A stretch of 64,000 nt of DNA from Dysgonomonas sp. PF1-14 (GTDB taxonomy: Bacteria; Bacteroidota; Bacteroidia; Bacteroidales; Dysgonomonadaceae), in the NCBI RefSeq assembly GCF_029892965.1, contig NZ_JARXWN010000016.1, forward strand, positions 1 through 64,000, in the 5' to 3' direction. The position numbers and the translations under genes were made by a program. The notes under the pieces are model-generated. The model was not told the DNA's origin. It was given only the letters and a program-made list of their open reading frames with translations, and made no database searches. Positions 1-64,000 of this stretch are shown one piece after another; within the stretch, counting starts at the first letter, position 1; every line of letters starts with the position of its first letter.

Positions 1-2
1 TT

Positions 3-75
3 CTGATAAGTTAAAGGGTTAAACTTTTTGTTTATTAAGCAATACAAACTTAATTGTTTGCCCTTTAACTGTCAG
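3..75. repeat. Imperfect inverted repeat at window start
   Basis: GTTAAAGGG (10-18) is mirrored exactly by CCCTTTAAC (61-69). The pairing extends imperfectly outward through CTGATA and TGTCAG. An AT-rich spacer of 42 bases lies between the arms and contains a short CAAAC/GTTTG pair. It could be a long hairpin or a small non-autonomous element. No gene is visible here and nothing outside the window can be judged. Confidence 0.3.
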
Positions 76-106
76 ATCAGATCGAAACTATTTCAATTAA
101 ATACCA

Positions 107-133
107 AAAGAGACTGTCTGAGACAGTCTCTTT
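107..133. terminator. Hairpin terminator after the GH97 gene
   Basis: Thirteen-base perfect arms (AAAGAGACTGTCT and its complement) are separated by a single base, so the real loop is 3-5 bases. A-rich sequence on one side and T-rich sequence on the other make it usable in both directions. It lies just after the stop codon of the minus-strand GH97 gene and probably ends that operon. Confidence 0.8.
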
Positions 134-160
134 CACTTTAATAATTGTACGCAGTCTTGC

Positions 161-4125
<3,965 letters not shown>

Positions 4126-4155
4126 AACAATTTATTTATTACATTTCGTTTTGAA

Positions 4156-4204
4156 AATAACACAGCCTTATCCGGAGAACAGAGCAACAAAAGGCTGTGT
4201 TATT
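4156..4204 (-). terminator. Intercistronic stem-loop between SusD and GH27-like genes
   Basis: Perfect 14-base arms AATAACACAGCCTT and AAGGCTGTGTTATT enclose a 21-base loop. It lies directly after the SusD stop codon and before the next start codon, so it probably lowers read-through into the enzyme genes or stabilises the susCD message. Confidence 0.6.
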
Positions 4205-4241
4205 CTCATTAAACCTAAAACTTTAAGTAACTTACGATATA

Positions 4242-5798
4242 CTAATACCCCGGATTTTGTTTCAGATTAGGGTTTGCATCCAGCTGATCTTTCGGAACCG
4301 GATACAAGCGTCTGAATTCTTCACTCTTGTATGGTCTGAAGATCGTAGGGTCATTGTACTTACCGAAACGGATCATATCCGATCGGCGCCAGCTTTCCAT
4401 AAACAATTCCCGTCCACGCTCTTCGAGCAGATCTTTCTCTGCCAAGGTTGTAAATGGAGCTACTCCTGCACGCGCTCTGAACAGATTGACAAGTGTCAGA
4501 GCTTCGGTGCTAGCCGGATTCATCCGCCACAGTATTTCAGCTTTCATCAGCATGATATCCGAATAACGGAAAGGGAAGAAATCACTGTTGAGGAATCCGT
4601 TACTGCCCATTTCTATCTCCCATTTTTTGACACGCACACCCGATTGACGGATAGTGTTATACAGGGATACAAATTCAGGCGTAAAGTTTACCTGCGGACC
4701 ATCAGGATCGAGGTCTTTTTCGTAACCGCTATCAGTTATCGGTTCGCCCGTAGAACTATATTGTGGCCCCCAAAGGAAGTTATCACTCTTGCGGATATCA
4801 TCGTCTTCGTACAGATAGAAGAATTCTGTTTGTACCGATAATCCATTCCAAGGACCGTTTGTCATATTGAATGTCTGCTGACTGGAGTAATGCAGCGAAA
4901 CAAGCGGCAGAATCCAACCCCATTCGGTATAGATATCATCAAACGGTATGGCAAAGATGGCTTCGGACGAACCTTCATTCTTAGATATGAAGTTCTCCCT
5001 GTATGTATTGGTCAATGAGAATTTTCCCGAATTGATAATTTCATTGCAGGCATCCAACGCTTTTTGCCATTGCGCTGTTCCTGTATATACTTCTGCATTC
5101 AGATACAGTTTTGCCAGTATCGCTTTTGCCGTCCAGTAATCGGCACGTGCATAAGTAAGGTTCGATTTGTCTTTTGTCAGATTCGCGACATTGTCGTTTA
5201 TCTCTTTTTCTATAAAGTCATAAACTTCCTTGCGCGTATTTGTAGAAGGCAGGTATCCACTAGGTACATCAAACTTTTCGACGATAGGCACATTACCCCA
5301 CATGTCTATAAGCCACAGATACCAAAGTGCCCTGATTGTTTTCACTTCCGATATGTAAGCTGCGTATTTTGCTGGGTCTATTTGTTCCAACTGATATATA
5401 AGGCGGTTGCACGTATTCACCTGTGCGAAGAAAGCCTCCCATGTTCCGCGATAGAAACGGTTGTTAGCAATCCATTTGTGATCCGTCATTTGCTGGTCTT
5501 GTCCGTCACCCGCCCAGTCGCCACCGGTTCTGCCTGGTACAGCTACCTCATCGGTGGTACAATAGATTGTCCACATGTGATCATTTTTCTGGAAAGTTCG
5601 CAGTCCACTGTATGCAGCGCCTAGAGCAGAAGATATTTCTTCTTCGGTTTGCAGGAAGTTATCGTTGTCTAACTGGCTGTACAGAGTTTCATCCAAGTCT
5701 GTACATGAGTAGTTGAGAGAGAGGCAAATCAGTCCGGCTGCCGCAAGCGACTTTCTCATGTATGAGCCGATTGTTTTTAATATATATGCTTTTTTCAT
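4242..5798 (-). CDS. SusD/RagB-family surface glycan-binding lipoprotein
   Basis: Outer-membrane lipoprotein that caps a SusC channel and binds the glycan. The signal peptide ends at a lipobox with Cys32 (LNYSC); starting at Met14 would give a more usual 19-residue leader. The remaining sequence has the SusD signature: CTDLDE after the lipid Cys, a TPR-like helical N-half (YYR/FLRALWYLWLIDMWGN near 150), and the C-terminal RxRELFMESWRRSDMIRFG motif followed by PVPKDQLDANPNLKQNPGY. It follows its SusC partner by 12 bases and is co-transcribed with it. Ligand is not deducible; the neighbouring GH97 and GH27-like enzymes point to an alpha-linked glycan. Confidence 0.95.
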   Translation of the reverse strand: MKKAYILKTIGSYMRKSLAAAGLICLSLNYSCTDLDETLYSQLDNDNFLQTEEEISSALGAAYSGLRTFQKNDHMWTIYCTTDEVAVPGRTGGDWAGDGQDQQMTDHKWIANNRFYRGTWEAFFAQVNTCNRLIYQLEQIDPAKYAAYISEVKTIRALWYLWLIDMWGNVPIVEKFDVPSGYLPSTNTRKEVYDFIEKEINDNVANLTKDKSNLTYARADYWTAKAILAKLYLNAEVYTGTAQWQKALDACNEIINSGKFSLTNTYRENFISKNEGSSEAIFAIPFDDIYTEWGWILPLVSLHYSSQQTFNMTNGPWNGLSVQTEFFYLYEDDDIRKSDNFLWGPQYSSTGEPITDSGYEKDLDPDGPQVNFTPEFVSLYNTIRQSGVRVKKWEIEMGSNGFLNSDFFPFRYSDIMLMKAEILWRMNPASTEALTLVNLFRARAGVAPFTTLAEKDLLEERGRELFMESWRRSDMIRFGKYNDPTIFRPYKSEEFRRLYPVPKDQLDANPNLKQNPGY

Positions 5799-5810
5799 GA
5801 TTGTCTGTTT

Positions 5811-8741
5811 TTAGAAAGTAAGATTAACGCCTAAAGTGAATGTACGGGTAGTTACCCAGCTGTTCAGAGGTTCTATACCCGGAGCCAGTACATTATTGTC
5901 GTACGAATAGCGAGGCTCAGGATCGACACCCGAATAGCCTGTGATATAGAACAGATTTTGCCCTGTAACATATACTCTTGCTGCTTCGATTACCGAATTC
6001 TGAGGCAGCTTGAAGTTGTAGCCCAACGTAATATTATCTAATTTGACAAAAGAAGCATTTTCTACATAGTGACTGTTGTAGGCTACAGGCCCTTTGTATT
6101 CCGGTTGGAAATGCTTTGTCTTTATCAGATTATATGTACTGATGCGGGACACCTGTTCGAACATCGTGCGGTGCAGATTCACCAGATCGTGACCATATAC
6201 GCCTCTGAAGAAGAAGCTGAAATCAAAGTTCCGATAGGTAAATGTATTACCGAAACCGAATTCACCCTTAGGCATACCACGCCCGATGATGTCTACATCT
6301 TTTTCGTTGATTTCTCCATTACCATCAAGGTCTTTAAGTATGTAGTTTCCATCTGCATCTACTCCTTCATATATCCATCCTATCATTTGGCCGAGAGGTT
6401 TTCCTTCCTGTACTCTGACTACATTTCCTGTCAGCGGCGCAGGCAATCCTCCTACTTCTCTTACACCATATTGCAGATCACCCATCGACAGGGAAATTAT
6501 TTTTGAGCTGTTTGTCGAATAAGTCAGACGGGTAGTCCATGAGAAGTCTTTTGTCTTGATGGCTTCAAAGTTCAATCCTACTTCAAATCCCCTATTTCTC
6601 AGTTTACCGGCATTCAGCACCGATGTAGGATACAAATTCGGCGGAACTGGCACATTAAGTGTAATGAGTGCATCAGATGTTTTCCTGTTGTAATAATCGA
6701 GTGTACCGGTCAATCGTGAATTGAACATACTGAAGTCGATACCGAAGTCTATTTCCGTTTTTGTCTCCCACTTCAGATCGGGATTCGGATTACTCTGCGG
6801 AGAATATACCGGAGTAAACTTATCATTGTACAGATAATAATCTAAAGAAGAGCCGGGACCATAAATCTGTTTCGACAGATAGCTCTGTGCAGGCAATGCG
6901 CCTGTAACGCCATAACTACCTCTTAGTTTCAACTGATCTACATGCGGAATATCTACGATCTTTGATATGTCTACCCCTGCACTGACTCCTGTAAAGTTAC
7001 CCCATTTGTTACCATCACCGAAGCGTGAAGATCCCTCGCGTCTGAGTGATGCCATCAGGAAATAAGTATCATCATAGCTCAGGTTTACACGACCGAAGAA
7101 TGCGATCAGTTTACTCGATTCTTTATAGCTCTCAGCCTTTGCTTTTCCGTCGGCAAGGTCTCTGGCTGCTGCGAGGTTGTTGTAAGAAAATCCATCGGTG
7201 AGGAAATTACCTGCCTGCAAGTAATAATGCTCAGATGTGAATTTCTGATATGAATATCCGGCTAAAGCGTTCAGATTTAATTTGTCGAACGATCTCAAAT
7301 AGTTTCCTGTAAACTCAAACAAGTCGCTCTTGTTGTTGTATGTACTGCGTGAAGCCAGTCCCTGACGGTCTATACCACTGCCGTAAAGGCTGTATTTACT
7401 GATATATTGACCGTTCATAATATCCTCGTTATTCTGGGCAAAACGCATTGTTGCCGATAGTCCGTCTATTATTTTCAGATCGGCCTGTGCATTGTATGTC
7501 ACGCGGGTAGTCTTCTGGTCATTTATATTCTGATTGATAATAGCCATCGGGTTATACAATTCGTGCGCACGATTCTGAAAATAGCCTCCATATTGGTCGT
7601 ACTCCTCGCCCGTACCATATACTGGTGCTGTAGGCGGCATAATGATAGCCGACCGGAATACATCATCGAATCCCATCTTGGCTTTCTTATTTGCCAATGC
7701 CAAATTAAGGCTAAGTGTCAGCCTGTCGTTCAATATTTTCTGAGAGAGATTTAAGCGTCCGCTCAACTGGTCGTAGCCTGTATTGTGGACGATACCCTGC
7801 ACATCGCGGTAGTTGAGTGACGCCATGTACGAGAATTTCTTTGTTCCACCCGATAAGGATATGTTATGTACGTGCGAAAGGGCTGTACGTGTGATTTCAT
7901 CCATCCAGTCGGTATCACCGCCATAATCGGTACCGCCATATTCGAGATATTCGCTGCGGCTCATTATTGGCAATGATCTGTCCATATTCTCCATAGCCAC
8001 ATAGCCATTATAGCTCACGCTTGCCTGATCTTTCGCTCCTGTTTTAGTGGTGATAATGATAACCCCGCTTGAACCGCGTGTACCATAGATAGCTGCCGCA
8101 CCCCCGTCTTTCAGTATATCCATACTGGCAATGTCGTTCGGGTCTACACTGCTAAGGTCGGCACCGATAACCCCGTCTATAATGATCAACGGTTGGGTAT
8201 TGGCTCCGATAGTAGATAAACCGCGCAGACGGATGTTATAAGATCCGTTCGGATTTCCCTGTGGAGATACAATACTCAATCCGGCAACCTTACCTTGCAG
8301 AAGCTGGGCAGGGTTATTGATATTTCCCTTGTTGAAATCCTCCGGCTTAATGTTGGTAATGGCGCTGGTGATCTTGTTCTTTTCCATACTACCGTAACCG
8401 ATTACTACAATTTCTTTAAGCATTTGGTTGTCTTCCTCAAGTGTGATGTTAATTGAAGTTTTGTCTCCAACTACAACTTCCTGCGGAATAAACCCAATGA
8501 AAGAAAATACGAGTGTAGAATTAGATCCGCCCGTAAGGGAATAATTCCCTTCGGCGTCGGTAGCTGTACCTGTTGTCGTACCTTTTACTACGACACTAAC
8601 GCCGGTCAGAGGTTCGTTGTTTACATCCTTTACCGTACCGCTTATGCTCTTTGCCTGAGCATAGGACATCTGGCTGATTCCTATCATCAATAAGATGAAG
8701 AGAAAAGCCCGAAAATGTTGTTTGTAATTTTTCAGATTCAT
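5811..8741 (-). CDS. SusC/RagA-family TonB-dependent importer
   Basis: Outer-membrane TonB-dependent transporter importing oligosaccharides with the SusD protein encoded just downstream. Residues 1-29 form a signal peptide ending SYAQA. A carboxypeptidase-regulatory-like domain follows (about 33-105, SISGTVKDVNNEPLTG), then the SusC-specific plug start EIVVIGYGSMEKNK (near 110), plug motifs RLRGLSTIGANTQPLIIIDG and AAAIYGTRGSSGVIIITTK, and a long beta barrel ending in the aromatic TLGVNLTF. The 976-residue length is normal. A TAnnTTTG box lies 102 bases upstream, and a SusR-like regulator gene lies beyond it in the same direction. Confidence 0.96.
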   Translation of the reverse strand: MNLKNYKQHFRAFLFILLMIGISQMSYAQAKSISGTVKDVNNEPLTGVSVVVKGTTTGTATDAEGNYSLTGGSNSTLVFSFIGFIPQEVVVGDKTSINITLEEDNQMLKEIVVIGYGSMEKNKITSAITNIKPEDFNKGNINNPAQLLQGKVAGLSIVSPQGNPNGSYNIRLRGLSTIGANTQPLIIIDGVIGADLSSVDPNDIASMDILKDGGAAAIYGTRGSSGVIIITTKTGAKDQASVSYNGYVAMENMDRSLPIMSRSEYLEYGGTDYGGDTDWMDEITRTALSHVHNISLSGGTKKFSYMASLNYRDVQGIVHNTGYDQLSGRLNLSQKILNDRLTLSLNLALANKKAKMGFDDVFRSAIIMPPTAPVYGTGEEYDQYGGYFQNRAHELYNPMAIINQNINDQKTTRVTYNAQADLKIIDGLSATMRFAQNNEDIMNGQYISKYSLYGSGIDRQGLASRSTYNNKSDLFEFTGNYLRSFDKLNLNALAGYSYQKFTSEHYYLQAGNFLTDGFSYNNLAAARDLADGKAKAESYKESSKLIAFFGRVNLSYDDTYFLMASLRREGSSRFGDGNKWGNFTGVSAGVDISKIVDIPHVDQLKLRGSYGVTGALPAQSYLSKQIYGPGSSLDYYLYNDKFTPVYSPQSNPNPDLKWETKTEIDFGIDFSMFNSRLTGTLDYYNRKTSDALITLNVPVPPNLYPTSVLNAGKLRNRGFEVGLNFEAIKTKDFSWTTRLTYSTNSSKIISLSMGDLQYGVREVGGLPAPLTGNVVRVQEGKPLGQMIGWIYEGVDADGNYILKDLDGNGEINEKDVDIIGRGMPKGEFGFGNTFTYRNFDFSFFFRGVYGHDLVNLHRTMFEQVSRISTYNLIKTKHFQPEYKGPVAYNSHYVENASFVKLDNITLGYNFKLPQNSVIEAARVYVTGQNLFYITGYSGVDPEPRYSYDNNVLAPGIEPLNSWVTTRTFTLGVNLTF

Positions 8742-8842
8742 AATAACATAGATTTTAGGTTTAATCTTTCTTTTTAGTTTAACTATATATTAATCCCAGT
8801 TCTTTCGTATGATAATAAATGTGTGTGTTCCGGAGCGTATTA

Positions 8843-8850
8843 CAAATGTA
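8843..8850 (-). promoter_or_regulatory. Bacteroidetes -7 box for susCD operon A
   Basis: Minus-strand TACATTTG matches the TAnnTTTG consensus of Bacteroidetes housekeeping promoters. No good TTTG -33 element is visible at the normal spacing, as expected for an activator-dependent promoter. The implied leader before the SusC start is about 95 bases. Confidence 0.5.
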
Positions 8851-8959
8851 TAGAGGAACTGATCTGCATTTTTTTTGAATGAAGAAGATAGTAAACAGCA
8901 AAAAGATTTAAATATTTAACATTCAATCATTTAAACAAACCGTAAAACCATGAAAAAGT

Positions 8960-8989
8960 AAATGGATACTAAAGCATTAGTATCCATTT
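8960..8989 (-). terminator. Terminator after SusR-like gene
   Basis: Perfect 12-base arms AAATGGATACTA and TAGTATCCATTT flank a 6-base loop, with T-rich sequence after the stem on both strands. It separates the regulator gene from the susCD promoter. Confidence 0.75.
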
Positions 8990-9041
8990 TTATATCTTTT
9001 CAGAGAGGGAAAATTGTTAAAATCGAGATTTGAGAAAATAA

Positions 9042-10676
9042 TCAGAATGAACTTATCTTCATTACTTCATTTTCGAACTCATCGCGGGCAACTATAGATT
9101 TGTTCCTGTATTTTGAGCGGTAATTATAAATAGTAGTGATCGAATAGCGCAAAAATTCGGCTATCTTCTGACTATCGGTAATACCCAGCCTGATAAGGGC
9201 AAATATGCGCAGTTCGGTAGTCAGTTTTTCGTCCTGCTTTGGTATTACTTTCTCTTCATCTACCAGGAGGGCATTGAACTGGCTGACGAAGTTAGGGAAG
9301 ATATTGAGAAATCCACTATCGAAGTTATTATAGAAATCTTTCAGTTCATCATCAATAAACTGATTCGACTTCAACAATTTATACAATTCGTCGAGATTGC
9401 CTTCTTTCGCTTTCTTGTTCAGGGTACGATGGTGTTTCTCCATCTTCTCTATATACATGGAACAAAGATTCAGGAATCGTCCGATATACTCTTCTTTTAT
9501 ATGATTGGCTTCAGCTAATGCGGTATTATTACCTTTTAGTTTCTCATTGGCTATCAGGGTTTGCTTTCGGGCTTCGGCCAGTTTTCTGAATTGGCTGATG
9601 ATATAAATAATGGTAATAATGAGCAATACGGATAAAACACTGACTACTATCAACAGCATATGAAGCCTTTTCTCCTGTTGCTCTCTTTCCAGTTGATAGG
9701 CATTTTCGATAAGAGGGTACAATTTAGATATTTGGATACTCCTTAGCCGTGCATTGTAGAAATTGGCATCGCTCATACTCTTTTTTATGTAGCTGTTTGC
9801 CCTTTCCAGTTCGCCACCTTCCTTAAAGAGTACATTAGCCAGACTTCTCAACGATGTATTTTCCTTTACAGCAGCTTTTATATCGGCAATGGCAGATATG
9901 GCCAGATACTCTTTGTGCTTTTCCATATCGTCGAAATACCAGTAAAGAATACCTGTTATAGAAGTGATCATAGCATAATTGCGCGTATCGGATTCTATTT
10001 TCGGCAGGTATGCGAGTAATAATTTCTTTGCTTTGTCGTATTCCTCCTGCTCCATATATCTCCACGCATATTCCATCGTGTATTCGAAACTATCAGGTTT
10101 TACATAGAATAATACCGAATCCTGATATGCTCTCCCCAACTGCTTGTATTTGGCAGCATAGCTATATTCGGCATATTCTCCCCACTCGTTGTAGGCATGG
10201 TAATAATTTGTATAATACACAATGAGCTGTTCTTCATTCAGTGTCGATTTTTCTATCGATCCGAGCAGTCCCACAGATTCAGGATACATACCTGATATAG
10301 TCAAGGTAGTAGCTATTTGCAGTTTGCTTTCGTTTATCCAGAATATATTCTTTTCCTTTTCGGCTAACGACAGGCACAATATCGAATACTGGTATGCCGA
10401 ATCACAAATGAAAGCTTCATATTCAGTAAATATTTCTTTATATAAGTGGAATTTATCTTCGGGCTTAATGGCATTAGGTAATGCGAGTTTCAGATTCTCT
10501 AACTTTTTCTCTTTCGCCAATGTGTACTGGCTTTCATTCTTTATCACGTTATCGAGAACGTTCAGCAATGAATCGAGCCTGCTGTTTGCCGATACTACCG
10601 GCATACTTACCAACAGACCTACAAAAAGGATGATTACAAGTTTTATAGTTGACAAGAAGGATTCTTTCATGGACAT
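9042..10676 (-). CDS. SusR-like membrane regulator (TPR, TM, HTH)
   Basis: Likely inner-membrane transcriptional activator of the neighbouring susCD operon, resembling B. thetaiotaomicron SusR in size and layout (544 residues, DUF6377-type). A signal/membrane segment (about 12-30) is followed by a periplasmic helical TPR-like region (40-330), a transmembrane helix LLIVVSVLSVLLIITIIYII (about 343-363), a coiled coil (365-400) and a C-terminal LuxR-like HTH. The HTH core reads LRIFALIRLGITDSQKIAEF then LRYSITTIYNYRSKYRNK. SusR responds to maltose in the periplasm; the inducer here is unknown. A close paralogue, with the same C-terminal motif, stands beside the GH97 locus at 30595-37190. Confidence 0.85.
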   Translation of the reverse strand: MSMKESFLSTIKLVIILFVGLLVSMPVVSANSRLDSLLNVLDNVIKNESQYTLAKEKKLENLKLALPNAIKPEDKFHLYKEIFTEYEAFICDSAYQYSILCLSLAEKEKNIFWINESKLQIATTLTISGMYPESVGLLGSIEKSTLNEEQLIVYYTNYYHAYNEWGEYAEYSYAAKYKQLGRAYQDSVLFYVKPDSFEYTMEYAWRYMEQEEYDKAKKLLLAYLPKIESDTRNYAMITSITGILYWYFDDMEKHKEYLAISAIADIKAAVKENTSLRSLANVLFKEGGELERANSYIKKSMSDANFYNARLRSIQISKLYPLIENAYQLEREQQEKRLHMLLIVVSVLSVLLIITIIYIISQFRKLAEARKQTLIANEKLKGNNTALAEANHIKEEYIGRFLNLCSMYIEKMEKHHRTLNKKAKEGNLDELYKLLKSNQFIDDELKDFYNNFDSGFLNIFPNFVSQFNALLVDEEKVIPKQDEKLTTELRIFALIRLGITDSQKIAEFLRYSITTIYNYRSKYRNKSIVARDEFENEVMKISSF

Positions 10677-10830
10677 TAGATTATTTACAATACAGGAAAT
10701 AAAGATATTAAAATTCGTCCATTAATTTTGTTAAAAATAATTTTGAACCAATACAATCTACTAGCCTCTTGTCCAATTAAGGAAATAAGGGTATAATAAG
10801 AATTATCTAAGTATAGAAAGATACAATTCA

Positions 10831-10869
10831 AAAAGAGATGTATCATATTGCAGATGACACACCTTTTTT
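10831..10869 (-). terminator. Terminator after GH2-like lipoprotein gene
   Basis: On the minus strand a run of A residues and GGTGTGTCAT pairs with ATGATACATCTC (two G-U pairs, one mismatch) around a 7-base loop, followed by a run of five T residues. This is a standard factor-independent terminator for the gene ending at 10884. Confidence 0.65.
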
Positions 10870-10883
10870 ATAATGGCTATTCT

Positions 10884-13715
10884 TTATTTATAGGTCGTAA
10901 TATTCTTCACCCCTACAATATTCTTTTCGGCAACAGATGTACTAAACAGCTTACGTATATCATCCTCTGTAAAGCGGTTCTCAGGGAAAAAACCGGTTGA
11001 CGACATATAATTCAGTATCGCATGCCTGAACTGACGACCTTCCGGCTTGTCACTTACCGCTTTCAGATCACACATACAAACCAGCAATTTGCCCTCCCCT
11101 ACCTGCATTTCGAAAAGTAATCCCAACTTATGATTACGTTCTATGTTATCTATTACTTGTACCAACGGCTTATAGTCGTGCGGCATTATATTCAGTATAA
11201 ACGGCCTTGAGTTTTTTGAGATACTCCACCATTGCCAGTTGCTGTGCATATCGGACGGAAACTCTTTGAACAACGAATGAGTCGGATTGGTCAATATGGA
11301 CAATGTACCCGGAGATACATCGCGTTTCAGATATTCAGATATATTCTTGAACATGGCATAATTCCAATAGTCGGGAGTAAATAAACCACCAACGGAGAGT
11401 TTGCCTATTTCGTTATGATCAGGTGTGTATAGCACCTTCTTGCCATCTTTCAATAAATTGAGTGCCTGTTTTAAAGACGATGTTTCCTCCACATCAACAT
11501 ATTCTGTTTGTACTTTCTCTGGATATACCCAGACATCATATTTGTTGATATGCGAACCTAGTTTCAATACAAGTTGCAGTTGTGTAGCCTTTTCCAGACT
11601 TTGAAGTGATGCGTCTATATTCCCAAGTTCCATTAATTCACCTTGTGGTATGTTCACATCCAGCTCTCCATTCGCTAAGATCACTTTATCGTCTGTTTTA
11701 CTTAGGCTCCATTCCAGTTTTGCACCGGACACTGCTTCTTTCGAGTAGTTACTCACTTTTACGGATGCTGCAAATTGCTCATTATTGTTCCAGCAATATT
11801 TCGACATAATAGCCATTGGAACTACTTCTCCACAGAAGCTGCTGAATTCTTCGGCGCTTACACCATATTTGCTATCCATAAAGGCATCTAAAAGCCCTAC
11901 ATAAGCACTGCCCTGTCCCGGATAATCCTGCAAATCGAGCAGTTGAAATCCACCGAATCCCTGTGTACGGAAGCACATCTCTATATCTGCTTTGTAGCAT
12001 AGAGCTGCAAAACGTGCAGTTGCTTTATGGAAATCCTCTGCCTGACCGGAGAGTCCGTTTTCCTGCAATCGGCGTTGGAATATCTCCATATTGTAAGGAT
12101 ACAACACTCCTTTATATTTCTTTATCTCATTATAATCAGGATATACCTGAAACTGCCCATTCTCGTGACTAATAATAGGCACAGTACAGTCGGCAACCGC
12201 TTTGGCAAAAGTAAGTTCGGTAGACGGATAAACACCATTCATATAACCGCCGTCCTTCGCATCGGCAAATGAGAACGTGGCACGTGCGTGCTGCGAATAA
12301 TCCTCAGAACCAACCTGTCCGCCTACACGACAGGTAACGAAGAAGTCTTCACCTTGCTGTTGTCCGGCTGTTCCCAGCATATTGTTTGCACCAAAGGCAT
12401 AAAGACGGCGATTGTCAGTCGTTCTGAAATCTGTAACAATACTACGCATCAATTCTATGTCTCCACCCAGTTCGTTTCCCAGAGCCATCATTACAAATGA
12501 GGGATTATTGCCATATGCTGACAATATATGTTCTCCTTCATTAATCAGAAAACTGCTGAGTTCCATATTTTCTTTATCCATCCCTCCCCAGAAAGGAAGT
12601 TCGGCCTGCATATATATTCCCTCTTCGTTTGCTGCATCGAAAGCTGCCTGAGGAGGTGTCCACGAATGGAAACGATAATGATTGAAACCATATTGTTTCG
12701 CGATACGCATCTGCCTTACCCACTCATCTTTTTCCATTGGCGGATAGCCTGTCAACGGGAATACACAGGCATCATGTTTACCCCGTAGAAATATTTTCAG
12801 CGAATTAATCGAAAACTGTGTTCCTTTAGTCGAAAAATCCCTGATTCCGAAATCTGCTGTATAAGTATCTTTCATACTTTCTTGTTCTAACTGAAAGTTT
12901 ACCTTATAGAGCGCCGGATCGAATTCACTCCAAAGTGCTTGTCTCTCCCCTATATTTATATCGAATTTGTATATTTCTTTTCCTGTCTTCAAATCCAGTT
13001 CTATCTCTTGTTCCGGTATAGAGATCTCTTCTTTTGTATTCCATGTATATCCCTTAACTACTATTGTTGCTTTTCCCGACACTGATGATTCTATTTGTGC
13101 CACTACTGGCATTGTAGAAGAAGAAATTTTCGGATAAACCTGCAAATTCTCTATTAGAATACCGTCATTAGCTTCCAGCCCAAATTTGCCGATCACTCCG
13201 TTCCAGTTTGTCTGAGTAGCATCTGTCCATGCATGTGATCCATGTATTCCCTGCGGTACAGAAGCCGGACTATTATCTATCTTTATTTTTATAGTATGCT
13301 TTCCTGCTGAAAGTTTCCCCAGATTATATATCTGAGAAGAGAGAATAAGCGAGCTTGCACCTACACTATCCCCGTCTATCCATACTACAGATGGTTTACT
13401 TCGTTCCATAATCAGACGCCACTTTTTTTGCTCCGACGATGCGGGAATTTCTATCTCGCGTGTATAAGTCATTACACCTACATAAGGATTCAGACGGGTA
13501 AGTTGACCTGTATTCAGCGTATCCTGTGTGCGGGGAGCCAGACGACTCTCGTCCACCGTTCCGGGCAGATTGATTTCACCCAGATCACATTGCCAGCTTC
13601 CGGCAAGGGAGACAAATTCACGCTGATCGAAAACAGGCTTTTCCTGAGGTCGACATGAGAATAAGACAGCACTAAGGATGGCTAATAGTAGAGTTGTAGA
13701 TTTTATAAACTGCAT
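10884..13715 (-). CDS. GH2-like clan GH-A exo-glycosidase lipoprotein
   Basis: A 943-residue lipoprotein (lipobox LFSC, Cys21) with the GH2 plan: sugar-binding jelly roll (about 35-195), immunoglobulin-like domain (200-290), TIM barrel (295-600) and C-terminal beta domains. The barrel shows YRFHSW (347-352), acid/base E415 in LGNELGG and nucleophile E518 in ISHENGQF. The HENGQ nucleophile strand differs from the usual EYxHAMGN or GSETS versions of beta-galactosidases, so it belongs to a divergent GH2-like subgroup. Substrate is unknown. It is transcribed away from the hybrid sensor gene of the galactan locus, about 220 bases apart, and may act on side chains of the same polysaccharide. Confidence 0.8.
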   Translation of the reverse strand: MQFIKSTTLLLAILSAVLFSCRPQEKPVFDQREFVSLAGSWQCDLGEINLPGTVDESRLAPRTQDTLNTGQLTRLNPYVGVMTYTREIEIPASSEQKKWRLIMERSKPSVVWIDGDSVGASSLILSSQIYNLGKLSAGKHTIKIKIDNSPASVPQGIHGSHAWTDATQTNWNGVIGKFGLEANDGILIENLQVYPKISSSTMPVVAQIESSVSGKATIVVKGYTWNTKEEISIPEQEIELDLKTGKEIYKFDINIGERQALWSEFDPALYKVNFQLEQESMKDTYTADFGIRDFSTKGTQFSINSLKIFLRGKHDACVFPLTGYPPMEKDEWVRQMRIAKQYGFNHYRFHSWTPPQAAFDAANEEGIYMQAELPFWGGMDKENMELSSFLINEGEHILSAYGNNPSFVMMALGNELGGDIELMRSIVTDFRTTDNRRLYAFGANNMLGTAGQQQGEDFFVTCRVGGQVGSEDYSQHARATFSFADAKDGGYMNGVYPSTELTFAKAVADCTVPIISHENGQFQVYPDYNEIKKYKGVLYPYNMEIFQRRLQENGLSGQAEDFHKATARFAALCYKADIEMCFRTQGFGGFQLLDLQDYPGQGSAYVGLLDAFMDSKYGVSAEEFSSFCGEVVPMAIMSKYCWNNNEQFAASVKVSNYSKEAVSGAKLEWSLSKTDDKVILANGELDVNIPQGELMELGNIDASLQSLEKATQLQLVLKLGSHINKYDVWVYPEKVQTEYVDVEETSSLKQALNLLKDGKKVLYTPDHNEIGKLSVGGLFTPDYWNYAMFKNISEYLKRDVSPGTLSILTNPTHSLFKEFPSDMHSNWQWWSISKNSRPFILNIMPHDYKPLVQVIDNIERNHKLGLLFEMQVGEGKLLVCMCDLKAVSDKPEGRQFRHAILNYMSSTGFFPENRFTEDDIRKLFSTSVAEKNIVGVKNITTYK

Positions 13716-13906
13716 AATATTGATTTAGAGTGATTTTCTTTCAGCAATCAGATTTGTAAAACATATAATTGGTTATAAAAATAGAAAAATATTCGCAAAG
13801 AACAGCCAAAAACAACCCGTCTGCATCACTAACATAAGAGTAATGCTTATACAAAGATTCCAGTTTCAGGCAATGAAATATTTTTTATATTCTGCTGTAA
13901 AAAACA

Positions 13907-13914
13907 TACATTTG
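13907..13914 (+). promoter_or_regulatory. -7 box for the hybrid two-component gene
   Basis: TACATTTG matches TAnnTTTG and ends 23 bases before the start codon. A T-rich stretch stands where the -33 element should be. Confidence 0.5.
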
Positions 13915-13937
13915 TACTAATCCATTAAATCGCCGGC

Positions 13938-16900
13938 ATGTTTCAGAGAGTTTTTTGCATTCTCACCTGTTTATATTTGTCCTTATCTGCATTCGGGCAA
14001 AAATTTAGTTACCAAAGTTTTAGCAATATAACTCTGGATGCTGAAGCTTCAAACATCAACTGTTTTGCACAGGATAAGCAGGGATTGATATGGATAGGAT
14101 CTAACAAAGGCTTGTTCAGTTATGATGGTTTTTCGTCACAACAACATACTACCGAAGCCACTATTACACAGATATACTGTATTGTAATGATAGACGATGA
14201 GCACCTCTGCTTCGGCAGCGATAAGGGGGTCTTCTTCTACAATTACAAAACAGACCAATATGAGGTGCAAGACATTGTATTCCCCACTGATGTAAGAACA
14301 ATGGTGATTATGGACAATATCCTGTGGATAGGTTCACTCAATGGGCTGTACAGATATCACCTGAACAGCAGAAAATTGGAAAACGTCAGTTTGAAAGATA
14401 ATCCCGGACTACCTCACGAAACAATATATTCGATAATCAGATCAGAAGACAATATTTATATAGGGACTTACAACGGACTTTGCAGATATACCCCCACCTC
14501 CGGAAAGTTTGAAAAAGTAGCCCTGCCATACGATTCTAAACGAAGCAACCAGTTTGTAAATTACCTGTTGGAAGATAAGAGCCACAAATGCATCTGGATA
14601 GGGACCGAAGGTAACCTATTCAAATATGCGCCTGCTACAAACAAGGTGGAGACGTTGAACCTATTCTTCAACAATTCAGTAAAATCACTGTCAATAGACC
14701 ATGAAGAGAATCTGCTAGTAGGAACAGATAACGGACTTTATATATTCAACGAAACAACAAACAGCATACAACATGTAGTACATGACTCACGCAATGACAA
14801 ATCGCTGGCAAATAACATTATCTGGAGTATATTCACCGACAAAGAGCAGAATATCTGGCTGGGAACTGACTACAATATTTCACTATTGCGATTTAATAAA
14901 GCATTCCAGTTTATTCCCATATCGCAAATAACAGGGATAGGGGACGGGAACCGTTTTCATTCCATATTTAAGGATTCGCGCAATAACTTCTGGCTGGGAG
15001 GAACAAACGGGCTGATATTCTCGACATCACTCTCCAACCCCGAATCGTCTATATGGTACAGGATGGGAGATTCGCGGTATCCAATTCCACATAACCGAAT
15101 CAGACATATCTATGAAGATAAAGATCGGAATCTGTGGATTGCCACAGATGGCAGTATAAGCCGTTATGACTATAATCGTAAACAATTTGTACATTATGCT
15201 ATCGTAGACAGTACTCATACATATAATTCAAACTGGGCATACCATATCTTTGAAGATAAAAGCGGCCGTTTATGGATCGCAACCTGTCTGGGAGGAATAT
15301 TTGCAGTAGACAAACAAAAACTGATGCAATCGCAAGGCAGCTATATCGCCGAACGGAATTACACAATGAAAGACGGGCTCAGCGGTATGTTTATAAACCA
15401 GATAATACCCGACAAAGAAGGTAATGTGTGGGTTCTCCTCTATCAGAACGGCATTAACAAGATAGATACAAAGCAAAATAAGATTTTCAAAATCCCTGCA
15501 AATCATGGCACAAAGGATGAAAACCCTAATTATATTCTTTGCGACAGCGATGGCTTCATCTGGGTAGGGCTCAGAGGCGGACTGGTTCGCATCGATCCGA
15601 AAAATGACGAATCAAAACGAATCAAATTCAACGAATTCGACAATGGAGAAATCCTTGCTATGGTAGAAGAGATACAGCACATCTGGTTGTCTACCACAGA
15701 TGGCGTATGGGCTGTAGACAAGCAAAACCATCATGCTCAAAGGCTCAACATTACCAATAAGGCTTTTACAGCAGGCTTTTTTGACAAATCATCCGGGAAT
15801 ATTTATCTGGGAGCGAGTGACGAACTGGGCGTACTCTCCTCTTCATCACTCAAAGAAGCAAATATGGAGCAGCCTATTATACTTACCTCTCTGTTTATAA
15901 ATGAAGAACTTTACAGACCGGGCTCTAATACAGGCAATATAAGCATCCGCTATGCAGACAATATAGAACTGAATTACAGACAAAACAATCTTATTTTTGA
16001 ATTCTCTGATCTTACTTATTCACAGGAGGATAACAATAAATTTGTGTATAAACTCAACAACTGGGATAAAGAGTGGAATGTACTGAAGCAAAACACAAAC
16101 CGTATCTCATATTCCAATCTCGAATATGGCAAGTATCAGCTACAAATCAGCAAACTAGACTCATCAGGAAAACCATCTGACATTGTACTTGTTTTCGCGA
16201 TAAATATTACACCTCCTTGGTACCTTACCGTCTGGGCTAAGATCATATACGCATTTTTGTTTCTAGGTATAATCTTATGGGTAGTCAATTTTTTCAGAGT
16301 CAGGAATAATCTGCGAATAGAACGCATCGAAAAGGAAAAAACAGTGGAACTCTCCAACCTGAAGATGGATTTCTTCACAAACGTATCGCACGAGTTTAAA
16401 ACCCCGCTAAGCCTCATTATAGCCCCTGTAAGTAAACTGCTGCTGGAAACAAAAGACAACTATAAAAAGAAGCAGTTGGAACTGGTACAGCAAAACGCGC
16501 TGAAACTAAATTCACTGATACGGCAGATTATAGACTTCAACAGGTCGGATAATGTAAACTCGGGACTGATCTTATCAAGAGTTGAGTTTGTAGAATTTGC
16601 ACGCAGCCTGTTCTCCATCTACGAAGAAGGATATAAGGATAAGAGGCTTACATTTTCTTTTACCTCAAATAAAGATAAAATATATACTGATATAGATGTA
16701 CTGAAAATAGAAGCCGTACTGAACAATCTCATTGCTAATGCCTGCAAATATACCGAGCAGGGCAATATAAGCCTGGAACTCGACTATAACGAAGACGGAA
16801 AGAATCTAACAATACAGGTAGCCGACACCGGTATGGGCATTCCCGAAAATGAAATACCATACGTATTCGAACGGTTCTACAAATCGTCGAAGACAGCTAA

Positions 16901-17834
16901 GGACAAAGATGGAACAGGAATTGGACTATACCTAGTGAAAACCTATACAGAGCAGCACCAAGGAGAAATAGAAATAAGATCGGAGGAAAACAAGGGTACA
17001 ACTATTACAATAACCTTACCCATTATAGAAAATATAGACATAAGTGATACAGCCATCTCTGCAATACAAAACGAAAATCTGCCAAGAATTCTGATTGTAG
17101 AAGACAACTCAGAAATAGCAGACTTCATCTATCATATACTTGCCAATAGATACCAATGTGAAATATGCCATAATGGAAAACAGGGTTTGGATATGTGCTT
17201 ACAGACAATTCCCGATCTGGTGATCTCGGATATTATGATGCCTGTAATGGACGGACTGGAAATGACACGAAAGATACGCAGCAATGTACCTACATCTACC
17301 ATTCCGGTTATCCTGCTTACAGCAAAGGACGATAAAGAAACAGAGCTAAAGAGCATAGACCTGAATGTGGACGTATTCATCTCGAAACCGTTCGATCCGG
17401 GAATACTCCTGTCGCGTGTGGAGCAGCTTTTGACAAAAAAACAACAAATAGAGAATAAGATAAGATTGGAAACACTGTCGGCACCAAAACCGATAGAAGC
17501 TACTTCGCCAGATGAGAAATTCCTGTCACAGATCAATGATATTATAGAAGATAAAGTCGCCGATCCCGACCTTAATGTAAATTCTCTCAGTACTATTTCG
17601 GGTATCGGATCGAAGCAGATTTACAGAAAGATCAAGCAACTTACAGGAATGTCTCCTGTAGAATATATCCGTTCGGTAAGAATGAAAAAGGCAGCGATGC
17701 TACTCACTCAAAATAAATTTACCGTCTCGGAAATTATGTATATGGTCGGATTTTCCAATCCGTCCTATTTCTCGAAATGCTTCCAGAACGAATTTGGTAA
17801 AACGCCGCGCCAATTCATCGAAACCAAGGAATAA
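13938..17834 (+). CDS. Hybrid two-component system sensor/regulator (HTCS)
   Basis: Single-chain sensor, kinase and transcription factor controlling the adjacent galactan locus. Signal peptide (1-21), periplasmic beta-propeller of two-component-regulator repeats (about 25-690, recurring WIGS/WLGT and GLYRY-type blades), Y_Y_Y domain (about 700-765), one transmembrane helix (about 772-793), HisKA with phospho-acceptor H818 in VSHEFKTPL, HATPase with ADTGMGIP and GTGIGLYL, receiver domain with D1098 in SDIMMP, and a C-terminal AraC HTH (about 1195-1298, ending TPRQFIETKE). In B. thetaiotaomicron related HTCS proteins bind the oligosaccharide breakdown product directly. Length and order are complete. 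It is followed by the GH147-like gene after 147 bases. Confidence 0.96.
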   Translation: MFQRVFCILTCLYLSLSAFGQKFSYQSFSNITLDAEASNINCFAQDKQGLIWIGSNKGLFSYDGFSSQQHTTEATITQIYCIVMIDDEHLCFGSDKGVFFYNYKTDQYEVQDIVFPTDVRTMVIMDNILWIGSLNGLYRYHLNSRKLENVSLKDNPGLPHETIYSIIRSEDNIYIGTYNGLCRYTPTSGKFEKVALPYDSKRSNQFVNYLLEDKSHKCIWIGTEGNLFKYAPATNKVETLNLFFNNSVKSLSIDHEENLLVGTDNGLYIFNETTNSIQHVVHDSRNDKSLANNIIWSIFTDKEQNIWLGTDYNISLLRFNKAFQFIPISQITGIGDGNRFHSIFKDSRNNFWLGGTNGLIFSTSLSNPESSIWYRMGDSRYPIPHNRIRHIYEDKDRNLWIATDGSISRYDYNRKQFVHYAIVDSTHTYNSNWAYHIFEDKSGRLWIATCLGGIFAVDKQKLMQSQGSYIAERNYTMKDGLSGMFINQIIPDKEGNVWVLLYQNGINKIDTKQNKIFKIPANHGTKDENPNYILCDSDGFIWVGLRGGLVRIDPKNDESKRIKFNEFDNGEILAMVEEIQHIWLSTTDGVWAVDKQNHHAQRLNITNKAFTAGFFDKSSGNIYLGASDELGVLSSSSLKEANMEQPIILTSLFINEELYRPGSNTGNISIRYADNIELNYRQNNLIFEFSDLTYSQEDNNKFVYKLNNWDKEWNVLKQNTNRISYSNLEYGKYQLQISKLDSSGKPSDIVLVFAINITPPWYLTVWAKIIYAFLFLGIILWVVNFFRVRNNLRIERIEKEKTVELSNLKMDFFTNVSHEFKTPLSLIIAPVSKLLLETKDNYKKKQLELVQQNALKLNSLIRQIIDFNRSDNVNSGLILSRVEFVEFARSLFSIYEEGYKDKRLTFSFTSNKDKIYTDIDVLKIEAVLNNLIANACKYTEQGNISLELDYNEDGKNLTIQVADTGMGIPENEIPYVFERFYKSSKTAKDKDGTGIGLYLVKTYTEQHQGEIEIRSEENKGTTITITLPIIENIDISDTAISAIQNENLPRILIVEDNSEIADFIYHILANRYQCEICHNGKQGLDMCLQTIPDLVISDIMMPVMDGLEMTRKIRSNVPTSTIPVILLTAKDDKETELKSIDLNVDVFISKPFDPGILLSRVEQLLTKKQQIENKIRLETLSAPKPIEATSPDEKFLSQINDIIEDKVADPDLNVNSLSTISGIGSKQIYRKIKQLTGMSPVEYIRSVRMKKAAMLLTQNKFTVSEIMYMVGFSNPSYFSKCFQNEFGKTPRQFIETKE

Positions 17835-17946
17835 AACACTGGTAATAAACACTTAACAAACACAACATTCACTTGTTAAACTTTCTCCTTGTCCATTTTG
17901 TATCCATATATGTCCAATCTGTAAACCCTATCGGATAAAGCCCATT

Positions 17947-17980
17947 GTACATTTGCATTAACCCGAATAACCAAATGTAC
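17947..17980 (+). promoter_or_regulatory. -7 box inside a 9-bp inverted repeat before GH147-like gene
   Basis: GTACATTTG and CAAATGTAC are perfect 9-base arms separated by 16 bases, ending one base before the start codon. The left arm contains TACATTTG, a TAnnTTTG promoter box. The arrangement could be an operator overlapping the promoter or a 5'-end hairpin covering the ribosome-binding region. Confidence 0.5.
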
Positions 17981-17981
17981 C

Positions 17982-20531
17982 ATGAAGATCATTATTGCAA
18001 TAGCCTGTTTATTGTTCAGCCTATCAGCTTTTACTCAGGACAAACAAAAAACTTCCGAAATATACATAGACAAGAAAGGTGTTATGCGCTGGGACGACAA
18101 CAACCGCGAAGCCTCTTTCTACGGAGTAAATTATACTGTACCGTTTGCACATGCCTATCGCGCCTTGGGTTATCTGAATAAAGACCGCAAAGAAGCGATA
18201 GACAAAGACGTATATCATTTTTCGCGTCTGGGCTTCAATGCATACCGCATACACATCTGGGATGTGGAGATTTCGGACGGGAAAGGACAAATGATAAAAA
18301 ATGATCACCTTGATCTGCTGGATTATCTGATCGCCAAACTACGAGAACGCAACATACGTGTACTGATAACTACTATGACCAACTTTGGAAACGGCTATCC
18401 TGAAAGGAATCAGAACAACGGTGCTTTCTCATATCTATACGATAAATGCAAGATACACAGCGATGCAAATGCTATTGCTGCACAAAAGAATTATGTAAGC
18501 CAGTTAGTCACACATGTCAATCCTTACACGAAATTATCATATAAAGATGATCCGTTTGTGATAGGATTCGAGATCAACAATGAGCCTTGCCATTCCGATA
18601 CTCCTACACAAACGGAGAGCTATATTAACACTATGCTGGATGCCATAAAAAAAGCGGGAAACAAGAAACCTGTGTTTTACAATGTGAGCCACAATATGGA
18701 TCATGTGCAGGCATACTTCAACACAGCCATACAGGGCACTACTTACCAATGGTACCCGATAGGGCTTGTAGCTGGGCATACCCGCAAAGGTAACTTCCTG
18801 CCGTTTGTAGACAGTTACAATATTCCGTTTGCCAATGCAAAAGGATTTGAAAATAAAGCTAAGGCAATTTACGAATACGATCCTGCCGACATTACATATT
18901 CATATATGTATCCGGCTATGACACGCACTTTCCGTTCTCAGGGCTTCCAGTGGATCACCCAGTTTGCCTATGATCCTATAGATATGGCTTGGGCAAATAC
19001 CGAATATCAAACACACTTTCTCAATCTGGCTTATACTCCTGCAAAAGCGGTTAGTATGGCTATTGCAGCAGAGGTAGCCTATACAGTTCCGCTCAACAGG
19101 AAATACGAAAAGTACCCGAACGATACTATCTTCGACAATTTCCATGTCAGCTACAATACTGACCTGAGTGAACTTAACAGCCCCGATAAGTTTTTCTATT
19201 CGAACAATACTACATCAGACCCAAGCGATATAAACAGTCTGGAAAAAATCATAGGGCATGGCAGTTCACCTATTGTAAAATATGAAGGTACAGGCGCTTA
19301 TTTTCTCGACCAGCTCGAGAGCGGAGTCTGGAGACTGGAAGTAATGCCGGACGCAATACAGATAAACGATCCTTTTGCCAAACCATCGCTAAAAAAAGAA
19401 GTCGTTACCATCGCTTGGAATACATGGAATATGGAGATCAGCATACCCGGTCTGGGTGAGAATTTCACTGTCACAGCTATCAATAAGGGGAATGTTCATA
19501 ATGAAACATCTTCGGGAAAAAGCATTTCCGTAAGGCCGGGTGTCTATCTCCTCACAAAGAGTGATTATACGCCTACTAAAGACTGGCAAGCCAAAACCGC
19601 ATGGGGCAACATCACACTCGGTGAGTTTGTAGCCCCCGAAGCCCATGCCAAAACATTTTCGGTGGTTCACAGTCCGGCAGTAGCTATCGAAGAAGGTAAG
19701 CCATTGCAGATAGAAGCACAAATAGTAGGGGCAGAAATGCCCGACTCGGTTATCATCTATACCGATAAAGTATCTTTCTGGAATGACAAGAATACATACT
19801 ATAAAATGAACAGGACGCATAGTTATACTTATCGTGTAACAATCCCTGCCGAAGATATAAAAGAAGGTAAGCTGAAATACAATATCATTGTTTGCAGTAA
19901 TGATAAGAATTATACATTTCCGTCAGGTATGGCAGGCAATCCGCTCGATTGGGATTATACACAAGCCGTTTATTGGGAAAGCCATGCTACCAATGCTGCA
20001 AGCCCTGTAAGTCTGTTTACCGTAACAGATGCATACAGCGATCTGGAAACGTACATCATGCCCGAATGGAGTCGTACAGACAGAAAAGTCATAAACAACA
20101 ACCCTGCCGAAAGCCCGACATTACGAATCACATTCGAGTCTGATGCTCCTTCTCCGCGTTTTTTCCTGCGGAAGTATGTCAAAGATGTTATTGCGGGGCG
20201 TATGTCCCGGCTGGCACAAGGCAAAGAAATATGTCTGCACATCAAGAATGCACCCGAAAAACTATCGATAGGCTTCATTACCGGTAAAGGGTTTACATAT
20301 ACTGCTATCGTAAACAGTAAACAGGGAATTCAGAGAATTCCACTATCGGCTCTGCGGCAAACACATACAGCACTACTTCCACACCCTTATCCCGTATTTC
20401 TAGATAAATACTTCGAACCTGATACACAGATCCCTTTCAGCAAAGCGGATATAGAAAGTCTCGAAATATCCTTCGATGGAGAGAAAGGGAAGAAAGCAGA
20501 GATAGAAATCGGCAATATCTGGATAGAATAA
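17982..20531 (+). CDS. GH147-like clan GH-A beta-galactosidase
   Basis: Exported (signal 1-19) 849-residue TIM-barrel glycosidase. Acid/base is E201 in FEINNEPC; E298 in IYEYDPAD is the best nucleophile candidate. Early barrel motifs FYGVNYTVPF and AYRIHIWDVE fit clan GH-A. C-terminal parts (about 500-849) are beta-rich accessory domains, the last resembling a galactose-binding fold. General annotation tools would probably call it a cellulase-like GH5 protein; length, motifs and its place in a galactan locus with GH53 and GH2 suggest GH147, whose founding Bacteroides member is a beta-1,4-galactosidase. The family call is from memory of the family, not a search. First gene of the plus-strand operon. 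Confidence 0.72.
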   Translation: MKIIIAIACLLFSLSAFTQDKQKTSEIYIDKKGVMRWDDNNREASFYGVNYTVPFAHAYRALGYLNKDRKEAIDKDVYHFSRLGFNAYRIHIWDVEISDGKGQMIKNDHLDLLDYLIAKLRERNIRVLITTMTNFGNGYPERNQNNGAFSYLYDKCKIHSDANAIAAQKNYVSQLVTHVNPYTKLSYKDDPFVIGFEINNEPCHSDTPTQTESYINTMLDAIKKAGNKKPVFYNVSHNMDHVQAYFNTAIQGTTYQWYPIGLVAGHTRKGNFLPFVDSYNIPFANAKGFENKAKAIYEYDPADITYSYMYPAMTRTFRSQGFQWITQFAYDPIDMAWANTEYQTHFLNLAYTPAKAVSMAIAAEVAYTVPLNRKYEKYPNDTIFDNFHVSYNTDLSELNSPDKFFYSNNTTSDPSDINSLEKIIGHGSSPIVKYEGTGAYFLDQLESGVWRLEVMPDAIQINDPFAKPSLKKEVVTIAWNTWNMEISIPGLGENFTVTAINKGNVHNETSSGKSISVRPGVYLLTKSDYTPTKDWQAKTAWGNITLGEFVAPEAHAKTFSVVHSPAVAIEEGKPLQIEAQIVGAEMPDSVIIYTDKVSFWNDKNTYYKMNRTHSYTYRVTIPAEDIKEGKLKYNIIVCSNDKNYTFPSGMAGNPLDWDYTQAVYWESHATNAASPVSLFTVTDAYSDLETYIMPEWSRTDRKVINNNPAESPTLRITFESDAPSPRFFLRKYVKDVIAGRMSRLAQGKEICLHIKNAPEKLSIGFITGKGFTYTAIVNSKQGIQRIPLSALRQTHTALLPHPYPVFLDKYFEPDTQIPFSKADIESLEISFDGEKGKKAEIEIGNIWIE

Positions 20532-20576
20532 CACTATAAAAATAACACTTCACTAATCTAATACAGTTGATACAGT

Positions 20577-23552
20577 ATGAATTATAAAAACTCAAAACCC
20601 CACTATTTGGCAGTATTTCTGCTGCTATGCATGCTACTACTGGGAACATCATTTTCTGCTTTCGCCCAACAAAAGGAAGGAAGAGAAATTACAGGAACAG
20701 TTATAGATGAAATGAAAGAACCGCTTATCGGTGTCACCATCATGGTCAGCGGAACTTCTACAGGTACAACCACAGATATGGACGGGAACTACAGCCTGAC
20801 AATCCCTATGGGAACAACAGAACTGCAATTTTCGTATGTAGGCTATGAAATGCAGAGAATCTCCATTCCTACAGAAAATGTATTGAACGTACAAATGAAA
20901 CCCGATGCCCTGTCGCTGAAAGACGTTGTGGTGATCGGTTACGGTACACAGCGCAAAAGTGATCTGACAGGTTCGGTAAGCAGTGTCAGCAGTAAGGACT
21001 TCAATACCGGACTTATCAGTTCTCCCGAACAGTTGATCAATGGTAAAGTATCGGGAGTACAGATCATGTCGAACAGCGGATCACCAACCTCCGGAAGCAC
21101 AATACGTATTCGTGGAGGAGCTTCGCTCAACGCCAGTAACGACCCGCTTATCGTCCTCGATGGCGTACCTCTGGAAATGGGTGGCATCAGCGGCAACTCA
21201 GGCAACTTCCTTGCTCTTATCAATCCGAGCGACATCGAGAGCATGACCATACTGAAAGATGCTTCCTCTACCGCTATCTACGGTTCGCGTGCATCAAACG
21301 GAGTCCTTATCATTACTACCAAGAAAGGAAGTAGCGACCGAATGAAAGTAACTTTTACTACCACCAATTCAGTACAAACCCGTACCAAGCTGACAGATAT
21401 GCTTTCGCGTGACGAGTTTATCAATGTAGTCAACAGTCAAGGCTCAGATGCGCAAAAAGCGTTGCTTGGTAACAGCGCTACGAATTGGAATGATGAGGTT
21501 TTCCAGAGTGCTTTCGGTACTGACAATAACCTCAGTGTATCCGGACATCTGGCAAAGAACTTCCCTGTTCGTGTGTCTTTAGGTTATTATAACCAAGACG
21601 GTCTATTAATGACCGATAATGCAGAACGTATCACAGGGAGCATTTCTTTGTCTCCCAATTTCTTCAACGATCACCTGAAACTGAACTTCAATGTAAAAGC
21701 CTCCCGCAACAACAACCGTTTTGCCAATTCAAGTGCCATATGGAATGCCGCTACATGGAACCCTACTCTCCCCATCTATTCGGACAACGATACATTTGGA
21801 GGCTACACAGAAGCTCTTGACAATGCAGGACAGTTAGTAACCGGAGGTACAATAAATCCGCTGGGAGCACTCAAACAATATAAATCCACCAGCCGCGTAT
21901 CACGCTTAGTAGGTAACTTTGATGTGGACTATAAAATGCACTTTCTGCCCGAACTTAAGTTCCATGCTACGTTGGGTTACGATTACGCCAAAGGGCAGGG
22001 AGAGATATATGTCCCTGCCGAAGCTGCCCAGTATGAAACATCTCAGGGACGAGACTACGGATATGGCCCGCAGAAAAGCTCGAACCGCCTGTTGACTACT
22101 TACTTCAATTACAATAAATATGTCGATTCTTGGAAAAGTAGTCTCGATGCCACTGTAGGATATGACTATCAGCATTGGAAGAGTACTTCGCCCCAATATA
22201 GCGAACTTAACACTTTGGGTGAGGCACAGAGTACTACTGCCGCTTCCGATCAGCGCCATGTCCTGCTTTCTTATTATGCCCGTCTGAATTATGCTTTTGA
22301 TTCACGCTACATGTTGACGGCTACCATTCGTCGCGATGGCACTTCGCGTTTTGGCAAAGACAATCGTTGGGGAACATTTCCATCCGTAGCACTGGCATGG
22401 AGATTGTCTGAAGAGGCTTTCCTCAAGGATAATAAGGTATTGAGCAATCTCAAATTAAGAGCAAGTTATGGTGTTACAGGACAACAAGAAGGAATAGGCA
22501 ATTACAACTATCTTCCGGTATATACATACAGTCAGGATGGAGCGCAGGCCCAATTCGGCGACCAATGGTACTACACATACCGCCCCGAAGCTTATGTAGC
22601 AGACCTGAAATGGGAAACAACTTCTTCATGGAACTTCGGTTTTGATTTTGGGTTCCTAAAAGAACGCCTTACAGGTAGCTTCGATTTATATACACGAAAA
22701 ACCAAAGATCTACTGGCCACCGTTGCATCACCTGCCGGTACCAACTTCGACAAGAATATCCTGACCAATGTGGGTAATGTAGACAGCAAAGGTATCGAAT
22801 TTACCCTGAATGCCATTCCCATTCAAGGCAAAGACTGGAACTGGGATATCAGTTTTAATATGACCTGGCAGAAGATGAAAGTCAAAAATCTCTCTCTGAT
22901 AGAAGGCGGTGCTACCACCAATATATCTGCTGGTGCTTGGATCGACGGACAAAATGTACAGGTATTGAGCGAAGGTTACGAACCCTATATGTTTTACGTT
23001 TACAAGCAGCTTTACGATACCGAAACCGGTAAACCTATCGAAGGAGCATATGCCGACCTGAACAATGACGGCGAAATAAACTCCGGTGACCTCTACCGTT
23101 ACAAGTCACCCGCGCCCGACTTTATCTTTGGATTCAGTACTTCGTTGAACTATAAGAAATGGACACTAAGCACAAGTCTGCGCGCCAATGTAGGCAATTA
23201 TGTGTATAACGGTATGGCTATGAACACCGGAGCAAGAGGAACAATGAGCTACAATTCATACCAATTGAACAACCTGCATAGAAGCTATCTAGAGACAGGT
23301 TTCCAGAGCCGACAGCACCTGTCCGATTATTATATAGAGAATGGTTCTTTCCTCAAGATGGACAACCTGTCGCTGTCCTACAACTTTGGTCGTGTCTGTC
23401 GTTGGTTTAGCCTGAATGCCAGTGTCCTGATGCAAAACGTATTCTGTATTACCAAGTATTCGGGTGTCGACCCTGAAATACCGAGTGGAATGGACGCTTC
23501 TTTCTATCCCCGTCCACGTACTTACTCACTCAACCTGGGATTTGAATTCTAA
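20577..23552 (+). CDS. SusC-family TonB-dependent importer, galactan locus
   Basis: Outer-membrane transporter of 991 residues for galacto-oligosaccharides. Signal peptide ends near residue 30 (FSAFAQQ), followed by a carboxypeptidase-regulatory-like domain (EITGTVIDEMKEPLIG), SusC plug start VVVIGYGTQRKSDLTGS, plug motifs IRIRGGASLNASNDPLIVLD and TAIYGSRASNGVLIITTKK, and a barrel ending SLNLGFEF. It lies 45 bases after the GH147-like gene and 33 before susD, so it is in the same operon. The closest characterised arrangement is the B. thetaiotaomicron BT4667-BT4673 galactan locus. Confidence 0.96.
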   Translation: MNYKNSKPHYLAVFLLLCMLLLGTSFSAFAQQKEGREITGTVIDEMKEPLIGVTIMVSGTSTGTTTDMDGNYSLTIPMGTTELQFSYVGYEMQRISIPTENVLNVQMKPDALSLKDVVVIGYGTQRKSDLTGSVSSVSSKDFNTGLISSPEQLINGKVSGVQIMSNSGSPTSGSTIRIRGGASLNASNDPLIVLDGVPLEMGGISGNSGNFLALINPSDIESMTILKDASSTAIYGSRASNGVLIITTKKGSSDRMKVTFTTTNSVQTRTKLTDMLSRDEFINVVNSQGSDAQKALLGNSATNWNDEVFQSAFGTDNNLSVSGHLAKNFPVRVSLGYYNQDGLLMTDNAERITGSISLSPNFFNDHLKLNFNVKASRNNNRFANSSAIWNAATWNPTLPIYSDNDTFGGYTEALDNAGQLVTGGTINPLGALKQYKSTSRVSRLVGNFDVDYKMHFLPELKFHATLGYDYAKGQGEIYVPAEAAQYETSQGRDYGYGPQKSSNRLLTTYFNYNKYVDSWKSSLDATVGYDYQHWKSTSPQYSELNTLGEAQSTTAASDQRHVLLSYYARLNYAFDSRYMLTATIRRDGTSRFGKDNRWGTFPSVALAWRLSEEAFLKDNKVLSNLKLRASYGVTGQQEGIGNYNYLPVYTYSQDGAQAQFGDQWYYTYRPEAYVADLKWETTSSWNFGFDFGFLKERLTGSFDLYTRKTKDLLATVASPAGTNFDKNILTNVGNVDSKGIEFTLNAIPIQGKDWNWDISFNMTWQKMKVKNLSLIEGGATTNISAGAWIDGQNVQVLSEGYEPYMFYVYKQLYDTETGKPIEGAYADLNNDGEINSGDLYRYKSPAPDFIFGFSTSLNYKKWTLSTSLRANVGNYVYNGMAMNTGARGTMSYNSYQLNNLHRSYLETGFQSRQHLSDYYIENGSFLKMDNLSLSYNFGRVCRWFSLNASVLMQNVFCITKYSGVDPEIPSGMDASFYPRPRTYSLNLGFEF

Positions 23553-23585
23553 TCTTTATCATTAAAAAAACAAGACATATATCAT

Positions 23586-25160
23586 ATGAAAAAGATATTT
23601 TATACCATACTGCTTCTTGCCGGTATATTTTTTACGGCATCATGCGTAGGCGACCTTGACCAGTATCCACATACTGAAACTACTTCGGCTGATGTTTATA
23701 CATCTGTTACCGGCTATAAATCCGTTCTTGGTAAGCTCTATGTTTCTTTTGTCATTACCGGACAAGAGAAAGGAGGTGGAAATAGCGATCTCAGCAGTAA
23801 CTCTGGCTATGACTATATGCGCTGCTATTTCAACATGCAGGAAAGCGGCACTGACGAAGTTATCTATACTTGGCAGGAAGGCGATAAGATGAACGGACTC
23901 ACTTATCTGAGCTGGGATGCGAATGATGTATGGGTGTCTGATACCTATTACCGCATTTATTATACGATAGCGCTCTGCAATGAGTTTTTACGTAACGCCA
24001 CCGACGAGAAAATAGGAGGATTCAGTGAGAGTGACCAGGGAGAGATCCGTCATTATCGTGCGGAGGCACGTTTTCTCCGTGCTTTAGCCTACTATCATGC
24101 GCTTGACCTTTATCGTAACATTCCTTTTGTTACCGAGAATGACCCGGTGGGCAGTTACTTGCCGCCACGCTATACCTCTAATCAGATATTTGAATATATT
24201 GAGGCAGAGTTGAAAAATATAGACGAAGACTTGTTAAGCAAAAGCGAATGCGAATACGGCAGGGCACCAAAAACTGCGGCATATGCATTGCTGGCACGCT
24301 TATATCTGAATGCTGAAGTTTATATCAATCAAGCTAAATATACCGAATGTATAGAATACTGTAATAAAGTTATAGGAGAAGGGTACACGCTCGAACCTGA
24401 ATACAAGAAACTGTTCAATGCCGATAACGATAAGCGTACAAACGAAATTATTTATGCTTTTCCGGTAGATGCAACATCTACCGCATCGTGGGGAGCTACA
24501 ACTTATATTATTTGCGGTGCACTGAGCAATACCTCCGACAGTCAGCTACCTGCCAGCTATGGCGTGTCGTCAGGCTGGGGCAGTTTCCGTTTGCGTGGCG
24601 AATTCCCCGACCTCTTCAATGATGGTGATGATCGTGCCATGTTCTACACCGAGGGTCAGACCAAAGATGTAGATGTAGTAGAGAACCAAAGCTACGGATA
24701 CCTTTCCGAGAAATGGACTAACCTAACCGATGCGGGAGAAATGCCCTCCAATTTTAGCGATTTTAGTGTGAATACCGACTTCCCTGTTTTCCGTCTGGCA
24801 GATGTTTACCTCATGTTGGCAGAGGCCGTAGTGAGAGGAGGGACAGGCAGTAGCCGTTCGGTTGCTTTAGGGTATGTCAACCAATTGCGCACACGAGCCT
24901 TTGGAGATAATTCGGGCAACATAGCTGACGGGCAGATGACTGCCGACTTTATCCTTGATGAACGTGGCCGCGAACTATATTGGGAGTGTGTGCGCCGCAC
25001 AGACCTCATACGTTATGGTAAGTTTACCACATCTTCTTATCGGTGGCAATGGAAAGGTGGAACAAAAGACGGCAGGGCTGTGGATAGCAAGTACAATATT
25101 TACCCTATCCCATCTACCGAACTCACTGCTAATCCTAATCTTTATAACGAAAACTATTAA
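23586..25160 (+). CDS. SusD-family surface lipoprotein, galactan locus
   Basis: Surface lipoprotein partner of the preceding SusC. The lipobox FTASC gives lipidated Cys20. SusD hallmarks include YRAEARFLRALAYYHALDLY (about 155-175), AYALLARLYLNAEVYI (about 228-243), DERGRELYWECVRRTDLIRYG near the C-terminus and the closing IYPIPSTELTANPNL. Length of 524 is typical. Predicted to bind beta-1,4-galactan chains at the cell surface. Confidence 0.96.
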   Translation: MKKIFYTILLLAGIFFTASCVGDLDQYPHTETTSADVYTSVTGYKSVLGKLYVSFVITGQEKGGGNSDLSSNSGYDYMRCYFNMQESGTDEVIYTWQEGDKMNGLTYLSWDANDVWVSDTYYRIYYTIALCNEFLRNATDEKIGGFSESDQGEIRHYRAEARFLRALAYYHALDLYRNIPFVTENDPVGSYLPPRYTSNQIFEYIEAELKNIDEDLLSKSECEYGRAPKTAAYALLARLYLNAEVYINQAKYTECIEYCNKVIGEGYTLEPEYKKLFNADNDKRTNEIIYAFPVDATSTASWGATTYIICGALSNTSDSQLPASYGVSSGWGSFRLRGEFPDLFNDGDDRAMFYTEGQTKDVDVVENQSYGYLSEKWTNLTDAGEMPSNFSDFSVNTDFPVFRLADVYLMLAEAVVRGGTGSSRSVALGYVNQLRTRAFGDNSGNIADGQMTADFILDERGRELYWECVRRTDLIRYGKFTTSSYRWQWKGGTKDGRAVDSKYNIYPIPSTELTANPNLYNENY

Positions 25161-25180
25161 CCTAACATATTCTACAATAT

Positions 25181-26884
25181 ATGAATACAATGAAAAATTT
25201 CATTCTCCTTCTTGCAGCCATATTAAGCTTTATTTCTTGCGAAAAGGACGAAGATAAAATATATTTGAGCAGTATTGAGCCTGGCAAATTAATTGCAACC
25301 GAGAGTGAGATCGTCTTGCTGAAGGAAAACGGCAAAGATATTGTGTTGTCATTAGCGTGGACTAAGGACGCGTTACAGATAAGTGACCCCGATTTATCAC
25401 CTATCGATGTGATTATCCAGACATTACAGGCTTCCACTACTCCAGACTTCTCGGGTGTAATAAGTGAAAGTGTTGAGACTTCTCTATCAAAAGCTTATAC
25501 GGGTGCTGCCCTCAATGCGATGGCCAAAGATATAGGTGCTATCCCCGATGAGGTAAACAACATCTACTTCCGTCTTGCAGCAAAAACAGGAAATAATATG
25601 AAACCTGTATATTCCAATACGGTAATGGTATCTGTCACCCCTTATACAATTGATATGAGTATAGGTTTCATACTCGACAATAAAATGGCGGACACAGGGC
25701 GTACGCTCTATTCTGCCAAATCGGACGGGGTCTATACCGGATTTATGGGAGCAACAGGCTGGTACAATTATTTCTTACAGGAGGGTAACGGCACTACATG
25801 GGGCAACGATGGTGTTGATGGCTCGGCATTTCTACTCTCATCGGAAGAAGATGCGGATAAACGATGGAATTTCTGGTTTCCGGGACTAACAGGATGTTAT
25901 CATGTTGAAGTCAATACTATCAAAAAAGTATGGTCGGCTCTCCTGATACCTACTCTGACTGTAAGCGGCGACATTCAGGCTGAAATGACATTCGATCGCC
26001 CTAATGTGAAATGGACTACTGTTTTCAATGCAACAGCAGCGGAAACATTAAAAATAAAACTACAGGGAACGGGTAAACAATATGATTACTCGACAGGTAC
26101 CGACGACAATAGCGCAATCAGTACAACCATTGCATTTGCACAGGACGGACAGAATATAAATTTATCCGGCACAGCAGGCGAAATATCTGTTACTGTTCCC
26201 GAAGCCGGAGAATATACACTGGTAGTAGACCTCAGCAATCCGCAGGCATGGACATGCGAAGTAGTTAGTGGTTCTACCGGCCCTATTGAAATCAACCCGC
26301 ATGTATATCTACCGGGAATAGACGATCTCACCAGCGGAGGATGGAATTTCAATACAACATTATCACTCTATAATGAAGATGAGCTGTCTTATGCCGGCGT
26401 GGCTAACGTTAACTCAGAATGGGGCTATGGTATATACACCGAGATAGATAACTGGAGCAGTTTCTACAAACTGGGATCGGGAGACGCCTACACAGGCACG
26501 TTGCTGCCAAACAGTGAAACTAATCTCCCTGCACCTGCCGCCGGACTTTATCTGCTGGATGTGTCGCTAAAAGGACTGACATACAATCTTACAAATATCG
26601 GAAGCGATATTTATGTAGTAGGCCTGCATGATCAGTGGGACTTCAACACTGCACTTGCTGCAACTGCTACAGCCGGAATATACACAGGGGCTATTACTAT
26701 CAACAGTGCTTCCCCATGGGGATTCCAGATCCATATTGATTCGTCATGGAATCACTATTTTGGAGGCTCGGATGGTAAACTGTACTATAAAGGCAGCAAT
26801 ATAACCGATGATGCTTTGCTTGCACCAGGTACATATCAGATGACAGTAGACCTTATTAACGGAACATATAGTATCACTCAATAA
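25181..26884 (+). CDS. SusE/F-like surface glycan-binding protein
   Basis: Lipoprotein (lipobox LSFISC, Cys20) of 567 residues. The N-terminal part (about 25-150) is a SusE-type immunoglobulin-like domain with LKENGKDIVLSLAW. It is followed by repeated beta-sandwich modules (about 155-260, 265-370 and 370-567), each ending in a similar strand such as AGEYTLVVDLSNPQAW, AGLYLLDVSLKGLTY and PGTYQMTVDLINGTYSI. Such modules bind polysaccharide and hold it near SusC/SusD. No catalytic motif is present. It sits 20 bases after susD and 10 bases before GH53. The sequence of the binding modules is too variable to predict ligand except from the neighbours. Confidence 0.9.
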   Translation: MNTMKNFILLLAAILSFISCEKDEDKIYLSSIEPGKLIATESEIVLLKENGKDIVLSLAWTKDALQISDPDLSPIDVIIQTLQASTTPDFSGVISESVETSLSKAYTGAALNAMAKDIGAIPDEVNNIYFRLAAKTGNNMKPVYSNTVMVSVTPYTIDMSIGFILDNKMADTGRTLYSAKSDGVYTGFMGATGWYNYFLQEGNGTTWGNDGVDGSAFLLSSEEDADKRWNFWFPGLTGCYHVEVNTIKKVWSALLIPTLTVSGDIQAEMTFDRPNVKWTTVFNATAAETLKIKLQGTGKQYDYSTGTDDNSAISTTIAFAQDGQNINLSGTAGEISVTVPEAGEYTLVVDLSNPQAWTCEVVSGSTGPIEINPHVYLPGIDDLTSGGWNFNTTLSLYNEDELSYAGVANVNSEWGYGIYTEIDNWSSFYKLGSGDAYTGTLLPNSETNLPAPAAGLYLLDVSLKGLTYNLTNIGSDIYVVGLHDQWDFNTALAATATAGIYTGAITINSASPWGFQIHIDSSWNHYFGGSDGKLYYKGSNITDDALLAPGTYQMTVDLINGTYSITQ

Positions 26885-26894
26885 CAGAAAAAAC

Positions 26895-27980
26895 ATGAAA
26901 TTCAGATATATAATAATAGCTATGGCTATGGCACTATTAACATTCTGTGCCTGTAACGACAACGACAATACTCCTTCTTTTGACACTGAAGATCCGGTCT
27001 ATGACATGACCGGATTCGCCAAAGGAGCCGATGTAAGCTGGCTTACAGAAATGGAGAAAGCCGGAAATAAATTCTATAACTCTTTGGGGCGCGAAACTGA
27101 ATGTATGACATTATTGCGTGATCTGGGAATGAACTCTATCCGCTTACGTGTATGGGTAAATCCTACTGATGGTTGGTGCAACAAGAATGATGTACTGGCA
27201 AAGGCATGGCGCGCTCACAATCTGGGTATGAGAGTGATGATCGATTTCCACTACAGCGATACATGGGCTGATCCGGGCAAGCAGTATATACCTGCAGCAT
27301 GGGAAGGATTCACCTTTGATGAACTGAAAACGGCTGTTACCAACCATACCAAAGAGGTGCTGAATGCACTGAAGGAAAAAGACATTACTCCTGAATGGGT
27401 ACAAGTCGGTAACGAAACCAGCAATGGGTTTTTGTGGGAAATGGGGCAAGCCGATAAGAATCCTGTACAATATGCCGGACTATTTGCTGCCGGCTATGAA
27501 GCTGCAAAATCTGTCTTTCCGGAAACCATTGTAATAGTGCATCTGGATAACGGATTTGACAATGACCTTTACAACTGGAATCTGGATATTCTGAAAAACA
27601 ATGGAGCCAAGTGGGACATGATAGGTATGTCACTTTATCCTTATTGGGCAAAGACAAACGGACAAGAGACATCCGCTGAAAAGGTCATCACAGGCTGTAT
27701 CGATAACATCAAAAAAGTAAGTGCGAAATATGATTGTGATGTAATGATTGTAGAAACCGGAATGGAATGTGCCGATGACGACGGGAAATTGGCTGATGCC
27801 GCTGTACTGGCCGAAGGAAAAACTATGCTAAGCCGTATCATAAAGGAATGCAGTGAAAACACAAACGGTCGCTGTAAGGGTGTCTTTTATTGGGAACCGG
27901 AGTGCAAACCAAGTCAATACCGGCTGGGAGCATTTACCGAAGATGGTTATCCCACTGTAATAATGGATGCTTTTAAATAA
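26895..27980 (+). CDS. GH53 endo-beta-1,4-galactanase
   Basis: Surface-attached endo-enzyme cutting beta-1,4-galactan, the side chain of rhamnogalacturonan I. The signal peptide ends in a lipobox around Cys18-Cys20. Family GH53 features are FAKGADVSWL (41-50), IRLRVWVNP (82-90), MIDFHYSDTWADPGKQ (115-130), acid/base E174 in QVGNETSNG and nucleophile E287 in IVETGM. Length of 361 is that of a minimal single-domain galactanase. It is the enzyme that defines the substrate of the whole locus. The gap to the next gene is 89 bases and contains a promoter-like box. Confidence 0.96.
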   Translation: MKFRYIIIAMAMALLTFCACNDNDNTPSFDTEDPVYDMTGFAKGADVSWLTEMEKAGNKFYNSLGRETECMTLLRDLGMNSIRLRVWVNPTDGWCNKNDVLAKAWRAHNLGMRVMIDFHYSDTWADPGKQYIPAAWEGFTFDELKTAVTNHTKEVLNALKEKDITPEWVQVGNETSNGFLWEMGQADKNPVQYAGLFAAGYEAAKSVFPETIVIVHLDNGFDNDLYNWNLDILKNNGAKWDMIGMSLYPYWAKTNGQETSAEKVITGCIDNIKKVSAKYDCDVMIVETGMECADDDGKLADAAVLAEGKTMLSRIIKECSENTNGRCKGVFYWEPECKPSQYRLGAFTEDGYPTVIMDAFK

Positions 27981-28030
27981 TTATATAACGTGTGTGGGTG
28001 TCCTATTATGAATTAATCATCACAATGATG

Positions 28031-28038
28031 TACTTTTG
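28031..28038 (+). promoter_or_regulatory. -7 box before the GH2 beta-galactosidase gene
   Basis: TACTTTTG matches TAnnTTTG, 31 bases before the GH2 start codon, in the longest gap of the operon after susC. No -33 match is visible. It may give separate, lower-level transcription of the beta-galactosidase. Confidence 0.4.
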
Positions 28039-28069
28039 TGACTTACCTATATTCAATCACTAATAATAT

Positions 28070-30517
28070 ATGAAACTAAAACTGATATTTACGCTGTTTC
28101 TTCTTCCTTTTTGTTATCTTCATGCCCAACGATCGGAATTATTGTTGGAAAAAGGATGGAAATTTACCAAAGGAGATTACCCCGATGCTGTAAAGAAAGA
28201 CTTCAATGATGCCGGATGGGAATCGGTTACTGTACCTCACGACTGGGCGATATACGGCCCGTTCGATCGCAAATACGATCTGCAAACAGTAGCTGTAACC
28301 CAGAACTCGGAAAAAGTAGCCACTGTAAAGACAGGACGTACCGGAGGGCTTCCATATATCGGAATCGGTTGGTACAGAAACACATTTAATGTCGATAATT
28401 TCGATGCCACGAAAAAACGTGTTACCTTGAAGTTTGACGGAGCAATGAGCGAAGCCCGCGTATATGTGAATGGTAAGGAAGCTATATTCTGGCCTTTCGG
28501 GTACAACTCTTTTCACTACGATGTGACCGATCTGCTCAATGCCGATGGCAAAGCAAATACTGTTGCCGTACGTCTCGAAAACAAACCGCAATCGTCACGC
28601 TGGTATCCGGGAGCCGGACTCTACCGCAATGTACATGTAGTGGTTACCGATGCTGTACATATTCCGGTATGGGGTACTTATATTACGACACCTTTTGTCT
28701 CGGAAGAATACGCTTCAGTAAAGCTGAAAACAGAAATAGAGAACAGCAAGAATGAGGATGTAAGAATCGTTACCGAAATAAAAGATAAGGATGGTAAAAC
28801 TGTTGCCACAAAGGACAATACATTGAAGATCAATCATGGAAAGCCGTTCGAACAGAATTTCATTGTAAACAACCCTAAACTATGGTCACCCGAAACACCA
28901 TATCTTTACAATGCCGTTTCTAAAGTATATATAAAAGATAAACTGGTAGACGAATACACTACCCGTTTCGGGATCAGGGATATAAAACTGATCGCAGACA
29001 AGGGCTTCTTCCTGAACGGAAAGAAACGTAAATTTCAGGGAGTATGTAATCATCACGACTTAGGTCCATTAGGAGCAGCTATCAATGTGGCAGCCCTGCG
29101 CCGTCAGCTTACAATGCTGAAAGATATGGGTTGCGATGCTATACGCACCGCCCACAATATGCCTGCCCCTGAGCTGGTAAAGCTTTGCGACGAAATGGGC
29201 TTTATGATGATGATAGAACCCTTTGATGAGTGGGATATTGCCAAATGCGAAAATGGGTATCACCGCTTCTTCAACGAATGGGCTGAGAAAGATATGGTAA
29301 ACATGCTACATAACTACCGCAACAATGCCAGTGTAGTAATGTGGAGTATCGGAAACGAAGTACCTACACAATGCAGTGCTGAAGGATATAAAGTAGCTTC
29401 ATTCCTGCAAGATATTTGCCACCGCGAAGACCCTACCCGCCCTGTAACCTGCGGTATGGATCAGGTGACCTGCGTACTGAACAACGGCTTTGCTGCTATG
29501 CTCGATGTACCGGGCTTCAACTACAGGGCACACCGCTACGAAGAAGCTTACACCAAACTGCCTCAGAATCTTGTACTCGGATCGGAAACCTCATCTACTG
29601 TGAGTTCTCGCGGAGTATATAAATTCCCTGTGGAAAAGAGAGCCGACGCTATATACAACGATCATCAGTCGTCTTCTTACGATTTTGAACATTGTAACTG
29701 GTCGAATCTGCCTGATGATGATTTTGCTCTCGCCGATGATCACGAGTGGACAATGGGACAATTTGTATGGACAGGTTTCGATTATCTGGGCGAACCCTCG
29801 CCTTATGATACGGATGCGTGGCCTAACCACAGTTCGCTGTTCGGCATCATCGATCTGGCGAGCATTCCTAAAGACCGCTACTACCTGTACCGCAGTATAT
29901 GGAATAAGGATGAAAATACGCTCCATATCCTTCCTCACTGGAACTGGAAAGGCCGCGAAGGACAGGTGACACCTGTATTCGTTTATACAAATTATCCGTC
30001 AGCCGAACTGTTTATCAATGGTAAAAGCTATGGCAAACAAAGCAAAAACAATGCTACCGTACAAAACCGCTACCGCCTGATGTGGATGGATGCGATATAC
30101 GAACCGGGTGAGGTGAAGGTTGTGGCTTATGATGCACAAGGCAAAGCCATAGCCGAAAAGACGGTACGCACTGCCGGAAAACCAGACCGCATAGAACTGA
30201 TTGCCGACAGGACACAACTGTCTGCCGATGGTAAAGACCTTGCCTACATCAATGTACGCATCGTAGACAAGGACGGTAATCTGTGCCCTGACGATCAGCG
30301 TATGGTTACATTCAGTGTAACCGGAAACGGTAAGTACAGGGCATCGGCCAATGGAGACCCGACAAGCCTCGATCAGTTTCATCTGCCTCAGATACCGGTA
30401 TTCAACGGACAGCTCACTTCTATTGTACAAGCCGGAGATGATAATGGTGTCATCACCTTTGAGGCTAAAGCTAAAGGGCTGAAAGCAGGAAAGATAAGCA
30501 TATCGACTACAAAATAA
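28070..30517 (+). CDS. GH2 beta-galactosidase
   Basis: Periplasmic exo-enzyme (signal peptide 1-20, ending LHAQ) finishing imported galacto-oligosaccharides. Domain order is sugar-binding (about 22-195), immunoglobulin-like (200-305), TIM barrel (306-600) and two C-terminal beta domains, including a DUF4982-like and a bacterial Ig-like module (about 700-815). Catalytic residues are acid/base E430 in WSIGNEVP and nucleophile E506 in LGSETSS, the pattern of Bacteroides GH2 beta-galactosidases of about 800 residues. Last gene of the galactan operon, followed by a strong terminator. A beta-glucuronidase-type activity is less likely given GH53 next door. Confidence 0.92.
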   Translation: MKLKLIFTLFLLPFCYLHAQRSELLLEKGWKFTKGDYPDAVKKDFNDAGWESVTVPHDWAIYGPFDRKYDLQTVAVTQNSEKVATVKTGRTGGLPYIGIGWYRNTFNVDNFDATKKRVTLKFDGAMSEARVYVNGKEAIFWPFGYNSFHYDVTDLLNADGKANTVAVRLENKPQSSRWYPGAGLYRNVHVVVTDAVHIPVWGTYITTPFVSEEYASVKLKTEIENSKNEDVRIVTEIKDKDGKTVATKDNTLKINHGKPFEQNFIVNNPKLWSPETPYLYNAVSKVYIKDKLVDEYTTRFGIRDIKLIADKGFFLNGKKRKFQGVCNHHDLGPLGAAINVAALRRQLTMLKDMGCDAIRTAHNMPAPELVKLCDEMGFMMMIEPFDEWDIAKCENGYHRFFNEWAEKDMVNMLHNYRNNASVVMWSIGNEVPTQCSAEGYKVASFLQDICHREDPTRPVTCGMDQVTCVLNNGFAAMLDVPGFNYRAHRYEEAYTKLPQNLVLGSETSSTVSSRGVYKFPVEKRADAIYNDHQSSSYDFEHCNWSNLPDDDFALADDHEWTMGQFVWTGFDYLGEPSPYDTDAWPNHSSLFGIIDLASIPKDRYYLYRSIWNKDENTLHILPHWNWKGREGQVTPVFVYTNYPSAELFINGKSYGKQSKNNATVQNRYRLMWMDAIYEPGEVKVVAYDAQGKAIAEKTVRTAGKPDRIELIADRTQLSADGKDLAYINVRIVDKDGNLCPDDQRMVTFSVTGNGKYRASANGDPTSLDQFHLPQIPVFNGQLTSIVQAGDDNGVITFEAKAKGLKAGKISISTTK

Positions 30518-30542
30518 GTTGTCAATACGCCAAACATATAGA

Positions 30543-30576
30543 AAACGGGCTGTGCAGATATTTGCACAGCCCGTTT
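30543..30576. terminator. Bidirectional terminator between convergent genes
   Basis: Perfect 14-base arms AAACGGGCTGTGCA and TGCACAGCCCGTTT enclose the 6-base loop GATATT. A and T runs at the base of the stem make it work for both the plus-strand GH2 gene and the minus-strand GH97 gene. Confidence 0.9.
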
Positions 30577-30594
30577 CAGCACTTTATAACTCAA

Positions 30595-32595
30595 TTATTG
30601 CTTCGTCAGGATTATCGCTGTTCCCCCGCTTGTAGCAAGGTTCAGATCGATAACCGTATCGGAAGTCACATTCATTTCTTCAATAGCTACAGGATACGGA
30701 TTCGACTTGTATTCGACTCCTTCCCCGTCTTTGAATATTCTGGCTTTATATTTTGCACCCTTATCAAGGAATGAGAGCGGTAATGTCAGCTTACGGCTGT
30801 CAGCATTGGTAATGCTGCCTACATACCAATTTTCGCTATTTCTATCCTTACGGGCGATAGTCACATATTCGCCTATCTTCGCATCAGGTACTACTGTTTT
30901 AGACCAATTAGCAGGGCATGAAGTGATGAACTCAAAAGCCGGATTGTTCTCATAGTTCTCTATCATATCCGAAGCCATCTGCAACGGGCTGTAGATCACT
31001 ACAGACAATGCAAGTTGCTTAGCCAAAGTAGTCTGTACACGCGTATTCGGATATACAGGATTTGTAAAGTTGAATGTTCCCGGCGTGAAATCTATAGGGC
31101 CGGCCAGTCCTCTTGTAAATGGAATGATGGTAGTATGTTCCGGCGGATTTCCTCCGTCTCTCGACCACGCGTCATACTCCTGCCCTCTGACACCTTCCTG
31201 TGTCATCAGATTTGGCCATGTACGCTGTAAGCCCGTAGGCATCACCGGTTCATGGTTGTCTATCATTACATGGTATTTCGCTGCTGTCTCTATCACCTTG
31301 CGGTAATGCCGTACTCCATACTGACTGCTATGTCTTTCTTTTCCATCAAGCAACGGGCTTACATATCCTGTCTTCACAGCATCTACACCATATTTCTGAT
31401 AGAAAGCAAAAGCACTGTCGAGTTGTCTCTCATAGTTCAGCGTAGAGCCTCCCGTCTCGTGATGACCTACAAGTTTCACATTCTTCATGGCAGCATACTT
31501 GGTTATCTCTTCTATATCGAAATCGGAATACGGCTTGGTGAAGCTGAATTTGTCTCCTTCCTTCGTCCAGTCATTCTGCCAGCCATCGTTCCAGCCTTCC
31601 ACCAGCACACCGGAGAAACCATGCTCTGCGGCAAAGTCGATATAGCGTTTTGTATTCTCAGTAGTTGCACCATGCTTCGGTCCCTGATACCATGTATATT
31701 TTTCCATGTGCATTCCCCACCAGATACCAATATAGCGACCGGGTTTGATCCACGACGTATCGGTTATCTTACATGGCTCGTTCAGGTTCAGCATCAGACG
31801 CGAAAGCATCAGATCACCCGGAGTAGCTGCTATGATAATAGTACGCCAAGGAGTAACTCCCGGAGCGTTCATATATACCTTCTCACCTGTAGACCAAGGG
31901 GTAAGATCGGCTTTCAACACAGAAGTCTTATTCTTCGGCAGCAGATTCATTGCTGCATAGTCGGTAAGATTGGCTTCGTGTATAGTCAGATACATGCCGT
32001 CTTTGGTTTCCATTGTCAACGGAGTGCATACAGTATCCAGTTCATTCACTGGAATTGTTCTGTACAACCCTTCGTAGTATTCGGTATGATATGCCGGTAT
32101 AGACCATGATTTATGACTGTCTGCCAATGCAAACTCGGTCAACTCATCCATAATGACAAAGTCTTTCAGGTTCTCCTGCTCCGGAAATTCATAGCGGAAC
32201 CCCACACCATCGTCAAATACTCTGAATACGACAGTAAATTTACGTTTGAGCCCGTCTTTCTCGGCAACATCTACTGCCAGTTGATTGTACTTGTTAACAA
32301 CAGAAGTCTCCTCACCCCATACCTGATCCCAAGTCTCTTCGAAGGAGGTTGTTTTTATATTGGTGATGTCAAGGTTCTTATCGAAGTCCGAGTCTTTCAG
32401 CACAAAGCCCAGAAAAGACTTGTCCAAAATGACCTTATCATTCTTATTAACCGTATAGAACAATCTGCCGTCCTCTGCTCCCACTTCTACACGAATGCTG
32501 CCGTCGGGCGATGACACAACCGGCTGTTGGGGCGGTGTACTGCATGCCGTAAGACAGATGAGAACGAGAAGTAATAGTTTTGATACTTGTTTCAT
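30595..32595 (-). CDS. GH97 inverting alpha-glucosidase lipoprotein, SusB-type
   Basis: Second SusB-type GH97. The start at 32595 is chosen because it gives a signal peptide with lipobox LTAC (Cys18) and has AAGAAAATA just before it; the frame extends upstream to 32637 with no leader-like sequence. From this start the conserved glutamates are E380 (GHHET), E449 (DNHEP), E467 (MTQEG) and E473 (GQEY), with exactly the spacing of inverting GH97 enzymes. Unlike the GH97 at 161-2365 it carries a lipid anchor, so it may face a membrane rather than float in the periplasm. It is the only enzyme gene in its susCD operon. Confidence 0.92.
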   Translation of the reverse strand: MKQVSKLLLLVLICLTACSTPPQQPVVSSPDGSIRVEVGAEDGRLFYTVNKNDKVILDKSFLGFVLKDSDFDKNLDITNIKTTSFEETWDQVWGEETSVVNKYNQLAVDVAEKDGLKRKFTVVFRVFDDGVGFRYEFPEQENLKDFVIMDELTEFALADSHKSWSIPAYHTEYYEGLYRTIPVNELDTVCTPLTMETKDGMYLTIHEANLTDYAAMNLLPKNKTSVLKADLTPWSTGEKVYMNAPGVTPWRTIIIAATPGDLMLSRLMLNLNEPCKITDTSWIKPGRYIGIWWGMHMEKYTWYQGPKHGATTENTKRYIDFAAEHGFSGVLVEGWNDGWQNDWTKEGDKFSFTKPYSDFDIEEITKYAAMKNVKLVGHHETGGSTLNYERQLDSAFAFYQKYGVDAVKTGYVSPLLDGKERHSSQYGVRHYRKVIETAAKYHVMIDNHEPVMPTGLQRTWPNLMTQEGVRGQEYDAWSRDGGNPPEHTTIIPFTRGLAGPIDFTPGTFNFTNPVYPNTRVQTTLAKQLALSVVIYSPLQMASDMIENYENNPAFEFITSCPANWSKTVVPDAKIGEYVTIARKDRNSENWYVGSITNADSRKLTLPLSFLDKGAKYKARIFKDGEGVEYKSNPYPVAIEEMNVTSDTVIDLNLATSGGTAIILTKQ

Positions 32596-32627
32596 TATTT
32601 TCTTGCCGTTTAAGTTTTCAAAAAAGA

Positions 32628-32659
32628 GTACGGTCACAGGATCGTCCCATGATCCGTAC
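32628..32659 (-). terminator. Weak stem-loop between SusD and GH97 genes
   Basis: GGATC and GATCC pair around a 7-base loop, and flanking GTAC copies can extend the stem across a 7-base bulge. It stands in the same relative place as the stronger stem-loop at 4156-4204 of the sister locus, after susD and before the enzyme. No T run follows, so a role in transcript processing is as likely as termination. Confidence 0.3.
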
Positions 32660-32672
32660 TCAACCTTAAAGT

Positions 32673-34211
32673 CTAGTAACCCGGATTTTGTTTCAAGTTA
32701 GGATTCAGCTGCATTTGCGATGCAGGAATCGGATATAAGCCTCTTGTCTTATCAGAAGCTTCTTTTTGCCACCAAGCCTCGAAGAATGTACCGAAGCGTA
32801 TGTTTACCGTACGACGCAGCCCTTCGAATACAAATTCGTGTCTCCACTCGGTATCCAGTGCCTCAAGCGTAAGTGTACCTAAGTCACTCAGACCTGCTCT
32901 ACCTCTCAGCTCGTTCACCAATGGAAGTGCTTCGGATGCCTTTCCTGCACGGAAAAGAGCTTCAGCTTTTGACATTACTACTTCGGCGTAGCGGATCAGT
33001 ACAAGGTCGTTGTCGCGCTCCCACTGGTCGTCTGCTCTTACTTCATATTTGTGTAAGCGGGCGCCTTCATTTTGCGGTGACTCAAGGAATGTCGTGATCT
33101 CTTCTGTATAGTCGAGCGGCATTCCGTTTGCCATTTTAATAACTTCACCTGTCGACAGGCTGATCTGAGGGCCGATAAGTAACGAGTTGCGGCGAACATC
33201 ATTCGCATCGAACGATGAATATAGTCCCGGCTGTGCACAGATACCGTTTCCACACCAAGGATAAGAACCAGAAAGAGAGAAAGCATATTTCTGCTCATAG
33301 TGGTATGTCATCGAAGCAAGGTAATTACCTACAGTACCCGACTTGTGATCGTAAGGCACAGAGAAGATAATTTCATTAGATATCTCATTGTTGGTCTTGA
33401 AGCTCTGGAAGTAATTGTCTTCTATGATATAGCCCGATACTTTATCGCAGGCATCTATACAATCCTGCCAACGGGCTGTTCCTGTATATACTTCTGCATT
33501 CAGGTACAAGCGTGCAAGCAAGCTATAAGCCACACCACGTGTAAATTTGCTGTAAGTTTTCTCAGCAGGCAGAACATCTGCAATAGCTTTAAGCTCATCC
33601 TCTACAAACTTGAATACCTCAGCACGTGATGCATTTGTCGGATATTCAGCATCTTTTTTAAACTCGGTTACAAGAGGTACATTCCCGAACTGATCTAACA
33701 ACAACGAATAGTAATATGCACGTAACCCTCTGAGTTCGGCATCCGCCTTTTTGCGGGCAGCTTCTCCCATAGCCGATTCGTTTACCTGAGCTATAACGGA
33801 GTTGATCGTTGCTATACCCTGATAGCAATACTTCCAGTTAGCAGAGAACAATACGTTGTTCGGCGTCCATGTATGGTGCTGCAATTCGCGGTATCTGCCA
33901 CCGTCGCCCCAGTCGCCGCCTACACGGGTAGGAATAGTGGCTTCGTCGGAAACACACTCGTTGACAAAGAATACGAACTCACCTGTCGGATAGCAGTTTG
34001 TGCCGCCTTTGTCGGCATCGCTGAATCCTCTTAATGTAGTATAAGCTCCTGAGATTACAGGTTGCATCTCTTTTTCCGATTTACCGGTACCGTCCATCGG
34101 TTTCTTATCGTATACCGTTTCATCCAGATCGGTACAGGAAGAGACTGTTAATAAGGCTGCTAGTGCCAGTAATGATAATATTTTGGTCTTCATATTTTTA
34201 TTGTTTTTCAA
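32673..34211 (-). CDS. SusD-family surface glycan-binding lipoprotein
   Basis: Surface lipoprotein of 512 residues. Signal peptide with lipobox VSSC (Cys26); Met7 is a good alternative start. After Cys it reads TDLDETVYDKK, nearly the same as the SusD at 4242-5798 (TDLDETLYSQ), and both end in a LNPNLKQNPGY or NPNLKQNPGY tail, so the two SusDs are close paralogues. Further hallmarks are RGLRAYYYSLLLDQFGN, ARLYLNAEVYTGTARWQDC and WRHEFVFEGLRRTVNIRFG. Its stop codon is 77 bases before the lipoprotein GH97 and its start is 3 bases after the SusC stop. Confidence 0.95.
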   Translation of the reverse strand: MKNNKNMKTKILSLLALAALLTVSSCTDLDETVYDKKPMDGTGKSEKEMQPVISGAYTTLRGFSDADKGGTNCYPTGEFVFFVNECVSDEATIPTRVGGDWGDGGRYRELQHHTWTPNNVLFSANWKYCYQGIATINSVIAQVNESAMGEAARKKADAELRGLRAYYYSLLLDQFGNVPLVTEFKKDAEYPTNASRAEVFKFVEDELKAIADVLPAEKTYSKFTRGVAYSLLARLYLNAEVYTGTARWQDCIDACDKVSGYIIEDNYFQSFKTNNEISNEIIFSVPYDHKSGTVGNYLASMTYHYEQKYAFSLSGSYPWCGNGICAQPGLYSSFDANDVRRNSLLIGPQISLSTGEVIKMANGMPLDYTEEITTFLESPQNEGARLHKYEVRADDQWERDNDLVLIRYAEVVMSKAEALFRAGKASEALPLVNELRGRAGLSDLGTLTLEALDTEWRHEFVFEGLRRTVNIRFGTFFEAWWQKEASDKTRGLYPIPASQMQLNPNLKQNPGY

Positions 34212-34214
34212 TGG

Positions 34215-37190
34215 TTAGAATGAAAGATTTACACCGAACGAGAATGTTGTAGGACGCGGATACGAGTCGAAACGGTCGATACCCGGAGAAGCAGTTACAT
34301 CTCCATTGGAGTCCATGCGCAGGTCTGTTCTTACTTCAGGATCGATGCCTGAATATCCGGAGATCACAAACAGGTTTTCGCCTGTTACATAGAATCTGAT
34401 CTTTTCAAATCCTACCTTCTTCATTTCGAAAGGCAATGTATAACCCAGTGTTATCGATTGCAGGCGGAAGAACGATCCGTTCTCGATCCAGTAGCTCGAG
34501 AATTTAGGGTCTTGCTTACTGGATATACCCGATGTAGAAAGGTCTTTAAGTATATTCTGCGATTGTACACGGCTTATATTCGACAGCGCCATTGCTGTTC
34601 CGTTCAGCACTTTCTGACCAAACATTCCGTAACCGGAAATATTCATGTCGAAATGACGGTATGCAAAGTTCATAGCGATACCCAGATTCACTTTCGGCTG
34701 TGCGCTTCCCAGATATTCGTCAACCGGATTACCGTTTGCATCCTTATTCTCAAATATATATTTACCTTCTGCATCTATACCGCTGCATTTAGGGCCGTAG
34801 AACGCTCCCAACGGATAGCCTTCCATAATGCGCTGGCTATATATTCCCGAGAAACCTTGCAAACCGTGCAGTGAACCGATTGCAAAACCGCTGGAACTGA
34901 AGCTGCTGTTTGACAGTTTAGTTATCTCCTGATCGTTGTAAGAGAATGTCATGTTAGCATCCCACGAGAAATCCTTAGTTTTGATGATATTGCTACCCAA
35001 TGTCAGCTCTACTCCCTTGTTAGAGAGTGTTCCTACGTTTGCCAACATTGTATTTCTCAGGTTAGACGGTTGTGCCACAAGGTATGTCCACAAAAGGTCT
35101 TTTGTCTTTTTGCTATACAGTTCGATAGACCCTGTAACTCTGTTGAACAAAGAGAAGTCGATACCCAGATTGAATTGTTGGGTAGATTCCCATTTCAGGT
35201 CAGGGTTTGAGTTCTGTGCAGGGATGTAAGAGTTTACCCACAGACCGGTAGACGGATCCATATAAGAAGTAGTGGTAAGCAACGGCAATGATTTGTACTC
35301 GCCTATGTCTCCCTGATTACCTGTAACACCGTATCCTAAACGCAGTTTCAGATTATCGAGCCACGATGAAGTACCTTCCATGAATGATTCTTCCGATACT
35401 CTCCATGCCGCCGATACGGATGGGAACCAACCCCATTTGTTATTGTCACCGAAGCGTGATGAACCATCGTTACGAACTGTAGCAGTCAACATATACTTGT
35501 TCATCAGGCTATAGTTTACACGTCCGAAGAACGATACTAAGTTGGCTTTTGCCCTGTAAGAAGACACGTCTCCCTGACGGATATCCGATCCTGCAGCCAG
35601 ATTGTTATAAGAAAACTCGTCTGTATCGAATCCGCGACGTACCGCACCGAATCCTTCGGTCACATATTCCAGATATGAGTAACCACCCATTACATTTAGC
35701 CTGTTGTCTTTATTGATGTCCTTATCATAGGTCAGGAATGTCTCCAACTGCATATTGCGTGTCTCATCCATGTTTCTCTGTCCACGTCCTTTTTCTGTTT
35801 CCCCATCCAGTTTTGCATAGGTAGGAACATAAAAGCGTGTTTGCAAAGAGTTGTATTCGTATGATCCGTTAGCAGATGCTTTCAGTCCGTCGATGATAGT
35901 CAGTTCAATCTTACCATATCCTAACAAGCGTGTACGCGAATTAGAAGCGTTTCTGTTTACTGCGATCTCTAGTGGATTTTCTGTATTTGTTCCTGCTATC
36001 TGAGTGAAGTTTCCGTTTTCGTCATATACAGGTGTAGTCGGGTTCTGATTGGCGATACGCTCAAATACACGGTTATCGAAAGGATTCCAGTTATCGCGGC
36101 TACCGGTAACTCCGGCTTCCAGTTTCAGGCGTCTGTTCAGTCCGTACTGATGAGCCGATACGCTACCCGCAATGCGGTTCATGCTGCTTTCTTTCATTAC
36201 TCCCTGACTGTTCAGATAGGTAATAGAAGCACTGTAACCACTATCCTTACCTACATTGCTGAAATAAAGATTGTGAGAATGTGTAAATGCTGTACGCTCC
36301 AATTCTTTTTGCCAATCGGTATCACCACCGTTGTCAACATAATTGGCAATGTTATTGTCTTTTACATATGATCTCCATTCGCCTGCTGTAAGGAAATCGA
36401 GATGTTTAGGCACATAACCTGCAGCAGCGTAACCGTTATACTGAATGCTGCGTGCTTCCCTGTCGCTGGAACGGCTTGTAGTGATAATGATAACACCATT
36501 GGCTCCACGCGAACCATAGATAGCTGCAGACGAAGCGTCTTTAAGGACGTCTATGGAAAGTATTTCCGAAGGCTGTACTGTATTGATGTCCACTCCCGGT
36601 ATACCGTCGACAACGATGAGCGGCGAGTTGCTGGCAGCCAGTGATGTACCTCCTCTGAGACGTATAGATGCTCCGGCGGAAGGATCTCCCGAACTTTGCA
36701 CTACGGACAATCCCGAGATTTTACCCTGCAACACCTGCTCGGCTGATGTAACAACGCCTTTTTTCAGGTCTTCCTGTCCCACCGAAGCGATGGAGCCTGT
36801 GAGGTCGGATTTACGCATTGTACCGTATCCGATTCCCACAATAACCGTTTCTTTAAGTGCAATTGCATTCTCGGAAAGGACAATTTTCATGTCTCTTTCG
36901 GCCGTGGCTTTTAAGGAGTTAAATCCTATGTATGAGAATTCGAGGACACTACCCGCCGGGCAGTTCAACTCAAATCTACCGTCTATGTCAGTCATTGTTC
37001 CCTGAGTGGCGTTACCTTCCACTTTTACAGTAACTCCTGTCAGAGGCTCGTTTCTTTCATCTGTTACTGTTCCCGTAACAGATATGTTTTGCGCATGCAT
37101 CTGCACACTCATCCCTAAAAAGAAGAGGGCGAGGCAACAGGTGCGTATAATATGTTTATATGATATGTTATCTAATTTCATAGTTTCCAT
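34215..37190 (-). CDS. SusC-family TonB-dependent importer
   Basis: Outer-membrane oligosaccharide importer of 991 residues; Met4 (37181) is an alternative start. Signal segment about 15-33 (ends MHAQN), carboxypeptidase-regulatory-like domain (VTGTVTDERNEPLTG), plug start TVIVGIGYGTMRKSDLTGS, then IRLRGGTSLAASNSPLIVVD and AAIYGSRGANGVIIITT, barrel ending FGVNLSF. The promoter box lies about 260 bases upstream, leaving an unusually long leader that contains a 42-codon ORF. Co-transcribed with susD and the lipoprotein GH97. A SusR-like regulator gene is the next gene upstream. Confidence 0.95.
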   Translation of the reverse strand: METMKLDNISYKHIIRTCCLALFFLGMSVQMHAQNISVTGTVTDERNEPLTGVTVKVEGNATQGTMTDIDGRFELNCPAGSVLEFSYIGFNSLKATAERDMKIVLSENAIALKETVIVGIGYGTMRKSDLTGSIASVGQEDLKKGVVTSAEQVLQGKISGLSVVQSSGDPSAGASIRLRGGTSLAASNSPLIVVDGIPGVDINTVQPSEILSIDVLKDASSAAIYGSRGANGVIIITTSRSSDREARSIQYNGYAAAGYVPKHLDFLTAGEWRSYVKDNNIANYVDNGGDTDWQKELERTAFTHSHNLYFSNVGKDSGYSASITYLNSQGVMKESSMNRIAGSVSAHQYGLNRRLKLEAGVTGSRDNWNPFDNRVFERIANQNPTTPVYDENGNFTQIAGTNTENPLEIAVNRNASNSRTRLLGYGKIELTIIDGLKASANGSYEYNSLQTRFYVPTYAKLDGETEKGRGQRNMDETRNMQLETFLTYDKDINKDNRLNVMGGYSYLEYVTEGFGAVRRGFDTDEFSYNNLAAGSDIRQGDVSSYRAKANLVSFFGRVNYSLMNKYMLTATVRNDGSSRFGDNNKWGWFPSVSAAWRVSEESFMEGTSSWLDNLKLRLGYGVTGNQGDIGEYKSLPLLTTTSYMDPSTGLWVNSYIPAQNSNPDLKWESTQQFNLGIDFSLFNRVTGSIELYSKKTKDLLWTYLVAQPSNLRNTMLANVGTLSNKGVELTLGSNIIKTKDFSWDANMTFSYNDQEITKLSNSSFSSSGFAIGSLHGLQGFSGIYSQRIMEGYPLGAFYGPKCSGIDAEGKYIFENKDANGNPVDEYLGSAQPKVNLGIAMNFAYRHFDMNISGYGMFGQKVLNGTAMALSNISRVQSQNILKDLSTSGISSKQDPKFSSYWIENGSFFRLQSITLGYTLPFEMKKVGFEKIRFYVTGENLFVISGYSGIDPEVRTDLRMDSNGDVTASPGIDRFDSYPRPTTFSFGVNLSF

Positions 37191-37224
37191 CTTTTGTTAA
37201 TAATTAAATACTATTGATAATAGG

Positions 37225-37353
37225 TTAACTGATTAGTGCATCTGTCAATTGGACGGATACATAACCCACATTGCCGATATCGCTGCGTGCTGCAAACGAT
37301 AACATGACAGTCGATAAGGGAAAGGCAATAAAATGCTTCGGTAAGACTTCCAT
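37225..37353 (-). CDS. Candidate 42-residue leader ORF before SusC
   Basis: Short ORF lying entirely within the 5' leader of the SusC gene, 88 bases after the expected transcription start and ending 34 bases before the SusC start. It begins MEVLPKHFIAFPLST and ends YVSVQLTDALIS. The composition is protein-like, with a hydrophobic middle (FPLSTVMLSF). Not recognised. It could be a translated leader peptide, a small protein, or a remnant of an older gene. Support is only its position and open frame. Confidence 0.35.
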   Translation of the reverse strand: MEVLPKHFIAFPLSTVMLSFAARSDIGNVGYVSVQLTDALIS

Positions 37354-37447
37354 AGGTATAAGTTTTGGTTAATAATTATATGAAGTAATTTCAATCTCGT
37401 ACCAGTTATACACATCAATCAAGATTTGATTCTCATATGTACTGATG

Positions 37448-37455
37448 CAAATGTA
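37448..37455 (-). promoter_or_regulatory. -7 box for susCD operon C
   Basis: Minus-strand TACATTTG, the same octamer as at the susCD promoter of operon A (8843-8850). No TTTG -33 element is at the usual spacing. Transcription from here would give a leader of about 250 bases before susC. Confidence 0.5.
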
Positions 37456-37632
37456 GGCGGGGTAAACCGCAAGATGAAATTTCTAACGGAATATATAATG
37501 ATTTTTGCACAAGGATTTCACACAAACAGCTGACAATAAACAGATTGCATATTTGCCAAAAACAGAAAAATATAACGGTAATATAACGAAAGAAAGGTTA
37601 AAAAAATGACCTCAAGTCGATGGAAAAGATAA

Positions 37633-39255
37633 TTAATGTGGCGAAGTACGAACAGTTTTTATTTCCATTATTCTTTGTTCAAATTGTTCATTCGGAATAA
37701 TGGATTTGTTCTTCACCTTTGTCTTATATGTATTGATGGTGTTCACCGAATAGTCTAGAAATTTAGCGATACGCTCGCTTTCGTATATTCCAAGACGGAT
37801 AAGTGCAAATATGCGCAGTTCGGGTGTAAGTCCTTTATTTATATCGAAAACAATAACGTCTTCGGGTTTGAACAGGCTGTTATATTCTTCTATAAAGTCG
37901 GGAAAAAGCCGCAGGAATGTCTGATCGAAAGAGGAATACATATTCTCACGCTCTTTTTTCAGGTCAGATTCTTTGAGTAACGAACGTATATCATCGTACT
38001 GGCGTGCCACTATTTTACGGTCGATAGTGCGGTACAAGGTCTCGAGACGTTCTATATATTCCGATTTGCCATACAGCGTCTGCACGATATATTCGTCCTT
38101 GATCTCATTTGCCTCCATCATTTTTACATTAGCGGCTTTCAGATCCTTATTCTGTTCATATATAGTACGTCTGGCTCTTTTCAGACGTTTCACCTGCTTG
38201 TATATAATAACTGTTGCGCCCAAAAGCAGCAGGAAGAGAAATGATACTATTCCGGCAAATATCATCAGATTGTTACGCTCCTTCTCCACCATACTCAACC
38301 GTTCCTTCTCTATAATGGGCAGAATCTGGCTGATCTGCATCTTGCGCTGGCGGGCATTGTAGAAATTGGCATCTTCCATTGCTATACGCACATAGGTGTT
38401 GGCCCGGCTCATATCACCGTTTTCGTACAGAATACTTGCCAGATTCTGCAAAGCTACTGCTTCTTTAGTTGCCGACTTGATGTCGCCAATAGCTGCCTGT
38501 GCAAGATAATATATAGCTTTATCCGTATCTCCAAGTTCGGAATACATGTATCCGATGCACGATGTGCCGATAGCATATGTGTGATCGTCTATACCGGGCA
38601 GATGCAATAATGTCTGGAATGCGTCGATAGCTGCGGGAAAATTGCGCTGCTGCATCCGTTTCAGTCCTACAATATTCCATATCTCTGCCGATTCGGCAGG
38701 CAGGTAAGTAATCGCCGAATCGCAATACTGGACACCTTTCTGGATATAATCGTTACTGAAAAACTCTCCTGCACCGTAATCTGCCATATCGTAGTACAAC
38801 CTTGCCAACAGAGAGTAATAGTCCATCTTGATATCTTTGGGGGCATTCTTCATATCCATTGTACCCGTGATATCGGAAGCCTCCTTGAACAATCCGGAAG
38901 ATAAATAGCAAAAAGCAATCTGCTGCTTTGCTTCCATAATCTTATATGTATCGGCAAGTCTATCGGCAATATCTAATGATTTGCGGGCATACACATAAGC
39001 CGAATCGTATTTGTATGATTTGTATTCGCCAAATAATTCGGTGTACAGTGTAAATCTTTCAGAGTCACCATTGACATTAGCAACCTTCTTCCTCAGAATG
39101 TTTATCCTGTCTTCGCGCTGTCGCACATAATCGTCTATCTGCTTTACATACTTATCCAGTTCTTTCAGCGCTTCATCGACATTCTCCTGTGGCGCAGCAA
39201 CAGAATTTGCAATATTAAGGATAAAAAGGAATAGTATTATAAAGATTCTTTTCAT
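37633..39255 (-). CDS. SusR-like membrane regulator (TPR, TM, HTH)
   Basis: Paralogue of the regulator at 9042-10676 (540 residues). Signal peptide 1-20, periplasmic helical TPR-like region (about 70-310, with repeats such as AYVYARKSLDIADRLADTYK), transmembrane helix about 328-350 (IFAGIVSFLFLLLLGATVII), coiled coil (about 355-390) and the C-terminal HTH with LRIFALIRLGIYESERIAKF and LDYSVNTINTYKTKVKNK. The HTH core shares the LRIFALIRLGI block with its paralogue. Expected to sense a sugar in the periplasm and activate the susC-susD-GH97 operon downstream. Family role rests on SusR; the inducer is not known. Confidence 0.85.
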   Translation of the reverse strand: MKRIFIILFLFILNIANSVAAPQENVDEALKELDKYVKQIDDYVRQREDRINILRKKVANVNGDSERFTLYTELFGEYKSYKYDSAYVYARKSLDIADRLADTYKIMEAKQQIAFCYLSSGLFKEASDITGTMDMKNAPKDIKMDYYSLLARLYYDMADYGAGEFFSNDYIQKGVQYCDSAITYLPAESAEIWNIVGLKRMQQRNFPAAIDAFQTLLHLPGIDDHTYAIGTSCIGYMYSELGDTDKAIYYLAQAAIGDIKSATKEAVALQNLASILYENGDMSRANTYVRIAMEDANFYNARQRKMQISQILPIIEKERLSMVEKERNNLMIFAGIVSFLFLLLLGATVIIYKQVKRLKRARRTIYEQNKDLKAANVKMMEANEIKDEYIVQTLYGKSEYIERLETLYRTIDRKIVARQYDDIRSLLKESDLKKERENMYSSFDQTFLRLFPDFIEEYNSLFKPEDVIVFDINKGLTPELRIFALIRLGIYESERIAKFLDYSVNTINTYKTKVKNKSIIPNEQFEQRIMEIKTVRTSPH

Positions 39256-39640
39256 ACGACTTTTTCAAACTACTAAGGTAGGAAAAACTTATTTACTTTA
39301 AATATTAAAAGTTAAAGTTTCTTTTTGGGGAAATATTTCCGGCATTTATCCGAAGGTATTTTTAACTACATGAATTATTGAAAAAGAGGTTTATCTATAT
39401 GTCAGTTAGCAGTGATCAGTCAACAGTTAACAATAGAAGTGATCTTTGACAAAATATATATTTAAAGAATTTAAAGTTTAAGAGTTTAAAGATTGAAATT
39501 TCTGTCGGGTTTGTCAGGTTTTAGTTAAAATGGTATTGAATATAGGGAATGTTTCGTCCCTCAGCATGGCAGAAACAAGATAGAGTAACAGATATAAATA
39601 ATAATGTCAAAAGTGTCAACTTTTCTCTAATAATTTGGCT
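39256..39640. other. Non-coding region before rpiA
   Basis: No credible gene. Holds one copy of a dispersed repeat (39491-39530), AT-rich filler with TCAGTTAGCAGTGATCAGTC-like runs near 39401-39430, and at its right end the rpiA promoter. Confidence 0.6.
39491..39530 (-). repeat. Dispersed intergenic repeat, family 1, copy in inverse orientation
   Basis: The reverse complement begins TTTTAACTAAAACCTGACAA and continues through CCCGACAGAAATTTCAA. It matches 50343-50381 with about one difference in 38 bases, and its first 18 bases recur at 50014 and 50229. These are over 10 kb away and in other gene neighbourhoods. Confidence 0.8.
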
Positions 39641-39648
39641 TAACTTTG
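39641..39648 (+). promoter_or_regulatory. -7 box for rpiA
   Basis: TAACTTTG matches TAnnTTTG and ends 24 bases before the chosen ATG. It covers an in-frame TTG at 39646, which therefore cannot be the start of translation if this promoter is used. Confidence 0.55.
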
Positions 39649-39672
39649 AAAGATCAAAGAAGTTGTACAAAT

Positions 39673-40371
39673 ATGGAATGGAATAATAACATCATAAACA
39701 GCCTGAAGTGGTCTGCCGAGATAATCAACAGGGAAGGCAAGGAAAAGGTAGCAGCGGAAATTGCTGCAATGATGAAAGACGGAGACATTATAGGTGTAGG
39801 TTCGGGCTCGACAGTATATGTAGCGTTGCTTGCAATAGCCAAAAGGTTGAAAAAAGAAAATCTGAACATACAGGTTATTCCTTCTTCGATGGAAATATCC
39901 ATGACTTGCATTCAACTGGGAATACCACAAACAACACTTTCGGAAAAGAAACCGGACTGGACATTCGACGGAGCCGATGAGGTAGACCCTGACCGTAATC
40001 TGATCAAAGGACGGGGTGGAGCTATGTTTAAAGAAAAATTACTGATATGCAACAGTACAAAAACATATATAATCGTAGATGAGTCTAAGTTTGTAGCCCG
40101 ACTGGGAGAGAAGTTCCCCGTACCGATAGAAGTATTTCCTGCCGCATTGGTTTATGCGGATCAAAGGATAAAGGAGCTGGGAGCGCGTGATGTAATATTA
40201 AGGATGGCTAAGGGGAAAGATGGCCCCATCATAACGGAGAACGGCAATTTTATACTGGATGCGTGGTTTGATGCTATTAATCCCAGTCTGGAAAGTCAAA
40301 TAAAAAATGTTACGGGAGTTATCGAGAGTGGACTCTTCATAGGGTACGATGTAGGCATAATATCCATATAA
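39673..40371 (+). CDS. rpiA: Ribose-5-phosphate isomerase A
   Basis: Cytoplasmic enzyme of the non-oxidative pentose phosphate pathway, interconverting ribose 5-phosphate and ribulose 5-phosphate. The ATG at 39673 gives 232 residues, normal for RpiA; the frame is open to a TTG at 39646 inside the promoter box. Signature motifs are GVGSGSTVY (41-49, phosphate loop), FDGADEVDPDRNLIKGRGGA (98-117) with the catalytic-site aspartates and lysine, and E121 in KEKLL as general base. It stands alone between the susCD locus C and the Gal/GalNAc operon and is not expected to be part of either. Confidence 0.96.
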   Translation: MEWNNNIINSLKWSAEIINREGKEKVAAEIAAMMKDGDIIGVGSGSTVYVALLAIAKRLKKENLNIQVIPSSMEISMTCIQLGIPQTTLSEKKPDWTFDGADEVDPDRNLIKGRGGAMFKEKLLICNSTKTYIIVDESKFVARLGEKFPVPIEVFPAALVYADQRIKELGARDVILRMAKGKDGPIITENGNFILDAWFDAINPSLESQIKNVTGVIESGLFIGYDVGIISI

Positions 40372-40395
40372 CACGCTGATTAACAACTATATATA

Positions 40396-40429
40396 AAACG
40401 GCCTCACATCTCCTGATATGAGGCCGTTT
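40396..40429. terminator. Bidirectional terminator between rpiA and GH97
   Basis: Arms AAACGGCCTCA and TGAGGCCGTTT (11 bases, perfect) enclose a 12-base loop, flanked by A-rich and T-rich sequence. It serves the convergent rpiA and GH97 genes. Confidence 0.88.
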
Positions 40430-40449
40430 ATTATCTGATTATCAGTAAA

Positions 40450-42450
40450 TTATTGGCGTGTTATCTTTATCACATAGCCACCACCGGAAGCCATAGATAT
40501 AGGGAGCTTCTTATCGGATGGGATGGTAATAACCTCCCTCTTATAATCACGAGCTACCTTATTGGCATTGACTCCATCTTTGAAGACTTCGCCCTTGAAG
40601 CTGCCCTCACCCAAGAAAGACAAGTCCAACTCCATCTTGCGAGAATCCCAGTTAGTCATTGAGCCGACGTACCATGTATCTCCTTTTTGGCGGGCAATAG
40701 TTACATATTTACCGATCTCTCCGTTCAGGGCTATTGTATTGTCCCATACAGTAGGAACGGTAGCTATAAAGCCGGTACATTCTTCTTCACGCTCATAGTT
40801 GGAAGGACTGTCGCACAGCATATTCAACGGAGACTCGAATATAACATACTCAGCCAACTGACGACAACGTGTTCCCTGGCTCATGGCTTCGGAGTACACA
40901 CTGCGATAGTTTCCTTTGGTGGCATTGCGCATTGCACCCTGTGTATAGTCTATCGGGCCGGCAAGCATACGGATGAAAGGCATTGTGACATCATAAGTAA
41001 CCTGATCGAGCTCGGAACCCGACCACTTCATTTGCTCCAAGCCATTCACACCTTCAAAGTTGATAACATTAGGATATGTACGTTGCAGACCTGTAGGCTT
41101 GTATGATCCGTGAAAGTCCATCAGCATCTTATACTTGGCTCCTATCTCGGCAGCACGGCGATGGAAGTCGACCATCGGCTGATCGTCCCTATCCATAAAG
41201 TCTACTTTGAAGCCTTTGATACCCATTTCGTGGTAGTGCTTGCAGATACCTTCAATGTCTTTGTTGAAAGCATAGTAGCCTGCCCAGAGGATAAGGCCAA
41301 CGTTCTTCTTGTTGGCATAAGCGACCAGTTCTTTAAGGTCTATCTCAGGTACTACCTGAAGCAAGTCGGCTTGTAGGTTCACCGCCCAGCCTTCGTCAAG
41401 GATAACATACTCTATGCCATATTTGGAAGCGAAGTCTATATAATACTTGTATGTGGCATTGTTCACTCCTGTCTCGAAGTCTACTCCATAGAGGTTCCAT
41501 GTATTCCACCATTCCCAAGCTACCTTACCGGGCTTTACCCACGAGTAGTCGCCTTGTGCAGGAGTAGCCAGCTTGTAGACCATGTCGCTATCAGCAAGTT
41601 CGGCATCGTTAGCCGATACAACGACTATACGCCATGGGAAACTTGTAGCTCCATCGAACTTAGCAATGTATGATTCGCGAGATTTGACAAGCCCTTGCAG
41701 CATATTGTGCCCACCTTGCTGTATGTCTTTCGGATAAGGTGCAAAGATGCCTTTCAACGAAGCGGTACCGTCTGCCGGATAGAGGAACATACCCGGATAG
41801 TTTATCAGGTCGGCTTCTGCTATGCAAACCTTCTTGCCGTTCACACCTTCTACTACCAAAGGGGATATACCAAGTCTCTTCTTATTCCATTCAGAGAGAG
41901 AGATGTGATGATACGGCTGCTCGAAAGAGTTCATATACTGGCTTTCAAGCGTACCTTCCGGCCTATTGGCATAGTTGACAAAAGCCTTACTATCGGACGG
42001 GAAGTTAAATACAGCCTGTTCATTCTCTACTACAAAAGGTTTCTTCGATGTGGATACGAAACGGTAAGCTACTCCATCATTGTAGGCTCTGAATACGATA
42101 TTGTAATCGCCTTTGAACTTCAATGTGAGCTCGTTGTAGTTGTCTGCAACCTGCTTTCTCTTATATACAGGCGACTCTATCTGCTTATCTACCTTTGCTG
42201 TTGCAGAGCCTGATAATTTAGGAGCCACACCGTACGATGTACCATCAGCCAATGTCATTGACAGAGGTGATTTTGCCAGCATCAGGTCACCTTGATGTGA
42301 TACTGAATACTCCACAGTTTTATCCACTACTATACTAGCCTCGAGTTTCCCATCTGGAGATTTCAGGCTAAATTGTTTCTGGGCAGTGATAGTCATTGAG
42401 CAGCATATCAGAATGCTGAGCAAAGACCAGATCAAATGGTTTCTTTTCAT
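40450..42450 (-). CDS. GH97 retaining alpha-galactosidase-type enzyme
   Basis: Exported (signal 1-23, ending TITAQ) GH97 of the retaining branch. The SusB glutamate base motif HHE is missing. Instead a nucleophile D417 stands in FKVDFMDRDDQ and E472 in GLEQMKW is placed 55 residues later, the spacing of D415 and E470 in the B. thetaiotaomicron retaining alpha-galactosidase BtGH97b. Expected to remove terminal alpha-galactose in the periplasm. It is the last gene of an operon with LacZ-type GH2, GH109-like and kinase genes, starting 19 bases after the GH2 stop. The contrast with the two inverting GH97 enzymes in this window is clear from residues alone. Confidence 0.9.
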   Translation of the reverse strand: MKRNHLIWSLLSILICCSMTITAQKQFSLKSPDGKLEASIVVDKTVEYSVSHQGDLMLAKSPLSMTLADGTSYGVAPKLSGSATAKVDKQIESPVYKRKQVADNYNELTLKFKGDYNIVFRAYNDGVAYRFVSTSKKPFVVENEQAVFNFPSDSKAFVNYANRPEGTLESQYMNSFEQPYHHISLSEWNKKRLGISPLVVEGVNGKKVCIAEADLINYPGMFLYPADGTASLKGIFAPYPKDIQQGGHNMLQGLVKSRESYIAKFDGATSFPWRIVVVSANDAELADSDMVYKLATPAQGDYSWVKPGKVAWEWWNTWNLYGVDFETGVNNATYKYYIDFASKYGIEYVILDEGWAVNLQADLLQVVPEIDLKELVAYANKKNVGLILWAGYYAFNKDIEGICKHYHEMGIKGFKVDFMDRDDQPMVDFHRRAAEIGAKYKMLMDFHGSYKPTGLQRTYPNVINFEGVNGLEQMKWSGSELDQVTYDVTMPFIRMLAGPIDYTQGAMRNATKGNYRSVYSEAMSQGTRCRQLAEYVIFESPLNMLCDSPSNYEREEECTGFIATVPTVWDNTIALNGEIGKYVTIARQKGDTWYVGSMTNWDSRKMELDLSFLGEGSFKGEVFKDGVNANKVARDYKREVITIPSDKKLPISMASGGGYVIKITRQ

Positions 42451-42469
42451 TCTCAGGTTATTATATCAA

Positions 42470-45400
42470 TTAGTATTTATATCCTATCCTTTTAGCAGCT
42501 TCGGCCTGACTACCAATCGGAATAAGGGTAAAGCCCCATTTGTATTCCTTATTGGCTGCTATGCTATATTCGGGTTCTGGTCTGGCTCCCCAGCTATTGT
42601 AACCGGCTACACCGTATTGTCTCATGTCAACACAGACTTCCACAAAGTTGCGTGGCGTGATGTCTGTCTCATGTGTCTGCTTTCTCAGTACATCCTTCGC
42701 CTCTTCCGGATTTTTATTGGCTATCTCTTGCGGAGACATATTGCGCCATTGATAGTCGGCATCGGATTCCTGTGCATCAAAGTCTTCAACCGAATTGCGC
42801 AGAGCATTGAATCCTATTGTTTTATCTGCTTCGATAAGAAGACCTTTTCCTCCGGCCTGATTCAGAGCTACCCAACGTGTATCGGTATGGTGACCGTTTT
42901 CCTGAGGGCGTACATACGGATAATACATATCTTCAGCCGTAGTGGTATAAAGCCCTACAATCGTTCCTTTATGGCGATCGAGATAGTTCTCTTCAGGCCC
43001 GCGCCCAAGATATTGCACCTGACTCATTGTTGCAGGGAGGCGGAAACGCACTCCTATACGCGGCACCTCCAGCTTGGAGCTCTCTCTTCTTTGGCGATCT
43101 CTTTCAGCGCTTTCAGACTGTGTGGCTTCTTTAGCTTCAGCTGTCAACTCAGCTTTCGCTTCATCGGCAGTAGCTGCAGTGAACGTTATCTCTGCATTTA
43201 CAATTCCGGACGGATACACTTTATAGTTGACAATGTAATCGTTGCCCGCCGGCAATTCATAATTGACTGATAATAATGCCAGATTGCCATCCATACGAGC
43301 GGTTGCCTTCGACACCTTGAAGTTCTTACTAGACTGTTTCCATATCTGCAAGCGCTTAGGTGCTCCGTTACCATAATCGTTATCAGTAGGCCCTCTCCAG
43401 AAGTTAGGCTGAATACCGAAACCTTCTGTGAAATACTCCTGTCCGTCTACCTTATAAGATGTAACAAGACCCTGTTTCTTATCAAATACAAAACTAACCT
43501 TTGAGGACGCTATGCTTATAGTATTACCCGACTCTGACACTTCAAGTTTCGCCCCGCTTGTATTCTTATATTCCTGCTTTCCTACTGCCAGAGGCAGCTC
43601 AAATTGGTCATACGCTATAATATGTCCTATCGGAGTCAATGGCTCAGTTGTTTTCGTTGAGACTTCGAAGTCAACAAAATATTCCATACCTGGTTTAACC
43701 TTTAAGCCCGAAGTTTGCAAGGTTACTATCGTTGAGTCCTGTGGGCTAAGAGTTAACGGCAGAGCTACCTCTTTCATCACCTTCCCGTTCTCCAGTATCT
43801 TGTACTTCACATTATATGCTGACAAATCAGAGAAGTAGAAACGGTTCTTGATCTTCACCTGTCCTTTGTTCAGGTCTCCGGCCTCAAAGCCTACATTCTG
43901 ATGTACATATTTCACTTCTGCCATTGCCGGGTGAGGGCTTTGATCGGGATTGACAATACCATCGGCCACAAAGTTACCGTCTGACGGCTGGTCTTTGCCG
44001 AAGTCGCCTCCATAAGCCCAATAATCTTTACCATCCTTATTTTTGATCTTAACGGCATGGTCTATCCATTCCCAGATATATCCTCCCTGTAGGTTCGGGT
44101 ATCTGTAGACTTGTACCCATTGGTCGTACAGGTTTCCGGAAGAGTTGCCCATAGCATGGGAATATTCGGAAGGAACATACGGGCGGTTATCTGAATTATC
44201 GTGATAGCGTCCGTTCTTACCATAATACTCGAATGATTTAGCTGACGGATACTGAGGTACGATCATGTCGGTATTCCAGTCTTCCAGCGCCCTTTCATAA
44301 TTTACCGGACGTGCCATCAGATCTTTATCCAGTTCTTTCAATAGTGCGTAAGCGTTATAGAAGTTAAATCCGTTTCCGGCCTCATTTCCCATCGACCAGA
44401 TGGTCAGGGACGCATAGTTCTTGTTGCGTTCAAACATATTGCGGATACGGGACAGATGGCTTTCCAGATAGTCGGGATTGTGTCCCAAAGTACCCCTCTT
44501 CTTTCCATCCAGATGTCCTACAGAGCCTTTACGCATATCGTCCTGATAGATGGTATAGTACATACCATGCGACTCTATATTGGCTTCATCATATACATAG
44601 ATACCATATTCGTCACACATTTCGTAAAACTTACGATCTTGCGGATAGTGGCTCAGACGTACCGAGTTGATGTTATTAAGTCTCATCAGTTCGAAGTTGC
44701 GACGCATATTTTCCGGAGTAAGGTAATGTCCGGTCTCTACGGTCTCATGTATATTAGTCCCTTTCAACTTGATAGGCTGACCATTTACAAAGAACAGCCT
44801 GAGTGGCTTCTTATTTACGATTATGTCTGTATTCTTCATCTCTATCTTACGGAATCCAACCTTAAACGGAACAACTTCAACTGTCTTTCCTCCGTCTTCT
44901 ACCGACATAGTCAATCGATAAAGGTTCGGGGACTCGGAAGTCCATGTAGAGACACTGTTTATAGTGGCATCAAAATCAGCTGTAGCCAAACTATTCGCCT
45001 TTACTCCAACTGATTTAGAGCCTGATGCGACTGCCTTACCCTTCTGGTCGATAAGCTCATATTTTACTGTTATGTTTTTATCAGTACTGTTTGTATTCTT
45101 GAGGTCTATCCCCAGTTTGAACAGGCCATCTTTATAGGCATCATTCAATGTAGAAACCACCCTGAAATCTTTGATAGCCGCTTTAGGCTGAGACCAGATG
45201 AAGATATCCCGTTCTATCCCACTCATGCGCAGAAAGTCCTGGCACTCGAGCCATGAACCTGTACTCCAACGGAATATCTTAAGCGTAAGCACATTCTTTC
45301 CTGCATTCAGATACGGATTGATCAGAAATTCGGCAGGGTCTTTAGAGTCTTCACTATAACCTACTTCTTTACCGTTCACATATACATAGACACCTGATTT

Positions 45401-45919
45401 GGCTCCTGCTATATGCAGGTAGATATCTCTTTGCATCCAATCAGCCGGTATATCTATATCGCGGCGATACACTCCCACCGGATTTTCTTCCGGCAATAGT
45501 GGAGGGGTCGGATTGTAGGTAGCAAATTCGTATGGCTGGTTTACATAAAAGGCTTCGCCATAACCTTGCAATTCCCAGTTGCCCGGGACTGTAATATCAG
45601 TCCAACTACTTGTACTCAGCGAAGGGTCTGTTATATTGTCGGGAAGCTTTTTGTAGCCATCCACGAAGTAGAACTTCCATGTTCCGTTCAACGGATAATA
45701 GTATCTGCTGACACTATATTCGCCATAGGCACCTTGTATAGACCTTAGTGCATCGGCAATATTTTCATAACTCATGAAGGTGGTGCGGGGAGCTTCTTTA
45801 TTGACTCCAACGACACTAATATCCTGCCAATAAGGCAACTGCGATTTCACTGGAGAAACCAGTATTGCAGATAACAGGATAATAAGAAAGAGCAGTCTTT
45901 CTTTTGTAATTGTACGCAT
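42470..45919 (-). CDS. LacZ-type GH2 beta-galactosidase with charged insertion
   Basis: Exported (signal 1-26) 1149-residue beta-galactosidase with the five LacZ domains: jelly roll (about 35-245), two Ig-like domains around the barrel, TIM barrel (about 370-660), and the large C-terminal beta domain (about 770-1149, Bgal_small_N). Acid/base E513 in WSMGNEAG and nucleophile E585 in PSEYSHAMGN match E461 and E537 of E. coli LacZ. Residues about 915-948 form an Ala/Glu/Lys/Arg-rich low-complexity insertion (ATADEAKAELTAEAKEATQS and following) just before LEVPRIGVRF, absent from most LacZ proteins. Likely removes terminal beta-galactose from complex glycans. Follows the GH109-like gene by 90 bases. 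Confidence 0.94.
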   Translation of the reverse strand: MRTITKERLLFLIILLSAILVSPVKSQLPYWQDISVVGVNKEAPRTTFMSYENIADALRSIQGAYGEYSVSRYYYPLNGTWKFYFVDGYKKLPDNITDPSLSTSSWTDITVPGNWELQGYGEAFYVNQPYEFATYNPTPPLLPEENPVGVYRRDIDIPADWMQRDIYLHIAGAKSGVYVYVNGKEVGYSEDSKDPAEFLINPYLNAGKNVLTLKIFRWSTGSWLECQDFLRMSGIERDIFIWSQPKAAIKDFRVVSTLNDAYKDGLFKLGIDLKNTNSTDKNITVKYELIDQKGKAVASGSKSVGVKANSLATADFDATINSVSTWTSESPNLYRLTMSVEDGGKTVEVVPFKVGFRKIEMKNTDIIVNKKPLRLFFVNGQPIKLKGTNIHETVETGHYLTPENMRRNFELMRLNNINSVRLSHYPQDRKFYEMCDEYGIYVYDEANIESHGMYYTIYQDDMRKGSVGHLDGKKRGTLGHNPDYLESHLSRIRNMFERNKNYASLTIWSMGNEAGNGFNFYNAYALLKELDKDLMARPVNYERALEDWNTDMIVPQYPSAKSFEYYGKNGRYHDNSDNRPYVPSEYSHAMGNSSGNLYDQWVQVYRYPNLQGGYIWEWIDHAVKIKNKDGKDYWAYGGDFGKDQPSDGNFVADGIVNPDQSPHPAMAEVKYVHQNVGFEAGDLNKGQVKIKNRFYFSDLSAYNVKYKILENGKVMKEVALPLTLSPQDSTIVTLQTSGLKVKPGMEYFVDFEVSTKTTEPLTPIGHIIAYDQFELPLAVGKQEYKNTSGAKLEVSESGNTISIASSKVSFVFDKKQGLVTSYKVDGQEYFTEGFGIQPNFWRGPTDNDYGNGAPKRLQIWKQSSKNFKVSKATARMDGNLALLSVNYELPAGNDYIVNYKVYPSGIVNAEITFTAATADEAKAELTAEAKEATQSESAERDRQRRESSKLEVPRIGVRFRLPATMSQVQYLGRGPEENYLDRHKGTIVGLYTTTAEDMYYPYVRPQENGHHTDTRWVALNQAGGKGLLIEADKTIGFNALRNSVEDFDAQESDADYQWRNMSPQEIANKNPEEAKDVLRKQTHETDITPRNFVEVCVDMRQYGVAGYNSWGARPEPEYSIAANKEYKWGFTLIPIGSQAEAAKRIGYKY

Positions 45920-46009
45920 GATATTGATTGTTTTTATATGAGGTTTTATTCTATGTCAGAGGAAAACAGACAGAGAACGATGGTGCTCCCCGTCTGGTAT
46001 ATTGTTCTT

Positions 46010-47428
46010 TTATTGAGCAAACTTAAGTTCTTTCAGCTTATTCCATCCTCCACGCGTGAAATCAGGGATTTCTACAGGAGCAGAATTATTATCCAGAGAG
46101 ATTTCCGTCAACGGAATCAAAGAACACCATTCTGCAAGGTCGTACACATCCATATCTAATGGAAGACCCTTTTGCAGACAGTAGATCAAACGGTAATCCA
46201 TAATGAAGTCCATACCTCCGTGTCCGCCTACCTCTTCAGCTTTCTCCAACAATGTCTTTTTGTCATCAAACATAGCCTTTGATATAGGATGCTGATACTT
46301 CTTCATCATAGCTATCTTCATGTTCTCCGGCATAAAGGAGTGAGCAGTAAGGTTTTCATGATTGGTTGCTACTTCCGGATCTATCTCGCCTTTGTCCAAA
46401 GCATATCCTTCTACAGGGTATTTGTTGGCAAAGCCTTTTGTTCCGGTCAACTGATACATACGGTCGTATGGACGTGGCGATGTTATGTTATGCTCTATAA
46501 GGATCGACTTACCATTTTCGGTACGTATAAGTGTACAGGTATGGTCTCCGTTACGGAAGTCTTTCACTTCTTCACCTGTCTTTTCTTTTATATAAGCCGG
46601 ATTCCCCACTGCTTTTGTATCTACGGAAACAAGGAAGTTAAGCTTATCGCCACGATGGATGTTCATAGCCTGACATACCGGTCCCAGTCCGTGAGTTGGA
46701 TATACATCACCCCTGTGAGTCCTGTTATAGTCCATACGCCAGTTGTTCCAGTAATAGTTCCAATAAGGTTGCAAGCCATGAATGTATGCTCCTTCTCCGT
46801 GCATAACATCTCCGAGCAAGCCTTCCTGTACCATATTCAGGGTCGTCAGTTCAAACATATCATACACACAGTTTTCAAGCTGCATACAATGTTTACGGGT
46901 CTGCTCTGATGTATTGATCAAGTCCCATATTTCATTCATCGTCATTGCAGCAGGTACTTCTATGGCTACGTGCTTACCATCTTTCATTGCCTGTACTCCT
47001 ATTACTGCATGATGGAGCCAGTCTGTTGCAATATACACAAGGTCTACATTCGGAAGGGCTGTGACTTTACGCCATATAGCAGTATCTCCATAAAATTCCT
47101 GAGCTTTAGCCAAGCCTTTTCCTTCAAGCATTTTATTGACCTTTTCGGTATTCTTTTGCTCTACATCACACAGGGCTATAACTTCCACTCCGGGTATATG
47201 CGTCATACGCTCTACAGCATCAGGGCCACGCATTCCCAATCCGATAAACGCAATACGGACTACCGGCAGTGGGTCTGTTTTCAACTCCAGCACATCCGTT
47301 TGTCCGGCAGGACGTGCGGGTATATCTGTTTTAATAACGCGGGATTGCTCCTGAGGCTTTTGATTGCAACCTACCAGAAAGATTCCGGCAATCAGCAATA
47401 GAGAAAAATGTTTTACAATGATCTTCAT
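46010..47428 (-). CDS. GH109-type NAD-dependent alpha-N-acetylgalactosaminidase
   Basis: Gfo/Idh/MocA-fold protein of 472 residues with a lipobox LVGC (Cys21). The dinucleotide loop is GLGMRG (63-68) within IAFIGLGMRGPDAVERM. The GH109 signature DVYPTHGLGP (241-250) supplies the Tyr and His (Y243, H246) that correspond to active-site residues in Elizabethkingia alpha-N-acetylgalactosaminidase. GH109 enzymes split glycosides by an NAD-dependent oxidation/elimination route and can remove the A-antigen GalNAc. Position between a NahK-like kinase and a beta-galactosidase fits Gal/GalNAc glycan use. An ordinary sugar oxidoreductase is a weaker alternative because of the THGLGP motif. Confidence 0.85.
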   Translation of the reverse strand: MKIIVKHFSLLLIAGIFLVGCNQKPQEQSRVIKTDIPARPAGQTDVLELKTDPLPVVRIAFIGLGMRGPDAVERMTHIPGVEVIALCDVEQKNTEKVNKMLEGKGLAKAQEFYGDTAIWRKVTALPNVDLVYIATDWLHHAVIGVQAMKDGKHVAIEVPAAMTMNEIWDLINTSEQTRKHCMQLENCVYDMFELTTLNMVQEGLLGDVMHGEGAYIHGLQPYWNYYWNNWRMDYNRTHRGDVYPTHGLGPVCQAMNIHRGDKLNFLVSVDTKAVGNPAYIKEKTGEEVKDFRNGDHTCTLIRTENGKSILIEHNITSPRPYDRMYQLTGTKGFANKYPVEGYALDKGEIDPEVATNHENLTAHSFMPENMKIAMMKKYQHPISKAMFDDKKTLLEKAEEVGGHGGMDFIMDYRLIYCLQKGLPLDMDVYDLAEWCSLIPLTEISLDNNSAPVEIPDFTRGGWNKLKELKFAQ

Positions 47429-47439
47429 AGGTTTAGGTA

Positions 47440-48537
47440 TTATTTCATGTCCTTAACTACACGGCTGACTATAGCACACATCTGATCGTAATTCTCCTCC
47501 ATCGACTGGAGTAGTTTATACTGTGCATGGGTACGCACCAGATTGTGTTCTTCGTTCTTTACTTTATAATAATTGTCTCCATCGATATAATCCATCAGGA
47601 AGCGGAGTACCTGCTCGAATGTTATATATTTAGCCGAAAATGCCAGATTATCTATCTCAGACTGCGTAAGGAACGATACTGTTTCGGACAAATAACCGGT
47701 TGTATATCCTTCAAAGATATCCATCTTGATATATACATTATCCAGATTCTCATCATCTTCTTTTCCCGCATTCGTGTATGAACGGATAGCATCGCCATAG
47801 TCATTGAGCACGATACTACTAAGAACAGTATCGAGGTCTATCACACACAGTACATTACCTTGTTTGTCAAACAGGATATTGCTGATCTTAGTATCGTTGT
47901 GCGTAACCCTTGTTGGTATTTCGCCCGATTCGGCTTTAGCCCATAAGGCGATCATTTCATCGCGACGGCTCTCTATCCATTCTATCTCTTTCTGCACCTT
48001 CACTTTTCTGCCTACAGGGTCTTTTTCCAAGACATCGTCCCATTGCTGAAATCTGAACCTCATATTGTGGAATCCCGGCAGGATGTCTGCTAAAGGTTCT
48101 TTCATATCGGCAAGCATCGCCTGGAATTTCCCGATACCTTTTCCGCCCTGTGATGCAAGCTGCGGCGAATCGGCATATTCGTATGTGATGGTATCATCGA
48201 TGAACAGGCAGGCAGCCCAATAATCACCATGTTCATCCTCATAATATAACTTACCGTCTACGGTAAGGGTTACGGTAAGAGCTTCACGTAACGGATCCCC
48301 CCCTTTTTCTATTATCTTCTTCTTTAAGTGTGTAGTCACCTTATGGATATTTTCCATCATAGCAGGTATGTACTTAAAGATGTTCTTATTTTTGCGTTGA
48401 AGGATGTAGTTCGGGCTATCGCCTTCTGTCTCAATAAAAAACGTGTCGTTGATAAGACCTTCTCCTAACGGACGTATTTTCTTAACGGTTCCTTCGATGG
48501 CAAAGTGTTTCTCAATGTTTACTGGTAATGAAATCAT
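47440..48537 (-). CDS. NahK-like N-acetylhexosamine 1-kinase, APH fold
   Basis: Cytoplasmic kinase of 365 residues with the aminoglycoside-phosphotransferase fold. The catalytic loop is VTHNDTKISNILF (D215) and the metal-binding VIDLDT follows (D234). The N-lobe has the glycine-rich LGEGLINDTF (24-33) and LQRKNKNIF (46-54). The sequence style, especially THNDTK, resembles N-acetylhexosamine 1-kinases that phosphorylate GlcNAc or GalNAc at C1, rather than antibiotic kinases. As first gene of an operon with GH109, GH2 and GH97 it would trap released GalNAc. No lacto-N-biose phosphorylase is nearby. Substrate is inferred. Confidence 0.8.
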   Translation of the reverse strand: MISLPVNIEKHFAIEGTVKKIRPLGEGLINDTFFIETEGDSPNYILQRKNKNIFKYIPAMMENIHKVTTHLKKKIIEKGGDPLREALTVTLTVDGKLYYEDEHGDYWAACLFIDDTITYEYADSPQLASQGGKGIGKFQAMLADMKEPLADILPGFHNMRFRFQQWDDVLEKDPVGRKVKVQKEIEWIESRRDEMIALWAKAESGEIPTRVTHNDTKISNILFDKQGNVLCVIDLDTVLSSIVLNDYGDAIRSYTNAGKEDDENLDNVYIKMDIFEGYTTGYLSETVSFLTQSEIDNLAFSAKYITFEQVLRFLMDYIDGDNYYKVKNEEHNLVRTHAQYKLLQSMEENYDQMCAIVSRVVKDMK

Positions 48538-48619
48538 AGATTTTTAGTATATTTAGTATTAGACATTAACTTTCAGTTCGAGGTAATAACAATGTTCTTC
48601 GGTCTATATCAGGGCAAAG

Positions 48620-48627
48620 CAAAGATA
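48620..48627 (-). promoter_or_regulatory. -7 box for kinase-GH109-GH2-GH97 operon
   Basis: Minus-strand TATCTTTG matches TAnnTTTG about 83 bases before the kinase start. No -33 TTTG at the usual spacing. The remaining bases of this gap (48538-48789) hold nothing else clear. Confidence 0.45.
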
Positions 48628-48732
48628 GCAATTCCGCTCCTAATGTATGACCTTTATCAAACTAAAAATAAGTGCCTCTATATCTATACGTTTAAACTAT
48701 GCTTTTATACTCAGATTTTTAGAAACATTAAC

Positions 48733-48765
48733 AAAAAAATGACTATACGGGCTTCTGTCCATTTT
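48733..48765 (-). terminator. Weak terminator after DAACS symporter gene
   Basis: On the minus strand AAAATGGAC pairs with GTCATTTT (one bulged G) around a 13-base loop and is followed by a run of T residues. The stem is AU-rich, so efficiency may be low. Confidence 0.3.
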
Positions 48766-48789
48766 GCACAATACATTTCTACTTAATTA

Positions 48790-49965
48790 TCAAGCAACTG
48801 AGTCAAGGCTCTTCTTGTCCGAATAAGCAGATAAAACCAAAGTAAGGGCACCATCGCTACTTATATTATGAGTTGTTCCAAAACTATCGAGAAGGGCAAA
48901 GATCGTAATCATCAGTGCAGCTCCGGCATCATCTATACCCAAGACTGCATGAATCAAGCCCAGAGAAGTAATAAGTGTACCACCCGGTAGTCCGGGAGCA
49001 GCTATTGCAAAAATACCTAAGAGAGGTATAAATATCAGCATCTGCGTTACATCAGGCATAGTCCCGTATAGCAGTTGAGATACGGCAAGTGACAGGAACA
49101 CTACATCAAGGATGGAACCCGGAAAATGAATATTGCCGAACAAGGGTATGGCAAAATCTCTTATATCATTTTTCAATACAGGACATTTTTTCGTCTGCTC
49201 TATGGCTACTCCCAAGCTGGCTGCCGACGATTGTGTTCCCAAAGCTGTAAGTGCTACCGGCCCGTAATATTTGAGTACTTTCCATGGGTTTACACCCGCA
49301 TATAACCCTGAAGACACATAGAGGACACTCATCCATGTCAGATGGCACAAAACCGTCACTATCAGAATAGCAAGGAAAACAGGGAGCCTTGAGGCCAACT
49401 CTCCTTCATACGCCAGTATGCTGAAATTAGCAGCAATAAAGAAAGGCAATATGGGTATTAATACCTTTTTCACCATTGCAAAAATGAGTCCCTGAAATTC
49501 GTATAAAGCTTCCTCTATTTTTACTGCTTTAGTCCATATAACAGACAAACCCACCAGAAAAGCAAAGACCAAAGCACTCAAAACTGACATCAAAGGCGGA
49601 ATATCGAGACGGAATAACATTTCGGGTAAATCTGCTGCCTGCCCTTTAACAGGGACAATATCGAGTAAAGGGATTACTTTATATCCCACAAAGGCTGCCA
49701 GTGAAGCACTGCCTATACATGAAGCATAGGCAAGCAACAATGATCCGCCCAACAATTTTGAAGCGTTCTTTTTCAAACGTGTTATCGACGGAGTTATAAA
49801 TCCGAAGATAATAAGGGGAATAAGAAAGAATATGATCTGCCCCAGTATATGCTTTATCGGAAGTATAACACTAATAACTGCCTTTGTGGCAAAAAGTCCG
49901 ACTAATATGCCACCTATAACTCCGAGAAAGAGCCTGATGGTTGTATTTGATAATGATTTCTTCAT
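48790..49965 (-). CDS. Sodium:dicarboxylate/amino-acid symporter (DAACS)
   Basis: Inner-membrane secondary transporter of 391 residues, about eight hydrophobic segments plus re-entrant loops. DAACS features are GQIIFFLIPLIIFGFITPSI (about 38-57), the serine-rich hairpin LTALGTQSSAASLGVAIEQT (about 238-257), and the C-terminal re-entrant AAPGLPGGTLITSLGLI (about 322-338). Likely substrates are glutamate, aspartate, serine or a dicarboxylate; these cannot be separated by eye. It stands alone, between the GalNAc operon and a repeat-rich gap, with no linked enzyme gene. Confidence 0.9.
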   Translation of the reverse strand: MKKSLSNTTIRLFLGVIGGILVGLFATKAVISVILPIKHILGQIIFFLIPLIIFGFITPSITRLKKNASKLLGGSLLLAYASCIGSASLAAFVGYKVIPLLDIVPVKGQAADLPEMLFRLDIPPLMSVLSALVFAFLVGLSVIWTKAVKIEEALYEFQGLIFAMVKKVLIPILPFFIAANFSILAYEGELASRLPVFLAILIVTVLCHLTWMSVLYVSSGLYAGVNPWKVLKYYGPVALTALGTQSSAASLGVAIEQTKKCPVLKNDIRDFAIPLFGNIHFPGSILDVVFLSLAVSQLLYGTMPDVTQMLIFIPLLGIFAIAAPGLPGGTLITSLGLIHAVLGIDDAGAALMITIFALLDSFGTTHNISSDGALTLVLSAYSDKKSLDSVA

Positions 49966-50013
49966 CTGCTTAAGAATATTCTTTCTATAACCATAATAAT
50001 TGCACGAAAATAA

Positions 50014-50289
50014 TTTTAACTAAAACCTCACATTTCTTACAAGTTTATTAGTTTATAGTCTACTAGCTTGCTAGCTAGCATTATTTTCTGTTTTTCGTAT
50101 GGGCTGACACGCGGGTCTGCCCGTTTATCTGATCTTCGGGCGAACACATGGGTTCGCCCCTACAAGCTCGTTCCCTTTTTGGGCTTTGCAACCCCCTCTC
50201 ACTTTGGAGAGGGTCGGGGTGAGGTGAATTTTAACTAAAACCTGACAATAGTTACAAGTTTATTAGTTTATAGTCTATTAGCTTGCTAG
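50014..50289 (+). repeat. Direct repeat pair of family 1 flanking GC-rich palindromes
   Basis: Copies at 50014-50074 and 50229-50289 are each 61 bases. Both start TTTTAACTAAAACCT and share TTACAAGTTTATTAGTTTAT then AGTCTA-TAGCTTGCTAG, with a few differences. They bracket the hairpin cluster at 50101-50213 like the ends of a small inserted element or a duplicated target. Confidence 0.85.
50101..50213. repeat. Cluster of three REP-like palindromes
   Basis: GGGCTGAC...GTCTGCCC (50101-50123, imperfect), GGGCGAAC-ACATGG-GTTCGCCC (50138-50159, perfect 8-base arms) and CCCTCTC-ACTTTG-GAGAGGG (50194-50213, perfect 7-base arms with outer ACCCC/GGGGT). Sequences of this look are scattered through many bacterial genomes between genes. 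They may also terminate the minus-strand M20 transcript. Confidence 0.75.
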
Positions 50290-50342
50290 TTTGATTTTTC
50301 CTATTTCTTGTACACTAGAACTCTATAATCTAGTACACTAGT

Positions 50343-50381
50343 TTTTAACTAAAACCTTACAAACCCGACAGAAATTTCAAC
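50343..50381 (+). repeat. Dispersed intergenic repeat, family 1, third local copy
   Basis: Starts TTTTAACTAAAACCTTACAA then CCCGACAGAAATTTCAA. Nearly identical to the inverted copy at 39491-39530, and sharing only the first 15 or so bases with the two copies just upstream, so the family has at least two subtypes. Confidence 0.8.
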
Positions 50382-50478
50382 TTTTAAATTACATACGCTT
50401 CGCCGCTGCACTCATAATTTATAATTGACTTCGTCTTATAGATAAATCTTTTCCTTCTTTATACGCTTATCCTATAAC

Positions 50479-51936
50479 TCACCTCTTCACCCTGTAATCG
50501 AGTGCTGGCTTACGGTCTCCCAACAAAGGCTCATACTTAAAATCGGCTCCCCTGCGCTTCTCAAATTCTTCTTTGATTTCTTTTACTAATTCAGGATTTG
50601 TATATAATGCGATAGCCGAAAGGCTGAATACCTTTGCTGTATTGATCAAAGATTTTGTGCCGATGGTGGTTCCTCCCACTGCGACGTTCTGCCAACTATG
50701 TCCTGCACTGCCGGGTACGAATGTAGCTGTATTGAAGCTTACGGTAGGAACAACCCAGCTTATATCGCCCACATCGGATGAACCACCTCCTGTTGAAGGT
50801 TTCTCGTCCGCCAATGGCTTCACCGATTTCACTTCTTCCAATGCACTGATATCCTTATTTAATCCTTTCGCTATTTCTTCCGCAAAAGCTCTTTCGCGTG
50901 CATCGTAATGCACACCTCCCACAATTTCCAGATTACGTTGTACGAGTTCCGACAATTTCCGATTATTCAGACGCTCGTAAAAGCCGGAGATAATTTCCGA
51001 TTTTACCTTTGTCTGAGTTCCCAAAGCTGCGCCTTCGGCAGCCTGACCAATCCAAGCTACGAGTTCTTTCAGTATCTCCCTTTTCGGACTGCGGATATAG
51101 TATGATACTCTGGCATAGTCAGGTACTACATTCGGTGCTTCCCCGCCATTAGAAATCACATAATGTATGCGTGACGAAGTAGGCACATGTTCGCGAAGCA
51201 GATTGACCATATAATTGAGAGCCTCTACTCCATCGAGAGCTGAACGACCTTTATCTGGACTTCCCGCTGCATGGGTAGCAATACCATAAAAACTATAATC
51301 TACCATCTGTATGGCTGTGCCTGTACCTGTAGTAACTCCATTACCTGTAGCGGGATGCCAGTCGAGAACAATATCGACATCTTTGAACAAGCCGTCACGT
51401 ACCATATAGACCTTTCCGCCACCGCCTTCTTCGGCCGGAGTACCGAAAACTTTTATCGTCCCTGTATGCTTTTCTGCATTGAGCCACTGTGCGATAGCAA
51501 CAGCACCGGCGGCGGCTCCCACACCGAAGGCATTATGTCCGCAACCATGTCCGGCTCCACCTTCGACTAAAGGTTTACGATATGGTACTGTATCCTGCGA
51601 CAGACCAGGTAGCGCATCGAACTCAGCAAGCACAGCTATCACAGGATGCCCCGATCCGTAGCTGGCAACAAATGCCGTAGGCATACCGGCTACTCCTGCC
51701 TCAACTGTAAATCCATTACTTTTAAGGTGATTCTGCAACAAAGCTGAACTCTTCGTTTCCAGAAACCCTAGTTCGGGATCGCTCCAAATTGTTTTCTGTA
51801 GCTTATCATATACAGAGAAGGATTTGTCCAGATAACTTATAGACACATTATCTAAAGGGCTGCTTTCTTTGTCTGCCTGTGCAAATAATGCAGAGGCTGA
51901 TACTATAAGGGAGATTATCAGAAGTATTTTTTTCAT
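50479..51936 (-). CDS. Exported M20 amidohydrolase, AbgB-like
   Basis: Periplasmic metallo-amidohydrolase (signal 1-20, ALFAQ) of the M20 peptidase family. Metal-site motif GHGCGHNAFGVG (C132, H134), catalytic EE pair at 169-170 in TPAEEGGGG, and HPATG at about 196 match the AbgB (p-aminobenzoyl-glutamate hydrolase) branch of M20D. The inserted dimerisation domain runs about 215-325. Such enzymes hydrolyse amide bonds of N-acyl or peptide-like amino acids. Here it follows SusC, SusD and a TlpA-like protein in the same direction, 253 bases after the TlpA gene, across a hairpin repeat, so it may be co-regulated rather than strictly co-transcribed. Exact substrate unknown. Confidence 0.9.
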   Translation of the reverse strand: MKKILLIISLIVSASALFAQADKESSPLDNVSISYLDKSFSVYDKLQKTIWSDPELGFLETKSSALLQNHLKSNGFTVEAGVAGMPTAFVASYGSGHPVIAVLAEFDALPGLSQDTVPYRKPLVEGGAGHGCGHNAFGVGAAAGAVAIAQWLNAEKHTGTIKVFGTPAEEGGGGKVYMVRDGLFKDVDIVLDWHPATGNGVTTGTGTAIQMVDYSFYGIATHAAGSPDKGRSALDGVEALNYMVNLLREHVPTSSRIHYVISNGGEAPNVVPDYARVSYYIRSPKREILKELVAWIGQAAEGAALGTQTKVKSEIISGFYERLNNRKLSELVQRNLEIVGGVHYDARERAFAEEIAKGLNKDISALEEVKSVKPLADEKPSTGGGSSDVGDISWVVPTVSFNTATFVPGSAGHSWQNVAVGGTTIGTKSLINTAKVFSLSAIALYTNPELVKEIKEEFEKRRGADFKYEPLLGDRKPALDYRVKR

Positions 51937-52030
51937 ATTGGTTATTATATTAATGCGAAGTAGTAGTTAGATAAATTTACGTGAGTTTGATATAATAACA
52001 TCTAAATATCAACCTGTTACGTATTTTTAT

Positions 52031-52126
52031 TGTGAACTTTGTGTAAACCTTGTGTTCTTTGTGGTTGAGTCTTATTTCTTACCACAAAGGACACGAAGAT
52101 AAGCCGCAAAGAACACAAGATTTTAG
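52031..52126. repeat. Repeat family 2, inverted cluster between M20 and TlpA genes
   Basis: CTTGTGTTCTTTGTGGT (52049-52065) is mirrored by ACCACAAAGGACACGAAG (52081-52098) across a 15-base loop, and a further GCAAAGAACACAAG follows at about 52106-52119. The unit AC-CACGAAGGACAC-AAG also appears at 53208-53232 and 57918-57955. The inverted pair can form a long hairpin in the intergenic transcript. Confidence 0.8.
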
Positions 52127-52189
52127 TCAATCGTTCTGGCAAACAAAGAGCTTGTTTAAATTTTATAGCAAATCTTATTTATATCCTAT

Positions 52190-53176
52190 TTATTTTAATA
52201 AGCCAGCCAATGTTTTACCTAATTCTTCTCCTTTGAGGTTCTTAGCTACAATCACCCCATCCTTATCTACCAACACATTGGATGGTATAGCTCTCACTCC
52301 ATACAGTTTGGCAGGCTCACTATCCCAGAATAATAGATCGGAAACATGAGTCCATGTGAGGTTATCTTTCGCTATAGCAGCAGTCCATGCCTCTTTGTTC
52401 TTATCGAGCGATACGGCAAATACATTAAATCCCTTCCCTTTATACTCGTTATATACTTTTACGATATTAGGATTCTCCTTGCGGCAAGGACCACACCACG
52501 ATGCCCAGAAGTCGATCAGCAAATACCCTTTACCCAGATGGTCGGATAATTTTACAGGATTCCCGTTCGGATCGTTAGCCGTAAAATCAGGAGCTTGCTT
52601 ACCTACCGAAACTACTTCCAGCGTTTTTGTCAGATCATTCAGAACCTGTACGTATGGCGTTTCCCATAACGATGAATCGAGCAGTTGTACATTCGCCTTT
52701 ATTTCTTCCGGAGATAGCCTGTATGAAAAATCGCGATACAGCGCATAGGCCGAAACCAAAGCCTTAGGATTAGCTTTGATAAACTCGTCTATTTTCACAT
52801 CTTTATCTTTCTTATACGCCACATAAAGGTCTTGCAATGCAGATCCCGTAACTACACTATTTCTGTAATAAGAAGATGAATCGAGCTTCACAGTTACAGG
52901 ATTATTGTCCAGAAACAACAGCAAGGAACCCTGTGTCGTATCCACACTCAAACCGTATATTTCGGGTAGCTGAACATTCCTCGAGAAGCTGAATTGTCCG
53001 TTCGCTATTTCGGTCGAATCTATTACATAATACATCTTATTTTCAAACTTCTGTAAATACACCTTACCACTCGGAATACCTTCTACTGTACCGGACAGCG
53101 ACAGATTTCCCTGTTCTTTCTTTGTACAGGATATAACGCTGACAAGTACAATCATTGAAAACAATATCTTTCTCAT
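52190..53176 (-). CDS. TlpA-type thiol-disulfide lipoprotein with DUF4369-like domain
   Basis: Lipoprotein (lipobox VISC, Cys17) of 328 residues. The N-terminal DUF4369-like beta domain (about 22-110, LSGTVEGIPSGKVYLQ) precedes a helical linker and a thioredoxin/AhpC-TSA domain (about 190-328). The redox site is WASWCGPCRKEN with C228 and C231, and the cis-proline loop is AIPSNVLVD. It would reduce or isomerise disulfides in the cell envelope. It lies 86 bases after susD in an operon with SusC, SusD and a binding protein; a redox protein in an importer operon suggests a thiol-containing or disulfide-linked substrate. Confidence 0.92.
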   Translation of the reverse strand: MRKILFSMIVLVSVISCTKKEQGNLSLSGTVEGIPSGKVYLQKFENKMYYVIDSTEIANGQFSFSRNVQLPEIYGLSVDTTQGSLLLFLDNNPVTVKLDSSSYYRNSVVTGSALQDLYVAYKKDKDVKIDEFIKANPKALVSAYALYRDFSYRLSPEEIKANVQLLDSSLWETPYVQVLNDLTKTLEVVSVGKQAPDFTANDPNGNPVKLSDHLGKGYLLIDFWASWCGPCRKENPNIVKVYNEYKGKGFNVFAVSLDKNKEAWTAAIAKDNLTWTHVSDLLFWDSEPAKLYGVRAIPSNVLVDKDGVIVAKNLKGEELGKTLAGLLK

Positions 53177-53207
53177 ATCTTTTATTTTATTATTATATTA
53201 TTTTTTT

Positions 53208-53232
53208 ACCACGAAGGACACAAGGATTTTTA
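53208..53232. repeat. Repeat family 2 copy between TlpA and SusD genes
   Basis: ACCACGAAGGACACAAGG with a T-rich tail. It is followed by CTCATAATTTATAATT at 53248-53263, a 16-base sequence also present at 50411-50426. Confidence 0.75.
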
Positions 53233-53262
53233 ATTCATAACTTATAACTCATAATTTATAAT

Positions 53263-54801
53263 TCACTCTGAAGGTTTCCATCCGTTATCCCTTGCTGTTG
53301 CAAGCTCTCCGTATATACCTGTTTCCCCTGCATGCTCGATACCTCCGAAACTATACAGATCAGCCCTGATAAGTTCCAGTTGTTTCTGAGGAATCGGATA
53401 TTCGGTAGGTGTACCCCCTATGAGAAGATCGTTGCGCCTCATAAATGTGAACGGAACAAAAGCACCACCCGCACCGTCTATCTCAACAGCATATTCATAA
53501 TGCAATGCTTTTCTCAAAGCATCTTCCGTAGCAGCTACATCAGGCAACAGACCTTTCGCTTTTCGGGAGGCATCAGGTGCATTCAACTCTGCTGCTGCTC
53601 CTGTATAATCTTTAAGGCAGAATTTTGATTCAGCTCTCAACAGGCGCAATTCTTCTGTCAGGAAATAAGGATTGATAGCACCGGGCACATTCAGATTGTT
53701 GCTGTTGTTTGCCCATCGTTTTCTTTTATAGTTGCTGAATAATCCCCGCCCACGCGCTTCCAGCAGAATACCGAAGTTAGTCGTATATTCAAAATACTCG
53801 TGAAAGCGTTTGTCATCCGTCTCTACAGGGCCAAGTATGGTAGGTGCGGCAGGGTAGTAATTCGGATAGTTCCCTGTATTATCGGCCAGATAAGCTACTT
53901 TGATATCGACAGGCAGATAAGCTCCGCCGCTATACAGATACACCAAACGGTCTACCAACGCATTATAATAACCTCCGGGCACTGTCGAGATAAGAAAATC
54001 TGATGTCAATCCTTTTTCGGCGTAAGCCAGAACACGCTTCCAATGATTTTCGCCGAGAGCCTGCGCTTCGGCTTTATCTCTTGCCTGTGATGACAATATA
54101 CGTGCAGCTATCGAATTTGCCAGTCTGACGAATTGCTCTTTATCGATAGGTGTTTCTATCAGAAAGTCAAAATTGAAATCAGATGAAGCTTCGGCCAGTG
54201 CTATCGATTTATCTATCAATGCAATTCCGTTTGCAATCAGGTCTTTATACGAATCAGGGAATGCAGCCTCTTTGACAGAGGTATTATCTACAATTATACC
54301 GCGATCGTAGATAACACCCAGATAACCCTGTGATACTCCTTTGGCATAATATGCCCCGATAAGGCAGTCGGTAGTACGGTCGTTCCCCGCATCGTCATAG
54401 GCTTTTATGTTCTGATTCTCGATAAGGTCTATCACTTTGGTGGCATCCAGATTGGCCTGATAGAAATTGTTATAGAACGGAGTCAATGTGGCTGCATACC
54501 CTCTGGCAGCAGAGTTGTTGACAATCCTCACTCTGGGCTCTTTTGCATAATCCCACCACGAACCATTTCCGTTTGTATTCGTTGTCTGGTCGGCAAGCAG
54601 GCTGAAATGTACTCCGGCTGCACTCGTTGTGGTATTGAATGTTGTTTGCACACTACTCGTAGTCAATGAATAACTAAAAGTTTTTATTTTTGTTGCCGCT
54701 TCTTCGTTGGTCAGTGTAGACGGATCGTCGAAATCCATAGATTCGCACGATGCGAAAGCTATTGCAAGCAGAAATATATATGGATATAAAATTGTTCTCA
54801 T
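53263..54801 (-). CDS. SusD/RagB-family lipoprotein, divergent
   Basis: Surface lipoprotein of 512 residues (lipobox FASC, Cys19). It is related to SusD/RagB but its helical core is less canonical: FYQANLDATKVIDLIENQN (about 108), IGAYYAKGVSQGYLGVIYDR (about 147-166), ANSIAARILSSQARDKAEAQ (about 227-246), and a C-terminal ALHYEYAVEIDGAGGAFVPF with FTFMRRNDLL. It pairs with the SusC immediately upstream in transcription (6-base gap). The divergence from the three glycan-locus SusDs in this window fits a RagB-like role, possibly peptide or other non-sugar binding. That role is inference from the TlpA and M20 neighbours. Confidence 0.9.
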   Translation of the reverse strand: MRTILYPYIFLLAIAFASCESMDFDDPSTLTNEEAATKIKTFSYSLTTSSVQTTFNTTTSAAGVHFSLLADQTTNTNGNGSWWDYAKEPRVRIVNNSAARGYAATLTPFYNNFYQANLDATKVIDLIENQNIKAYDDAGNDRTTDCLIGAYYAKGVSQGYLGVIYDRGIIVDNTSVKEAAFPDSYKDLIANGIALIDKSIALAEASSDFNFDFLIETPIDKEQFVRLANSIAARILSSQARDKAEAQALGENHWKRVLAYAEKGLTSDFLISTVPGGYYNALVDRLVYLYSGGAYLPVDIKVAYLADNTGNYPNYYPAAPTILGPVETDDKRFHEYFEYTTNFGILLEARGRGLFSNYKRKRWANNSNNLNVPGAINPYFLTEELRLLRAESKFCLKDYTGAAAELNAPDASRKAKGLLPDVAATEDALRKALHYEYAVEIDGAGGAFVPFTFMRRNDLLIGGTPTEYPIPQKQLELIRADLYSFGGIEHAGETGIYGELATARDNGWKPSE

Positions 54802-54807
54802 AATCGT

Positions 54808-57800
54808 TTAAAACTGAATTGTTAGTTTAGCTGAAATAGTACGGTAAGTAGGGTAATTGAAGAAGTCGCCCGAACGTGCGCTGCTGTATCCCTCACCGTC
54901 TACATTTACTCCTTTAAAGTTTGTCAATTGGACTAGGTTGCGGCCAATGAGTGAAAAGCGTGCATTTCGTACCAATTTATTTACACCTAGTTTCTTTACC
55001 GGAATCTGATAAGACAAGGCCAGTTCTCTCAGGGCTACATATCCGCTGCTTTCTACCCAATAGTCGGTAGGTAGTTGAGCATTGAATACTTGTGTAGTAA
55101 AGTTGAGAGGATAACCCATCCGTGCTGTCTGATCCGAGAATTCTGACCGATAGAGATAAGTAAGATACTGCACTGTTTCATTATATTTATCTCCGCCCTG
55201 CTTCCAGTCTATCACTGCATAGAGCGAAAAAGGCCCGTATGTGAAAGTATTGCTAAAGCCTACAAGAAAATCAGGTTGTGCATCTCCGATTTTCTTCGTA
55301 TTTCCTGTGGCAGAGTTCACATAAAAGACCGGAGCTTCGTCTTTAGTTCCCAATTTGCTTTTCTCCACAACGATACCTACATTGTTTACCACATAGTCAT
55401 TTACGCGTTTTGTACCGTCTCCCGCATTTGTTACATAGCCTTCGTTATTGGTTTCCAGTTGAGACAAGTCTGTAAAGATGCTGTATCCCCAGATAGCAGA
55501 TGTACTCAGCCCTGCTGCACGTCGGTAATCACCATCGGTAAACTCAGGCACATCGCCCAGTGATGTAATCTTACTGCGTACGCGGCTGAATGTAACCCCT
55601 GTGTCCCATGAGAAATTCTTACGGTCAATAACCCTACCCGATATTTCCAGTTCTACCGAGTTCGACTTCACCTTTCCCAGATTGTCATAGATGGTAGCAG
55701 AACCCGAAAGCGGAGCAAATGAAGGTACTTCAATAAAATCGTGTTTGCTTTTCGAAAAGGCATAATTGAATTGTACATTCAGTATATTGGCAATAATAGC
55801 GTCGAAGCCTATCTCAGTTTCTTCGGTGATTGCCCGTTTCAGATCAGTATTGTCATTCTGAGTATAGCTCACACCGCCCGAACTGGTAAGTGTCACCTTA
55901 CTGTCTTTTGCCCCGAAAGGAGGTAAGCTTCCTGCCTGACCGTAAGCTACACGCAATTTAAGTTCTGTTACAGGATCCAGTTTTAGATCTTCAGTAAGGC
56001 GATAGGCTACTGCCGCACGTGGAAAGAATGCCCAACCGACATCACTACCGAAACGGGAGCTTTTATCTAATCGCCCAAGCAGGTCTATAAATAGCTTGTC
56101 TTTCCATCCTGCTTTTACATTGAGAAAATGACCATAGTTTACTGTCTTTTCCCACTCGGAATCTATCGTTCTGGTTGAAGCTTCTGTAACATCAAGGGAT
56201 TTGACCGGAGCTGTCAGGTTATAACCGTTGGCGCTGAACCCGTCCAGTTCGGTAGACTCATACACAGACTTAACGGCTGCACCGAAATCGAGATTACCGA
56301 AAGTCTTATTATAGTTGACCTGCACCTGCCCGTTCTTAGCACTTATATTTCGCGTCGATTTTCCATAATACCCATTATTCTTCGTTACATCCTTCGATGG
56401 CGTTTCGTATCCTATCGGGTAATAATCTTCAGTATTGTAGAACTGCTTCTGAATGGAATATGAGGCTTCGGCACTCAGTTGCTCAGTGAGTTTGTATTTC
56501 GCCTTACCGCCGATCAACAGATTCTGGGTTTTATATTTATATTCTCTTACGGTCAACTCATACAACGGATTAACCAGTATTGTCGACAACAGGTCGGCTC
56601 CATCGGGAGCAAGCATATAATAACCAGCAGCATCTTTTTGTTTCAGGTTGACAAAGGGCTCTACCAGCTGAGTAGCGTACAGAAGCCCGTTACTTCCGTC
56701 AGAAGTAGCATACGAAGGGGTATCATCTACATTATATTGTGTGGTCAGTTCTACCTCTAATTTATCGGTAAGCTTGTATCCCAGATTCGATAAAAAGCTT
56801 CGTCTTGTATCTGAATCTATCGCATCGGATATACCGCCTTTCGACTGGTTTTGGAAAGAGACATAAAAATTATACTTATCCCCGCTTGCTGATAATGAAA
56901 CTGCGTTGGAATAAAAAACTCTTGTACCCAGCACATTGTCGACATTGTTATAATAATCCTTGTATGGATGCAGATTTACCGAGTAACCATTATCCTGATA
57001 GTCGATAGTGCGCTTTCCGGCAGTCAATGCAAATGAGTTATCTCCATTTACTTTGAAGTGGTGATATTTCGAAGTGGCTGGGGTGCGCAGTACACTGTTG
57101 AAGCCAAGTTCATTATCCAATACCACTGAGAACTTCTCACCTTTCCCTTTCTTGGTGATAACCTGAATAACACCACCTTCTCCGCGTGTACCGTACAAAG
57201 CTGATGCTGCTGCACCTTTCACTACCTCGATAGTCTCAATATCGCCCGGATTGATGTCCGACAAAGACAAGGCAGTCACAAAGCCGTCTACTACGATCAG
57301 GGGCTTTATATTTCCCGATACGGATTTAGCGCCTCTGAGATAGACCGTCGCTCCCTGATTGCCTTCCGACTGATCGATACGAAGCCCTGCTACTTTACCC
57401 CTTAATGTAGTGGAGGCATCTGTGGCAGGCACAGTATTTATCAGGTTATTATCAACTTTTGTAAGAGCAAAGGACAGCCCCTTTCTGGTAGTTCCCTGAG
57501 CTACACCTGTTACAACGATTTCGTCAAGAATATTCTGACTTTCGGATAGTGAGATCGTAATGTCTTCACCCGATTCGTAAACATCTATCTCCTGTGTTTT
57601 ATAGCCTAAGAAGGAAATAAGAAGCGTAATAGGAAGCGGCTTATTTACAGTCAGTTCAAATTTACCGTCAAAATCTGCCTGAGCTGCATTGGTTGTCGAT
57701 TTTACTTTTACCAATGCCCCCGATACAGGGATACCGCTACGATCGTCCAATACTTTCCCTTTTATTGTGACTTGCGCCTGTGTGACAAGCGAGGAAAAGA

Positions 57801-57882
57801 TAAGGAAAATGAGGAACAGATAAGGCTGTTTTTTCTCCTGTAAGGATAATATTTTACCCTTAAATAATTGTATAATTGTCAT
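54808..57882 (-). CDS. SusC/RagA-family TonB-dependent importer
   Basis: Outer-membrane importer of 1024 residues. The signal peptide is preceded by an unusually long N-region (MTIIQLFKGKILSLQEKKQP), with the hydrophobic core at about 20-35 and cleavage after TQAQ. Then a carboxypeptidase-regulatory-like domain (VTIKGKVLDDRSGIPVSG), plug start DEIVVTGVAQGTTRKGLSFA, TVYLRGAKSVSGNIKPLIVV, ASALYGTRGEGGVIQVITKK, and a barrel ending TISAKLTIQF. The GVAQGTTRKGLSFA plug sequence is unlike the GYGT-RKSDLTG form of the other SusCs here and marks a different subgroup. Forms a pair with the divergent SusD. Confidence 0.94.
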   Translation of the reverse strand: MTIIQLFKGKILSLQEKKQPYLFLIFLIFSSLVTQAQVTIKGKVLDDRSGIPVSGALVKVKSTTNAAQADFDGKFELTVNKPLPITLLISFLGYKTQEIDVYESGEDITISLSESQNILDEIVVTGVAQGTTRKGLSFALTKVDNNLINTVPATDASTTLRGKVAGLRIDQSEGNQGATVYLRGAKSVSGNIKPLIVVDGFVTALSLSDINPGDIETIEVVKGAAASALYGTRGEGGVIQVITKKGKGEKFSVVLDNELGFNSVLRTPATSKYHHFKVNGDNSFALTAGKRTIDYQDNGYSVNLHPYKDYYNNVDNVLGTRVFYSNAVSLSASGDKYNFYVSFQNQSKGGISDAIDSDTRRSFLSNLGYKLTDKLEVELTTQYNVDDTPSYATSDGSNGLLYATQLVEPFVNLKQKDAAGYYMLAPDGADLLSTILVNPLYELTVREYKYKTQNLLIGGKAKYKLTEQLSAEASYSIQKQFYNTEDYYPIGYETPSKDVTKNNGYYGKSTRNISAKNGQVQVNYNKTFGNLDFGAAVKSVYESTELDGFSANGYNLTAPVKSLDVTEASTRTIDSEWEKTVNYGHFLNVKAGWKDKLFIDLLGRLDKSSRFGSDVGWAFFPRAAVAYRLTEDLKLDPVTELKLRVAYGQAGSLPPFGAKDSKVTLTSSGGVSYTQNDNTDLKRAITEETEIGFDAIIANILNVQFNYAFSKSKHDFIEVPSFAPLSGSATIYDNLGKVKSNSVELEISGRVIDRKNFSWDTGVTFSRVRSKITSLGDVPEFTDGDYRRAAGLSTSAIWGYSIFTDLSQLETNNEGYVTNAGDGTKRVNDYVVNNVGIVVEKSKLGTKDEAPVFYVNSATGNTKKIGDAQPDFLVGFSNTFTYGPFSLYAVIDWKQGGDKYNETVQYLTYLYRSEFSDQTARMGYPLNFTTQVFNAQLPTDYWVESSGYVALRELALSYQIPVKKLGVNKLVRNARFSLIGRNLVQLTNFKGVNVDGEGYSSARSGDFFNYPTYRTISAKLTIQF

Positions 57883-57917
57883 GTTCTAATGCTTTTTTAG
57901 ATAACTCTTTTCTTTTT

Positions 57918-57955
57918 ACCACGAAGGGCACGAAGTTTTTTCACGAAGGACACAA
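57918..57955. repeat. Repeat family 2 copies between SusC and binding-protein genes
   Basis: ACCACGAAGGGCACGAAG followed at once by TTTTTTCACGAAGGACACAA: two tandem degenerate units. With 52031-52126 and 53208-53232, all three gaps longer than 75 bases within this gene set carry the unit. Confidence 0.75.
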
Positions 57956-57961
57956 TCAAGC

Positions 57962-58888
57962 CTATCTCAGGTTCATTGTATATAATACCTCATCTAGCTT
58001 CTTTATCTGATGCGATAGTAATTTATCGTCCGGATTCAAGATACCGTAGCTGTGGTTGAACGCTTTACCTTCTGTCAGAACCCATACAAGAAATTCTTTC
58101 ACCGATTTGTTTTCGGCAGTATATGCAAAGCCGATATTCTCTACGGGAATGAGGTTGACAGGTTCGGATTCCAGCAAACCCATCAGATTATCGATATCAA
58201 CCGATTCGCCAAAATAACTCCGATATTCCTTTTTAACATCTAATGGGAGAATGGAAATATTGGCTTTCAGCTTACGACTACTAATGTCGAATATATTACC
58301 TAAAGCATTGAAAGTTATACCCGTTTTATCCTTCTGTATGGCATTAATAAGAAATACATCATCTCCTGAGATTTTCTTGCCTTTCAGACTTGAAGAGGTG
58401 TAACCGAAATACGATGCAAAGCTATGTGCCACAGATTCTTCATTGTTTCCCGAATAGATGGTTACTTCCGTAGCAGGAGTTGAAGAATCCTCATCTTCGT
58501 CGGGTATATCCTTCTCGAAAAACAGGTCTTTAATGCGCTTATCATTCAGCTTCTTTTTAGAGAGTTCGCCTAGTAAGGGGTTTTCTTTTCCTGCAACAGG
58601 CAGGATAGCATAACGACCGAAGAACAGTACCTGTTCGCTGACTTGCTGCTTATTCTTATTAGCTATAACCACTTTAAGCGAAATGTCATCTGCTTTCACA
58701 GTGTTGTCTGCCAGCTTGATGCTTACATCAGGATTTGCCTTTGAGTATTCGGTTATCCATTTTTCGATAAGCGGAGATGCGAAGCGCGTACTTTTTATAT
58801 ATATGGTTTCTTTTGCTTCATCCTGCGCAGATACAGATGCAGTGATAGCAAACACGAATAGTGCCAGTATAAGACTTCTCGTTTTCAT
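57962..58888 (-). CDS. Periplasmic PstS-like substrate-binding protein, no cognate ABC genes
   Basis: Exported protein of 308 residues (signal 1-21, SVSAQ) with the look of a type-2 periplasmic-binding domain: an opening strand IYIKSTRFASPLIEKWITEY (about 29-48), NPDVSIKLADN, a hinge strand around FFGRYAILPVAG (about 90-101), YSGNNEESVAHSF (about 145) and a final EFLVWVLTEGKAFNHSYGIL near 265-284. A PstS-type TSGGG motif is absent, so phosphate is unlikely. No ABC permease or ATPase is near. It is first in an operon with SusC and SusD, after a long leader carrying a Cys-rich ORF. It might hand substrate from SusC to an inner-membrane carrier. Confidence 0.78.
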   Translation of the reverse strand: MKTRSLILALFVFAITASVSAQDEAKETIYIKSTRFASPLIEKWITEYSKANPDVSIKLADNTVKADDISLKVVIANKNKQQVSEQVLFFGRYAILPVAGKENPLLGELSKKKLNDKRIKDLFFEKDIPDEDEDSSTPATEVTIYSGNNEESVAHSFASYFGYTSSSLKGKKISGDDVFLINAIQKDKTGITFNALGNIFDISSRKLKANISILPLDVKKEYRSYFGESVDIDNLMGLLESEPVNLIPVENIGFAYTAENKSVKEFLVWVLTEGKAFNHSYGILNPDDKLLSHQIKKLDEVLYTMNLR

Positions 58889-58943
58889 AATCTTTCTTTT
58901 ATTTATTTGATATTTTATTAATATTGATATGTACAGAGATTCA

Positions 58944-58966
58944 TCTATATGATGCTACGATATAGA
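58944..58966 (-). promoter_or_regulatory. AU-rich hairpin in leader of binding-protein operon
   Basis: TCTATAT and ATATAGA (7-base arms) enclose a 9-base loop, 55-80 bases before the start codon. A second small stem AGCC-GGAT-GGCT (59006-59017) overlaps the stop codon of the Cys-rich leader ORF. Neither is a strong terminator, so a control mechanism would have to act through translation or Rho. Confidence 0.35.
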
Positions 58967-59015
58967 ATAATCTGACAGAAAAGATAAAATAGGTTTGGGA
59001 AGATAAGCCGGATGG

Positions 59016-59114
59016 CTATAATGTGGAATTAACAACAACACATCGACATTCGCATGCCGCAAAGAGGAGAAGATAATAATAACTGGGAAGTGAAATTAAT
59101 AACCTGAGAATCAT
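59016..59114 (-). CDS. Candidate Cys-rich leader peptide, 32 residues
   Basis: Short ORF within the 5' leader of the binding-protein/SusCD operon, about 90 bases after the expected transcription start. It reads MILRLLISLPSYYYLLLF then AACECRCVVVNSTL: a hydrophobic Leu/Tyr-rich start and three cysteines in five residues near the end. This is the layout of attenuation-type leader peptides in which a cluster of one amino acid stalls ribosomes when that amino acid is scarce. Cysteine-responsive leaders of this kind are known in other bacteria; whether this one is translated is unproven. The downstream genes (TlpA-like, M20, importer) fit a sulfur or cysteine theme. Confidence 0.5.
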   Translation of the reverse strand: MILRLLISLPSYYYLLLFAACECRCVVVNSTL

Positions 59115-59209
59115 ATATCCCGGAGGGACTATGATCTTCGCTCTTTTGTTGTCTGATAAACCTTTTCATTTTTAAGATATTTAATCCTTTTTTGTTTTTT
59201 TTACAGAGA

Positions 59210-59240
59210 CAAAATTATGGATTGGCATCGTTATACCAAA
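59210..59240 (-). promoter_or_regulatory. Complete Bacteroidetes promoter for binding-protein/SusCD operon
   Basis: On the minus strand TTTG (59237-59240), a 19-base spacer, then TAATTTTG (59210-59217): an exact fit to the TTTG-N19-TAnnTTTG consensus. It is the best promoter in the window. Transcription would start near 59204, leaving a leader of about 315 bases. Confidence 0.75.
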
Positions 59241-59267
59241 TACCATTATTGTGGTATTTTTATACCA
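59231..59267. promoter_or_regulatory. Operator-like inverted and direct repeats over the -33 element
   Basis: AAATACCA (59238-59245) and TGGTATTT (59252-59259) are perfect 8-base inverted arms with a 6-base spacer, flanked by direct copies of TTATACCA at 59231-59238 and 59260-59267. The left part overlaps the -33 box of the minus-strand promoter, a placement suited to a repressor or activator dimer. Confidence 0.5.
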
Positions 59268-59331
59268 TAGATGAGGTAAATATAGGTATAGGAAGTAAAG
59301 TGTTTTTAAGATACGGGATAAAAGAATTAAT

Positions 59332-59339
59332 TATCTTTG
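59332..59339 (+). promoter_or_regulatory. -7 box for DUF2269-like gene
   Basis: TATCTTTG fits TAnnTTTG and ends 24 bases before the start codon at 59364. No convincing -33 element. Confidence 0.5.
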
Positions 59340-59363
59340 TAAAAATCTAACTGAATCTACGTC

Positions 59364-59867
59364 ATGAAAAAGCTAAGCCCACAGGGAGTAAAAATCCTAA
59401 AGATGTTTCATTTATTTTTTGCTATTCTATGGATTGGCGGAGGACTGGCATTAGTCATCTTATTCTTTTCCGTTAATCCGGCTAATGGGGATGAACTCTA
59501 TATGAAATCACGTATTATACAGATAATCGATGATTTTCTGATTATACCGGGAGCTATGGCCAGCCTGTTGATCGGTATCATTTACGGAATATGGACAAAC
59601 TGGGGATTCTTTAAACACAAATGGTTAATAGTAAAGTGGATAATGACTATCCTACAGATATTATTCGGAACATTTGTATTAGGCCCTTGGGTAAATGAGA
59701 ACGTAGAAATTGCATCGGCATTACGTGATGCGGCAATGGATGATGCTACCCTACTACATAATGTGAAAATGTCACAGATATGGGGTACCGTACAAGTCGC
59801 TATACTTGTCATTACCTTTATTGTTGTTTCCGTTCAGAAGCCATGGAGACCTAAAAAGAAAGCATAA
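59364..59867 (+). CDS. DUF2269-like integral membrane protein
   Basis: Inner-membrane protein of 167 residues with four hydrophobic helices at about 10-32, 53-73, 83-105 and 136-155. FHLFFAILWIGGGLALVILF (about 14-33) with an early His, and KHKWLIVKWIMTILQILFGTF (about 83-103), are typical of the DUF2269 family, which has no assigned function. Lysine-rich ends flank the bundle. It stands alone, divergent from the binding-protein operon and convergent with the MATE gene. Confidence 0.75.
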   Translation: MKKLSPQGVKILKMFHLFFAILWIGGGLALVILFFSVNPANGDELYMKSRIIQIIDDFLIIPGAMASLLIGIIYGIWTNWGFFKHKWLIVKWIMTILQILFGTFVLGPWVNENVEIASALRDAAMDDATLLHNVKMSQIWGTVQVAILVITFIVVSVQKPWRPKKKA

Positions 59868-59871
59868 AAAG

Positions 59872-59922
59872 AACCTCTCCCTTCAGATCAAAGTCCTTCC
59901 TCTATATCTAAGGAAAGGGGTT
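59872..59922. terminator. Possible bidirectional terminator
   Basis: AACCTCTCCCTTCAG and CTAAGGAAAGGGGTT can pair with several mismatches across about 20 bases between the convergent DUF2269-like and MATE genes. Imperfect and without clear T runs. Confidence 0.35.
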
Positions 59923-59954
59923 ATTCGTCTAAAGGGAAAAGTTGTTTGTTAAAA

Positions 59955-61274
59955 CTATAAGTTTTTATTCTGCCATCTGTTCCTTTTCAGATATACAAAG
60001 GACAGCACAAGTAACACTAAGACATACAATTGTTCGGCAGTCCAGTACACTGCAAGTGGTATATCAGGAGTCTGATGCAGTATAAATAGATAAAATAGAT
60101 AGATAGCGATATTTACCATCTGAAATATGAATGCTATTCTGGTATTACCTGTACCGATTACTGTATTGCAATAGATATAAGCCGGTACGGAAATAATAAA
60201 TGTGGATAACATTACGCAGAACGGATAAAATGCAGTCCTGATAACTGATCCATCGTTTGTGAACAATCCTAAGAGGTTATCTGAGAAAACAAAAGCCAGG
60301 AATATAAGAGGAATCCCTATTACATAATTTAATACAATTACACGACGACAAACCGGCATTACCTGTCCCGCCTGTTTTGCCCCGATAAGATTACTTACTA
60401 ACGAAATAGTCGTAGTTGCAAATGAATTGATAATTACAAAGAAAATCATTGAGATACTTCTTACTACATTCGCAGCAGCGAGTTCACACTCCCCCAGATG
60501 TTCAATCGCTACAAAGAAAAGAAACCAAGGCGCAATGCAGAAGAACGACCGCACCATTGTCCAGACAGATATGCTTAACAAATGGAGTGACATCTTTAAA
60601 TCGAAAGCTATATACAATCCATACTGTCTCTTATCTGTATATTTCCACATATATAGAGCTAAAAACAATAAGCCGACAAGTCCTGCAAGTGATGAACCCA
60701 TAGCCGCCCCACTAATTCCTAATCGGGGAAATCCTGCTTTCCCGAATATCAATAAGTAGTTGAACAGAACATTACAGACTACCATTATAACAGAATTGGC
60801 TGTGAGAATCTTAGTATTCGTTGTCCCAATAAAAAAAGCCCGGATAGCCAGTAAAGGAAAGGCAAACAGGAAGCTGTAATCCCGCCATTTCATATAGTGC
60901 ATAGTGGCCTGATAAATATTGTCCGATGAGATTACTGCACGAAGCAGGAATGGCGAAAACAATTTGGATAAAGAAAAAACCACAACAGCAAATACGGATA
61001 GAAAGATCAACCCTTGATAAAATACTTTACCGGTATCTTTATACCGCTGCTCTCCGTTTCGTCTGGCAATAACAACCTGTACTCCGAGACTAAACCCAAA
61101 TCCGAGCATGTAAATAGCTGTATAATACATTGCACCCAAAGCTGATGCTCCCAAATCTATTTGACTGACATGTCCCAGAAAAATGGAATCTGTTAAATTA
61201 ATCAACTGCTCCATAAGCAGGCTCACCATAATAGGTAGATTGATGAGCCCTATTTGTTTATATGTATAATTCAT
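59955..61274 (-). CDS. MATE-family multidrug/metabolite exporter
   Basis: Inner-membrane antiporter with twelve hydrophobic segments, 439 residues from the ATG at 61274 (MNYTYKQIGLINLPIMVSLL), the usual start context for this family; the frame runs on to 61328 without leader character. MATE features include LMEQLINLTDSIFLGHVSQI near the N-terminus, GFGFSLGVQVVIARRNGE in the first half, and a duplicated second half with NSFATTTISLVSNLIGAKQA. Substrate is probably a cationic drug or metabolite exchanged for sodium or protons. No regulator gene is adjacent. Confidence 0.92.
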   Translation of the reverse strand: MNYTYKQIGLINLPIMVSLLMEQLINLTDSIFLGHVSQIDLGASALGAMYYTAIYMLGFGFSLGVQVVIARRNGEQRYKDTGKVFYQGLIFLSVFAVVVFSLSKLFSPFLLRAVISSDNIYQATMHYMKWRDYSFLFAFPLLAIRAFFIGTTNTKILTANSVIMVVCNVLFNYLLIFGKAGFPRLGISGAAMGSSLAGLVGLLFLALYMWKYTDKRQYGLYIAFDLKMSLHLLSISVWTMVRSFFCIAPWFLFFVAIEHLGECELAAANVVRSISMIFFVIINSFATTTISLVSNLIGAKQAGQVMPVCRRVIVLNYVIGIPLIFLAFVFSDNLLGLFTNDGSVIRTAFYPFCVMLSTFIISVPAYIYCNTVIGTGNTRIAFIFQMVNIAIYLFYLFILHQTPDIPLAVYWTAEQLYVLVLLVLSFVYLKRNRWQNKNL

Positions 61275-61500
61275 TTGATTGTATAAAATGGCATGCTTGT
61301 GCAGCACCGATATGCAACAAACATTCATTGATAATTTTTATTGATTAAACTCTGCGAAGGATATGGGTATGATTATTTTATGCCGGAGAGAGATTCCCCG
61401 ACAAACCCAAAGCCGGGTAGCTATATGCAGAGTTGCCACTTCATGAATCGGACTATAATTTGAATTACACAACAAAGATATATAATAGCTCGGAATATCT

Positions 61501-61508
61501 TACCTTTG
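61501..61508 (+). promoter_or_regulatory. -7 box very close to helicase start codon
   Basis: TACCTTTG fits TAnnTTTG and ends only four bases before the ATG at 61513. If used, the transcript would be leaderless or nearly so. Confidence 0.45.
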
Positions 61509-61512
61509 TCAG

Positions 61513-62853
61513 ATGAAAACAGAAGAACAAACATCAGCCATATTATCCAATCTGGGAATCGACCACCTGAATAAGATGCAAGTGGCTGCTCAGAAGACAA
61601 TAATCAGTAAACCAAACACATTGTTATTGTCTCCAACAGGTTCGGGAAAGACACTTGCCTTCCTGTTACCAATCCTCCAATTGTTGAAAGAGGATGTAAG
61701 GACCGTACAATGTCTGGTCGTCGTTCCATCACGCGAACTGGCTCTCCAGATAGAGCAGGTGTGGAAGAAGATGGGTACAAAATTTAAAGTAAATGTATGC
61801 TATGGCGGACACTCTATCGATACCGAACTAAAAAATTTAAGCAATCCTCCGGCTCTGCTTATCGGAACACCGGGACGACTGACCGACCATCTGGAACGAA
61901 AATCTTTCGATACAGATTCTATCGGAATATTGGTACTGGATGAGTTTGACAAATCACTGCAACTGGGTTTTCAGGATGAAATGAATACAATTATCAGCCA
62001 ATTACCCAACCTGCAAAAAAGAATCCTGCTCTCGGCGACATCGGATGTAGAGATTCCCCAATTTGTAAATATTAAATCACCTACTATTCTCGATTATGTA
62101 CAGGAAGAGAAAAGTGAAGCTCTTTCCGTCAAGATTGTTTTATCTCCCGAAAAAGACAAAATAGAATCCTTGTTCCAACTACTGTGTTCACTCAATTCTG
62201 AACCTGCGCTTATTTTCTGTAATCACAGAGAAGTATCGGAACGCATCAGCGACTTACTGAATAAGAAAAAAATACTGACAGGATATTATCACGGAGGAAT
62301 GGATCAGGACGACAGGGAAAGGGTATTAGTCCAATTTCGGAATGGCAGTCTGAATTATCTAGTTACGACAGATCTGGCAGCAAGAGGATTGGATATTCCA
62401 GAGATGAAACATGTTATACACTACCATCTTCCGGCTAAGGAAAGTGAATTTATCCATCGCAATGGACGTACTGCCCGTATGCATGCTTCGGGAACAGCTT
62501 ACATTATACAGTTCAAAGATGAGAAGACTCCGGACTATATCTCCGAAGATTTGGACATACTACAACTGAAAGCTGGCAAACCATTACCAAACCGTCCCGA
62601 ATATCAGACCATCTATGTGAGTGGCGGCAAGAAGAATAAACTGAATAAGAGTGATATTGTCGGCTTCTTTCTCCAAAAAGGGAAACTTGATAAATCCGAT
62701 TTGGGATTGATTGAAGTGAAAGATTTTATATCTTTTGTCGCTGTCCGTTCATCTGTTGTAAAAACCCTGCTGATGAATATCAGGGATGAGAAGATGAAGG
62801 GAAAGAAATATAAAATTGAGGTGGCGAGGAATGTTATAAAGAAGGTTGATTGA
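61513..62853 (+). CDS. DbpA-like DEAD-box RNA helicase
   Basis: Cytoplasmic ATP-dependent RNA helicase of 446 residues. Q-motif region LNKMQ (19-23), motif I SPTGSGKT (40-47), Ia PSRELA, TPGR (119-122), motif II as DEFD (143-146) instead of DEAD, motif III SAT (174-176), and C-terminal motifs TTDLAARGLDIP and HRNGRTAR. The last 75 residues (YVSGGKKNKLNKSDIVGFFL onward) match the DbpA-type RNA-binding domain that recognises 23S rRNA hairpin 92, so a role in large-subunit assembly is likely. Stands alone with its own promoter. Confidence 0.9.
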   Translation: MKTEEQTSAILSNLGIDHLNKMQVAAQKTIISKPNTLLLSPTGSGKTLAFLLPILQLLKEDVRTVQCLVVVPSRELALQIEQVWKKMGTKFKVNVCYGGHSIDTELKNLSNPPALLIGTPGRLTDHLERKSFDTDSIGILVLDEFDKSLQLGFQDEMNTIISQLPNLQKRILLSATSDVEIPQFVNIKSPTILDYVQEEKSEALSVKIVLSPEKDKIESLFQLLCSLNSEPALIFCNHREVSERISDLLNKKKILTGYYHGGMDQDDRERVLVQFRNGSLNYLVTTDLAARGLDIPEMKHVIHYHLPAKESEFIHRNGRTARMHASGTAYIIQFKDEKTPDYISEDLDILQLKAGKPLPNRPEYQTIYVSGGKKNKLNKSDIVGFFLQKGKLDKSDLGLIEVKDFISFVAVRSSVVKTLLMNIRDEKMKGKKYKIEVARNVIKKVD

Positions 62854-62896
62854 TTTCCTTACCGATCGTAAACAGAAGTTGACACTTCAACGAAAA

Positions 62897-62926
62897 AGCA
62901 GCTAAGAATCCCCTCTTAACTGCTTG
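62897..62926 (-). terminator. Terminator between helicase and Fic genes
   Basis: AAGCAGCTAAG and CTTAACTGCTT pair over 11 bases (one G-U) around an 8-base loop. On the minus strand the stem is followed by TTTTTCG, so it most likely ends the Fic transcript; for the helicase it lacks a T run. Confidence 0.55.
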
Positions 62927-62974
62927 ATAATGAATCGTGGGCGTTGACGGATTTATTTCTAATCAACTAACCCG

Positions 62975-62989
62975 TATGCTGTCAGCATA
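62975..62989. repeat. Short perfect palindrome TATGCTG-T-CAGCATA
   Basis: Seven-base arms with a single central base, in the gap between the convergent helicase and Fic genes. It has the form of a dimeric protein-binding site, but it is downstream of both genes, so a regulatory role is doubtful. Confidence 0.3.
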
Positions 62990-63105
62990 TTAGCTATGTA
63001 GTATTTTTCTCTTTTCACTCGATTTTCACTTTGTTTTATAAGTGAATTTCAGAGGACTTTTCCTCCTTAAGCGATAGTGTAAAGATAGTATTTTTGTTTT
63101 TATAT

Positions 63106-63993
63106 TTAATAATCTATTTTGAAATAGTCAAGTATATCTTTATACTTATCTTGGGCTGTCAGGCAGGTATCAATCAGATAACCATGTGCTTTTTCCCATT
63201 CCTGCAATCCTCGATAATAAAACCATTTCAAATCTTCATCAATAATAAAAGGTATCAGGTTATTAGCCAAACATTCTTTAAACATAATGAGGCGTCCTAC
63301 ACGCCCATTTCCGTCCTGAAACGGGTGTATACATTCAAACTTATAATGAAACTCAATTATATCTTCAATCGTTTTACCCTTTTGGGAATGATAGCTATTG
63401 AGTAATTCTTTCATTGTATTTTGGACTTCATCAGGTGGGCACGTTTCCATTCCTCCTACTTCGTTAGGCAGTTTCTTATAATCTCCTACCCTGAACCAAT
63501 CTTTTCGGCTATCCGATGTACTGGACTTAAGTATATAGTGTAACTCTTTTATAAACGATTCGGTGAGTTTTGACTTTGCTTTTTCGATAATCAGGTCGAT
63601 ACAACGGAAGTGATTGGATGTTTCGATTATATCATCCACGTTAATAGTTTCATTGGTTACTCCTATTGTATTTGTTTCAAAGATATAACGAGTCTGTTCC
63701 TCGGTTAGTTTACTTCCTTCGATACGATTGGAATTGTAGGTTAAGTCAATCTGTGTACGATGATAGATACCCCCTTTCAGCTTCATATCTTTTTGCTCTT
63801 TAAGGATATTGAGCAAGGGATTATCACTGAATCTGCTACTACTTTTTTGAGGTAAAAGGGCATCTTCGGGTATATTCCATGTTTTACCTGTTAGGAAAGC
63901 TCCTTTTATTCTTCCTGTCGCACAATAGTTACGAATGGTTCTTTCTGGAACACCCCATTTCTGTGCAAACTGACTGACTGATAAATATTGCAT
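63106..63993 (-). CDS. Fic-family adenylyltransferase with N-terminal HTH
   Basis: Protein of 295 residues. Residues 1-48 form a MerR/excisionase-like helix-turn-helix (YLSVSQFAQKWGVPERTIRN). The Fic domain follows, with inhibitory motif SNRIEG (88-93, the S/TxxxEG/N pattern of class II Fic proteins where the inhibitory helix is N-terminal) and the complete active site HPFQDGNGRVGR (223-234), catalytic H223. Such enzymes attach AMP to a hydroxyl side chain of a target protein. The whole active site is intact, so the protein should be catalytically able but self-inhibited. No antitoxin gene is seen beside it, consistent with built-in inhibition. Its promoter lies beyond the window end. Confidence 0.9.
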   Translation of the reverse strand: MQYLSVSQFAQKWGVPERTIRNYCATGRIKGAFLTGKTWNIPEDALLPQKSSSRFSDNPLLNILKEQKDMKLKGGIYHRTQIDLTYNSNRIEGSKLTEEQTRYIFETNTIGVTNETINVDDIIETSNHFRCIDLIIEKAKSKLTESFIKELHYILKSSTSDSRKDWFRVGDYKKLPNEVGGMETCPPDEVQNTMKELLNSYHSQKGKTIEDIIEFHYKFECIHPFQDGNGRVGRLIMFKECLANNLIPFIIDEDLKWFYYRGLQEWEKAHGYLIDTCLTAQDKYKDILDYFKIDY

Positions 63994-64000
63994 AAATCTA

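Follow-up and report, generated by a model that had tools for sequence, protein, structure and literature searches.

The window analysed here is a stretch of 64,000 nucleotides from Dysgonomonas sp. PF1-14, and coordinates without a locus label refer to it. On the reverse strand lies an import-type operon with genes for a putative binding protein, a SusC/RagA-type TonB-dependent importer, a lipoprotein-like protein in the usual place of SusD, a TlpA/ResA-like protein and an M20 amidohydrolase (Table 1). A gap of 513 bases separates the M20 gene from a symporter gene behind it, which leaves the symporter's membership in the operon uncertain. The label of the first gene comes from the initial annotation and reflects only a resemblance; the family searches gave it no support. 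Upstream of the first gene are a short leader ORF that ends in three Cys codons, a promoter and a palindrome.

SusC importers are mostly regarded as glycan importers. In one relative (L133), genes for an M14 carboxypeptidase, a cystathionine beta-synthase-like protein, a cystathionine gamma-synthase and MetQ lie near the operon. Because of the M20 gene here and the M14 gene in this relative, our guess is that the cargo is perhaps sulfur-containing peptides or N-acyl amino acids. The gene make-up of the operon differs among relatives. L105 (14223–20932) has extra SusC/SusD-like genes, and L116 (7044–18003) and L115 have a second leader–SusC unit after the symporter gene. By eye, the N-terminus of the lipoprotein-like protein resembles that of the protein at 14168–15691 of L111 (Massilibacteroides vaginae).

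Table 1. Positions of the operon genes and leader features in the window
Feature	Coordinates	Strand	Remarks
Sodium:dicarboxylate-type symporter (SDF), PF00375	48790..49965	-	
M20 amidohydrolase	50479..51936	-	TIGR01891, above cut-off
DUF4369 + AhpC/TSA-thioredoxin protein, TlpA/ResA-like	52190..53176	-	Family matches
Lipoprotein-like protein in usual SusD place	53263..54801	-	No Pfam or NCBIfam match
SusC/RagA-type TonB-dependent importer	54808..57882	-	TIGR04056, 496 bits, above cut-off
First gene of operon, putative binding protein	57962..58888	-	No Pfam and no NCBIfam match; one PDB match, E 0.41
4-bp stem AGCC-AUCC-GGCU	59006..59017	-	Leader fold
32-codon ORF of the initial annotation, MILRLLISLPSYYYLLLFAACECRCVVVNSTL	59016..59114	-	+1 frame of the conserved leader; without conservation
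Conserved leader ORF, 46 codons, MKRF...GMRMSMCCC*	59029..59169	-	Full peptide MKRFIRQQKSEDHSPSGIYDSQVINFTSQLLLSSPLCGMRMSMCCC
Three Cys codons TGT TGT TGT	59032..59040	-	Immediately 5′ of stop; putative stall site
Arg codon CGA ahead of Met/Cys cluster	59050..59052	-	Spelling invariant in orthologue leaders
Pyrimidine-rich, G-poor tract	59053..59112	-	C 0.23, G 0.13, pyrimidine 0.68; possible Rho-loading tract
Promoter TTTG-N19-TAATTTTG	59210..59240	-	First T is last base of palindrome
Palindrome ATACCACAATAATGGTAT	59240..59257	.	Candidate regulator site just upstream of promoter; in 21 of 26 leader loci

Distribution and reading frame of the leader ORF

A search of 101 genomes of the family with the first-gene protein gives 29 matches in 27 genomes. 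The 24 matches with at least 40% identity form the orthologue set, and 23 of them are evaluable, L049 having no upstream DNA. A short ORF with a Cys/Met cluster lies upstream in 21 of these 23 operons; a clear leader is missing in L054 (unclear) and L055 (none). In the window leader 4 Cys fall inside 12 codons, where 300 dinucleotide shuffles average 1.07 (P 0.003), and this Cys-count test gives P < 0.05 in 18 of the 23 orthologous leaders (exceptions L033, L050, L051, L054 and L055; the +1 frame was scored in L036), with all P values indicative only as the loci are related. Five more distant matches (23–26% identity) show no leader by eye, and one of these five paralogues (L056) passes the Cys-count test at P < 0.05. 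The same protein searched in genome contigs gives ten loci, of which L105 duplicates a contig of family genome G019. The leader is absent from L106 and L111, degenerate in L108 and present in the remainder (by eye in L110 and L114). In the order-wide search 22 of 295 genomes contain a match. Outside the family a leader accompanies two of the five matches at 32–39% identity (L209 and L211), and an RMCC or CCC cluster accompanies none of the 15 at 25–29%. Rfam gives no match in seven relative loci and, in positions 50000–60000 of the window, nothing other than two chance miRNA matches below the gathering score.

The initial annotation proposed a leader peptide with a CxCxC segment, encoded by the 32-codon ORF of Table 1. 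That ORF is present as a string, and it overlaps a second one. The codons ATG CGA ATG TCG ATG TGT TGT TGT TAA read MRMSMCCC* in the conserved frame and CECRCVVV in the +1 frame. We compared the frames in 26 window-type leaders, three of which (L145, L172 and L189) were found via the palindrome. Within the ORF spans there are 53 stops in the +1 frame and 53 in the third frame, the count in frame 0 being none by construction. Cys residues number 84 in frame 0, 61 in the +1 frame and 5 in the third frame. Among the final 16 codons, Cys is spelled TGT 52 times and TGC 32 times, and the MRMCC frame is the only one in which this exchange is silent. The peptide body varies freely (L032 and L105, for example, differ by 27 changing and 6 silent codons), while its start, mostly MK, and its C-terminal cluster are kept. 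The close orthologue L105 has just two of the three final Cys.

Could the CECRC ORF be the working leader all the same? In the window it begins with ATG and encodes three Cys, and the Cys count of the +1 frame is considerable. The two closest orthologues (L105 and L116, 74%), however, lack any type of start codon in this frame, which speaks against CECRC as a working element. Across the 26 leaders it has a start codon in 13 and an ATG in 6, and it is interrupted by the stops counted above. Its Cys residues are a by-product of the pattern ATGnnnATGTG, and CECRC is not kept in leaders with a CCCMxMCM end. We give this reading next to no chance. The initial annotation had itself taken conservation in orthologous leaders as decisive for its ORF. 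Since the overlapping MRMxMCCC ORF is conserved and the 32-codon ORF is not, the latter falls by that standard. Judged from these comparisons the leader ORF is real, but it had been read in the wrong frame.

The window-type ORFs end mostly in RMCC, RMCCC or similar, with the variants MRMHCC, RMCMPC, RMCMC, MRGCM and GCCRH. The Met codons equal the Cys codons in constancy, suggesting that the sensed signal may be Cys plus Met. The Arg ahead of the cluster is spelled CGA in 13 of 13 orthologue leaders, a codon used for 5.9% of the Arg residues in 30 window genes. Over all 26 leaders the count is 30 of 31, which is biased because only CGA-spelled leaders were fetched among those found by motif. 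In L119 a second R-M, after the cluster, is spelled CGC. Among 30 pattern loci not chosen for CGA, Cys leaders are found with 5 of the 8 CGA matches and 0 of the 22 others; these 22 include one intergenic MRMFLL, without Cys. By eye, distant leaders with CGA before Met or Cys are seen in L109 (Bacteroides luti), L112, L110, L114 and L211. In our reading of the sequence, a slow CGA codon would set a pause, although its spelling may also matter at the nucleotide level.

Such constancy of spelling, beyond amino-acid demand, would also fit a conserved word CGAATGTGTTG that works as an RNA or DNA element, with the surrounding ORF incidental. The third positions of the Cys codons vary, however, and, in loci not chosen for either feature, an open frame runs from an ATG into the word and ends at a stop a few codons later. 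The word is spelled otherwise in the CCCMxMCM leaders and Rfam has no match for it, which leaves this explanation very improbable.

Companion genes and the palindrome

Leaders of this type also precede other genes. In 14 regions around motif matches (L115–L128) the leader is found in 11; the matches in L120 and L128 lie inside genes and are not leaders, and L127, fetched for another pattern, has no leader. A stricter motif returns 30 loci, several of them repeating those of L115–L126, with 10 leaders by place and stop and 20 that are not leaders. Judged from N-termini, eight of the ten leaders precede SusC-type-looking genes. The other two (L253 and L257) precede metY, the O-acetylhomoserine sulfhydrylase gene (TIGR01326, 675 bits with a cut-off of 495), and here the RMCC* leaders lie 110–138 nt upstream. 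It is these metY leaders that tie the leader type most directly to sulfur amino acids. The exact word CGAATGTGYTGYTGYTRA has no match in 393 genomes of an order sample with few family members, and the window does not match it either, so the spelling looks confined to close kin. A looser word gives 56 matches in 101 genomes, compared with 5 for the reversed control, among the matches listed; much of this excess consists of non-leaders, because 20 of 30 returned loci are not leaders. The pattern TGYSARTGYMGNTGY proved too unspecific as a leader search.

A hairpin-like stretch of about GAACACTTCCTCCTCCGACGGCAATTGGTATTGGAAGTGCTC is seen shortly before the SusC start in L118, L121, L123, L124, L125, L126 and L172. 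Similar stretches are intergenic in L119 (8718–8728) and L133 (7356–7366). Rfam gives no match in five loci with this stretch. The word CTCCGACGGCA is present in 16 of 227 loci, and a stretch of this type is absent from the window (longer word, two mismatches allowed).

The promoter named in the initial annotation is confirmed as an exact match. The pattern TTTG-N19-TAnnTTTG occurs once in the window, where 0.37 occurrences are expected and at least one is found in 31 of 100 shuffles. The TTTG at −33, exact in the window, is present at that place in few of the relatives listed, whereas the palindrome is conserved. In the form ATACC-N8-GGTAT, the palindrome is found no more than 130 nt from the leader ATG in 21 of the 26 leader loci; its distance to the end of the −7 TTTG is 30 nt in 20 of these and 29 nt in L050. 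It is missing from L107, L113, L115, the second leader of L116, and L122. Of the metY leaders, L253 has the palindrome at 30 nt and L257, by eye, a copy with one mismatch at 30. The centre of the palindrome is near −43, where activators that contact polymerase usually bind. We regard the palindrome as a candidate site for an activator-type regulator.

The form ATACCRNNNNNNYGGTAT occurs six times in the genome of the window, with one occurrence for the control. The six sites are this leader, a position before cysK (TIGR01139), one unrelated intergenic place and three positions inside genes. In 25 genomes of the genus the palindrome has 87 occurrences and the reversed control 37. The distinct sites number 78, with 35 inside genes and 43 intergenic. 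By hand count, 31 of the 43 intergenic sites lie beside sulfur genes or leader-bearing operons: cysK (15), metN/metQ (3), a Cys/Met PLP-enzyme gene (2) and leader-bearing operons (12, one shared with metN). The scripted class count is 33 of 43, as it adds L149, where cysK is 577 nt away, and L155, where the ORF is a chance one. The 30-nt spacing is found in just 1 of 16 cysK sites.

A second copy with one mismatch (59262–59279) adjoins the first palindrome in the window, and similar pairs are seen in L105 and L116. In two genomes the palindrome ATACCGTACATACGGTAT also occurs between a pair of genes that have no evident link to sulfur (L137, 1501; L147, 1501).

Terminators, leader folding and the pyrimidine-rich tract

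In one genus (g10) the leader has a terminator-bearing sister form. It is found in ten loci (L035, L037, L038, L039, L040, L041, L042, L044, L045 and L047), nine of them distinct since L035 appears the same as L038. CCCMxMCM or a close variant forms the cluster, and an intrinsic terminator lies 21–33 nt 3′ of the Cys ORF in 16 units across the ten loci. The palindrome is found in 2 of the 9 distinct loci (L044 and L045), at a spacing of 35. L035, L037, L038, L039, L041 and L047 carry a tandem pair of Cys/Met ORFs in the 600 nt ahead of the first gene. A separate terminator belongs to each ORF, an arrangement that looks like two serial attenuators.

The terminator helix shows two-sided changes in 15 cells, a value that none of 500 shuffles reaches. 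A candidate antiterminator is formed by the ORF tail (GUAUCGG and neighbours), for which the 5′ arm of the terminator is the best pairing partner in 14 distinct units. The mean z of this pairing is −1.96, with P < 0.05 in 9 units and P > 0.05 in 5. In alignment A1, which holds 12 of the 14 units (the first units of L041 and L047 are left out), the antiterminator helix is 98.8% paired, compared with 23–49% when slid. Covariation in this helix is not beyond shuffles (269 of 500 as high), and a short-arm version of the test is weak (mean z −0.79 over 17 entries, among them the unrelated L054). As judged from sequence, the layout of the terminator form is that of classical attenuation.

The same terminator rule finds no intrinsic terminator in the 26 window-type leaders. 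A simple scan of the window gives a terminator-like 6-bp stem at 59044–59059 followed by ATGTGTTGTT, which is not counted as a terminator. The 60 nt before the CGA codon have a mean composition of C 0.27, G 0.10 and pyrimidine 0.67 in 23 leaders, compared with C 0.19, G 0.22 and pyrimidine 0.47 in 715 coding windows; the tract is missing in six leaders (L046, L048, L053, L117, L126 and L145). The near-duplicates L105, L115 and L052 are excluded from this analysis and from that of stop-region folds. As the window type lacks a terminator and its cluster usually stands behind a pyrimidine-rich tract, we infer Rho-dependent or translational control.

The initial annotation also described a stem across the stop of its ORF, where pausing could change leader folding. 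The fold does contain the 4-bp stem. As a whole, however, the leader is no more stably folded than shuffled sequences (z −1.44, with 11 of 100 shuffles as good). The ORF concerned is without conservation, and a regulatory role of the stem is not supported. At the matching position L105 and L116 have, by eye, a 6-bp stem. Over 29 leaders the mean z is −0.52 for a hairpin at the stall site (L125 scored at a later site) and −0.44 for one in the stop region, where the control window gives −0.10 and P < 0.05 is reached in 3 of 29. Hairpins at these places are strongest in the metY leaders, L118, L123 and L048.

These values bear on a purely translational output of the same sensor in the window lineage, in which a stalled ribosome refolds the leader and frees the start of the first gene. 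The lack of a terminator in 26 leaders agrees with it, and a citing paper places cysteine genes of M. smegmatis under translation attenuation, the kind of control cited for polycysteine leaders in mycobacteria. A conserved hairpin at stall site or stop is not found, however, pairing with the start region was not found either, and the fold of the window leader is as unremarkable as given above. We consider this output possible but doubtful. It is highly improbable that this is an ordinary leader gene, one that senses nothing and only boosts translation of the gene behind it through ribosome reinitiation. Such a role has been proposed for leader genes generally (PMC4833913, in the text available), but it would leave the constant Cys/Met end, the terminators of relatives and the sulfur-gene company unexplained.

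A probable sulfur amino-acid switch and known leader systems

In our best explanation, which we consider probable, the ORF at 59029–59169 of the reverse strand would be a ribosome-read sensor of sulfur amino acids, behind a promoter with a palindromic regulator site. The sequences offer for this one conserved frame, its Cys/Met cluster, the terminators and possible antiterminator pairing of relatives, the palindrome and the metY leaders. The proposed sensing step follows from the leader anatomy and the terminator-bearing sister form. When Cys-tRNA, and perhaps also Met-tRNA, is plentiful, ribosomes would pass MRMSMCCC and leave, and the importer operon would stay low. In shortage, the ribosome would stall at the Cys codons beside the stop and the operon would be expressed. 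In g10, the terminator 3′ of the ORF would compete with the antiterminator formed with the ORF tail. In the window lineage, stalled and queued ribosomes would cover the pyrimidine-rich tract and keep Rho off; alternatively, the stalled ribosome would free the start of the first gene. Translation of the leader, stalling, the part of Rho, the regulator with its ligand and the cargo are predicted elements of this scheme. The best reading of the whole is a putative starvation switch for sulfur amino acids, built from an activator site and a leader attenuator. As the same sensor seems to be coupled to different outputs in the sister forms, sensing and output are separately testable.

The initial annotation was right in its direction. 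A leader with Cys codons before an import operon with sulfur links agrees with the terminator-bearing relatives, with RMCC* before metY and with the palindrome common to cysK and met genes. Its scope was too narrow.

More tentatively, RMCC-stop may be a dedicated stall cassette of Bacteroidales that senses both sulfur amino acids and, with the activator palindrome, makes up a two-layer sulfur regulon; we would not bet on it as yet. In the cassette, the slow CGA codon, Met codons and hungry Cys codons at the stop would hold the ribosome at the edge of the Rho-loading tract. The regulon would span outer-membrane SusC importers, metY, cysK and a Met transporter. No description of a two-layer sulfur regulon in this phylum was found in the literature search. 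The same search, with preprints and most subscription journals outside its scope, found no cysteine leader peptide in Bacteroidota, which is weak evidence of absence. Leader-peptide-like small ORFs in long 5′ UTRs of B. thetaiotaomicron are described in the available text of PMC7366714. If the Cys/Met leader switch holds, it would assign some SusC importers to sulfur nutrition, serve as a cis-acting marker for sulfur importers in Bacteroidales and extend cysteine leader control from Actinobacteria to another phylum.

Cysteine leader peptides are described in Mycobacterium, Propionibacterium and Bifidobacterium (Seliverstov 2005, PMC1262725; also Canestrari 2020). Those of Mycobacterium have no obvious terminator, and Rho was suggested for them in what the source calls a weak prediction (PMC1262725). 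As far as the available text of these papers goes, the present leaders resemble them in having a short ORF whose Cys codons form a run close to the stop, in a position ahead of sulfur genes and in lacking an obvious terminator. They differ in the phylum, in Met being as constant as Cys, in the fixed CGA Arg codon, in their place before SusC importers and in having sister forms with full terminators. There is also no leaderless start here, the leader ATG lying about 40 nt after the promoter. The terminator-bearing relatives resemble trp/his/ilv attenuators (M. tuberculosis ilvB1, PMC13236596, in the text available) in their regulatory codons, a candidate antiterminator in the ORF tail and a terminator past the stop. 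Unlike these, they use Cys and Met codons, often in two tandem units, and head importer rather than biosynthesis genes, and the window form has no terminator.

Two further systems come close in other respects. TnaC of E. coli, which senses free tryptophan, is one of them; it is mentioned in PMC9973294. As with TnaC, a ribosome stalled close to the stop would shield the RNA from Rho, but hungry Cys/Met codons are the simpler cause here. Like the present leaders, CruR and CutF (PMC9426467, PMC9973294) have a Cys-containing uORF before a TonB-dependent transporter and a C-terminal motif at the stall site, according to the available text. A copper uORF of the CruR kind would let a Cys/Met-rich nascent peptide bind metal and set Rho-dependent termination before the importer. 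Cys and Met are copper ligands, and Bordetella CruR heads the operon of a TonB-dependent transporter and works with CXXC, the arrest motif RAPP and Rho (PMC9426467, in the part available). In the present leaders, however, a RAPP or proline motif is absent, the bodies of the peptides lack conservation, and six peptides have no match to DUF2946 or another Pfam family, one L27_2 match with E 0.13 lying below the cut-off. The company is that of cysK, metN/metQ and metY. A copper reading is disfavoured by this sulfur-gene company together with the lack of DUF2946, and we hold it to be very unlikely.
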